Positions 1-38,300 of a stretch of DNA of 38,300 bases are shown piece after piece (position 1 is the first letter of the stretch; every line of letters starts with the position of its first letter). The notes beneath the pieces are model-generated. The model did not search any database. It was not told the DNA's origin and saw only the letters and a list, made by a program, of their open reading frames with translations. Origin of the DNA: Steroidobacteraceae bacterium. Its GTDB lineage: Bacteria > Pseudomonadota > Gammaproteobacteria > Steroidobacterales > Steroidobacteraceae. The stretch covers positions 1 to 38,300 of the forward strand of contig JALHTE010000246.1 of NCBI GenBank assembly GCA_022865595.1, written 5' to 3'. Made by a program: the position numbers and the translations under genes.

Positions 1-1019
1 GGGTTCGCGCCGTTCGGTGTCTCGAAATTGTGCAGCACCGTAAACAGCAGGCTGTTGGGATCGATCGAGAACAGTGTGCCAACGCCATTCTGTCCGCCTG
101 CAGTCGCTACGCCATACAGGAACCCATCCCCGCCGTCGGTCAGGCCGACCAGTGGAGTGGCACCGTCTTCGTTTTCAAATGGACTCTCGGCCGCGATCGC
201 CGTGAACTCGTGCACAACCTCGAATCCCGTGCCGTCCAGGCGGATACGGTAGATCGTGCCGCGGCCAGCAGTCCCGCCGGCAGCCGCCGATCCATAGAGG
301 AAGCTGCCCACCTGCAGCAGGCTGCCGATCGGGTTCGAGCCGCCCACATTCTTCGATACGTTGTCCGTCTCGTCGGACGTGACTTCCCCGAATTCGTGCA
401 GCACGGAGAAGCCGCTGCCGTCCGGGGAAATACTGAAAATGACGCCTGTGCCGTTCGTCCCGCCGGCTCGCGCGGTGCCGTACAGGGTCCCGTCACTTCC
501 CTGGATCAACGGTGCTTCCGGATACACGCCGTCCTCGTTGATCGGGTTGCCGTTGACGTTGAACTCCGTGTACGCAGCGAAGCTGTGCAAGGTCGTATAT
601 ACGCGGCCGTCGTACCCAACGCGGTAAATGGTGCCGGACGTGTTGGGCACCGTGCGCACGCCGAGGCGCGTCGTGCCGTACAGCAAACCGTCACTGCCCT
701 GCAGCAGCCCGGCCTTGGGAAGGTAACCATCATCAACGGTCATCTGGTGAATCGTCGTAACCGAAGAGCCGGTCACCGTGGACCGGTATACGAGCCCGCC
801 GGATACAAAGGTGTTCGTCGCGGAAGTCCCGTACAGGGCGCCGTCCGGTCCCTGCACGATGCCGCCGTTCGGAACCGAACCATTGAATGCGAATACCGTG
901 GAAACCTCGGGCGTGGCCTGCGCGAACGCAGCGGCCGACGCCACGAGCAGCCAGGCCGACAGCACAGCGCGTGAAATACGCAAGAATCTGAACGACTGCA
1001 CTCGGCTCATCGACGACAT
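1..1019 (-). CDS. Exported GloVer-repeat (TIGR03803-type) protein, C-terminus beyond the window
   Basis: The reading frame is open from the start codon to the window edge, so about 339 residues are visible and the end is missing. Residues 1-33 form a signal peptide: a basic start, a hydrophobic stretch (AVLSAWLLVASAAA) and a likely cut after AFA. After it come at least five units built around LYGT or a variant (DGALYGTS, DGLLYGTT, DGTLYGTA, FLYGSA, FLYGVA). Each is followed by a GT(I/L)(Y/F)RI-like strand and a VLHEF-like strand. This is the pattern of the GloVer tandem repeat, thought to fold as a beta-propeller-like surface domain. Family members often end in a sorting anchor, which cannot be seen here. 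ATG 1019 is chosen because GGAG lies about 10 nt upstream; a second in-frame ATG at 1010 is possible. The biochemical role is unknown. Confidence 0.85.
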   Translation of the reverse strand, partial: MSSMSRVQSFRFLRISRAVLSAWLLVASAAAFAQATPEVSTVFAFNGSVPNGGIVQGPDGALYGTSATNTFVSGGLVYRSTVTGSSVTTIHQMTVDDGYLPKAGLLQGSDGLLYGTTRLGVRTVPNTSGTIYRVGYDGRVYTTLHSFAAYTEFNVNGNPINEDGVYPEAPLIQGSDGTLYGTARAGGTNGTGVIFSISPDGSGFSVLHEFGEVTSDETDNVSKNVGGSNPIGSLLQVGSFLYGSAAAGGTAGRGTIYRIRLDGTGFEVVHEFTAIAAESPFENEDGATPLVGLTDGGDGFLYGVATAGGQNGVGTLFSIDPNSLLFTVLHNFETPNGAN

Positions 1020-1131
1020 CGGTTTTGGTCTCCAGGTCCCCCGGCAGGCGTGCCGGGCGGTGGCAAGGCCGTGAATTGTGCCGGATTCCTCCGGCAAGCG
1101 CATGGAAGCCGCGGCCGTACCGGCCAGTGGC

Positions 1132-1137
1132 TAGAAT
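1132..1137 (+). promoter_or_regulatory. Possible -10 box upstream of the ABC-F gene
   Basis: TAGAAT lies 35 nt upstream of the TTG start of the ABC-F gene and resembles a sigma70 -10 box. No convincing -35 box is visible 16-18 nt upstream, so this is a weak call. If real, it rules out the in-frame ATG at 1136 as a start, because that codon lies inside the box. Confidence 0.3.
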
Positions 1138-1171
1138 GCGCCCCGGTCCCGGCATCGACAGGCGCCAAGCG

Positions 1172-3082
<1,911 letters not shown>

Positions 3083-4060
3083 TCAGACCCGGATGACGAC
3101 CTTGCCGCGCGCGCGCCGGGCCTGCAGTGACTCGAATGCCTTGGCGTAGTCATCCATCGGGTGAACCTCGCCGACCACGGGCGATAGTTTTCCGGTCTCG
3201 AACAGGGCCCACAGTTCCTCGACATTCTGTCGCTGCACTTCGGGCTCGCGTTGCGAGAAACTCCCCCAGAAGACCCCGACGATCGAGCAACCCTTGAGCA
3301 GCGGAAGGTTGAGCGGCACCGAGGGAATGCTGCCGGCGGCGAAACCGATCACCAGGTACCGCCCGCCCCAGGCCATGCTGCGCAGCGCCGGTTCCGCAAG
3401 ATCGCCGCCCACCGGGTCGTAGACCACGTCGACGCCGCGGCCGTTGGTGATTTCCTTGATGCGCTGTCGCAGGTCCTCCGTCGTGTAGTTCACGACATGT
3501 TCCGCGCCGAGCGAGCGGGCAAGTTCGAGCTTTTCGTCGCTGCTGGCCGCGGCGATGACAGTCGCCCCCATCTGGCGACCGAGCTCCACCGCGGTGGTGC
3601 CGACGCCGCCCGCAGCGCCGAGCACCAGCAGCGTCTCGCCCGCCGCCAGCCTGGCACGCTGCTTCAGTGCATGCATGGTCGTGAAATAGGTGACGCAGAT
3701 TCCCGCTGCCGATTCGAATGAAAGACCAGCTGGCGCGGGCAGCACCAGCCCGGCCCGCGCCGCTACTTTCTCCGCGATCGCCCTGCCGCAGGCCGCCACC
3801 ACGCGGTCCCCGACTCGAAGGTGCGAGACGCCCTGCCCCACGGCACTCACGATGCCGGACAGTTCGGTGCCGACGACGAATGGCAGGGGTGGCCTGTCCT
3901 GGTACAGCCCCTTGATCGTCAACAAGTCCGGGAAATTCAGGGCCGCTGCCTTTACGTCCAGCAGCACCTCACCAGCGGCTGGCGTGGGTTCCGGCCAGTC
4001 CTGCTCCAGCGTGAGGCCGCCGATCCCGGTCAGTTCCCTGCAGATTACTGCTCGCATCAT
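3083..4060 (-). CDS. NADPH:quinone oxidoreductase-like (zeta-crystallin type) MDR protein
   Basis: A 325-residue member of the medium-chain dehydrogenase/reductase superfamily without catalytic zinc ligands, as in quinone oxidoreductases (QOR/zeta-crystallin). The N-terminal GroES-like domain carries ALNFPDLLTIKG and VVGTELSGIV. The Rossmann domain has LVLGAAGGVGTTAVELGRQMGA, the NADPH-binding AAGGVG turn. Expected reaction: NADPH-dependent reduction of a quinone or an enone/enoyl substrate; the true substrate is unknown. The start has two ATGs in a row with GGAGAA just upstream. It is the last gene of a leftward run with the alpha-hydroxy acid oxidase (45 nt gap) and the Gfo/Idh/MocA gene. 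Its stop is back to back with that of the ABC-F gene on the other strand. Confidence 0.92.
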   Translation of the reverse strand: MMRAVICRELTGIGGLTLEQDWPEPTPAAGEVLLDVKAAALNFPDLLTIKGLYQDRPPLPFVVGTELSGIVSAVGQGVSHLRVGDRVVAACGRAIAEKVAARAGLVLPAPAGLSFESAAGICVTYFTTMHALKQRARLAAGETLLVLGAAGGVGTTAVELGRQMGATVIAAASSDEKLELARSLGAEHVVNYTTEDLRQRIKEITNGRGVDVVYDPVGGDLAEPALRSMAWGGRYLVIGFAAGSIPSVPLNLPLLKGCSIVGVFWGSFSQREPEVQRQNVEELWALFETGKLSPVVGEVHPMDDYAKAFESLQARRARGKVVIRV

Positions 4061-4105
4061 TTCTCCGGTCTGAAAGTCGGCCGACCGCGCCCGCCCGGTG
4101 GCATA

Positions 4106-5275
4106 TCAGGAGTGGATCAGGTGGCGGCCCAGTTCCGGAATCGACCCGCAACCGAGCAGCAGCATCGCGCGGTCCATTTCGGCTCGCAGCAGGTCGAGCG
4201 CATGGCTGGCGCCTGCTTCGCCGCCCGCCGCAAGACCGTACAGCGTTGCACGCCCGATCATGACCGCGTGCGCACCGAGCGCAATAGCCTTGAGCACGTC
4301 GCTGCCACGCCGGAATCCGCCATCCACCATCAGGGTGAGCCGGTCTCCGACTTCAGCAGCAACCGCGGGCAGCAATTCGACGCCGGAGACGGCCCCGTCG
4401 AGCTGCCGTCCGCCGTGGTTGGAAAGCACGATGCCATCGACGCCGGCCTCGACCGAACGCTGCGCGTCCGCGACGCACAGCAACCCCTTCACCACCAGCT
4501 TGCCGGGCCAGCGCTTGCGAACGCGTTCGACATCGTGCCAGGACAGTCGCGAGTTGATCTGCGAGAAACTGTACTTGGCGCCGATCAGGGCCGAGTACTG
4601 GCCGGGCGGAAGGAATTCGACCAGGTTTTCGAAGGTAGGCGCACCGGACGGCAGCATGACCTGGGAGAGCCAGCGGGGGTGGCACAGCACATCGAGCTTG
4701 CTGGCCAGGCTGAGCTGCATCGGTGAGCGGTAATTGCGCTGGTCCCACTCGCGCGAGCCGAGCACCGGCGCGTCGGCGGTGATCACCAGCTCCTCGCAAC
4801 CCGCCTCGGCCACTCGATCGATCAGGCGATCGACCACGCTCTGGTCCTTGTATGCGTAGAGCTGGTACCAGAGGTTGCCCTGCACCGCCGCCGCAAGCCG
4901 ACCGACCGCGCAATTCGATGCCGTGCTCAGCGTGAAGGGTATTCCGGCCGCGGCCGCCGCTTTCGCGAGCGCGATGTCGCCCTGCGGCCACAGAAGCCCG
5001 TTGAAACCGGTCGGTGCGACGACCACCGGCATGTTGACCGGACGGCCGAAGATCTGCGTGCCGAGGTCGGGCGGCCCCGCGCCAACCAGCGCCCGGGGAA
5101 GCCAGGCGATCCGTTCGAACACGTCGCGATTGCGCCGCAGCGTCGATTCGTCCTCGGCGCCACCCTCGACGTATTCGAAGCTGAAGTTCGGAAGCCTGCG
5201 ACGGGCCATGCGCCGCAGGTCTTCGATCGTGATGGCGCGGCGGAAGTCGCGCCCCGTGTAGTGGCCGCGCTTCAC
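4106..5275 (-). CDS. FMN-dependent alpha-hydroxy acid oxidase/dehydrogenase
   Basis: A 389-residue TIM-barrel flavoenzyme of the glycolate oxidase / L-lactate dehydrogenase (LldD) / mandelate dehydrogenase family, which oxidises L-2-hydroxy acids to 2-oxo acids. The active-site set is visible: Tyr in FEYVEGGAEDE near residue 34, Tyr in WYQLYAYKD, Lys in KLVVKGLL, and His and Arg in SNHGGRQLDG. The flavin-phosphate segment is LMVDGGFRRGSD followed by AVMIGR. No signal peptide or membrane-anchor insert is evident, so a soluble enzyme is likely. The start is GTG, in a GTGA overlap of 4 nt with the stop of the upstream Gfo/Idh/MocA gene, which implies translational coupling. The substrate cannot be told from the motifs alone. 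Confidence 0.93.
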   Translation of the reverse strand: MKRGHYTGRDFRRAITIEDLRRMARRRLPNFSFEYVEGGAEDESTLRRNRDVFERIAWLPRALVGAGPPDLGTQIFGRPVNMPVVVAPTGFNGLLWPQGDIALAKAAAAAGIPFTLSTASNCAVGRLAAAVQGNLWYQLYAYKDQSVVDRLIDRVAEAGCEELVITADAPVLGSREWDQRNYRSPMQLSLASKLDVLCHPRWLSQVMLPSGAPTFENLVEFLPPGQYSALIGAKYSFSQINSRLSWHDVERVRKRWPGKLVVKGLLCVADAQRSVEAGVDGIVLSNHGGRQLDGAVSGVELLPAVAAEVGDRLTLMVDGGFRRGSDVLKAIALGAHAVMIGRATLYGLAAGGEAGASHALDLLRAEMDRAMLLLGCGSIPELGRHLIHS

Positions 5276-6222
5276 GGCTCGACTGCCCCACCTTGTACGA
5301 GCTCGGTTATCCGGAGCGCAGTCTCGAGCGCCCGAAGCCCGTCCTCGCCGGTCACGACCGGTGGGCGTTCACCGCAGACCGTCTCGAGAAATGCCTCGAT
5401 CTCGAGCCTGAGCGCGTCGCCCTGCTCATAGCTTCGCTCCTCGATCGACACCTGCCCAAGCGTCGCACCCGACCCCTCCGGCGGCTTGCGCACGATGGTG
5501 AGCACCTTCTGCTGAAGGTCGATCGACACGTACGCGTCGTCCTGGAAGAGCCGAAGCTTGCGCTCCATCTTCATGCTGATGCGGCTGGCCGTGGTGTTTG
5601 CGACGCAACCGTTTGCGTAGCGTATACGCGCGTTCGCGATGTCCAGACCCGAGGAAAAGACGGACGTTCCGACGGCGTCGATTGAGACGATCGGCGCGCG
5701 CACCAGGCTCTGGATCAGGTCAATGTCGTGGATCATCAGGTCCAGCACGACGTTGACGTCGGTCCCGCGCTCCTTGAAAGGCGCCAGGCGGTGCGACTCA
5801 ACGAACCGCGGGGTGCCAAGCGTCCCCTCCAGCGCGCGGATCGCGGGATTGAATCGCTCGAGGTGCCCGACCTGCAGGATTCGACTCCGGCTCGCGGCAA
5901 CCTCGACCAGCGCCCTCGCCTCCTCCAGTGTCTCGGTGATCGGCTTCTCGACCAGTACATGGACGCCGCGCTCCAGGCACTCGCGAGCGATGTCGTAGTG
6001 AGCCGGGGTCGGAGTCGCGATGCTGACGGCATCCACCTCGCCCAGGATCTCGCGGAAATCCCCGACCGCCCGGCAACCAACCTCGGCCGCGACGCGCTCG
6101 CGGACCTCGGGATCGGCATCGACCACCGCGACCAGGCGGGATCGCGGCAGCGTGGCGTATTTCTGGGCGTGGAAACGGCCCAGGTAACCGACGCCGATAA
6201 CGGCCGTGCGTACTGTCTGCAT
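5272..6222 (-). CDS. Gfo/Idh/MocA family NAD(P)-dependent oxidoreductase
   Basis: A 316-residue sugar-dehydrogenase-like protein. The N-terminal Rossmann fold starts with VIGVGYLGRFHA, and the family's EKP motif appears as LVEKPITET around residue 95. The C-terminal half contains DLMIHDIDLIQSLV, with the expected catalytic-type HD pair. The segment VGHLERFNPAI resembles Gfo/Idh/MocA enzymes acting on UDP-GlcNAc (GnnA-like). No partner aminotransferase (gnnB) or lpx gene lies nearby, so that assignment is tentative. GAGGAAG sits about 9 nt before ATG 6222, a good ribosome site. It is the first gene of the leftward oxidoreductase run and overlaps the next gene by 4 nt. Confidence 0.9.
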   Translation of the reverse strand: MQTVRTAVIGVGYLGRFHAQKYATLPRSRLVAVVDADPEVRERVAAEVGCRAVGDFREILGEVDAVSIATPTPAHYDIARECLERGVHVLVEKPITETLEEARALVEVAASRSRILQVGHLERFNPAIRALEGTLGTPRFVESHRLAPFKERGTDVNVVLDLMIHDIDLIQSLVRAPIVSIDAVGTSVFSSGLDIANARIRYANGCVANTTASRISMKMERKLRLFQDDAYVSIDLQQKVLTIVRKPPEGSGATLGQVSIEERSYEQGDALRLEIEAFLETVCGERPPVVTGEDGLRALETALRITELVQGGAVEP

Positions 6223-6295
6223 GCTCGCTAACTTCCTCAGCCTGCCATTCAGCCTGCTATTGCGGATCCGGCGATGTGGACGCAGGATGCCGCAG

Positions 6296-6586
6296 ATGAA
6301 GTCCAGACACCATATCCTGTGGGTGCTTGCGGCCCTCGTCTTCGGCGCCGCAATCCTGCCGCTCCTTGTCTACGAAACAGGTGTCAGGACGCTGGGCCCC
6401 TACAGCGGTGGCGGTCCAGGCGCGTTCTACGGCGCATTTGCCGCCGATCTCGCGCAACTGCGGCCGGCAGCCCTTGCGTTGCTGCTCGGTCCTGCGGCGC
6501 TGGTCGCCGTGTGGCGCCTGCTGGTGGCGTATGCCTGGGCGGACGATGGGCGGACCACCGACACGGCGGAGGCAGGCCATGGGTAA
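6296..6586 (+). CDS. Small unknown membrane protein, two predicted transmembrane helices
   Basis: A 96-residue protein with two hydrophobic helices: HILWVLAALVFGAAILPLLV near the N-terminus and ALALLLGPAALVAVWRLLVA near the C-terminus. The loop between them is glycine-rich (GVRTLGPYSGGGPGAFYG). I do not recognise a named family. ATG 6296 is chosen because AGGA lies about 8 nt upstream; ATG 6287 would add three residues. The gene overlaps the following small gene by 8 nt, and that overlap suggests the two are made together. It is divergent from the Gfo/Idh/MocA gene, with starts about 70 nt apart. Confidence 0.7.
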   Translation: MKSRHHILWVLAALVFGAAILPLLVYETGVRTLGPYSGGGPGAFYGAFAADLAQLRPAALALLLGPAALVAVWRLLVAYAWADDGRTTDTAEAGHG

Positions 6587-6806
6587 CCTGCGGGCGTGGT
6601 GGCAGAAGCTGATGGGCAAGAGTGCTGAGGTGCCGGCGCCGCCCAGTCCGGCGCCGAGAAGCGCGCCCGAGTCCGGGGGCCTCGAGTTGGCCGACGAGCC
6701 GGACCGAACGGAGCACGGGCGCGTCGGCACCGCTGGATTCGACCCGTACACGAGCGACGCCGGTTATGCAAAACCGCACTCCTGGGAGCGGGTGGACCAC
6801 GACTGA
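6579..6806 (+). CDS. Small unknown soluble protein
   Basis: A 75-residue, mostly polar protein. It has a short amphipathic start (GNLRAWWQKLMGKS), a proline-rich middle (PAPPSPAPRSAP) and a C-terminus rich in aromatic and charged residues (GFDPYTSDAGYAKPHSWERV) that looks the most likely to be conserved. GGAGG lies 6 nt before ATG 6579, and the start lies inside the end of the upstream membrane-protein gene. No domain is recognised. The strong ribosome site and the overlap are the main reasons to call it a gene. It may act with its membrane-protein partner, but that is inference. Confidence 0.65.
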   Translation: MGNLRAWWQKLMGKSAEVPAPPSPAPRSAPESGGLELADEPDRTEHGRVGTAGFDPYTSDAGYAKPHSWERVDHD

Positions 6807-6866
6807 TTGTCGCCAGCGAGGGACACTTGGTCCCGAATGCGGTGGTCGAGGGCCTGTGTCGGTCGC

Positions 6867-7160
6867 TCAACGCCTGGTAAACCAGTAGAGTGCAGCCAGC
6901 GCTGAAAGCGCGCCCCACATCGCCAGTTGTGCCCATCGCCGCCAGGGACGCTCCCGAGCCTGCCCGATGAAACTGACGGCGGCGAGAGTTGTCAAACCGG
7001 AGAACAGCACCAGATAAAGGGCCAGCAAGGGCAATTCCGCGCGAAAGCGGGGAAATTCCCCGGAAAGCACCAGGAACACGACCAGGGTCGCGCCGAGCCC
7101 GAAAGTGGTGGCGGCAGACGACCCGAGGACGATGCCGGTGAGTACTGTGAGTGGTCGCAC
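6867..7160 (-). CDS. Small integral membrane protein, three predicted helices
   Basis: A 97-residue hydrophobic protein with about three transmembrane helices: LTVLTGIVLGSSAATTFGLG merging into ATLVVFLVLSG, then LALYLVLFSGLTTLAAVSFI, then LAMWGALSALAALYWF. It ends in a basic tail (TRR). The start is GTG 7160 with no strong ribosome site upstream. I do not recognise a named family or function. It diverges from prc, and its stop faces that of the 75-residue gene across 60 nt. Confidence 0.7.
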   Translation of the reverse strand: MRPLTVLTGIVLGSSAATTFGLGATLVVFLVLSGEFPRFRAELPLLALYLVLFSGLTTLAAVSFIGQARERPWRRWAQLAMWGALSALAALYWFTRR

Positions 7161-7190
7161 GGATATTGGAGCCGCATGACGCGGCAGCCC

Positions 7191-7219
7191 TTGAGTCGCG
7201 GCCGCCGTGTCTCTAGCCT
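7191..7219 (+). promoter_or_regulatory. Sigma70-type promoter for prc
   Basis: TTGAGT (7191-7196) and TAGCCT (7214-7219) are separated by 17 nt and lie in the gap between two divergent genes. The predicted start of transcription is about 7226, leaving a leader of about 26 nt before GTG 7252. An in-frame GTG at 7207 lies between the two boxes and so is unlikely to be translated from this promoter. Confidence 0.55.
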
Positions 7220-7251
7220 ATTTCATCAAGAAATCGTGTCGAGGTCAGGAA

Positions 7252-9381
7252 GTGTATCAGGCAGGTGATCGGGAAGAGACGTCGAGCCGCAAGCGTCGGG
7301 GGCGCCGCAGCGCCACGGCATTCGCGGCCGCAATGGTCGCAGCCTGCATGCTGCTGCTCGGCACGGCATATACGCCCTCGGCTGCGACCGGTGCCGGCCT
7401 CGCTCCAACCGATCGCGAGGCCAGGGTGTCCCGGCTGGTCGGCAGCGTCTTCGAACGCTCCCACTACCGACAGGCGCCGATCAACGACCCTGTCTCGTCG
7501 CTGATACTCGACCGGTACGTCGAGTCACTGGACGGCAATCGGAGTTACTTCCTGGCCAGTGACATTGCGGAATTCGAGCGCTATCGCTACAGGCTGGACG
7601 ACGCAATCACGCAGGGCCGGCTTGATCCCGCGTTCGCCATATTCAACCGGTTCCAGCAACGCAACCGGGAGCGCATGAACTACGCGCTCGAGGTCCTGGA
7701 GACCGAACCCGACTTCACGATCGATGAGTCGTTCGAGTTCGACCGCGAGCACGCCCCCTGGGCAGCGACCACAGCCGAACTTGACGACTTGTGGCGCAAG
7801 CGCGTCAAGAACGACGCCCTGTCGCTGATGCTCACCGACAAGACCTGGCCGGAGGCTCACGACATCCTGCAGAAGCGCTACGAGCGCGCAGCCAAGCGCA
7901 GCGAGCAGGTCACTTCGGACGACGTATTCGAGAACTTCATGAACTCGTTCGCGAGCGTCTTTGACCCTCACTCAAACTACTTCTCGCCGCGAAATTCCGA
8001 GGAATACCGTATCCAGATGAGCCTGTCCTACGAGGGCATTGGCGCGTCGCTGCAGGTGGTCGACGACTACGTCACGATCATGGACGTCCTGCCGGGAGGA
8101 TCCGCGCAGCAGAGCAACGAACTCAAGGCCACGGACCGCATCCTGGCGGTTGGCCAGGGCAAGGACGGGGAACTCGTGGATGTCGTGGGCTGGCGGCTCG
8201 ACGACGTCGTGGACCTGATCCGTGGCCCTGGTGGCTCGTTCGTGCGGCTCCAGATCCAGTCGGGCAACGCCGCGCCGGGAACTGCCGAACGCGTGGTCAC
8301 CCTGCCCCGCAAGAAGATCACACTCGAGGCCCAGGCGGCGAAAAAGGAACTTCGAAAGGTAACGCGTGGCGACAAGGAGCTCAGGATCGGCGTCATCGAC
8401 GTACCTTCGTTCTACCAGGACTTCGACGCCCGCACCGCCGGCGACGACGACTATCGCAGCACGACCCGGGACGTGCGCAGGCTGATCGAGGAGTTCCAGG
8501 CCGAAGGCGGCATCGACGGCCTGGTGCTGGACCTGCGGCAGAACGGCGGCGGCCACCTCTCGGAGGCCATCGGCCTCGTGAACCTTTTCGTTCCCAAGGG
8601 ACCGGTGGTGCAGCTGCGTGAATCCGGCGGCAAGGTCGAGGTCCTCGAATCGGACTCCCAGGGAGTCGCCTACTCCGGGCCCCTCACGATCCTGGTGGAT
8701 CGGTTCAGCGCCTCGGCGTCGGAGATCTTCGCGGCAGCCATGCAGGACTATGGCCGCGGCATCATCATCGGCCAGGAGACATACGGAAAAGGCTCGGTAC
8801 AGAACCTCTACCCGCTCGACCGCTTTGCGCTGGGGCAGGACCCGGGCTACGGCCAGCTCACCGTGACTATCGGCATGTACTACCGGGTGACGGGCGAAAG
8901 CACCCAGAACCGGGGCGTGCAGCCGGACATTGCGCTGCCCTCCGCAATCAGCATCGAAGAGGTTGGTGAAAGCTCGCGCGAGGGGGCTTTGCCGTGGAAC
9001 CGGATTCGCTCCGCGACGTTCAAGCCCGAAGGCTCAGTGACTCCAGTACTCGGCGAGCTGCAGCGCGATCACGATGCGCGCGTAGCGAACGACCCGGACT
9101 TCCGTTTTGCCGAGGGTGAAATTGCCGCCATCGACGCGATGCGCAAGGAAAAGAGTGTTTCGCTCAATCTCAAGGAGCGGCAGGCGGAGCGGGAACGGCT
9201 GACCCAGGAGCGCCTTTCGCGCGAGAACGAGCGCCGGAAAGCCCTGGGCGAGGCGCCGCTCAAGACCGTCGACGAGATAAAAGACCTGCCCGACGCGATG
9301 CTGGCCGAAGCCGCCCAGATCACCGCCGATTACGTCGAGCTCGAGCCAACTTACCTGGCCAAGACCGCGACTGGCGGTTGA
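7252..9381 (+). CDS. prc: Periplasmic carboxy-terminal (tail-specific) protease Prc
   Basis: About 709 residues, family S41, the length class of E. coli Prc/Tsp (682). Prc degrades periplasmic proteins by their C-termini and trims cell-wall and lipoprotein-linked targets. A basic start (RKRRGRR) and a hydrophobic segment (AFAAAMVAACMLLLGTA) indicate export. An N-terminal helical domain runs to about residue 260, followed by a PDZ domain (GIGASLQVVDDYVTIMDVLPGG). The catalytic domain has the Ser/Lys dyad in DRFSASASEIF (middle Ser, about residue 488) and TYGKGSVQN (Lys about 513), spaced 25 apart as in E. coli. A long charged coiled region follows. GTG 7252 is preferred because GAGG lies 7 nt upstream; GTG 7207 would overlap the promoter boxes. 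Confidence 0.93.
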   Translation: MYQAGDREETSSRKRRGRRSATAFAAAMVAACMLLLGTAYTPSAATGAGLAPTDREARVSRLVGSVFERSHYRQAPINDPVSSLILDRYVESLDGNRSYFLASDIAEFERYRYRLDDAITQGRLDPAFAIFNRFQQRNRERMNYALEVLETEPDFTIDESFEFDREHAPWAATTAELDDLWRKRVKNDALSLMLTDKTWPEAHDILQKRYERAAKRSEQVTSDDVFENFMNSFASVFDPHSNYFSPRNSEEYRIQMSLSYEGIGASLQVVDDYVTIMDVLPGGSAQQSNELKATDRILAVGQGKDGELVDVVGWRLDDVVDLIRGPGGSFVRLQIQSGNAAPGTAERVVTLPRKKITLEAQAAKKELRKVTRGDKELRIGVIDVPSFYQDFDARTAGDDDYRSTTRDVRRLIEEFQAEGGIDGLVLDLRQNGGGHLSEAIGLVNLFVPKGPVVQLRESGGKVEVLESDSQGVAYSGPLTILVDRFSASASEIFAAAMQDYGRGIIIGQETYGKGSVQNLYPLDRFALGQDPGYGQLTVTIGMYYRVTGESTQNRGVQPDIALPSAISIEEVGESSREGALPWNRIRSATFKPEGSVTPVLGELQRDHDARVANDPDFRFAEGEIAAIDAMRKEKSVSLNLKERQAERERLTQERLSRENERRKALGEAPLKTVDEIKDLPDAMLAEAAQITADYVELEPTYLAKTATGG

Positions 9382-9420
9382 CGGTGGCCGTGGGTCCCGC
9401 GCGGAGCGCGGCTGAAAGTG

Positions 9421-9442
9421 GTGTTGTACTTGACTACAACAC
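9421..9442. promoter_or_regulatory. Perfect inverted repeat, likely repressor operator of the RND operon
   Basis: GTGTTGTA (9421-9428) and TACAACAC (9435-9442) are perfect 8-bp arms around a 6-nt centre (CTTGAC). The repeat covers the -35 box of the efflux promoter, the classic position for a repressor site. Symmetric sites of this size suit TetR-family dimers, which commonly control RND pumps. No regulator gene lies next to the operon, so the protein that binds is unknown. Confidence 0.65.
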
Positions 9443-9458
9443 TATAGACCCCTAGGAT
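9430..9458 (+). promoter_or_regulatory. Sigma70 promoter of the RND efflux operon
   Basis: TTGACT (9430-9435) and TAGGAT (9453-9458) with an ideal 17-nt spacer. Transcription is predicted to start near 9465, about 28 nt before GTG 9493. The -35 box lies inside the inverted repeat 9421-9442. Confidence 0.65.
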
Positions 9459-9492
9459 CCCCGGCATTCTGACCGACCCCAGGGGCTCTCCC

Positions 9493-10632
9493 GTGTCCAA
9501 TCGATACTATCCGCAACGCCTGGCAACCCGAACCATCTTCAGGGCGGCGCTGGCCGCAGTGCTCGGCGTGATGCTTGCGGCGGGCTGCAGCAATGGCAAG
9601 GCAAAGGACGGCGCCAAGGATGGCGCTGAAGCCGATGTGTCCGTGCCGGTCGAGGTGCAGGCGCTCAGGCGCGCCCCCATGGTCGCCGTGTACTCCGGTA
9701 CGGCGCCGATCGAGGCGCACGACGAAGCGGAAGTGGTCGCAAAGGTTGGCGGTGAGGTCCGACAGATCTTCGTGGAAGAAGGCGACAACGTGACCGCGGG
9801 CCAGGTGCTTGCACGTCTCGACGGCGACCGCCTGCGGCTCGATCTCGCCCAGACCGACGCCAACCTGCGCAAGCTCGAGCGTGACTACAACCGGCAACTT
9901 GAATTGAGCGAAAAGGGACTGGTCGCCAAGGGCACTGCCGAGAACGCCAAGTTCGACCTCGATGCGCTGCGCGCAGCCCACGACAGCGCGCGGCTCGAGC
10001 TGAGCTATACGGAAATACGCGCCCCGATTGCCGGCGTCGTTTCCGCCCGGCACATCAAGGTCGGTAACACTATCAAGCCCAACGACCCGACTTTCCGCGT
10101 CACCAACCTCGACCCACTGGTGGCCTATGTCCATGTGCCCGAGAAGGAATTCCGCAAGCTCGCGGCCGGGCAGACGGTGGACCTGGTAGTGGATGCGCTC
10201 GGCGGCCAGCACTTCGATGCGAAGATCTCCCGCATCAGCCCCACGGTGGACCCCCAGACCGGCACCTTCAGGGCCGAGGTCGAAGTGCCCGATGCTTCTC
10301 GCCGCCTGAAGCCAGGCATGTTCGCACGCATCAACATCGTCTACGAACGCCGCGAGGACGCGCTGCAAATCCCGCGCACCGCGATTATCGATGCCGATGG
10401 AGAGCCGACCGTGTTCATCGTCGCCGATGGCAAGGCCGAACAGCGCCAGATCGAGACCGGACTCGCCAACAGCGGCTGGATCGAGGTCGTCAAGGGCCTC
10501 ACCGGCGATGAGCGCGTGGTCGTGATCGGCCAGGCCGGGCTCAAGAGCGGTACCGCGGTCAAGGTTGTCGACGACGAGAATCCCGCCGTCGCGACGACCG
10601 ACAAGGCCCAGGCCGCCGCCAAGACCAATTAA
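9493..10632 (+). CDS. RND efflux periplasmic adaptor lipoprotein (MFP, HlyD/AcrA-like)
   Basis: A 379-residue membrane fusion protein that would link the inner-membrane pumps to an outer-membrane channel. The signal peptide ends in the lipobox LAAGC (Cys32), so the mature protein should be lipid-anchored. Then comes the usual hairpin order: barrel-sandwich half (EVVAKVGGEVRQIFVEEGD), a coiled-coil arm from about residue 115 to 165, and the second half (YTEIRAPIAGVVSARHIKVG). Beta-barrel and membrane-proximal domains follow (PTVDPQTGTFRAEVEVPD). The start is GTG with AGGGG 7 nt upstream. It is the first gene of a three-gene operon with two permeases. No outer-membrane factor gene is present, so the pump probably borrows a shared TolC-like channel. 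Confidence 0.94.
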   Translation: MSNRYYPQRLATRTIFRAALAAVLGVMLAAGCSNGKAKDGAKDGAEADVSVPVEVQALRRAPMVAVYSGTAPIEAHDEAEVVAKVGGEVRQIFVEEGDNVTAGQVLARLDGDRLRLDLAQTDANLRKLERDYNRQLELSEKGLVAKGTAENAKFDLDALRAAHDSARLELSYTEIRAPIAGVVSARHIKVGNTIKPNDPTFRVTNLDPLVAYVHVPEKEFRKLAAGQTVDLVVDALGGQHFDAKISRISPTVDPQTGTFRAEVEVPDASRRLKPGMFARINIVYERREDALQIPRTAIIDADGEPTVFIVADGKAEQRQIETGLANSGWIEVVKGLTGDERVVVIGQAGLKSGTAVKVVDDENPAVATTDKAQAAAKTN

Positions 10633-10668
10633 CAGCCCGCCGCCAGAGCGACGATCCGGGGTAAGACC

Positions 10669-13600
10669 ATGCAGCTGATCGATTTCGCGATCCGCCGGCG
10701 CGTGACGATAGTCATGTGCACGGTCGCCATCGCGCTCTTCGGCCTCGTGTCGCTGTCGCGGCTGAAGCTGAACCTCCTGCCGGACCTGTCCTACCCGACC
10801 ATCACGATCCGCACGGAATTGACCGGCGCCGCACCGCTCGAGGTGGAGTCGCTGGTCACCCGGCCCGTCGAGGAAGCCCTCAGCATCATCCGCAACGTGC
10901 GCCAGGTGCGCTCGGTGTCGCGTGCCGGCCAGTCCGACGTGACTCTCGAGTTTCTCTGGGGCACGGACATGGACCTCTCCGGCATCGACGTGCGGGAGAA
11001 GCTCGACCTGCTGCAGCTGCCGCTCGAAGCGAAGCGGCCGCTGCTGTTGCGATTCGACCCTGCCAGCGAACCCGTGCTGCGGCTTGCATTCCTCGAAAAA
11101 GCCGACCAGCCAGCCAACGAGAGCGTCGAGCGACTGAAGTCGCTGCGGCGCTTCGCCGACGATCGCCTGAAGACCGACCTCGAGGCCGTGGAGGGCTCGG
11201 CCGCCGTCAAGGTAAGTGGCGGCTACGAGGACGAGGTGCAGGTGCTGGTCGACCAGCAGAAGCTCGCGCAGCTGGGCCTGTCCATCGACACGGTCACGCG
11301 GCGCATCCGGGCGGAGAACGTCAACCTGTCGGGCGGGCGGCTCGAGCAGGGCATGCAGCGCTACCTGGTGCGCACGCTGAATGAATTCGAGTCAATCGAG
11401 CAGATGGCCGACTCGATCATCGCGAGTCGCGACGGCCAGCCGGTATACCTCAAGGACGTTGCATCGGTCACCAGTGGCTACAAGGACCGCGAGGCGATCA
11501 CGCGCGTGGACGGCAAGGAGGCCATCGAACTTGCGGTCTACAAGGAAGGCGACGCGAACACCGTGCAGCTCGCAAGGAACGTGCAGGATCGCGTCAAGGC
11601 GCTGGAGAAGAACCTGCCCGAAGGCACCGAGGTGCGGACCGTCTACGACCAGTCCACGTTCATCGCGGCGGCAATCGGCGAGGTGAAGAGCGCGGCGCTG
11701 ATCGGCGGACTGCTCGCGATCCTGGTGCTGTACGCATTTCTTCGCGATGCGCGCGCAACTCTGATCAGTGGCATCGCTATCCCGGTGTCGGTGCTCGGTA
11801 CCTTCGTGATGATGTACGCCTTCGACGTCACGCTCAACATCATGTCCCTCGGCGGCATCGCGCTCGCGGTCGGCATGCTGGTGGACAACGCGGTCGTGGT
11901 TCTCGAGAGCATAGTGCGCAAGCAGGAACACGGCCTCGATCGGCGCGAGGCTGCACGCCAGGGCACTGCAGACGTCGCGATGGCCGTGACTGCAGCGACG
12001 CTGACGTCGGTGGCAGTGTTTTTCCCAATGGTGTTCATCACCGGGATCGCCGGCCAGCTGTTCCGGGACCAGTCGCTGACCGTGACATTCGCGCTGGCCT
12101 TTTCACTGGTAGTGGCGCTGACCCTGGTGCCCATGCTCGCGGCCGGACGCCCGCCCGCGGTCGCTGCGCCGGCCGGCCCGGCCGGGGCGCGTGAACCGCG
12201 CCGGATCGAGAAGCTGCTGGCGGGCTGCGCCAGCGGCCTGAGATGGTTGTCCGCGTGGATATCAAAGGCCTGCCGGCTGGCGCTGAGCCCGCTGGTCAGG
12301 GTCACGCAAGCCGTGAACCGATGGGCCGACAACCACTACCCTGACGCAATACGCTGGGTGCTGGCCAATCCCGTCAAGACCATCGGATCGGCGGTCGCAC
12401 TGTTCATTGTCACGGTGGTGCTGATCCTGCCGCGGCTCGGCACCGAACTCATACCGCAGATGTCACAGGGTGAGTTCAACGTGGATGTCCGGCTGGCTCC
12501 GGGCGCGCCGCTGGAGCAGACGGACCGGACGCTGCAGGCCGCGCAACGCGCCAGCGCGGGACTGGGCAACGTCGCGCTGGCCTATTCCGTCGCGGGCACC
12601 GGCAACCGGCTGGACGCCAACCCTGTCGATGCCGGCGAAAACACCGGTCGTCTCAGCATGACCCTGCAGAAGGGATCCAAGCGCGTCGACGAAGAGGTGG
12701 CCATGGCCGGGATGCGCGACAGCCTGGACGACCTCCCGGGCGTGCAGTACCGGTTCAGCCGCCCTGCGCTGTTCAGCATGTCCACCCCACTCGAGGTCGT
12801 CGTCTCGGGCTTCGATCTCGATCGCCTGCAATCCGCGGCCGACAAGGTGCGCGACCGCATGGCGGCGGATCCGCGCTTCGCGGATGTAAAGACGACGATC
12901 GAATCAGGCAACCCCGAAATCCAGATCGTGTTCGACCAGGAGCGCGCCGCGCAGCTCGGGCTGGTGGTGCGCGATATCGCCGACCGAGTGGTCAACAGTG
13001 TCCGTGGCGAAGTTGCAACGCGCTACAGGCTCCGGGACAAGCAGATCGACGTGCTGGTGCGCAGCGTCGACACCCGCGCTGCATCGATCGAGGAAGTTCG
13101 CGGCCTGATCGTCAACCCGGGCAGCGAACGTCCCGTACCGCTCAGCTCCGTGGCCGACGTGCAGCTGGCGCAGGGCCCGGCGGAAGTCCGACGAGTCGGC
13201 CAGGAGCGCGTTGCCGTCATCTCGGCCAACCTGGCCGGCGGCGACCTCGGGACCGCCATCGAAGGCCTGCAGGCGATCGTCGACGAAGTGCAGTTGCCGG
13301 TCGGCATCACCGCCTTCCTGTCGGGCCAGAGCGGTGAAATGCAGGACTCCTTCCGCTCGCTGCGCTTCGTGCTGGTGATGGCGATATTCCTCGTCTACCT
13401 GGTCATGGCGTCGCAGTTCGAGTCGCTCATGCACCCGTTCGTCATCCTGCTCACGATCCCGCTGGCGGCGATCGGCGCGATCTGGGCGCTGTGGATCACT
13501 GGCACCACGGTCAATGTCGTTGCCTACATCGGCCTGATCATGCTGGCTGGCATCGTCGTCAACCAGTCCATCGTACTGATCGACGCGGTGAACCAGGCCC

Positions 13601-13893
13601 GGGAGCGTGGCCTGCCGAAGCATGAGGCGATCGTCGAGGCCGGGCGGCTGCGCCTGCGCCCGATCCTGATAACCAAGCTCACGACCATCCTCGGACTGCT
13701 GCCCATGGCGCTCGGCGTCGGCGAAGGCGCCGAGGTCCGCGCGCCGATGGCGATCACCGTGATCGGCGGCGTGCTGCTCACGACCTTCCTCACCCTGCTG
13801 GTGATCCCCGTCGTGTACTCGGTTCTGGACCGAAAACGCTACGCGGTCGACGCGACCACGTACGACCCAGCCGCCCGGCCTGCAGTGGCCTGA
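10669..13893 (+). CDS. RND efflux pump permease, first of two
   Basis: A 1074-residue inner-membrane transporter of the AcrB-like (HAE1) RND superfamily. It has an N-terminal helix (RVTIVMCTVAIALFGLVSL), two large periplasmic loops and twelve expected transmembrane helices. A proline/alanine-rich linker of about 70 residues (from AAGRPPAVAAPAG) lies between the halves. TM4 reads GMLVDNAVVVLESI (Asp406-Asn407) where AcrB has Asp-Asp. TM10 reads GIVVNQSIVLID, with Asn965 where AcrB has the proton-relay Lys. Such changes occur in other RND permeases, so they may mark a subfamily rather than a defect. The gap after the adaptor gene is 36 nt and contains GGGG 8-11 nt before the ATG. Substrate unknown; drugs, bile-salt-like compounds or lipids are all possible. 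Confidence 0.94.
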   Translation: MQLIDFAIRRRVTIVMCTVAIALFGLVSLSRLKLNLLPDLSYPTITIRTELTGAAPLEVESLVTRPVEEALSIIRNVRQVRSVSRAGQSDVTLEFLWGTDMDLSGIDVREKLDLLQLPLEAKRPLLLRFDPASEPVLRLAFLEKADQPANESVERLKSLRRFADDRLKTDLEAVEGSAAVKVSGGYEDEVQVLVDQQKLAQLGLSIDTVTRRIRAENVNLSGGRLEQGMQRYLVRTLNEFESIEQMADSIIASRDGQPVYLKDVASVTSGYKDREAITRVDGKEAIELAVYKEGDANTVQLARNVQDRVKALEKNLPEGTEVRTVYDQSTFIAAAIGEVKSAALIGGLLAILVLYAFLRDARATLISGIAIPVSVLGTFVMMYAFDVTLNIMSLGGIALAVGMLVDNAVVVLESIVRKQEHGLDRREAARQGTADVAMAVTAATLTSVAVFFPMVFITGIAGQLFRDQSLTVTFALAFSLVVALTLVPMLAAGRPPAVAAPAGPAGAREPRRIEKLLAGCASGLRWLSAWISKACRLALSPLVRVTQAVNRWADNHYPDAIRWVLANPVKTIGSAVALFIVTVVLILPRLGTELIPQMSQGEFNVDVRLAPGAPLEQTDRTLQAAQRASAGLGNVALAYSVAGTGNRLDANPVDAGENTGRLSMTLQKGSKRVDEEVAMAGMRDSLDDLPGVQYRFSRPALFSMSTPLEVVVSGFDLDRLQSAADKVRDRMAADPRFADVKTTIESGNPEIQIVFDQERAAQLGLVVRDIADRVVNSVRGEVATRYRLRDKQIDVLVRSVDTRAASIEEVRGLIVNPGSERPVPLSSVADVQLAQGPAEVRRVGQERVAVISANLAGGDLGTAIEGLQAIVDEVQLPVGITAFLSGQSGEMQDSFRSLRFVLVMAIFLVYLVMASQFESLMHPFVILLTIPLAAIGAIWALWITGTTVNVVAYIGLIMLAGIVVNQSIVLIDAVNQARERGLPKHEAIVEAGRLRLRPILITKLTTILGLLPMALGVGEGAEVRAPMAITVIGGVLLTTFLTLLVIPVVYSVLDRKRYAVDATTYDPAARPAVA

Positions 13894-13902
13894 GGAGGCA
13901 TC

Positions 13903-16900
13903 ATGCGCCACACCCGTCTAGCGCTGTCCAGGCCCGTCACGACGGTCATGATCGCGCTCGCGGTATTGGTAGTCGGAGTGATCGCCGGCCGCCAGCTGCG
14001 GCTCGAGGCAATGCCGGACATCACGTTCCCCGGCATGCGGGTCATCGTCCCTTACGCCGGCTCGACGCCCCAGGAAATGGAGCAACTCGTCGTGCGGCCG
14101 GTCGAGGAAGCCCTCTCCACGCTGTCGGGCATCAAGGAGATACGCGCGAGCGCGGGCTCGGACCAGGCCCAGTTCGACATCCTGTTCAGCTGGGACCGGG
14201 ACGTTGATGCGGCCGCGTTCGACATCCGCACAAAACTCGATTCGATCAAGCCACAGCTGCCGGCGGGCGCCGACCGGATGCTGATATTCGCCTACAGCGC
14301 GTCCGACCAGGCGATGGTGATAATCCGCATTTCGGCAGACCGCGACCTCACCGACGACTACGATGCCCTGGAGAAATACCTCAAGCGTCCCATTGAGCGC
14401 ATAGACGGCGTCGCGCGGGTGGAACTGGCAGGCGTCGAGCCGCGCGAGGTGCGCGTCCTGGCGGATCCGAACCGGCTGGCGGCCTACGCGGTCGACGTGC
14501 GCGACCTGCGACAACTGCTGGTGTCGAGCAATTTCTCCGTAACCGCCGGCGAGATCACCGAGAACGGCTCGCGATTCATCGTCAGGCCGATCGGCGAATT
14601 CCGCAGTATCGAGGACGTGCGCTCGCTGCTGGTGCGTCCCGGGGTCCGCGTCGGGGACCTCGCGCAAGTCGAACTGGTTGCGCCCGAACTGAACGTCGGC
14701 CGGCACATGGATGGCAAGCCCGCGGTGGGCATCAACGTCTACAAGACGACGCAGGCCAACGTCGTAGAGGTGGCGGACCGGGTCATCGCGGCGGTTAACG
14801 ATGCGCGCTCGGTGCCGCAACTGCAGGGCATCCAGATACTGGTGGTCGAAAACGAGGCCGACAGCATTCGCCAGTCGCTCACGGAACTGCGCAACGCAGG
14901 CCTTATCGGCGCTGGACTGAGCTTCTTCATGCTGCTGTTCTTCCTCCGCCACCTGCCAACGACGCTGATCGTGAGCCTTGCCGTCCCCGCGTCGCTGCTG
15001 GTGACGCTCGGTGCGATGTATTTCATGGGGCTGACCCTCAATATCCTGACGATGATGGGCATGCTGCTGGCGATCGGCATGCTGGTGGATAATTCCGTGG
15101 TCATTACGGAGAGCATATTCCGCCATCGCCAGCTCACGCCCGGGGAGCCGGTCGAGGCAACCGTGGCCGGAGTCCGCGAGGTCGGCATCGCCACGCTGGC
15201 GGGCACGTTCTCGACCATCATCGTGTTCCTGCCGCTGGTTTTCGGCGAAGAGAACCAGATGTCGATCTTCCTGGTGCACGTGGCGGTTCCGATCGTCATC
15301 GCAATGACCGCCTCGCTGATCGTGGCCCAGACGCTCATCCCGATGCTTGCCTCGCGTATGCCCGCGCCTCCTCCGGTGGCGGCAGGCTCGTGGTTCGGCC
15401 GACTGCAGGACCGCTACCAGCGCACACTGGAATGGGCACTGGGCCACCGCAAGACCATGGCGCTGGTCACGGTGCTGGTGCTTGCATCCCCGGTGCCGCT
15501 GTTTGCGCTGAAGATCGCCAAGGTGGATCCTTTTCCGCAGGAAGCCAGCCGGACATTGATGCTGGTCTATCACCTGCAGGGCACGCACCCGATGGATCGG
15601 GTCGAGCAGGCGGTGCGCCGCGTCGAGGCATACATAGAGAAGAACAAGGAAAGTTTCGAAGTCGACACCTATTACTCCTTCTGGTTGAGCGACCAGGCCA
15701 ACACGCGCCTGTACCTGACCCCGAAGGACAAGGCGAAGGTTCCTGCTGCCGAGATCATGCGCCGGATCTCCGAGAACATGCCGGAGATCATCATCGGTCA
15801 GCCGAGTTTTCAGTTCGACGACAGCGCGAGCGGCGGCGCATCGTTCAGCATGCAGCTCTCGGGCGAGTCCACCGAGCGGCTGGCAGACATCTCGCAGGAG
15901 GTCGCGCATCGCCTTGCGTCGGTACCGGGCCTCGAGGCCGTGCGTTCGGAAGCGGGTACTGGCGAGGAGGAAGTCCAGGTCATCGTCAACCGCGACCGGG
16001 CGGCGCAGCTCGGCCTCACCACCGAGCAGGTCGCCATGACGGTCGCGGGAGCAATGCGCGGCGACCGCCTGCCGGAGCTGCGCACATCGGAGCGGGAGCT
16101 GACGATGCGCCTCGCGTTCCGTGAATCCGACCGGCAGAGCGTGGACGACCTGGCGCGCATTCCCGTGATGCTGCCCGATGGATCACGGACCGACCTGGGT
16201 GCCGTGGCCGATTTCGTGATCATGCCGAGTGACAGGGAAATCCAGCGCCTGAACCGCATGACCACGGTCATCGTGACCGCCAACCTTGCCGAGGGCACGA
16301 CCATGGACGACGCCCGCGAGCGCGTCGAGCCGAGCATGGAGGCCTACCCGTTGCCGCCGGGCTATTCCTGGAAGTTCGGCCGCGGGTTCGAGGACAACGA
16401 CAAGGCCATGCAGATCATGGCGCAGAATGTCGCGCTTGCCGTGGTGATGATCTTCCTGGTCATGGCCTCGCTGTTCGAATCGGGGCTCTACCCTCTTTCG
16501 ATCATCACTTCCATACTGTTCGCGACCGTCGGCGCAATCTGGTTCCTGGCGCTCACCGGCACGACGATTACGATGATGGCGATGATCGGGTTCCTGGTGC
16601 TGATCGGCGTCGTCGTCAACATCGGCATCGTGCTTATCGCCCACGTCATCGACCTTCGTGAAGCCGGCATCCCGCGCGAGCAAGCCATCATCCAGGCCGG
16701 ACGCGACCGCCTGCGGCCGATCATGATGACCGTGCTGACGACGCTGCTGGGATTGACGCCACTCGCGCTCGGGGATGCTCAGCTCGGAGGCGGCGGCGAG
16801 GGCCCGGCCTATTATCCGATGGCCCGCGCCATCATGGGCGGGCTCGGTTTCTCCGCGGTCGTGTCGCTGCTGATCGTGCCGATGTTCTACGTCTGGTTCG

Positions 16901-17007
16901 ATGACTTGAATTTATGGCGCAGGCGCGTGTTCGGCATCAAGCGCGTGCCCGACCCTGTCGCGCCACTGGATGGTGCGGCGGCTGCTCAGCGCAGCAGCAC
17001 CCTGTAG
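13903..17007 (+). CDS. RND efflux pump permease, second of two
   Basis: A 1034-residue AcrB-like RND transporter, clearly different in sequence from the first permease. TM4 reads GMLVDNSVVITESI (Asp396-Asn397). TM10 reads GVVVNIGIVLIA (Asn906), followed by an Ala where the first permease has Asp. GGAGG directly follows the stop of the first permease and is 5-9 nt before ATG 13903, so the two are tightly coupled. One adaptor with two permeases is the layout of MdtABC and TriABC-like systems, where two pump proteins can form a mixed trimer; whether that happens here is inference. The last 22 nt overlap the end of the convergent coiled-coil gene. Confidence 0.94.
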   Translation: MRHTRLALSRPVTTVMIALAVLVVGVIAGRQLRLEAMPDITFPGMRVIVPYAGSTPQEMEQLVVRPVEEALSTLSGIKEIRASAGSDQAQFDILFSWDRDVDAAAFDIRTKLDSIKPQLPAGADRMLIFAYSASDQAMVIIRISADRDLTDDYDALEKYLKRPIERIDGVARVELAGVEPREVRVLADPNRLAAYAVDVRDLRQLLVSSNFSVTAGEITENGSRFIVRPIGEFRSIEDVRSLLVRPGVRVGDLAQVELVAPELNVGRHMDGKPAVGINVYKTTQANVVEVADRVIAAVNDARSVPQLQGIQILVVENEADSIRQSLTELRNAGLIGAGLSFFMLLFFLRHLPTTLIVSLAVPASLLVTLGAMYFMGLTLNILTMMGMLLAIGMLVDNSVVITESIFRHRQLTPGEPVEATVAGVREVGIATLAGTFSTIIVFLPLVFGEENQMSIFLVHVAVPIVIAMTASLIVAQTLIPMLASRMPAPPPVAAGSWFGRLQDRYQRTLEWALGHRKTMALVTVLVLASPVPLFALKIAKVDPFPQEASRTLMLVYHLQGTHPMDRVEQAVRRVEAYIEKNKESFEVDTYYSFWLSDQANTRLYLTPKDKAKVPAAEIMRRISENMPEIIIGQPSFQFDDSASGGASFSMQLSGESTERLADISQEVAHRLASVPGLEAVRSEAGTGEEEVQVIVNRDRAAQLGLTTEQVAMTVAGAMRGDRLPELRTSERELTMRLAFRESDRQSVDDLARIPVMLPDGSRTDLGAVADFVIMPSDREIQRLNRMTTVIVTANLAEGTTMDDARERVEPSMEAYPLPPGYSWKFGRGFEDNDKAMQIMAQNVALAVVMIFLVMASLFESGLYPLSIITSILFATVGAIWFLALTGTTITMMAMIGFLVLIGVVVNIGIVLIAHVIDLREAGIPREQAIIQAGRDRLRPIMMTVLTTLLGLTPLALGDAQLGGGGEGPAYYPMARAIMGGLGFSAVVSLLIVPMFYVWFDDLNLWRRRVFGIKRVPDPVAPLDGAAAAQRSSTL

Positions 17008-18020
17008 AGGTCGAAATATTCGTCCTGCAGCAGGTTGACGGGCGGCGCCCCACCGGGCGCCGCACCCTGCGCGTGAATGCTCTCCTGGGTCGGCACCGTG
17101 TCGCCTTCTGAACGGTATACAGCGCTGCGCCGCAGGGTGTCGGTTCTTGCCTTGACTGCCACGAGATCCACCGCCAGGTTTTCGAGCCGGCCGATGGCCT
17201 GCGCAACCGTCTGCAGCAGCGCTTCGCACTGTTCGGGCGTGCCGTAGCTCGAGTCGTAGACACGACGCAGCGTCGTCTGCCGCGACAGGTCGGCCAGTCC
17301 GTCGGCTGCCAGCCGCTCGTACAGCCACTCGGCGCATGCGATGACTGCCAGGTTGACGGCGCGCTGTCCGGTCAGGCTCAGTGACTCGAACACCGGTGGG
17401 GGCTCCGCTTCGACAGCGTGCCTGCCGTCCTCCAGGTCGGTGACCACTGTAAGCGCCGAGTCGATGCGAATAGCACGCGTGGCGATCGCCTCCTCGAGCC
17501 GCCGCCGGCCGAAATAGTTCCAGAATCCTCCCAGCGTCGCCAGCCGTTGCTGCGCGAGCTTCTGCTCGGCCTGGAGTTGGTCCGCAAGGACCCGCGCCTC
17601 GACCAGCTCGCGGTCGATATCAGCCAGGCGGCCGCGCTTGCCCCTGTCGAACTCGGCAAGCTGCAGCTTTCGCTCACGGTCCTTCTGCTGCTCGGCAAGC
17701 TCGCCGGCGAATTTCTCGACGCGCTGGGATGAGATTCGCCAGACAGCCTTCAGCTGGAAATACAACAGGCTCTTCGGTCCCTCCTCCGGTCGGCCGAGAT
17801 ATGCCTCGAGGGTCGCGACCTGCTCCTCGACCCTCATGGTCGCACCTTCCTGGAGCTTCAATCGGTCGAGAAGGCGGTGCCGATCATCGTCGAGCGTGCT
17901 CAGTTCCTTCTTGAGTTCCGCCCTGTTGCGGAACAGCGCGACCAGGCGCTCGTCTTCCGCTGACGGGCTGCGGCCAGCCAGTCGACGGATCAGCCGGCCC
18001 AGGTCATCACGCAGGTTCAT
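16986..18020 (-). CDS. Unknown cytoplasmic coiled-coil protein
   Basis: A 344-residue protein with no signal peptide or membrane helix. The first half is charged and strongly coiled-coil: residues about 25-75, then about 100-180 with a run of EFDRGKRGRLADIDRELVEA type. After a break at LGGFWNYFGRRRLEEA, the second half looks globular and helical (GQRAVNLAVIACAEWLYERL; RRVYDSSYGTPEQCEALL). I do not recognise a family. ATG 18020 is used because an upstream extension would only read into the preceding gene. The gene overlaps the DUF1249 gene by 14 nt and so probably forms an operon with it; its end overlaps the efflux permease by 22 nt. Confidence 0.7.
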   Translation of the reverse strand: MNLRDDLGRLIRRLAGRSPSAEDERLVALFRNRAELKKELSTLDDDRHRLLDRLKLQEGATMRVEEQVATLEAYLGRPEEGPKSLLYFQLKAVWRISSQRVEKFAGELAEQQKDRERKLQLAEFDRGKRGRLADIDRELVEARVLADQLQAEQKLAQQRLATLGGFWNYFGRRRLEEAIATRAIRIDSALTVVTDLEDGRHAVEAEPPPVFESLSLTGQRAVNLAVIACAEWLYERLAADGLADLSRQTTLRRVYDSSYGTPEQCEALLQTVAQAIGRLENLAVDLVAVKARTDTLRRSAVYRSEGDTVPTQESIHAQGAAPGGAPPVNLLQDEYFDLYRVLLR

Positions 18021-18498
18021 GCGCGTTGCCGCCCGCAGGTGCAGGCACCGCCGCGAAGCTATGGCCCCTGCCGACACAGTAGTCGAGCCACTTGTTCAGC
18101 AGCATGTTCCGCAGCCAGCGATCGCCAAGCGACGCGGACACGCGCGAGCGAATGGCGGCCAGTCCCGGGTGCCGCATCCAGCGCCCGCAGCGGGCCGCCT
18201 CGGCAAGGCGTGCGTCGTGGTACACGCGAACCTCGAGGTCCGGGTCGGCGACCTGGCCCGGCTCATCGTCGAACAAGTAGGTCAGCCGGAACACCGTCGT
18301 GTAGGGACTATGTTCGATTGCGTCGAGATGCAGGTCACAATCGGATGCAACGCTCGATACGTGGCGCCCGGCAAGACCACGCAGGTCGCCGGCAAGACCG
18401 CGCAGGCGCACGTAGTTGCTTTCGTACAGCGTCATCAGGCCGACGAAGCTCGCGGGCCGCGCTCGCCATGACGTGACGCACAAGCTGTCCGCGATCAT
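18007..18498 (-). CDS. DUF1249 (YqiB-like) protein
   Basis: A 163-residue protein whose core matches E. coli YqiB. It shares LMTLYESNYVRLRGL at the start of the domain, SPYTTVFRLTYLF, PDLEVRVYHDARLAEA and a closing LLNKWLDYCVGRGHSF. YqiB is encoded with nudF and cpdA in E. coli but its biochemical role is not established. ATG 18498 gives about 21 residues before the conserved core; the internal ATG at 18435 would cut into it. A TATAGT box lies just upstream (see that entry), so the message may have almost no leader. It overlaps the coiled-coil gene by 14 nt. Confidence 0.8.
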   Translation of the reverse strand: MIADSLCVTSWRARPASFVGLMTLYESNYVRLRGLAGDLRGLAGRHVSSVASDCDLHLDAIEHSPYTTVFRLTYLFDDEPGQVADPDLEVRVYHDARLAEAARCGRWMRHPGLAAIRSRVSASLGDRWLRNMLLNKWLDYCVGRGHSFAAVPAPAGGNAHEPA

Positions 18499-18504
18499 TG
18501 GCCG

Positions 18505-18510
18505 ACTATA
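18505..18510 (-). promoter_or_regulatory. Extended -10 box for the DUF1249 gene
   Basis: On the minus strand the sequence reads TGATATAGT, an extended -10 element (TGn + TATAGT). Transcription would begin about 6-7 nt downstream, at or next to the A of ATG 18498. The transcript would then be leaderless or nearly so. Confidence 0.45.
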
Positions 18511-18559
18511 TCACAGGGCTTTTCCGCTTCCGTGACGCGCGCCACAACCGCGAAATCGA

Positions 18560-19384
18560 TCACGGACGCAACCTGCGCTCGATACCCATGCGATCGATAA
18601 TCCGGCTCGCAATTTCCTCGACCGAGCATTCCGTGGTGTCGATCTGCGGCACGCCGTAGCGCTGGAACAGCGCCACGGCACTGCGCACTTCGTACTCGCA
18701 CTGCGCGGCGGAGGAATAACGACTGCCGGGCCGGCGCTCGGTGCGGATCTGCCTCAGCCTCTGCGGATCGATCGTCAGGCCGAACAGCTTGGCTGCGTGC
18801 GGGGCCACCATCGCGGGCAGCTTTCCACTCTCGAAATCGTCCTCGTTGAGGGGGTAGTTGGCAGCGTACACACCATACTGCATGGCCATGTAGATGCAGG
18901 TCGGCGTCTTGCCCGAACGCGACACCCCGAGCAGGATCACGTCCGCGCGCGAGTAGTCCGCAACGACGCCGCCATCGTCGGCCGACAGCGCAAAGTTGGT
19001 TGCATCGATGCGCGCGCTGTAGACGACCTGATCCGCGATGCCGTGCGCGCGCCCCTCGCGCTCGGACGACCTGACGCCGAGTTCCGTCTCCAGCGGCACC
19101 ATGAAGGCGTTGAAGAAATCGAGGAACAGCCCGTTGCTGGTCTTGACGATCGACCGCAACTCGGCCTTCACCAGCGTGCTGAAAACCACTGGCCGGATAC
19201 CGTCGGCAGCGGCCGTCGCATCGATCTTCCTTACGGCTTCCACTGCCTTGTCAACGCTGGATATAAATGGCAGAGTCACTTGTCGGAATTCGAGGCCTTC
19301 GAATTGCGTAAGCAAACTGTGACCCATCGTTTCGGCGGTTACGCCGGTCTGGTCCGAGACGAAAAACACGGTTCTCCGGTTCAT
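18560..19384 (-). CDS. ppsR: PEP synthase regulatory protein (kinase/pyrophosphorylase), DUF299
   Basis: A 274-residue bifunctional regulator. It inactivates PEP synthase by ADP-dependent phosphorylation of a threonine near the catalytic histidine and reactivates it by Pi-dependent dephosphorylation. Family marks are [19 protein letters not shown] at the N-terminus and the P-loop GVSRSGKTP (residues 153-161), followed by a conserved [10 protein letters not shown] segment. Length fits the family (about 270-280). It is divergent from ppsA, the gene of its target enzyme, with only about 75 nt between starts, which strongly supports ppsR over the related PPDK regulator. Confidence 0.95.
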
Positions 19385-19460
19385 CCGCGCGACTCACTCC
19401 ACTGCGCTGCAGGCACGTGCAGTCTTTCATTCATCCTTGGCAGGTAGCAAGAGGCGATCC

Positions 19461-21839
19461 TTGAGCCGCTATACAATCCCGTTCAGCGAACTGGGCCGCC
19501 ACGACGTTGCGACCGTCGGCGGCAAGAATTCCTCACTCGGCGAGATGATCGCCAATCTCGCCTCGCTCGGCGTCTCGGTGCCCGGTGGCTACGCCACGAC
19601 CGCCGAGGCCTACCGCGAGTTCCTCGGGCACGAAGGCCTCGCAGGACGCATCAAGGCAGAACTCGACGTACTCGACGTGGACGACGTCGGTCGCCTAGCC
19701 GAGACGGGCGCCCGAATTCGCGGCTGGATACTCGCGGCACCCTTCCCCGCCGCGCTGGAACGCGAAATCACCGAGCGCTACGCCGCCATGTGCGAGGGTC
19801 AGGATGAGGTATCCGTCGCCGTTCGCTCGTCGGCCACGGCCGAGGACCTGCCGGAGGCATCGTTCGCCGGCCAGCAGGAGACCCTGTTGAATGTCTGCGG
19901 TGCCACGAATGTCGTGCGTGCCGTGCACGAGGTCTTCGCCTCGCTGTACAACGACCGCGCCATCGCCTACCGCGTGCACCAGGGCTTCGACCATTCGCTG
20001 GTCGCCCTGTCGGCCGGCATCCAGTACATGGCGCGCAGCGACCTCGGCGCGAGCGGCGTGATGTTCACGCTGGACACCGATTCCGGGTTCCGCGACGTGG
20101 TGTTCATCACCGCCGCCTGGGGCCTCGGTGAGACCGTGGTCCAGGGCGCGGTAAACCCCGACGAGTTCTACGTCTACAAGCCCGCGCTGCGCGCCGGCCA
20201 CGACCCGATCCTGCGCCGGACGCTGGGCGCGAAAGCCATCAAGATGACTTACGCGCAGGACGGCGGGGGCGAACAGCGCGTCGTGACGATGGACGTGCCG
20301 GAGGCCGACCGGCAGCGGTTCTGCCTGGAAGACGCGGACCTGCTCGAACTCGCGCGGCAGGCGCTGGTGATCGAGGACCACTACGGCTGTCCGATGGACA
20401 TCGAGTGGGGCAAGGACGGCAGCACCGGTCGCATATACATACTGCAGGCACGCCCGGAGACGGTGCAGAGCCGCGCGGGCCGCACGCTGCAGCGCTATAC
20501 GCTCCAGTCGCGCGGCAAGGTGCTGGTGAGTGGCCGGAGCATCGGGCACCGCATCGGGGCCGGACCGGCGCGCGTGATCCGCGACGCACGCGAGATGGCG
20601 CGCGTGGAGTCCGGCGACGTACTCGTCGCCGACATGACCGACCCGGACTGGGAACCGGTGATGAAACGGGCCTCCGCAATCGTCACCAACCGCGGCGGGC
20701 GTACCTGCCACGCCGCGATCATCGCGCGCGAACTCGGCATTCCGGCGGTCGTCGGCTGCGGCAATGCGACGACCGAGATCCGGGAGGGGCAGGCAGTCAC
20801 CGTGTCCTGCTCCGAGGGGGACATCGGCTACGTGTACGACGGGATGCTCGAGTTCGAGCACACGCAGGTGGAAGTCGACTCAATGCCGGCATTGCCGGTC
20901 AAGATCATGATGAACGTGGGCAATCCGGACCGCGCCTTCGATTTCGCGGCGATTCCGCATCGTGGGGTCGGCCTGGCACGACTCGAGTTCATCATCAACC
21001 GGATGATCGGCGTTCACCCGAAGGCACTGCTCGGCTTCGACGGGCTCGACCCGCAGCTCCAGGACACAATCCGGCGGCAGATGGCGGGCTACCCGGACCC
21101 GGTCGAGTTCTACGTGGCGAAACTGTGCGAAGGCATCTCCACGATCGCCGCGGCGTTCGCACCCGAACCCGTGATCGTGCGGCTCTCCGACTTCAAGTCG
21201 AACGAGTACGCGAACCTGATCGGCGGTCGGCAGTACGAGCCGGTCGAGGAAAACCCCATGCTCGGGTTTCGCGGCGCGTCCCGCTACACGGACGAGAGCT
21301 TTCGTCCCTGCTTCGAACTCGAGTGCCGGGCACTGAAGCGGGTGCGCGGCGAGATGGGGCTCAAGAACGTGTGGGTGATGGTGCCGTTCGTGCGCACAGT
21401 GCGCGAGGGCGCGCAGGTCATCGAATTGCTGGCCGCCAACGGACTGAAGCGGGGCGAAGACGGTCTCAAGATCATCATGATGTGCGAAGTGCCGACCAAT
21501 GCGCTGCTGGCCGACCGTTACCTCGAGCACTTTGACGGCATGTCGATCGGTTCGAACGACATGACGCAGCTCACGCTGGGGCTCGATCGCGACTCCGCCA
21601 TCATCGCGCGGCTGTTCGATGAGCGCGACGACGCGGTCAAGGCGCTGCTGCACATGGCGATCCAGGCCTGCCGCAAGGCGGGCAAGTACATCGGCATCTG
21701 CGGCCAGGGGCCGTCGGATCACCCGGACCTGGCGCGCTGGCTGCTGGACGAGGGCATCGAGAGCATGTCGCTCAACCCGGACACGGTGGTCGAGACCTGG
21801 CTGTTCCTCGCGAGCGGCGCGGCGAAGGACAAGCACTGA
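19461..21839 (+). CDS. ppsA: Phosphoenolpyruvate synthase
   Basis: Converts pyruvate, ATP and water to PEP, AMP and phosphate at the start of gluconeogenesis. The N-terminal ATP-grasp domain opens with [12 protein letters not shown] and contains [20 protein letters not shown]. The swivelling domain holds the phosphohistidine in [17 protein letters not shown] (His about 417). The C-terminal barrel ends with [14 protein letters not shown], containing the catalytic Cys (about 747). TTG 19461 is preferred: GAGG lies about 6 nt upstream, the product starts [12 protein letters not shown] like other PpsA proteins, and 792 residues equals the E. coli length. A TTG at 19437 would add eight unlike residues. 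Divergent from ppsR, which controls it. Confidence 0.95.
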
Positions 21840-21891
21840 CCGCAGTAGACGCTGTGTTACCGGCCGGTCGGCCACCCTGGGTCCCCTACCG

Positions 21892-21913
21892 GCTCGCTCG
21901 GAAACATGCTCAC
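21892..21913 (+). repeat. 22-nt motif, copy 1 (diverged)
   Basis: Matches the other two copies at 18 of 22 positions. The middle part GGAAACATGCTCAC differs at one base from the shared form. It is flanked by short 9-bp arms CGGCCGGTC (21861-21869) and GACCGGCCG (21916-21924), which are unequally spaced from the motif, so its hairpin is weaker than those of copies 2 and 3. Confidence 0.65.
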
Positions 21914-21932
21914 CTGACCGGCCGCTCGGACC

Positions 21933-21985
21933 TTCGGGATGTCCTCCCGCTCGCGAAGAAACATGCTCGCGGAGGACATCCCGAA
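21933..21985 (+). repeat. Hairpin element with 22-nt motif copy 2 as loop
   Basis: Perfect 15-bp arms TTCGGGATGTCCTCC (21933-21947) and GGAGGACATCCCGAA (21971-21985) enclose the motif at 21949-21970, which includes AAGAAACATGCTCGC. The loop is identical, base for base, to that of the hairpin at 22106-22173 read on the other strand, while most of the stem is different. Confidence 0.85.
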
Positions 21986-22105
21986 CGCCCTCACGGCCTG
22001 CGCCGCGGCACGCGCGACGACCAGGCGCGAAGCCGCGCGGCTGCGGCAAGTAACCTGCGGCAAGCACGTGGCGGCGCAGGCGCGTCGAGCCTGCCGCGAC
22101 GCCAG

Positions 22106-22173
22106 GCGACCGTGGCGGGTCTTCTCCAGCGAGCATGTTTCTTCGCGAGCAGGAGAAGACCCGCCACGGTCGC
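22106..22173 (-). repeat. Hairpin element with 22-nt motif copy 3 as loop, inverted
   Basis: Perfect 22-bp arms at 22106-22127 and 22152-22173 enclose the motif at 22129-22150 in the opposite orientation to copy 2. The arm bases next to the loop (GGAGAAGA) resemble those of copy 2 (GGAGGACA); farther out the stems share nothing obvious. Confidence 0.85.
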
Positions 22174-22208
22174 TGCTACAGCGGTTTCCGTCCGGGACGC
22201 CGTCCCAG

Positions 22209-22808
22209 CTACCTGATCGCCTGCCGCCCGGCGAGCGCGTGGGCGAGCGTGCCGCCATCCACGTACTCTAGTTCGCCGCCGACCGGCACACCGTGCGCGA
22301 TCCGCGTGGCACGCAGCCCCAGTCGCGCGGCGACCTCGGCAAGGAAGTGTGCGGTGGCTTCGCCCTCGACCGTCGGGTTGGTCGCGAGAATTACCTCCGT
22401 GACCTCGCCCTCGCCGAGCAACCGCTCAAACGCCTCGATGCCGATCTCGGAGGGACCCACGCCGTCGAGCGGAGACAGGTGGCCCATCAGCACGAAATAG
22501 CAGCCGCGAAAGCTCGCCGACTGCTCGATCGCGACCACGTCGGCCGGCGACTCGACGACGCAGAGCAGCGCGCGATCCCGCGTGGTCGCCGCGCAGACAG
22601 GGCATGAGTCGCCTTCCGCAAACATGCGGCAACGGCTGCAGTGGCCAAGCGATTCAGCCGCGGCGGTGAGCGCGGCGGATATCTCGCGCGCGCCGTCCCG
22701 GTCACGTTCCAGAAGGTGGAACGCCATGCGCTGCGCGGACTTCGGCCCGACGCCGGGCAGGCAGCGCAGCGCCTCGATCAGCCGGTTCAGCGTCGGCGGA
22801 TACAGCAT
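22209..22808 (-). CDS. recR: Recombination mediator protein RecR
   Basis: A 199-residue RecR, which with RecF/RecO loads RecA at single-stranded gaps. Visible features are the N-terminal helix-hairpin-helix ([17 protein letters not shown]), the four-cysteine zinc site [16 protein letters not shown] (Cys57, 60, 69, 72), the Toprim domain beginning [11 protein letters not shown], and the C-terminal Walker-B-like [10 protein letters not shown] region. Length equals that of known RecR proteins (about 200). Last gene of the dnaX-ybaB-recR operon, 13 nt after ybaB. Confidence 0.97.
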
Positions 22809-22821
22809 CGTCCGGCGGCCT

Positions 22822-23148
22822 TCAGCCGAGCGGCAACTTGAGACCCGGTGGCAGGTTCATGCCACCCATGAGCCCTGACATCCTCTCCTGCGATACCGAC
22901 TCGAGCCGGTGCACGGCGTCATTGATCGCGGCAGCCACCAGGTCCTCGACCATCTCGCGATCGTCGAGCGGGACTGCGGCGTCGATCTGCACCCTCTTCG
23001 CCTCGTGACGGCCATTGATCGTGACCTTGACCATGCCGCCGCCGGACTCGCCGGTGACTTCCATGGCCGCGATCTCGGCCTGTGCCTTCTGCATGTTCGC
23101 CTGGAGCTGCTGCGCCTGCTTCATCAAGTTGCCGATGCCGCCCTTCAT
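22822..23148 (-). CDS. ybaB: YbaB/EbfC nucleoid-associated protein
   Basis: A 108-residue DNA-binding protein that forms tweezer-like dimers on the nucleoid. It begins [23 protein letters not shown], a typical amphipathic helix, followed by the strand [20 protein letters not shown] and a C-terminal helix pair with a glycine/methionine-rich end. It sits between dnaX (24 nt gap) and recR, the standard gene order in many bacteria. Confidence 0.96.
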
Positions 23149-23172
23149 GTGTCTGTGACTCCCGGAAATGAA

Positions 23173-24807
23173 TCAGTTCAGCGGCCGGACCGAGCCCGGC
23201 TGCACTGTCGCGCCAAAGACGTCGCGCATGGCGCGCACGGCAGGATCCTCGTCGATCGCCTGTTCTGCCGCCTTGAGTCGCTCGTCCGTGTCCATCGCGT
23301 GCCGGCGAGCGGGCGTGAGTTCGTCTTCGGCAATCTCCCCCACGCTGATCTCGAGCCGTATCGCCTGCCCGAAGTACTGTGACAGCGCCTGCGCCAGCCG
23401 ATCAACGAGCTGCGGTCGATGGAAGGACTCGCCAGCCGCGTCGAGCCGCAGGCGGACCAGATCCCGGTTCCTGCCGGCCAGCAGGCAATGCGCCGCAAGC
23501 TGGCTCACTGGCCCCTGCAATGCCAGGGCGGGCACGATGCTCGCCCAGTCGTCCGGCAACTCCGCCGCAGGCGAAGTTGCAGCCCCTGCAGGCGCCGCAC
23601 GAACCGGTGTCGCACGATCCTGCGCCGCGGATTCCGCAACCGCCGACGGACCATCAGTGCGCGCAGTGCCCCGTGACGATTTCGCGCCGGTCCGTGGCGT
23701 GCCCGCCGGGGCGGCAGATGCGCCCGCTGGCCTGAACGCGAGCATGCGCAGCAGCGCCATCTCGAATCCGCCGCGCGCGTCCGGCGCAAAATCCAGGTCG
23801 CGGCGGGCCATGATCGCAATCTGGTAGAGCAGCTGCAGATCCTCTGGCGAGAACCGGGGCGCCAGCGCCGCGAGCGCGATGTCCTGCTCTTCGTCTTCGC
23901 CGCGCAGGCCTGGCAGTGCCTGGAGCAACGCCATGCGCTGGATTGAAGCAGCGAGTTCGCCAAGCGCCTGGTCGTAGTCCGGCGCGCGTTCGTCGAGCTG
24001 CTGCACGCAACTCATCAATGCGGCGCCGTCGTCCGAGGCCAGTGCACCGAGGATCGCCTCGACGTGGCGCCGGTCGAGGGTTCCGAGCAGGGAGCGAACT
24101 TCTGCTTCGAGCACGCGACCACCGCCAAATGCGAGCACCTGGTCCAGCAGGGAAAGCGCATCCCGCATGCTGCCCTCCGCCCCACGCGCGACGGCGCGCA
24201 GCGCGGCTGGCTCGAACTCGACCTTCTCCGCTTCGGAGATCATCGTCAGGCGTTCCTGGATCTGCTGCAGCGGTAGCCTGCGCAGGTGAAACTGCAGGCA
24301 ACGCGAAAGCACCGTGGCAGGAAGCTTCTGCGGGTCAGTGGTCGCGAGCAGGAACTTGACGTGCGGCGGCGGCTCCTCAAGCGTCTTCAGCAGTGCATTG
24401 AAGGAGTGCGTCGAGAGCATGTGCACCTCGTCGATGAGGTACACCTTGTAACGCCCACGTGCAGGCGCGTACTGCACGTTGTCGAGCAGTTCGCGCGTGT
24501 CATCGACCTTGGTGCGCGACGCTGCGTCCACCTCAAGCAGGTCCACGAAGCGCCCCTCGTCGATGTCCCTGCAAGCGCTGCATTCGCCGCAGGGCCGCGA
24601 TGACACGCCTTTTTCGCAGTTCAGCGATTTGGCGAATATCCGGGCGATAGTTGTCTTGCCGACGCCGCGCGTGCCGGTGAACAGGAATGCGTGGTGGATA
24701 CGGCCGGAATCGAGTGCATTGGTGAGCGCGCGGCGGACGTGGTCCTGCCCGACGAGTTCCTCGAAGCTGCGCGGTCGCCACTTTCGGGCCAGGACCAGGT
24801 AACTCAT
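23173..24807 (-). CDS. dnaX: DNA polymerase III subunits gamma/tau
   Basis: A 544-residue clamp-loader ATPase. Domain I begins with WRPRSFEELVGQDHV and has Walker A GTRGVGKTT (residues 45-53), a zinc site with Cys64, Cys73, Cys76 and Cys79, Walker B LIDEVHML and the sensor SRC motif (VLSRCLQF). Domains II-III extend to about residue 370. An Ala/Pro-rich linker (about 375-420) leads to a C-terminal tau-like domain of about 110 residues. I see no A-rich slippery site of the E. coli type, so separate gamma production by frameshift is not indicated. The SRP RNA gene lies just upstream on the same strand. Confidence 0.96.
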   Translation of the reverse strand: MSYLVLARKWRPRSFEELVGQDHVRRALTNALDSGRIHHAFLFTGTRGVGKTTIARIFAKSLNCEKGVSSRPCGECSACRDIDEGRFVDLLEVDAASRTKVDDTRELLDNVQYAPARGRYKVYLIDEVHMLSTHSFNALLKTLEEPPPHVKFLLATTDPQKLPATVLSRCLQFHLRRLPLQQIQERLTMISEAEKVEFEPAALRAVARGAEGSMRDALSLLDQVLAFGGGRVLEAEVRSLLGTLDRRHVEAILGALASDDGAALMSCVQQLDERAPDYDQALGELAASIQRMALLQALPGLRGEDEEQDIALAALAPRFSPEDLQLLYQIAIMARRDLDFAPDARGGFEMALLRMLAFRPAGASAAPAGTPRTGAKSSRGTARTDGPSAVAESAAQDRATPVRAAPAGAATSPAAELPDDWASIVPALALQGPVSQLAAHCLLAGRNRDLVRLRLDAAGESFHRPQLVDRLAQALSQYFGQAIRLEISVGEIAEDELTPARRHAMDTDERLKAAEQAIDEDPAVRAMRDVFGATVQPGSVRPLN

Positions 24808-24845
24808 GCGAAGGGTATTGCTCCCCTGGGCTGCGGATCGATGGA

Positions 24846-24957
<112 letters not shown>

Positions 24958-24970
24958 ATGAAGGGCCGGG

Positions 24971-24999
24971 ACTATAACAGCCCCACCGGGGCCAGTCAG
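24971..24999 (-). promoter_or_regulatory. Promoter of ffs (and possibly dnaX)
   Basis: On the minus strand CTGACT (24999-24994) and TATAGT (24976-24971) are spaced 17 nt apart. Transcription would start near 24964, a few bases before the paired 5' end of the SRP RNA. The -35 box overlaps the stop end of queF. Confidence 0.6.
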
Positions 25000-25478
25000 C
25001 CGCGGCCGCGATATGGCGGCACGCCCTGTTCCGGGATCCAGACACCAGCCGGCGGCCTGCCGGTCTGCCAGAACACGTCGATCGGCATACCGCCACGCGG
25101 ATACCAGTAGCCACCGATCCGCAGCCAGCGCGGCGCGAGGAAATCAACCAGCCGCGATGCGATGGCCAGCGTGCAGTCCTCGTGGAACGCCCCGTGGTTG
25201 CGGAAGCTCGCGAGGTAGAGCTTCAGCGACTTGCTCTCAACCAGCCAGCGACCCGGCACGTAGTCGATCACCAGGTGTGCGAAATCCGGCTGCCCCGTGA
25301 TCGGGCAAAGCGATGTGAACTCGGGCGCAGCGAACCTTGCGAGATACAGCTTCCTCGGGTGCGGGTTCGGCACGCGCTCCAGCAGCGCCACGGACGGCGA
25401 GCCCGGAACCGCGACTGGAGCGCCGAGCTGCCTGAGCGGCCCGACGCGGGCCGGGCCCTTGGCGCGTCGGACCGCCAT
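24996..25478 (-). CDS. queF: NADPH-dependent 7-cyano-7-deazaguanine reductase, type I
   Basis: Reduces preQ0 to preQ1 in queuosine synthesis. At 160 residues it is the short, single-module form as in Bacillus subtilis, not the 282-residue form of E. coli. The nucleophile Cys58 lies in [13 protein letters not shown]. The substrate motif ESKSLKLYL (81-89) is followed by [11 protein letters not shown] with the conserved His and Glu, and the C-terminal half has [16 protein letters not shown] 25478 is 3 nt after the stop of the oligopeptidase gene, so the two are probably cotranscribed; the ribosome site is weak. Confidence 0.96.
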
Positions 25479-25481
25479 GCG

Positions 25482-27389
25482 TCAATTCGTCTTTCGCGCG
25501 TAGATGCGCTCCATCTCGTCCATGATCCGGTTCATCTCCTTCATTGCGGCATCGAACGGTCGTGAGGTCGTCATGTCCACACCGGCGTCCTGCAGCAACT
25601 CGATCGGGTATTTCGAGGACCCGGACGACAGCATGCGGATGTAGGCATCGCGATTCTTCTGCGCCTCGCCTGAGTCCACCGCCTGCTTGCCGATAATGCC
25701 CTCGGCCAGCGACATGCCGCCGATCATGCTGGTCGCATACTGGTAGACGTAGAAATCGTAGTAGAAGTGAGGGATATAGGCCCACTCCGACTGATACGTG
25801 TCGGCGATCTTCACCACGCCCTGGTCCGCGCCGTAGTACTCGCGCAGCAGCTTCAGGTAAAGCGCATTGAGCGAGTCCTTGGTGAGCGGTTCGCCGCGTT
25901 CTACCGCCTCGTGGATGCGGAGCTCGAACTCCGCGAACATCGTCTGGCGGAACAGCGTGGTGCGCATCGTGTCGAGATAGCTCGACAACAGGAACAGCCG
26001 CGTCGCGTCGTCCTTCGTCTGGTCGAGCACATGGTGGAACAGCAGGTTCTCGTTCAGGGTGGAGGCAACCTCGGCCACGAATATCGAATAGTCCGAGGTG
26101 ACGAACGGCTGGTTTTCGGCAGCGAGGTACGAGTGCATCGAGTGGCCTGACTCGTGCGCAAGCGTGGAAACTTCTTCCCAGGTGCCGGTGAAATTCAGCA
26201 GCTGGTAAGGATGCACGCCGTAAACCATCGTGCTGTAGGCGCCCGAGCGCTTGCCGGTGCTGGGCATGAAGTCCACCCAGCCCGAGTCGTAGCCCTTCGC
26301 CAGCGTGTCAACGTAACCCGCACCAAGTGGTGCGAACGAATCGAGCGTGAGTTTCCTGGCCTCTTCCGGCGTGAAATCCAGGTCCACGCTGGCAACGATC
26401 GACGTGTAGAGGTCCTCGTACCCGAGTTCGGGCAGGCCCATGATCTTCTGGCGGAGCCTGAGGTAGCGATGCAGCGTCGGCAGGTTCGCGTGAACGTCCG
26501 CGATCAGCTGCGTATAGACCGACTTCGGGATGTTGTAGTCGAACAGCGCCGCCTCGAGCGCGCTCGGGAACTTGCGCACGTCCTTCGTGAATACGTGGCT
26601 TTGTACCTGTGCATTCAGCGTGGTGGCGAGCGTGCTGGTGAAATCGTTATAGCGACTGAAGAACGTATTGAAGACGAGGTCGCGGTCGGCCTTCACCGGC
26701 GATGCGCGGTACTTGGTGTACGCGGACGCGTCGAGGCGCACCTTCTCACCGGTGGAGAGCGTGACCTCCGGGTAGGGCAGCTCGGCGCCGGTGAATACGG
26801 AATAGACCGTGTCCCCAGTGCCGGACATCAGGCCGGTCTGCGCGACGATCTTCTCCTCGGCGGGCGACAGCGTGTGCGGCGCCGCGCGCAGGATGTTGTC
26901 GAAGAACATGCGGTACTGGCCCAGCTTCGGCTGCTCGGCGACGAATCGATCGACCTTGGCCTTGCCGATCGCCAGGATCTCGGGCTGCATGTATGCGGTG
27001 GCGGTCTGCAGGTCGGTGTAGACCTGGATCGCTTCCTGCTTCATCTGCAGCGTGCGGCTGACGCGGGTGTCCTGGTCGTGCAGCGTGCTCGCGTAGACGT
27101 ACATCCGCTGCGCCGACTGCACCGCAATCTCCCAGTCCGTCATCGCGGCAAGCAGGTTCGCGGACGAGGTGCCGAGCTTGCCCTGCCACTGTCCGAGCTT
27201 CGGGATCACCGCCGTCAACTCCTGCTTGGCGGCAACCCAGGCCGCCTCGTCCTGGTACAGCTCCGTCAGGTTCCACTTGTACTCGTCGGGTATTTCCGAC
27301 CGCTCCACCGCGCGGGTCGCCGGCGCCGCGAGCACCGACAGGATGGCAATTGCGGCGAAAAGGCTCTTCAGTCGCGTCTGGGAATTCAT
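25482..27389 (-). CDS. Exported M3-family oligoendopeptidase F-like metallopeptidase
   Basis: A 635-residue zinc peptidase of family M3B, expected to cut short peptides. The N-terminus (MNSQTRLKSLFAAIAILSVLAAPATRA) is a signal peptide with a likely cut after TRA, so it acts in the periplasm, unlike the cytoplasmic PepF of Gram-positives. The mature part opens with the PepF-type EYKWNLTELYQDEAAW. The catalytic HESGH is at residues 412-416 within STLAHESGHSMHSYLA, with the third ligand expected in FVAEVASTLNE. A weak GGA lies about 8 nt before ATG 27389. queF follows directly; a shared pathway is not apparent. Confidence 0.93.
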   Translation of the reverse strand: MNSQTRLKSLFAAIAILSVLAAPATRAVERSEIPDEYKWNLTELYQDEAAWVAAKQELTAVIPKLGQWQGKLGTSSANLLAAMTDWEIAVQSAQRMYVYASTLHDQDTRVSRTLQMKQEAIQVYTDLQTATAYMQPEILAIGKAKVDRFVAEQPKLGQYRMFFDNILRAAPHTLSPAEEKIVAQTGLMSGTGDTVYSVFTGAELPYPEVTLSTGEKVRLDASAYTKYRASPVKADRDLVFNTFFSRYNDFTSTLATTLNAQVQSHVFTKDVRKFPSALEAALFDYNIPKSVYTQLIADVHANLPTLHRYLRLRQKIMGLPELGYEDLYTSIVASVDLDFTPEEARKLTLDSFAPLGAGYVDTLAKGYDSGWVDFMPSTGKRSGAYSTMVYGVHPYQLLNFTGTWEEVSTLAHESGHSMHSYLAAENQPFVTSDYSIFVAEVASTLNENLLFHHVLDQTKDDATRLFLLSSYLDTMRTTLFRQTMFAEFELRIHEAVERGEPLTKDSLNALYLKLLREYYGADQGVVKIADTYQSEWAYIPHFYYDFYVYQYATSMIGGMSLAEGIIGKQAVDSGEAQKNRDAYIRMLSSGSSKYPIELLQDAGVDMTTSRPFDAAMKEMNRIMDEMERIYARKTN

Positions 27390-27573
27390 GGCTGTCCAAT
27401 CTTACCTGGGGTAAACGCTAAGCTTGCCTGCCGGCAGCGCCCGCTGCAATCCGGCCTGGCTGAGGAAACCCTCCCCGCAACCCTTCCCGGCCGGGCCGTC
27501 TACCCTTGGCCGCCGGGGGAGGTTAAGCTTGCTGCGCTGCATATAAGCAGCCGACTTGGATCAGCGAGGTCAA

Positions 27574-28395
27574 ATGGCGACGCCTGCCCGGTCTGGAAAG
27601 CCGCCCCGCACGCTCTATACCCTGCTCGAGGCTCGCGGCCTGCTTGAGATGGCCATGCTGCCGGCCTGGCTGCCATTGCTGCAGGCGACGCCCCGCGGCG
27701 ACGGGCACACGGTCCTGCTGGTGCCCGGCTTCACGGCCGGAGACTCGACGCTGATCGGGCTGCGCGCCTTCCTGCAATCGCGGGGCTACAACGTCGCGAC
27801 CTGGGGGCTTGGCCAGAACACCGGCTTCAAGCTCAAGTTCTCGCAGGCCCTCGAGCAGAAGGTCCGGTACCTGCACCATCGTACGGATCGCAAGGTCAGC
27901 ATCGTTGGCTGGAGCCTGGGCGGCGTTTACGGCTACTTCGCCGCGCACAGCGCACCGGAGTGCGTACGCACCGTGGTCTCGCTGGGCAGCCCAATGCGCT
28001 TCTCGGTGGAACGACTTCAGGTTCCATTGGTGGTAAGTGCCCTCTACCGCTATTTCGCCCACCCTATGGGCGCAGTCGCGCATCTCTCGAACGTGCGAGC
28101 CAAGGTCCTGCGGTCACCTCCGCCGATGCCATCTACCTGTGTCTACTCGTCGACCGATGGTGTCGTTCCAGCTGATTCAGCCCAGCTCGACGACAGCGTG
28201 GGCCAGCACGAAAACATCTGGGTGCCAGGCAGCCACCTCGGGCTCGGCTTCAATCCGGCGGTGATGTGGGTGCTGGCCGACCGCCTCTCGCAGCCGGAGG
28301 ACGACTGGCAGCGATTCAGCCCCGACGGCATCCTGGGTTCGATCTACGATCGCATCGCAGGTTACATGCGGACCGAGATCGTCCCCGCAGCCTGA
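27574..28395 (+). CDS. Alpha/beta-hydrolase (lipase/esterase-like)
   Basis: A 273-residue alpha/beta-hydrolase fold protein. Strand and oxyanion region VLLVPGFTAGDST come first, then the nucleophile elbow GWSLGG (GxSxG), the likely acid in VYSSTDGVVP, and the histidine in VPGSHLGLGFNP. There is no signal peptide. Sequence style recalls hydrolases found near wax ester/triacylglycerol genes, so a role with lipid esters is possible, but the substrate is unknown. ATG 27574 is preferred over TTG 27556 because GAGGT lies 4 nt upstream. The 184-nt gap before it, shared with the divergent peptidase gene, holds two TAAGCTTGC repeats (27419-27427, 27524-27532) and no sure promoter. Confidence 0.87.
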   Translation: MATPARSGKPPRTLYTLLEARGLLEMAMLPAWLPLLQATPRGDGHTVLLVPGFTAGDSTLIGLRAFLQSRGYNVATWGLGQNTGFKLKFSQALEQKVRYLHHRTDRKVSIVGWSLGGVYGYFAAHSAPECVRTVVSLGSPMRFSVERLQVPLVVSALYRYFAHPMGAVAHLSNVRAKVLRSPPPMPSTCVYSSTDGVVPADSAQLDDSVGQHENIWVPGSHLGLGFNPAVMWVLADRLSQPEDDWQRFSPDGILGSIYDRIAGYMRTEIVPAA

Positions 28396-28495
28396 TCGCC
28401 GGGGCCCGGCGCTGCCAGGGTCGCACCGGGCCAGTCCAGTCCCCGACCCCTCCGCCGTGGTCCTGCCGACCGCCTCGGGCGGCCCACCAGAACCG

Positions 28496-28639
28496 TCAGG
28501 CGGCCCTGCGCCGTGGGCGGGCGCCCTTCTTTGCCTTGGCAACTTTCTTTGCCTTGGCAGCCTTCTTTGCCTTGCGCTTTGCACGCGGCTTGCGGCCCGC
28601 CGGCGCCGCCCGGCTGGCCAGCTCAAGGTACTCCTGGAA
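28496..28639 (-). other. In-frame coding-like extension after the TAG stop of the first WS/DGAT gene
   Basis: Directly after TAG 28642-28640 the same frame stays open for 47 codons to TGA at 28498-28496. It reads FQEYLELAS, which would complete the usual final helix of WS/DGAT proteins, then a Lys/Ala-rich tail with 18-nt repeats (KKAAKA, KKVAKA, KKGARP). The stretch has the same GC-ending codon style as a real gene and no ribosome site of its own. Confidence 0.6.
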
Positions 28640-30022
28640 CTAATCCCGTATGCAGAGCGCGAAGAACTCCGGATCCGGGATCTGCTCCCGGCAGGACGTC
28701 GGCGAGATGATGATCTTGCCGTCATAGCTGGTTACCGCGAACACCAGTCCCATGCCATCGGAAATCGGCATGATCGCCGAGAAATACGTCATGCGAGCAC
28801 CGTTCAGGTACAGCGGTATCGACGGTCCGGGAACGTTCGTCACCATGCAGCTCGCAATCGGCGCACGCTGGCCCAGGCCGAGGGCCGAGCCCGCCAGCAG
28901 CCGCGCCGACACCGCCAGTGTCGCCGCGGGCGCGTGCTTGGTGATGTCGGTGAGTTCCTTCGCGCCGACCGCCTGCCCGATCTCGTCGGTGCTCGACGTG
29001 TGCTTGTGGATCGAACGCAGCCGTTTCACGGGATCCACGATTTCCGTGCCCAGGGGCACCCGCAGCATGCTGATGTCAGAGGGGCCGGAAACCCCGCTGT
29101 CCGCATTGCGGATCGACATCGGCGCGATCGAGACCAGGCTCGGCCCAGGCAGTTCGTCGTGGGTAAGCAGGTAGCGGCGCAGCGCTCCGCCGCAGACGGC
29201 CAGCACCGCATCGTTGATCGTCGAGGACGGCACCAGCGAGCGGATCTTCTTGAACTCGTCGATCGTGAAACGCCGCGACTCGTAGACGCGGTGGGGCGAA
29301 ACCTCGGAATTGAACCGTGTGATCGGCAGCCGTTCCGGGTGGTAGAACGACTCACGCAGCGTGCCCAGCACGACCGGGGCGACCCTGCGCACCATACGGG
29401 TGAGCGGGGCCACTACCATGAAAGGCTGCACGATGTTATGGATCGCAGCGCGCACCAGCAGCGATCCAGCCCCCGGCGGTGATTCCGGGAACCAGGGTTC
29501 CGGCGGTTCAGCGTGCGGCGGCAACGCCGTCGTGTCGTGCAGCAGCGTGGTGATCTCCGCGCCACCGTTCACGTCGATCGCCGCGTGGTGGATCTTGGTC
29601 AATATCGCGAAACTGTCGGGCGGAAGGTCGAGGAAAGTGTCCAGGCCCTCGACCAGGTACAGCTCCCAGAGCGGCCTGTTCAAATCCATCGACCGGGCAT
29701 GGATCCGCGACGCCTGTATGCAGAACTGCCGCCAGTCACCCGGGTTCGGCAGCGAGACGTGTCGAACGTGGTACTCGAGGTCGAAGCGCTCGTCCTCGAT
29801 CCAGTAGGGATAGTCGATCTCGAGCGGGACGTGCAGCAGCTTCTGCCGGAAGATCGGCGACAGGTGCAGCCTGCTCTCGATGTGCTTGAGCAGGCCCTTG
29901 AACCGCACCCGCCCCCCCGGGGCTGTCGAGGGGTCATAGATGTGGATCAGCGTGATGTTGGAATTTGCGTTCCCGCTCTCCGCATACACGAAGCGGGCAT
30001 CTTCTCCACGCAGCTGGCGCAT
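28640..30022 (-). CDS. Wax ester synthase / diacylglycerol acyltransferase, C-terminus cut by TAG
   Basis: A 460-residue member of the bacterial WS/DGAT family, which joins acyl-CoA to fatty alcohols or diacylglycerol for storage lipid. It starts MRQLRGEDARFVYAES, the normal family start, so ATG 30022 is used rather than ATG 30088. The active-site motif is HHAAIDV (His145, His146, Asp150, Val151): the catalytic second His is present, but the usual final Gly of HHxxxDG is Val. PLWELYLVEGL and the STINDAVLAVCGGALRRYL region are typical. The stop is a TAG followed by an open 47-codon frame that looks like the real C-terminus, so this may be a recent nonsense mutation, a sequence error or readthrough. 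Divergent from a second WS/DGAT gene. Confidence 0.88.
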   Translation of the reverse strand: MRQLRGEDARFVYAESGNANSNITLIHIYDPSTAPGGRVRFKGLLKHIESRLHLSPIFRQKLLHVPLEIDYPYWIEDERFDLEYHVRHVSLPNPGDWRQFCIQASRIHARSMDLNRPLWELYLVEGLDTFLDLPPDSFAILTKIHHAAIDVNGGAEITTLLHDTTALPPHAEPPEPWFPESPPGAGSLLVRAAIHNIVQPFMVVAPLTRMVRRVAPVVLGTLRESFYHPERLPITRFNSEVSPHRVYESRRFTIDEFKKIRSLVPSSTINDAVLAVCGGALRRYLLTHDELPGPSLVSIAPMSIRNADSGVSGPSDISMLRVPLGTEIVDPVKRLRSIHKHTSSTDEIGQAVGAKELTDITKHAPAATLAVSARLLAGSALGLGQRAPIASCMVTNVPGPSIPLYLNGARMTYFSAIMPISDGMGLVFAVTSYDGKIIISPTSCREQIPDPEFFALCIRD

Positions 30023-30117
30023 GATTTGATCTCGGTCGGCTGCTCGTCGCAGTCGGCCGGAGTCTAGCATTGCGCCGGGTGTCGGCACCCCTGCGGATGT
30101 CGCATACTTCCTACGTC

Positions 30118-31554
30118 ATGTCTCGTCCTATCCCCTTGATCGACCTTGCATTCCTTTTGATTGACCGCGCGGAAGCGCCGGCCAATGTCGGAATCGCGCT
30201 GATTTTCGATCCGCCGCCGGGCATGGGCAGCGACAAGGCCGTGAGGGAAATCCTGCGCGCTTATCGCGCCACGCCTCCGACCGCGCCGTTCGACGTAGTG
30301 CCCGAAGTGCCACCCCTCGGACTGCCGCACTGGGTGAAGCCGGCGCGCGTCGACATGAAGCAGCATGTGCGCCGCGAGACCCTGCCCGCCCCGGGCTCGC
30401 CCGAGCAACTCGACGAGCGCATTGCGGAGCTGCACCGGGACAGGCTGGACCGCAGCCGGCCGCTGTTCGAAGTTCACCTGATCGACGGACTCGCATCCGG
30501 ACAGTTCGCGCTTTACATAAAGTCGCACCACGTCACCTGGGACGGCCGCGCGGCTGCCGCACGGATTTTCGGCAGCCTGTCGAGCGGGCCCGGCCCGCTG
30601 CTCACCGGCTTCCACGCAATTCCAGGCGCTGCCGGGGCCGAGACGTCGAACCTCGCCGGCGACCTGCGTTCCTTGATGACTCACGCGTTCGCGTTCCGGG
30701 AACTCTATTCGCAGGTAACGAGCCGGATCGCGACGCTGCGGGCAATGTCCGCACAGCCCCGGGGCAACGCACCTTTTGCCGGGCCGCACACCAGGCTGAA
30801 CCAGCGAGTCGCCGCAGGGCGCACCGTCGCAAGGTTTTCGCTGCCACTGGGGGAGATGCGTCGCATCGGGCACAAGTTCGACGGCTCGATCAACGACGTG
30901 CTGCTGGCGGTGACCGACGATGGCGTGCATCGCTACCTGCGAGGCTTCGGCGAGCGTCCCGCCGAGCCGCTGGTCGGGATGTGCCCGGTGTCGGTGCGCG
31001 AACCCGGAGACCTGGAACTCGGCACCAAGGCGTCGACGCTGTTCGTACGGCTGGGCAGCCCGCGTGCCGGCGTCGCTACCCGCCTCAAGGAAATCGTCGC
31101 AAGCACGGCGGCAGCGAAGGCCGAGTTCCATTCGATGTCCACCGAGGCCTCGCTGGACCTGGCGCTGGTCGCCTTCGGACTGTGGATGACCTCCGACGCC
31201 TTCGGGCTCGGCGCGTACACCCGGCCGGTCGTCAATTTCGTCGTGTCGAACGTGGGTGGCCTGGCCGGCAAGCGCTACCTGGGACGATCACGCCTGGTCG
31301 GCGCCTACCCGGTCTCAATGGTCGCCGACCCGGCCGGACTGAACTTCACGGCCTTTTCACACGACGGACGCATGGACGTCGGCATCGTCGCGAGCCGCGC
31401 GACCGTGCCGGACGCCGCCGAAATTGCGCGGCACTGCCTGGCCGCCTGGCGGCAGCTGCGCAAGGCGAAAGCGCCTCAGGACTTGACCTTGAGAAAGCCC
31501 CCGGCCCGCAGGCCGTCGCGCACCCGTCGCATGCCCGCGAGCCAGCGGCCGTAG
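30118..31554 (+). CDS. Wax ester synthase / diacylglycerol acyltransferase, second copy
   Basis: A 478-residue WS/DGAT protein with the complete motif HHVTWDG (His137, His138, Asp142, Gly143), followed by PLFEVHLIDGL-type and DGSINDVLLAVTDDGVHRYL regions. It is well diverged from the neighbouring copy, so the two may differ in acceptor or chain length rather than be a recent duplication. ATG 30118 gives MSRPIPLIDLAFLLID, close to the family start; an ATG-less extension upstream has no support. The last 26 residues (basic, with [13 protein letters not shown]) are encoded across the end of the convergent SDR gene, a 79-nt overlap. Confidence 0.9.
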   Translation: MSRPIPLIDLAFLLIDRAEAPANVGIALIFDPPPGMGSDKAVREILRAYRATPPTAPFDVVPEVPPLGLPHWVKPARVDMKQHVRRETLPAPGSPEQLDERIAELHRDRLDRSRPLFEVHLIDGLASGQFALYIKSHHVTWDGRAAAARIFGSLSSGPGPLLTGFHAIPGAAGAETSNLAGDLRSLMTHAFAFRELYSQVTSRIATLRAMSAQPRGNAPFAGPHTRLNQRVAAGRTVARFSLPLGEMRRIGHKFDGSINDVLLAVTDDGVHRYLRGFGERPAEPLVGMCPVSVREPGDLELGTKASTLFVRLGSPRAGVATRLKEIVASTAAAKAEFHSMSTEASLDLALVAFGLWMTSDAFGLGAYTRPVVNFVVSNVGGLAGKRYLGRSRLVGAYPVSMVADPAGLNFTAFSHDGRMDVGIVASRATVPDAAEIARHCLAAWRQLRKAKAPQDLTLRKPPARRPSRTRRMPASQRP

Positions 31555-32282
31555 TCGGCTGCCTTCTTCTGGAAGTAGCCGAGCACCTCCGGGTGCGTCA
31601 GCACCAGGAAGTCGTCGCGCTCTATTCCGTCGGCAATCGCGGACGCCGCCTGCTCCACCGTCAGCACGCCTGGAATCGCGCCGGCGCTCGTTGCTTCGTC
31701 GAGGCCGGTCATTGCGGTGGCGACATACTGTGGACAGACGACCGAAACGCCGATGCCGCGGTCGCCGTATGCGATCGAAAGCGACTCCGCAAGCGCCACG
31801 GCCCCGTGCTTGGTCACGCTGTAGGCCGTGTCGCCGGCCTGGCTCAGAAGTCCCGCAGCCGATGCGACGCTCACCAGGTGACCGGAACCGCGCTCGAGCA
31901 TGCCAGGCAACACGGCCCTGCACGCATGCACGTGCGCCATCACGTGGACCGCCCACATGCGCTGCCACTCGGAATCCGACTCCGACAGCGCGTCGTCCAG
32001 GTCCAGTGCCTGGACACCGAGACCCGCGTTCGATACCAGGATGTCCACACGACCGAATCGCTCGACGGTGGCTGCGACCAGCGCACGAACCGCGGCGGCA
32101 TCTGACACATCGCACTGCACGCCGAGTCCACCGAGTTCCCGCGCGGTAGCTGCCGCCAGGTCGCCGTCGAGGTCCCCGATCGCCACGCCTTCCGCGCCAC
32201 GATGCATGAACTCACGACCGAGCGCTCGCCCTATGCCACGGCCCGCGCCGGTGACCAGCGCGACTTTTCCCCGGACCTTCAC
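31476..32282 (-). CDS. Short-chain dehydrogenase/reductase
   Basis: A 268-residue classical SDR. The cofactor motif TGAGRGIG follows the first strand (KVALVTG). The acidic residue GDLDGD after strand 2 suggests NAD(H). NAG appears as VSNAGLG, and the catalytic Ser/Tyr/Lys are in SVASAAG and AYSVTK. It begins with GTG in a GTGA overlap with the stop of the ACAD gene, so it is coupled to the acyl-CoA operon. It probably oxidises a hydroxyacyl intermediate or reduces an oxo group there; the exact substrate is unknown. Confidence 0.92.
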
Positions 32283-33508
32283 GCCGAGGGCGTGAAGTAC
32301 TGGCCAAGCTCGATCTTGGCAATCTGATTGCGGTGCACCTCGTCCGGCCCGTCCGCGATGCGCAGCGTGCGTGAATTCGCGTACAGCCAGCCGAGTCCGA
32401 AGTCGTCCGACACGCCCGCACCGCCGAACAGCTGTATGGCCTGGTCGATGACTTCGCAGGCGACATTCGGCGCGACGACCTTGATCATCGCAATCTCCTT
32501 CTGCGCGGCCTTGTTGCCTGCCTTGTCCATCTTCCAGGCCGCGTGCAGAACCAGGAATCGCGCCTGGTCGATCTTTATGCGCGCATCGGCGATGCGTTCT
32601 CGCCACACGCCCTGCTCCGCCAGTCGCTTGTGGAACGCCACTCGCTCGAGCGAGCGCTTGCACATGGCCTCCAGCGCGCGCTCCGCCGCGCCGATCAGCC
32701 GCATGCAGTGATGGATGCGGCCAGGGCCGAGCCGCCCCTGCGCAATCTCGAATCCGCGTCCCTCGCCGAGCAGCAGGTTCGCGGCCGGCACGCGCACGTC
32801 CTTGAAGTCGATCTCCGAGTGCCCATGCGGGGCGTCGTCGTAGCCGAATACCGGCACCTGCCGCACGACGCGCACGCCCGGCGCATCCATCGGCACCAGG
32901 ATCATGGACTGTTGTCGATGGCGATTCTCGTTCTTCGGATCGGTCTTGCCCATGAAAATGAGGATCTTGCAACGCGGATCCCCGGCACCCGAGGTCCACC
33001 ACTTGCGGCCGTTGATCACGAAATGGTCGCCGTCGCGCTCGATACGGGCCGCGATGTTGGTCGCATCCGACGAGGCGACCGCCGGCTCGGTCATCGCGAA
33101 GCCGGAGCGGATTTCGCCTTCGAGCAGCGGAGCAAGCCACTGCCGCTTCTGCTGCTCGTTTCCGTAGCGAACCAGCACTTCCATGTTGCCGGTGTCAGGT
33201 GCGGAGCAGTTGAATGCCTCCGGGCCCAGGTGCGAACGGCCCATGATCTCGCAGAGCGGCGCGTACTCAAGGTTGGTGAGGCCGGCACCAAGCTCGGACT
33301 CCGGCAGCCAGAGGTTCCACAGCCCCGCCGCGCGTGCCTTCTTCTTCAGTTCCTCGACGACGACGGTGGGCACCCAGGCATTGCCCTTGCGCCGGTTCTG
33401 CTCGATCTCGTCGTGGAAACGACCCTCGTTCGGGTAGACGTGCTCGTCCATGAACGCGGCCACGCTTCGTTGCAGGTCCTGCACCTTGGGGGAATATTCG
33501 AAATCCAT
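32279..33508 (-). CDS. Acyl-CoA dehydrogenase, ACAD10/11 (LvaC)-like
   Basis: A 409-residue FAD enzyme. The FAD/substrate loop has [16 protein letters not shown], followed by [13 protein letters not shown]. Near the C-terminus [20 protein letters not shown] matches the ADGPDEVH motif of human ACAD10/ACAD11, with Asp where MCAD has its catalytic Glu. That subgroup works with an APH-fold kinase on 4-hydroxyacyl-CoA: the kinase phosphorylates the 4-OH and the ACAD removes phosphate to give the enoyl-CoA. The kinase is encoded directly upstream. ATG 33508 is preceded by GAGGAGG; an upstream in-frame ATG would add 35 unlike residues. Confidence 0.93.
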
Positions 33509-33518
33509 CGTCGCCTCC

Positions 33519-34583
33519 TCAGGAAAGTTTGAGCCGCTCAACCTGGCTCCATGCCAGTTCCGCCAGCGGGCGAGCCTTGCGTCCGGTCTCCAGCGCCTCG
33601 GCGCTGGAGGCATTACCCTGCAGTGCGCGCGCCATTACGCCCTGCGCGATCGCAGCGATCCGGAACATGTTGTACGCCATGTAGTACTCCCAGTCGCGAT
33701 CAGCGATGGCCTCTCGCCCGGTACGGCGGCAGTATGCAGCCACGTAGGAGCGCTCGTCCGGTATCCCGAGCGCATCGAAGTCGAGACCCGCCAGCCCGCG
33801 GAACATTCCGGGCGGAATGCGCCAGGCCATGCAGTGATAGGCGAAGTCCGCGAGCGGATGGCCGAGCGTCGACAGTTCCCAGTCGATCACGGCAAGGATA
33901 CGCGGTTCGGCGGGATCGAAGATCACGTTGTCGATGCGATAGTCGCCATGCACGATCCGGGTCTCGTCACCCTCGGGAATGTTCCCTGGCAGCCAGGCGA
34001 TCAGCTTGTCCATCGCCTCGATCTTCTCGGTTTCCGATGCCTGGTACTGCCTGCTCCAGCGCGCCACCTGCCGGGCAATGTACTCGCCCGTCTTGCCGAA
34101 GCCGTCGAGGCCGACCGCGACCGGATCGACGATGTGAAGCGCGGAGATGACGCGGTTCATCTCGTCGTGGATGGCGGTGCGCTCCGCCGGATCCATCTCC
34201 GGCAGCGCGGGGTCCCACAGCACACGCCCGGTCACGTATTCCATGACATAGAAGGCGGTGCCGATGACCGCTTCGTCCTCGCACAGCGCCAGTGCCCGGG
34301 CCACCGGTACGTCGGTAGGGGCCAGGGCCTCGATCACGCGGAATTCGCGATCCACCGCGTGCGCGGACGGCAGCAGCTTGCCCGGCGGCTTGCGGCGCAG
34401 CACGTAGCGTTGTTCGCCGGCGCTGAGCAGGTAGGTCGGATTCGACTGGCCACCCTTGAACTGCGCGACCTCGAGCGGACCAGCCAGCGGCGCGACGTTC
34501 GCCGCGAGCCACTCAGCCAGCCGCGCGGTATCGAATTCGTGTTGCGGGGCCACCGGTCGCGTGCCTGGAATCGGTTCGCTCAT
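33519..34583 (-). CDS. APH-fold acyl-CoA kinase, ACAD11-N / LvaA-like
   Basis: A 354-residue phosphotransferase with the aminoglycoside phosphotransferase fold. The glycine-rich start of the lobe is [12 protein letters not shown], with the ATP Lys in [12 protein letters not shown]. The catalytic loop is [12 protein letters not shown], and the metal site is [19 protein letters not shown]. These stretches closely match the kinase half of ACAD11 and LvaA, so the likely substrate is the 4-hydroxyl of a hydroxyacyl-CoA rather than an antibiotic. GGAGG lies 5-9 nt before ATG 34583. It lies 17 nt after the FadE/DmdC-like gene and 10 nt before the ACAD gene. Confidence 0.92.
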
Positions 34584-34600
34584 TGTGCCTCCGCGTCCGC

Positions 34601-36412
34601 CTAGAACCACCGGTCCAGCATGCCGAGAGTCGTGTCGTCGAGACTCTCGAGCAGGTCGAACTGCGGGCCGGTGCGCGGCAGTTCCCAGCGGTAGAAATAT
34701 CGGCAGGCGTGCCGCTTGCCTTCGTAGAAGTCACCGGCCTTGCCATGCGCGGCCAGCGCCTGTTCGAGCCAGATCCAGGCCAGCACTACATGGCCGAAAG
34801 CCTCGAGGTACACGGTTGCATTCGCGAGCGTGCGGGCGGCGTCGCCGCTGCCGTGCAGCACCCGCGTAGTCTCGACGGCACGCAGCATGGCACGCTCGAG
34901 CGAATCGGCGTATTCGCACAACGCTTCGTCACCGGTCGCGCGCGCGCGAGCGACGCTACGAGCCATCTCCGCGCCCAGCAGCGAGAGTGCGCGGCCTCCT
35001 TCCATCGTCACCTTGCGGGCGAGCAGGTCGAGGGCCTGGATGCCGTGCGTGCCCTCGTGAATCGGGTTCAAGCGGTTGTCACGGTAGAGCTGCTCGACCG
35101 GGTAGTCCCGCGTGTAGCCGTAGCCACCATGGACCTGGATCGCGAGGTCGTTGGCCGCCAGGCACCACTGCGAGGGCCATGACTTCGCCACCGGCGTCAG
35201 GATCTCGAGCAGCAGGCCCGCGCGCTCGCGTGCCGCGGGCGACTCGGCCGTCTGCTGCTCGTCGACCAGTCGGGCACAGTACAGGCTGAACGCGAGACCG
35301 CCTTCGACGTAGGCCTTCTGTGCCAGCAGCATCCTGCGCACGTCCGCGTGCGCCACGAGCGGCACCTGCGGCGTGGCCGGGTCCTTCGCGCCCAGCGGGC
35401 GACCCTGCGGCCGGTTGCGTGCGTACTCGAGCGACTCGAGGTAGCCGGCATAACCGAGCGCCACCGCGCCCAGCCCGACCCCGATACGCGCCTCGTTCAT
35501 CATGTGGAACATGCACGCGAGCCCGCGATTCGGCTCGCCCACCAGGTAGCCGATCGCCCCCGGCCGGCCTTCCGGTCGATACCGCCCCTCGCCGAAATTG
35601 AGCAGCGTATTGACGGTGCCGCGACTTCCCATCTTGTGGTTCAGCCCCGCAAGCGCCACGTCGTTGCGCTCTCCCGTCGTGCCATCGGCAGCAACCAGGC
35701 TGCGCGGCACGATGAACAACGATATTCCCTTCACGCCGGCCGGAGCCCCTGCGATCCTCGCCAGCACCAGGTGCACGATGTTCTCGGCGATCTCGTGCTC
35801 TCCCGCCGAGATCCACATCTTGTTGCCGGTGAGCCGGTAGCGCGGACCGAAAGGCGAGTCAGCGTCCGCTTCGGCGCGAGTCGCGACGTCCGCGAGCGAG
35901 GAGCCTGCCTGCGGCTCGGACAGGCACATCGTGCCGGTGAAACGGCCGGCGAGCTGGGGCCTGGCAAAGGCGTCGACCTGGGCAGTGGATCCGTGCGCCA
36001 GCAGCAGGTTGGCGTTGGCCGCCGTCAACAGTGCGTAGCCAGAGCTCCCCGCGTTCGCAGCCAGGAAATACGCGAAGCACGCCTTGTCCACCACCGCCGG
36101 CAGCTGCATGCCGCCATACTCATAGTCCTGTGAAGCGGCCAGCAGGCCGGCTGCCGCGAATGCCTCGAACGACTGGCGGACCTCCGGGATAAGGCGCACG
36201 CGGCCCCCGTCGAACTCGGGCTCCTCGACATCGCCACGGCGCCGATGCGGCAGGAACTCCTCGGTCGCAATGCGCTCGGCCGTCTCCAGTGCCGCGTCGA
36301 AGGTTTCGCGCGAGTGGTCAGCGTATCGCGGCCGCTTGCTGAGCGACTCCACGCCGAGCCATTCGTGCAGCAGGAAATCGAGGTCGCGCCTGGCGATGAG
36401 TCTTGAAGACAT
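34601..36412 (-). CDS. Large acyl-CoA dehydrogenase, FadE5/DmdC-like
   Basis: A 603-residue acyl-CoA dehydrogenase of the long type, with an extra C-terminal helical domain as in mycobacterial FadE5 and DmdC. FAD-loop motifs are GTMCLSEPQAGSSLADVATRA and YRLTGNKMWISAGEHE. The catalytic Glu lies in NPIHEGTHGIQALDLLARK, next to VHGGYGYTRDYPVEQLYRDNR. The first residues (LDFLLHEWLGVESL) are typical. ATG 36412 starts MSSRLIARRDLDFLL; an ATG at 36436 is less likely. It is the first gene of the leftward acyl-CoA operon and diverges from the LysR gene by about 120 nt. It would start beta-oxidation of an acyl-CoA handled by the downstream enzymes. Confidence 0.92.
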   Translation of the reverse strand: MSSRLIARRDLDFLLHEWLGVESLSKRPRYADHSRETFDAALETAERIATEEFLPHRRRGDVEEPEFDGGRVRLIPEVRQSFEAFAAAGLLAASQDYEYGGMQLPAVVDKACFAYFLAANAGSSGYALLTAANANLLLAHGSTAQVDAFARPQLAGRFTGTMCLSEPQAGSSLADVATRAEADADSPFGPRYRLTGNKMWISAGEHEIAENIVHLVLARIAGAPAGVKGISLFIVPRSLVAADGTTGERNDVALAGLNHKMGSRGTVNTLLNFGEGRYRPEGRPGAIGYLVGEPNRGLACMFHMMNEARIGVGLGAVALGYAGYLESLEYARNRPQGRPLGAKDPATPQVPLVAHADVRRMLLAQKAYVEGGLAFSLYCARLVDEQQTAESPAARERAGLLLEILTPVAKSWPSQWCLAANDLAIQVHGGYGYTRDYPVEQLYRDNRLNPIHEGTHGIQALDLLARKVTMEGGRALSLLGAEMARSVARARATGDEALCEYADSLERAMLRAVETTRVLHGSGDAARTLANATVYLEAFGHVVLAWIWLEQALAAHGKAGDFYEGKRHACRYFYRWELPRTGPQFDLLESLDDTTLGMLDRWF

Positions 36413-36531
36413 GGGTAGGCATGATACCGGCTGCACGAGCCGGCCGAGAGGCCGTAAAGTGCCGGGGCCGGAACCCAGCCTGACCGGATGGGTGTACCTT
36501 TGATCGACGTACCCGCTAGCGCCTGGAGAAT

Positions 36532-37581
36532 ATGGTGAAGACTCCCAGCCTGCTCGACATCGTCAAGCTCCTGCCGTCCCGTGACATCACGCGTGCGGCA
36601 AAGGCCCTCGGCCTGTCGCCGGACACGCTCCTGAAGCGCGTCGGGTCGCTCGAGTCGGTGGTTGGCACCAAGCTGATGGACACAGCCGCGAAGGCGCTGA
36701 AGCCCGGCGAGGCCGGCCGCCTGATGATCGACCACGCGAGCCGGATATTCACCCAGGCCCGCGATTTCACCCGGGACCTCGAGGAACTGGCCGGCCTGCA
36801 GGCGCCCGAGATCGTCTTTGGCACTGACATGTTCGCCGCGGAACTGCCGCTCGGCATTGCGCTCGGACGCATGGCAACCGCCAATTCCCGACTGCGGGTG
36901 CACACGGTGACCGCGAACTTCGACGAGCTCGCCCGGTCTGTGATGGCCGGCAAGATCGAATTCGCAATTGCCGATACGACCACCGCCGAGCGCCACCCAA
37001 CCCGGCTCGCCATCGAACCCGTGGCGGAACACCGCGTGTTCTTCTTCACCCGCCCGGGGCACCCGCTGACGGCAGCCCGGGAGCACTCGCTCGAAACACT
37101 GCTGGTCTTTCCGCTTGCTGCCTCGCGCGTTCCACACCGAATCGCGATGCACATCGGTCGTGCCATGCCGAACGCGAAGGTCGAGCGCGAGACGGGCGAC
37201 CTGACGCCCAGCCTGATGCTCGATTGCTTCTCCACCGTGAAGGCGGCGGTACTGGCGGGGGACGCGATCGGACTGGCGCCGCTCACCGCGATCGAGGCGG
37301 AGCTGCGGGCCGGGAAAGTCGCGCTCGTGCCATTCGATGCGCCGTGGCTGCACCTGAGCTACGGACTCTTCTATCCACGCAAGCGCACGCTGTCGCGTGC
37401 AGCGCAACTGTTCGTCACCCAGCTGCGACAGGTCGAAACCGACATCCAGACGCGAGAACACAAGGCGCTCGCGCGTATGGACGTGAAAAAAAGGCCGAGC
37501 CGCAAGACTGCGAAATCGCGCGCGGCCAGTTCCCCCGCGGCGGCAAAGCGGCGGCGCACACCGCAGAGGGGTCGTAAGTGA
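36532..37581 (+). CDS. LysR-family transcriptional regulator
   Basis: A 349-residue LysR-type regulator. The N-terminal winged helix is clear (DITRAAKALGLSPDTLLKRVGSLE and GTKLMDTAAKALKPGEAG), though TLLKRVGSLE is less common than the usual S(Q)xxLE pattern. An effector domain with the two-lobed fold follows (IEFAIADTTTAERHP; AAVLAGDAIGLAPLTAI). The C-terminal 40 residues are an added basic Ala/Lys/Arg-rich tail. Ribosome site GGAGA precedes ATG 36532. Its divergent placement suggests it controls the acyl-CoA operon, and it also heads a coupled pair with the M64 peptidase gene. Confidence 0.88.
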   Translation: MVKTPSLLDIVKLLPSRDITRAAKALGLSPDTLLKRVGSLESVVGTKLMDTAAKALKPGEAGRLMIDHASRIFTQARDFTRDLEELAGLQAPEIVFGTDMFAAELPLGIALGRMATANSRLRVHTVTANFDELARSVMAGKIEFAIADTTTAERHPTRLAIEPVAEHRVFFFTRPGHPLTAAREHSLETLLVFPLAASRVPHRIAMHIGRAMPNAKVERETGDLTPSLMLDCFSTVKAAVLAGDAIGLAPLTAIEAELRAGKVALVPFDAPWLHLSYGLFYPRKRTLSRAAQLFVTQLRQVETDIQTREHKALARMDVKKRPSRKTAKSRAASSPAAAKRRRTPQRGRK

Positions 37582-38300
37582 TCCGGCGCGTGGCGCTGGT
37601 GCTGGCGGCGACGGCCCTGGCTGTGGCTGCAATGCCCGCAGCGGGTGCCGAGCAACCCGCAACCATGCGCGTTGATTACTTCCACACCGGGGGCCAGGGC
37701 GCCGAGATCTATTCCGTGGGCCGGATCGTCATCGAGCCGCTGCCGTGGCCCGGCAGCCTCGCGCGCGCCGTGGATGACACCGATCTCGGCACCTACCGTT
37801 TCGAGGTCCGCGACGCGGCCGGCACGCTGCTTTATTCGCGCGCCTTCGACTCGATCTACGCCGAGTGGGCCACGACCGCCGAGGCCGGCACGATGCACCG
37901 AACCTTCGAGGATTCATTGCGATTTCCGGCACCCGCCGGTCCGGTTACGATCACGCTGCAGGAGCGAAATGCTCAGCAGGTCTTCGCGACCGTCTGGCAG
38001 CTGGCGATCGACCCGGCCGACCCCTTCATCGATCACGCACCCCCCGCCAGGCAGCAGTTGCTCGAGATCGAGCACAACGGCGCCCCGCCCGACAAGGTGG
38101 ACGTGCTGCTGGTCGGCGACGGCTACACCGCTGCCGAGTGCGCGCAGAAGTTTCGCCCCGACGCCGAGCGGCTGGTGGCCGCGCTGTTCCGCCACGAGCC
38201 GTTCAAGTCCAGGCGCCGGGACTTCAACGTCTGGGGCCTGTGTCCGCCGGCGGCGGAATCCGGTATTTCGCGTCCATCCACCGGCATCTATCGCCGCACA
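37578..38300 (+). CDS. Exported M64 (IgA peptidase-like) metallopeptidase, 3' end beyond the window
   Basis: 241 codons are visible and the frame is still open at the edge. The start is GTG, in a GTGA overlap of 4 nt with the LysR stop, with GAGGGG upstream. The signal peptide is MIRRVALVLAATALAVAAMPAAGA. The next part (VDYFHTGGQGAEIYSVGRI) looks like the N-terminal domain of peptidase family M64. The start of the catalytic domain is visible as VDVLLVGDGYTAAE and LFRHEPFKSRRRDFNVWGL. The zinc-binding HExxH is not yet reached, so activity cannot be judged. Coupling to a LysR gene is unusual but the overlap is clear. Confidence 0.85.
   Translation, partial: MIRRVALVLAATALAVAAMPAAGAEQPATMRVDYFHTGGQGAEIYSVGRIVIEPLPWPGSLARAVDDTDLGTYRFEVRDAAGTLLYSRAFDSIYAEWATTAEAGTMHRTFEDSLRFPAPAGPVTITLQERNAQQVFATVWQLAIDPADPFIDHAPPARQQLLEIEHNGAPPDKVDVLLVGDGYTAAECAQKFRPDAERLVAALFRHEPFKSRRRDFNVWGLCPPAAESGISRPSTGIYRRT

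Follow-up and report, generated by a model that had tools for sequence, protein, structure and literature searches.

A constant loop on changing stems between convergent genes

The window, i.e., the whole stretch of 38,300 nucleotides analyzed here, contains a 369-bp gap (positions 21840 to 22208) that raises the question of why the loop of a hairpin should be kept while the stem that carries it changes. The gap is flanked by two convergent genes, one (19461 to 21839, + strand, with the start set by the gene caller used) coding for what we take to be a phosphoenolpyruvate synthase-like protein (ppsA), and the other (22209 to 22808, − strand, from the gene call) for a presumably RecR-like protein. 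The original prediction of three copies of a 22-nt core in this gap was borne out: the core, GCTCGCGAAGAAACATGCTCGC, is present in identical form at 21949 to 21970 (+) and 22129 to 22150 (−), and by direct reading a third copy at 21892 to 21913 (+) is identical at 18 of 22 positions. The expectation by chance, from shuffles of the window, is 0 at up to 3 mismatches.

Two of the copies are carried by robust hairpins. The H1 hairpin (22106 to 22173, −) lies 36 nt 3′ of the recR stop codon in sense orientation to this gene; it has a perfect stem of 22 bp and a 24-nt loop, tGCTCGCGAAGAAACATGCTCGCt, and its z-score when folded as single-stranded DNA is −11.2. The second hairpin (21931 to 21987, +) is found 3′ of ppsA, also in sense orientation to its gene, with a 23-nt loop, CGCTCGCGAAGAAACATGCTCGC, and a z-score of −7.2 under the same conditions. 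Its 17-bp stem has one mismatch. The stems of the two hairpins are not unrelated: their inner parts match at 8 of 11 positions, and wherever they differ, both arms have changed so that pairing is kept. The degenerate third copy is not supported as a real hairpin, since it lies in a weak structure (21861 to 21924, +; 11-bp stem with one mismatch, loop GCTCGCTCGGAAACATGCTCAC) with a z-score of −0.7.

The hairpins form a dispersed family in the genus

The 22-nt core, which had been put forward as a probe for further copies, recurs nowhere else in its own genome, where a search for a literal 16-nt core gave just the two window copies, and the family could thus be detected only through its structure. 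An 18-mer of the core gave six exact matches in unrelated phyla and matches with 2 mismatches in the bacterial family, which were taken as chance, and none in viral contigs. In congeners, the recR-ppsA gap contains further hairpins, which resemble those of the window in the loop but have different stems with compensated changes, or, in three of them, a small gene instead. A covariance model, R1, was built from six hairpins of the recR-ppsA gap set and used to search the window genome and eight congeners (nine genomes, all apparently fragmented drafts). Scoring of the best 25 candidates per genome yielded R1 matches in eight of the nine genomes (all congeners but one), with 12 in the window's own genome and up to at least 23 per congener. 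The top match in the own genome was the H1 hairpin, whose E value of 3.8e-14 is not independent, as it is one of the six sequences used to build the model; the second window hairpin, which was excluded from model building, was recovered with an E value of 3.4e-10. When the search was extended twice beyond these nine, each time to approximately 400 genomes from the order and class with the bacterial family included, a single clear match was added, and among the other genomes of the class that were drawn, no match fell below an E value of 0.002.

Three congeners contain 73, 41, and 55 exact copies, respectively, of a 15-nt loop, GAAAGGCAGACACGC, which none of the other six genomes has, and the reversed pattern, used as a control in the same genomes, gave 0 copies. 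At the loci that were fetched, 77 of 82 occurrences of this loop are in a hairpin, versus 1 of 82 random places. Altogether, 136 hairpins were extracted, with a median stem of 31 bp (range, 15 to 45) and 95% Watson-Crick pairs. A kept loop on changing, paired stems holds genus-wide, on a larger scale than first reported, and the intergenic repeat with compensatory stem changes that had been predicted was found with the hairpin model both in the own genome and in the genus. We regard the existence of a dispersed, covarying family as almost certain. Its loops are nearly uniform inside one genome and differ between clades, as if they tracked a recognizer.

The exceptions to the hairpin context of GAAAGGCAGACACGC are half-hairpins, made up of the 5′ arm and the loop and located directly before a complete hairpin, plus a single loop that stands bare, 2 nt past a stop codon (the set comprises L214 3423, L215 3877 [−], L238 3151, and L228 3378 [−]). 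They might be stages in a gain or an exchange that takes place at the loop. A loop spacing of approximately 57 bp is also found in several further contigs.

Contigs often start or end at hairpins (G148:C75, G148:C161, L040, L149, L168, and others), and short-read assemblies probably undercount the hairpins for this reason.

The hairpins follow gene ends

According to gene positions from our own codon-usage caller, none of the 136 hairpins lies within a gene. As many as 102 are in sense orientation just past a stop codon, versus 29 that are not, and the sense hairpins start at a median of 45 nt past the stop codon. Neighboring hairpins form 35 inward-facing pairs and no outward-facing ones. The gaps that contain hairpins comprise 44 convergent, 30 codirectional, and 4 divergent ones, versus 11, 33, and 40, respectively, for other gaps of the same loci; convergent gaps are thus enriched (P = 7e-9) and divergent ones depleted relative to a background of gaps near matches rather than of the whole genome. 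Hairpins are also found after the same genes across subclades, with different loops and unrelated stems. A regulon was considered and rejected, as the upstream genes with an assigned family name have a mixture of functions.

This placement and the fact that the same genes retain a hairpin in different subclades and families even as its stem and loop change favor an RNA signal at the 3′ end, i.e., an unconventional terminator or an mRNA-stabilizing hairpin with its loop bound by a protein or an RNA; covariation would then reflect selection on the RNA fold, and the loops would coevolve with their binder. Several features argue against such a signal. A U tract is lacking, as 0 of 136 hairpins have at least 6 T among the 12 nt that follow, and the hairpins have no Rfam match. 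Inward-facing pairs occur in divergent and codirectional gaps as well, where one member is antisense. Together with the scarcity of wobble pairs and the rate of stem change described below, these features make an RNA signal a possibility that deserves weight but is not likely.

Other hairpins accompany the family. A second class with a constant foot, GCGCCTGAGC...GCACGGCGC, and a variable apex is found 9 to 10 nt after many H1 hairpins (L155 3263 to 3384 and similar loci in G146, G147, G148, G151, G152, and G153); its foot pattern was not found in the window's own genome. In G146, another repeated hairpin, with the apex CGCGAAAT...ATTTCGCG, occupies the recR-ppsA gap as well as further sites (L098 2394 and 2582; L139 6372, 10213, and 10401). 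Hairpins with CCAGGGATGGATTCACGG or ACAGGGATGTATTCACGG in their inner part (L092 415 to 545; L061 1304 to 1399) possibly represent a further constant-loop type common to different genera.

The two arms of the stem change together

Forty-five distinct hairpins that share one loop were compared. Paired cells make up 98.1% of the total, 22 of 24 pairs have two-sided changes, and 230 cells changed on both sides versus 5 on one side only (wobble); shuffles of the same set gave 54 two-sided cells and 73.9% pairing. The invariance of the loop in this set results from the way in which the set was selected, and comparisons of orthologs, of stem subfamilies, and of exact copies are the fair tests of loop constancy. 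In 12 comparisons of orthologous hairpins among G147, G152, and G153, 42 pairs were compensated, 18 had changed on one side, and 260 were unchanged. Divergence per site was approximately 16% in the stems and 12 to 31% in the rest of the gap, versus approximately 4% in the loops (7 of 170 positions changed).

Among 4,027 pairs, mismatches read on the loop-sense strand comprised 45 G·T versus 93 A·C (P = 5e-5, an optimistic value because the copies are related). Under selection on the fold of an RNA, stems should change more slowly and G·U intermediates should remain, whereas the stems change at an about neutral rate and G·T mismatches are half as common as A·C ones. This asymmetry indicates that the matching of the arms is not due to selection for folding of the sense RNA, and it disfavors the part of the original prediction that envisaged an RNA-bound repeat.

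Template switching has been described for RNA genes as a process that creates and maintains perfect stems (PMC8794818). If it operated between the two arms, it would produce two-sided changes with few wobbles, as observed; the pattern expected of hairpins maintained by template switching at the DNA level, namely, arms that change together with few wobble intermediates, was found here. Template switching should also invert loops, and the rarity of inverted loops counts against it. We judge it probable that the arms are kept complementary by copying from arm to arm. Template-switch maintenance predicts both perfect arms and simultaneous compensatory changes (PMC8794818), but it is a mutational process and not a repeat family, and it does not predict a loop common to many loci. 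Strong "compensatory" covariation need not imply a functional RNA, and the wobble asymmetry separates RNA selection from arm copying in DNA. With dozens of loci per genome, orthologs, and an adjacent neutral yardstick, the family is a natural data set on arm matching.

The units have dispersed and are now rather stable

One stem subfamily is present at many nonorthologous sites, with homology that begins close to the outer border of the hairpin and upstream flanks that are unrelated. Such near-identical hairpins at unrelated sites show that the units have dispersed. The retention of hairpins 3′ of the same genes in different subclades and families points to little mobility now, and adjacent orthologous gaps of G147, G152, and G153 included none with a hairpin in one genome that was lacking in the other. 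The outer flanks of 35 pairs were no different from control sites with respect to target-site duplications, a trait of MITE-type elements, and no transposase, integrase, or binding protein tied to the family was found. The proposal of a mobile element is supported as regards spread to nonorthologous sites but not as regards a transposase or target duplication. The one candidate tested, a gene of the RAYT type (Y1_Tnp), is present in six of the nine genomes and missing from three, two of which are hairpin rich; in the six genomes with the gene, no H1 loop motif was found beside it. The Y1_Tnp gene and the genes enclosed with it were tried as an autonomous partner, with no consistent result.

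Taken together, the family has probably spread as a DNA element that is read in its loop. Recognition in the loop, as first suggested, agrees with the constancy of the loop, but the act of recognition itself is inferred. As an overall explanation, to which we give about an even chance, we propose a noncoding, REP-like DNA hairpin repeat located after gene ends, with a constrained loop and with arms matched by template-switch copying. The loop would be the constrained and probably recognized part, whereas the stem would need only to be complementary. A mutation in one arm would be copied into the other by template switching during replication, which would yield perfect arms and allow the stem to diverge at a roughly neutral rate. 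A trans-acting factor that covaries with the loop may read it as single-stranded or cruciform DNA and may have spread the units, which might be retained behind stop codons and in convergent gaps because they do no harm at such sites. The units may also serve as a two-way boundary of transcription, a guess from their position that we hold to be somewhat less than evenly likely. The loop offers a clear bait for a DNA- or RNA-binding factor.

The same design recurs with another loop in another family

The constant-loop design is seen again, with a different loop, in G286, which belongs to a different family of the order. A match in this genome led to the loop CGGGGAASTCTTACTCG, of which G286 contains 15 copies when one mismatch is allowed; in the other 39 genomes of its family, only two stray one-mismatch matches were found, neither in such a hairpin. 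A search of viral contigs for the two loops other than that of the window gave none. The stems in G286 are 26 to 58 bp long, mostly perfect, and mutually unrelated, the similarity of their arms not exceeding that of shuffled ones, and nearly all loop copies are within approximately 15 nt of a gene end. In the genus of the window, unlike in G286, the stems of different copies are related (relatedness of 8.3, versus 5.3 for shuffled stems). Genes similar to pilU and to pyrK carry hairpins in both families.

It is conceivable that the hairpins are a new class of bacterial 3′-end element whose information resides in the loop alone, the factor building or spreading palindromes from local sequence so that each site would have its own perfect stem, with loops homogenized throughout a genome and exchanged as whole sets from one lineage to another; we consider this unlikely. 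Quite improbable is the insertion of a short mobile sequence into the loop of native terminator-like stems, or its replacement of that loop. The unrelated stems and single common loop of G286, nearly always near a gene end, would fit such an insertion, as would the half-hairpins directly before full ones and the bare loop 2 nt after a stop codon, but the stems of the genus are related between copies and whole hairpins recur at unrelated sites. Moreover, native terminators seldom have perfect stems of 30 to 58 bp.

Comparison with known repeats

The DNA repeat proposed above resembles REP, BIME, and REPIN elements with their RAYT (TnpA_REP) enzymes in that these are noncoding, dispersed intergenic palindromes, often in inverted pairs, that form hairpins at the DNA level. 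REPs carry a tag (GTAG or CGTC) on conserved stems of 5 to 13 bp and in many cases come with a RAYT gene (PMC3733652, PMC8266576), whereas here the loop is constant, the stems are variable and approximately 31 bp long, and both the GTAG tag and an associated RAYT gene are lacking. At the foot, GTAG is present upstream in 6 of 136 hairpins and CTAC downstream in 7 of 136, and the core boxes of integron attC sites, RYYYAAC and GTTRRRY, occur together at the foot in only 1 of 136. The head-to-head, palindromic, intergenic arrangement and the single-strand-like structure notwithstanding, it is thus very unlikely that the family belongs to RAYT/REP repeats or attC sites, in agreement with the original prediction. 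A constant loop with a free stem reverses the usual pattern of bacterial palindromic repeats, in which the stem is conserved and the loop is free. At Rfam gathering scores, the window matched only through an SRP RNA and the loci only through one tRNA.

Organelle hairpin elements (Volvox palindromes, sponge RHEs, and double-hairpin elements) are likewise dispersed in noncoding DNA and often clustered; those described here are bacterial, have loops of 10 to 25 nt and stems of 20 to 58 bp, and are tied to gene 3′ ends. In Volvox, palindromes whose stems vary in length share the constant loop TTTA/TAAA (PMC2670323), and sponge RHEs have conserved stems and variable loops (PMC2800124), the opposite of the pattern found here. 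Families of repeated intergenic stem-loop sequences have been reported in bacteria (PMC2267715); the terms searched for conserved or compensatory loop patterns are absent from that paper. No account of such a pattern for bacteria was found in the open-access literature, although this is only weak evidence that it is new.

Chance or an assembly artifact, such as palindromic chimeras of metagenome assemblies, is a negligible explanation: the genomes are apparently fragmented drafts with contigs that often end at hairpins, but orthologous hairpins with conserved loops and covarying stems are present in separately assembled genomes, and the expectation by chance is nil.

Other elements were observed apart from the family. 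The window contains a bacterial small SRP RNA at 24852 to 24948 (−), its sole Rfam match. Its genome also harbors separate REP-like palindromes, GGGGACATTCCCC and GTGCCAGGCAC (L070, L075, L076, L131, and L136; L249 206 to 1963), and copies of GTGCCAGGCAC flank the only Y1_Tnp gene of that genome.
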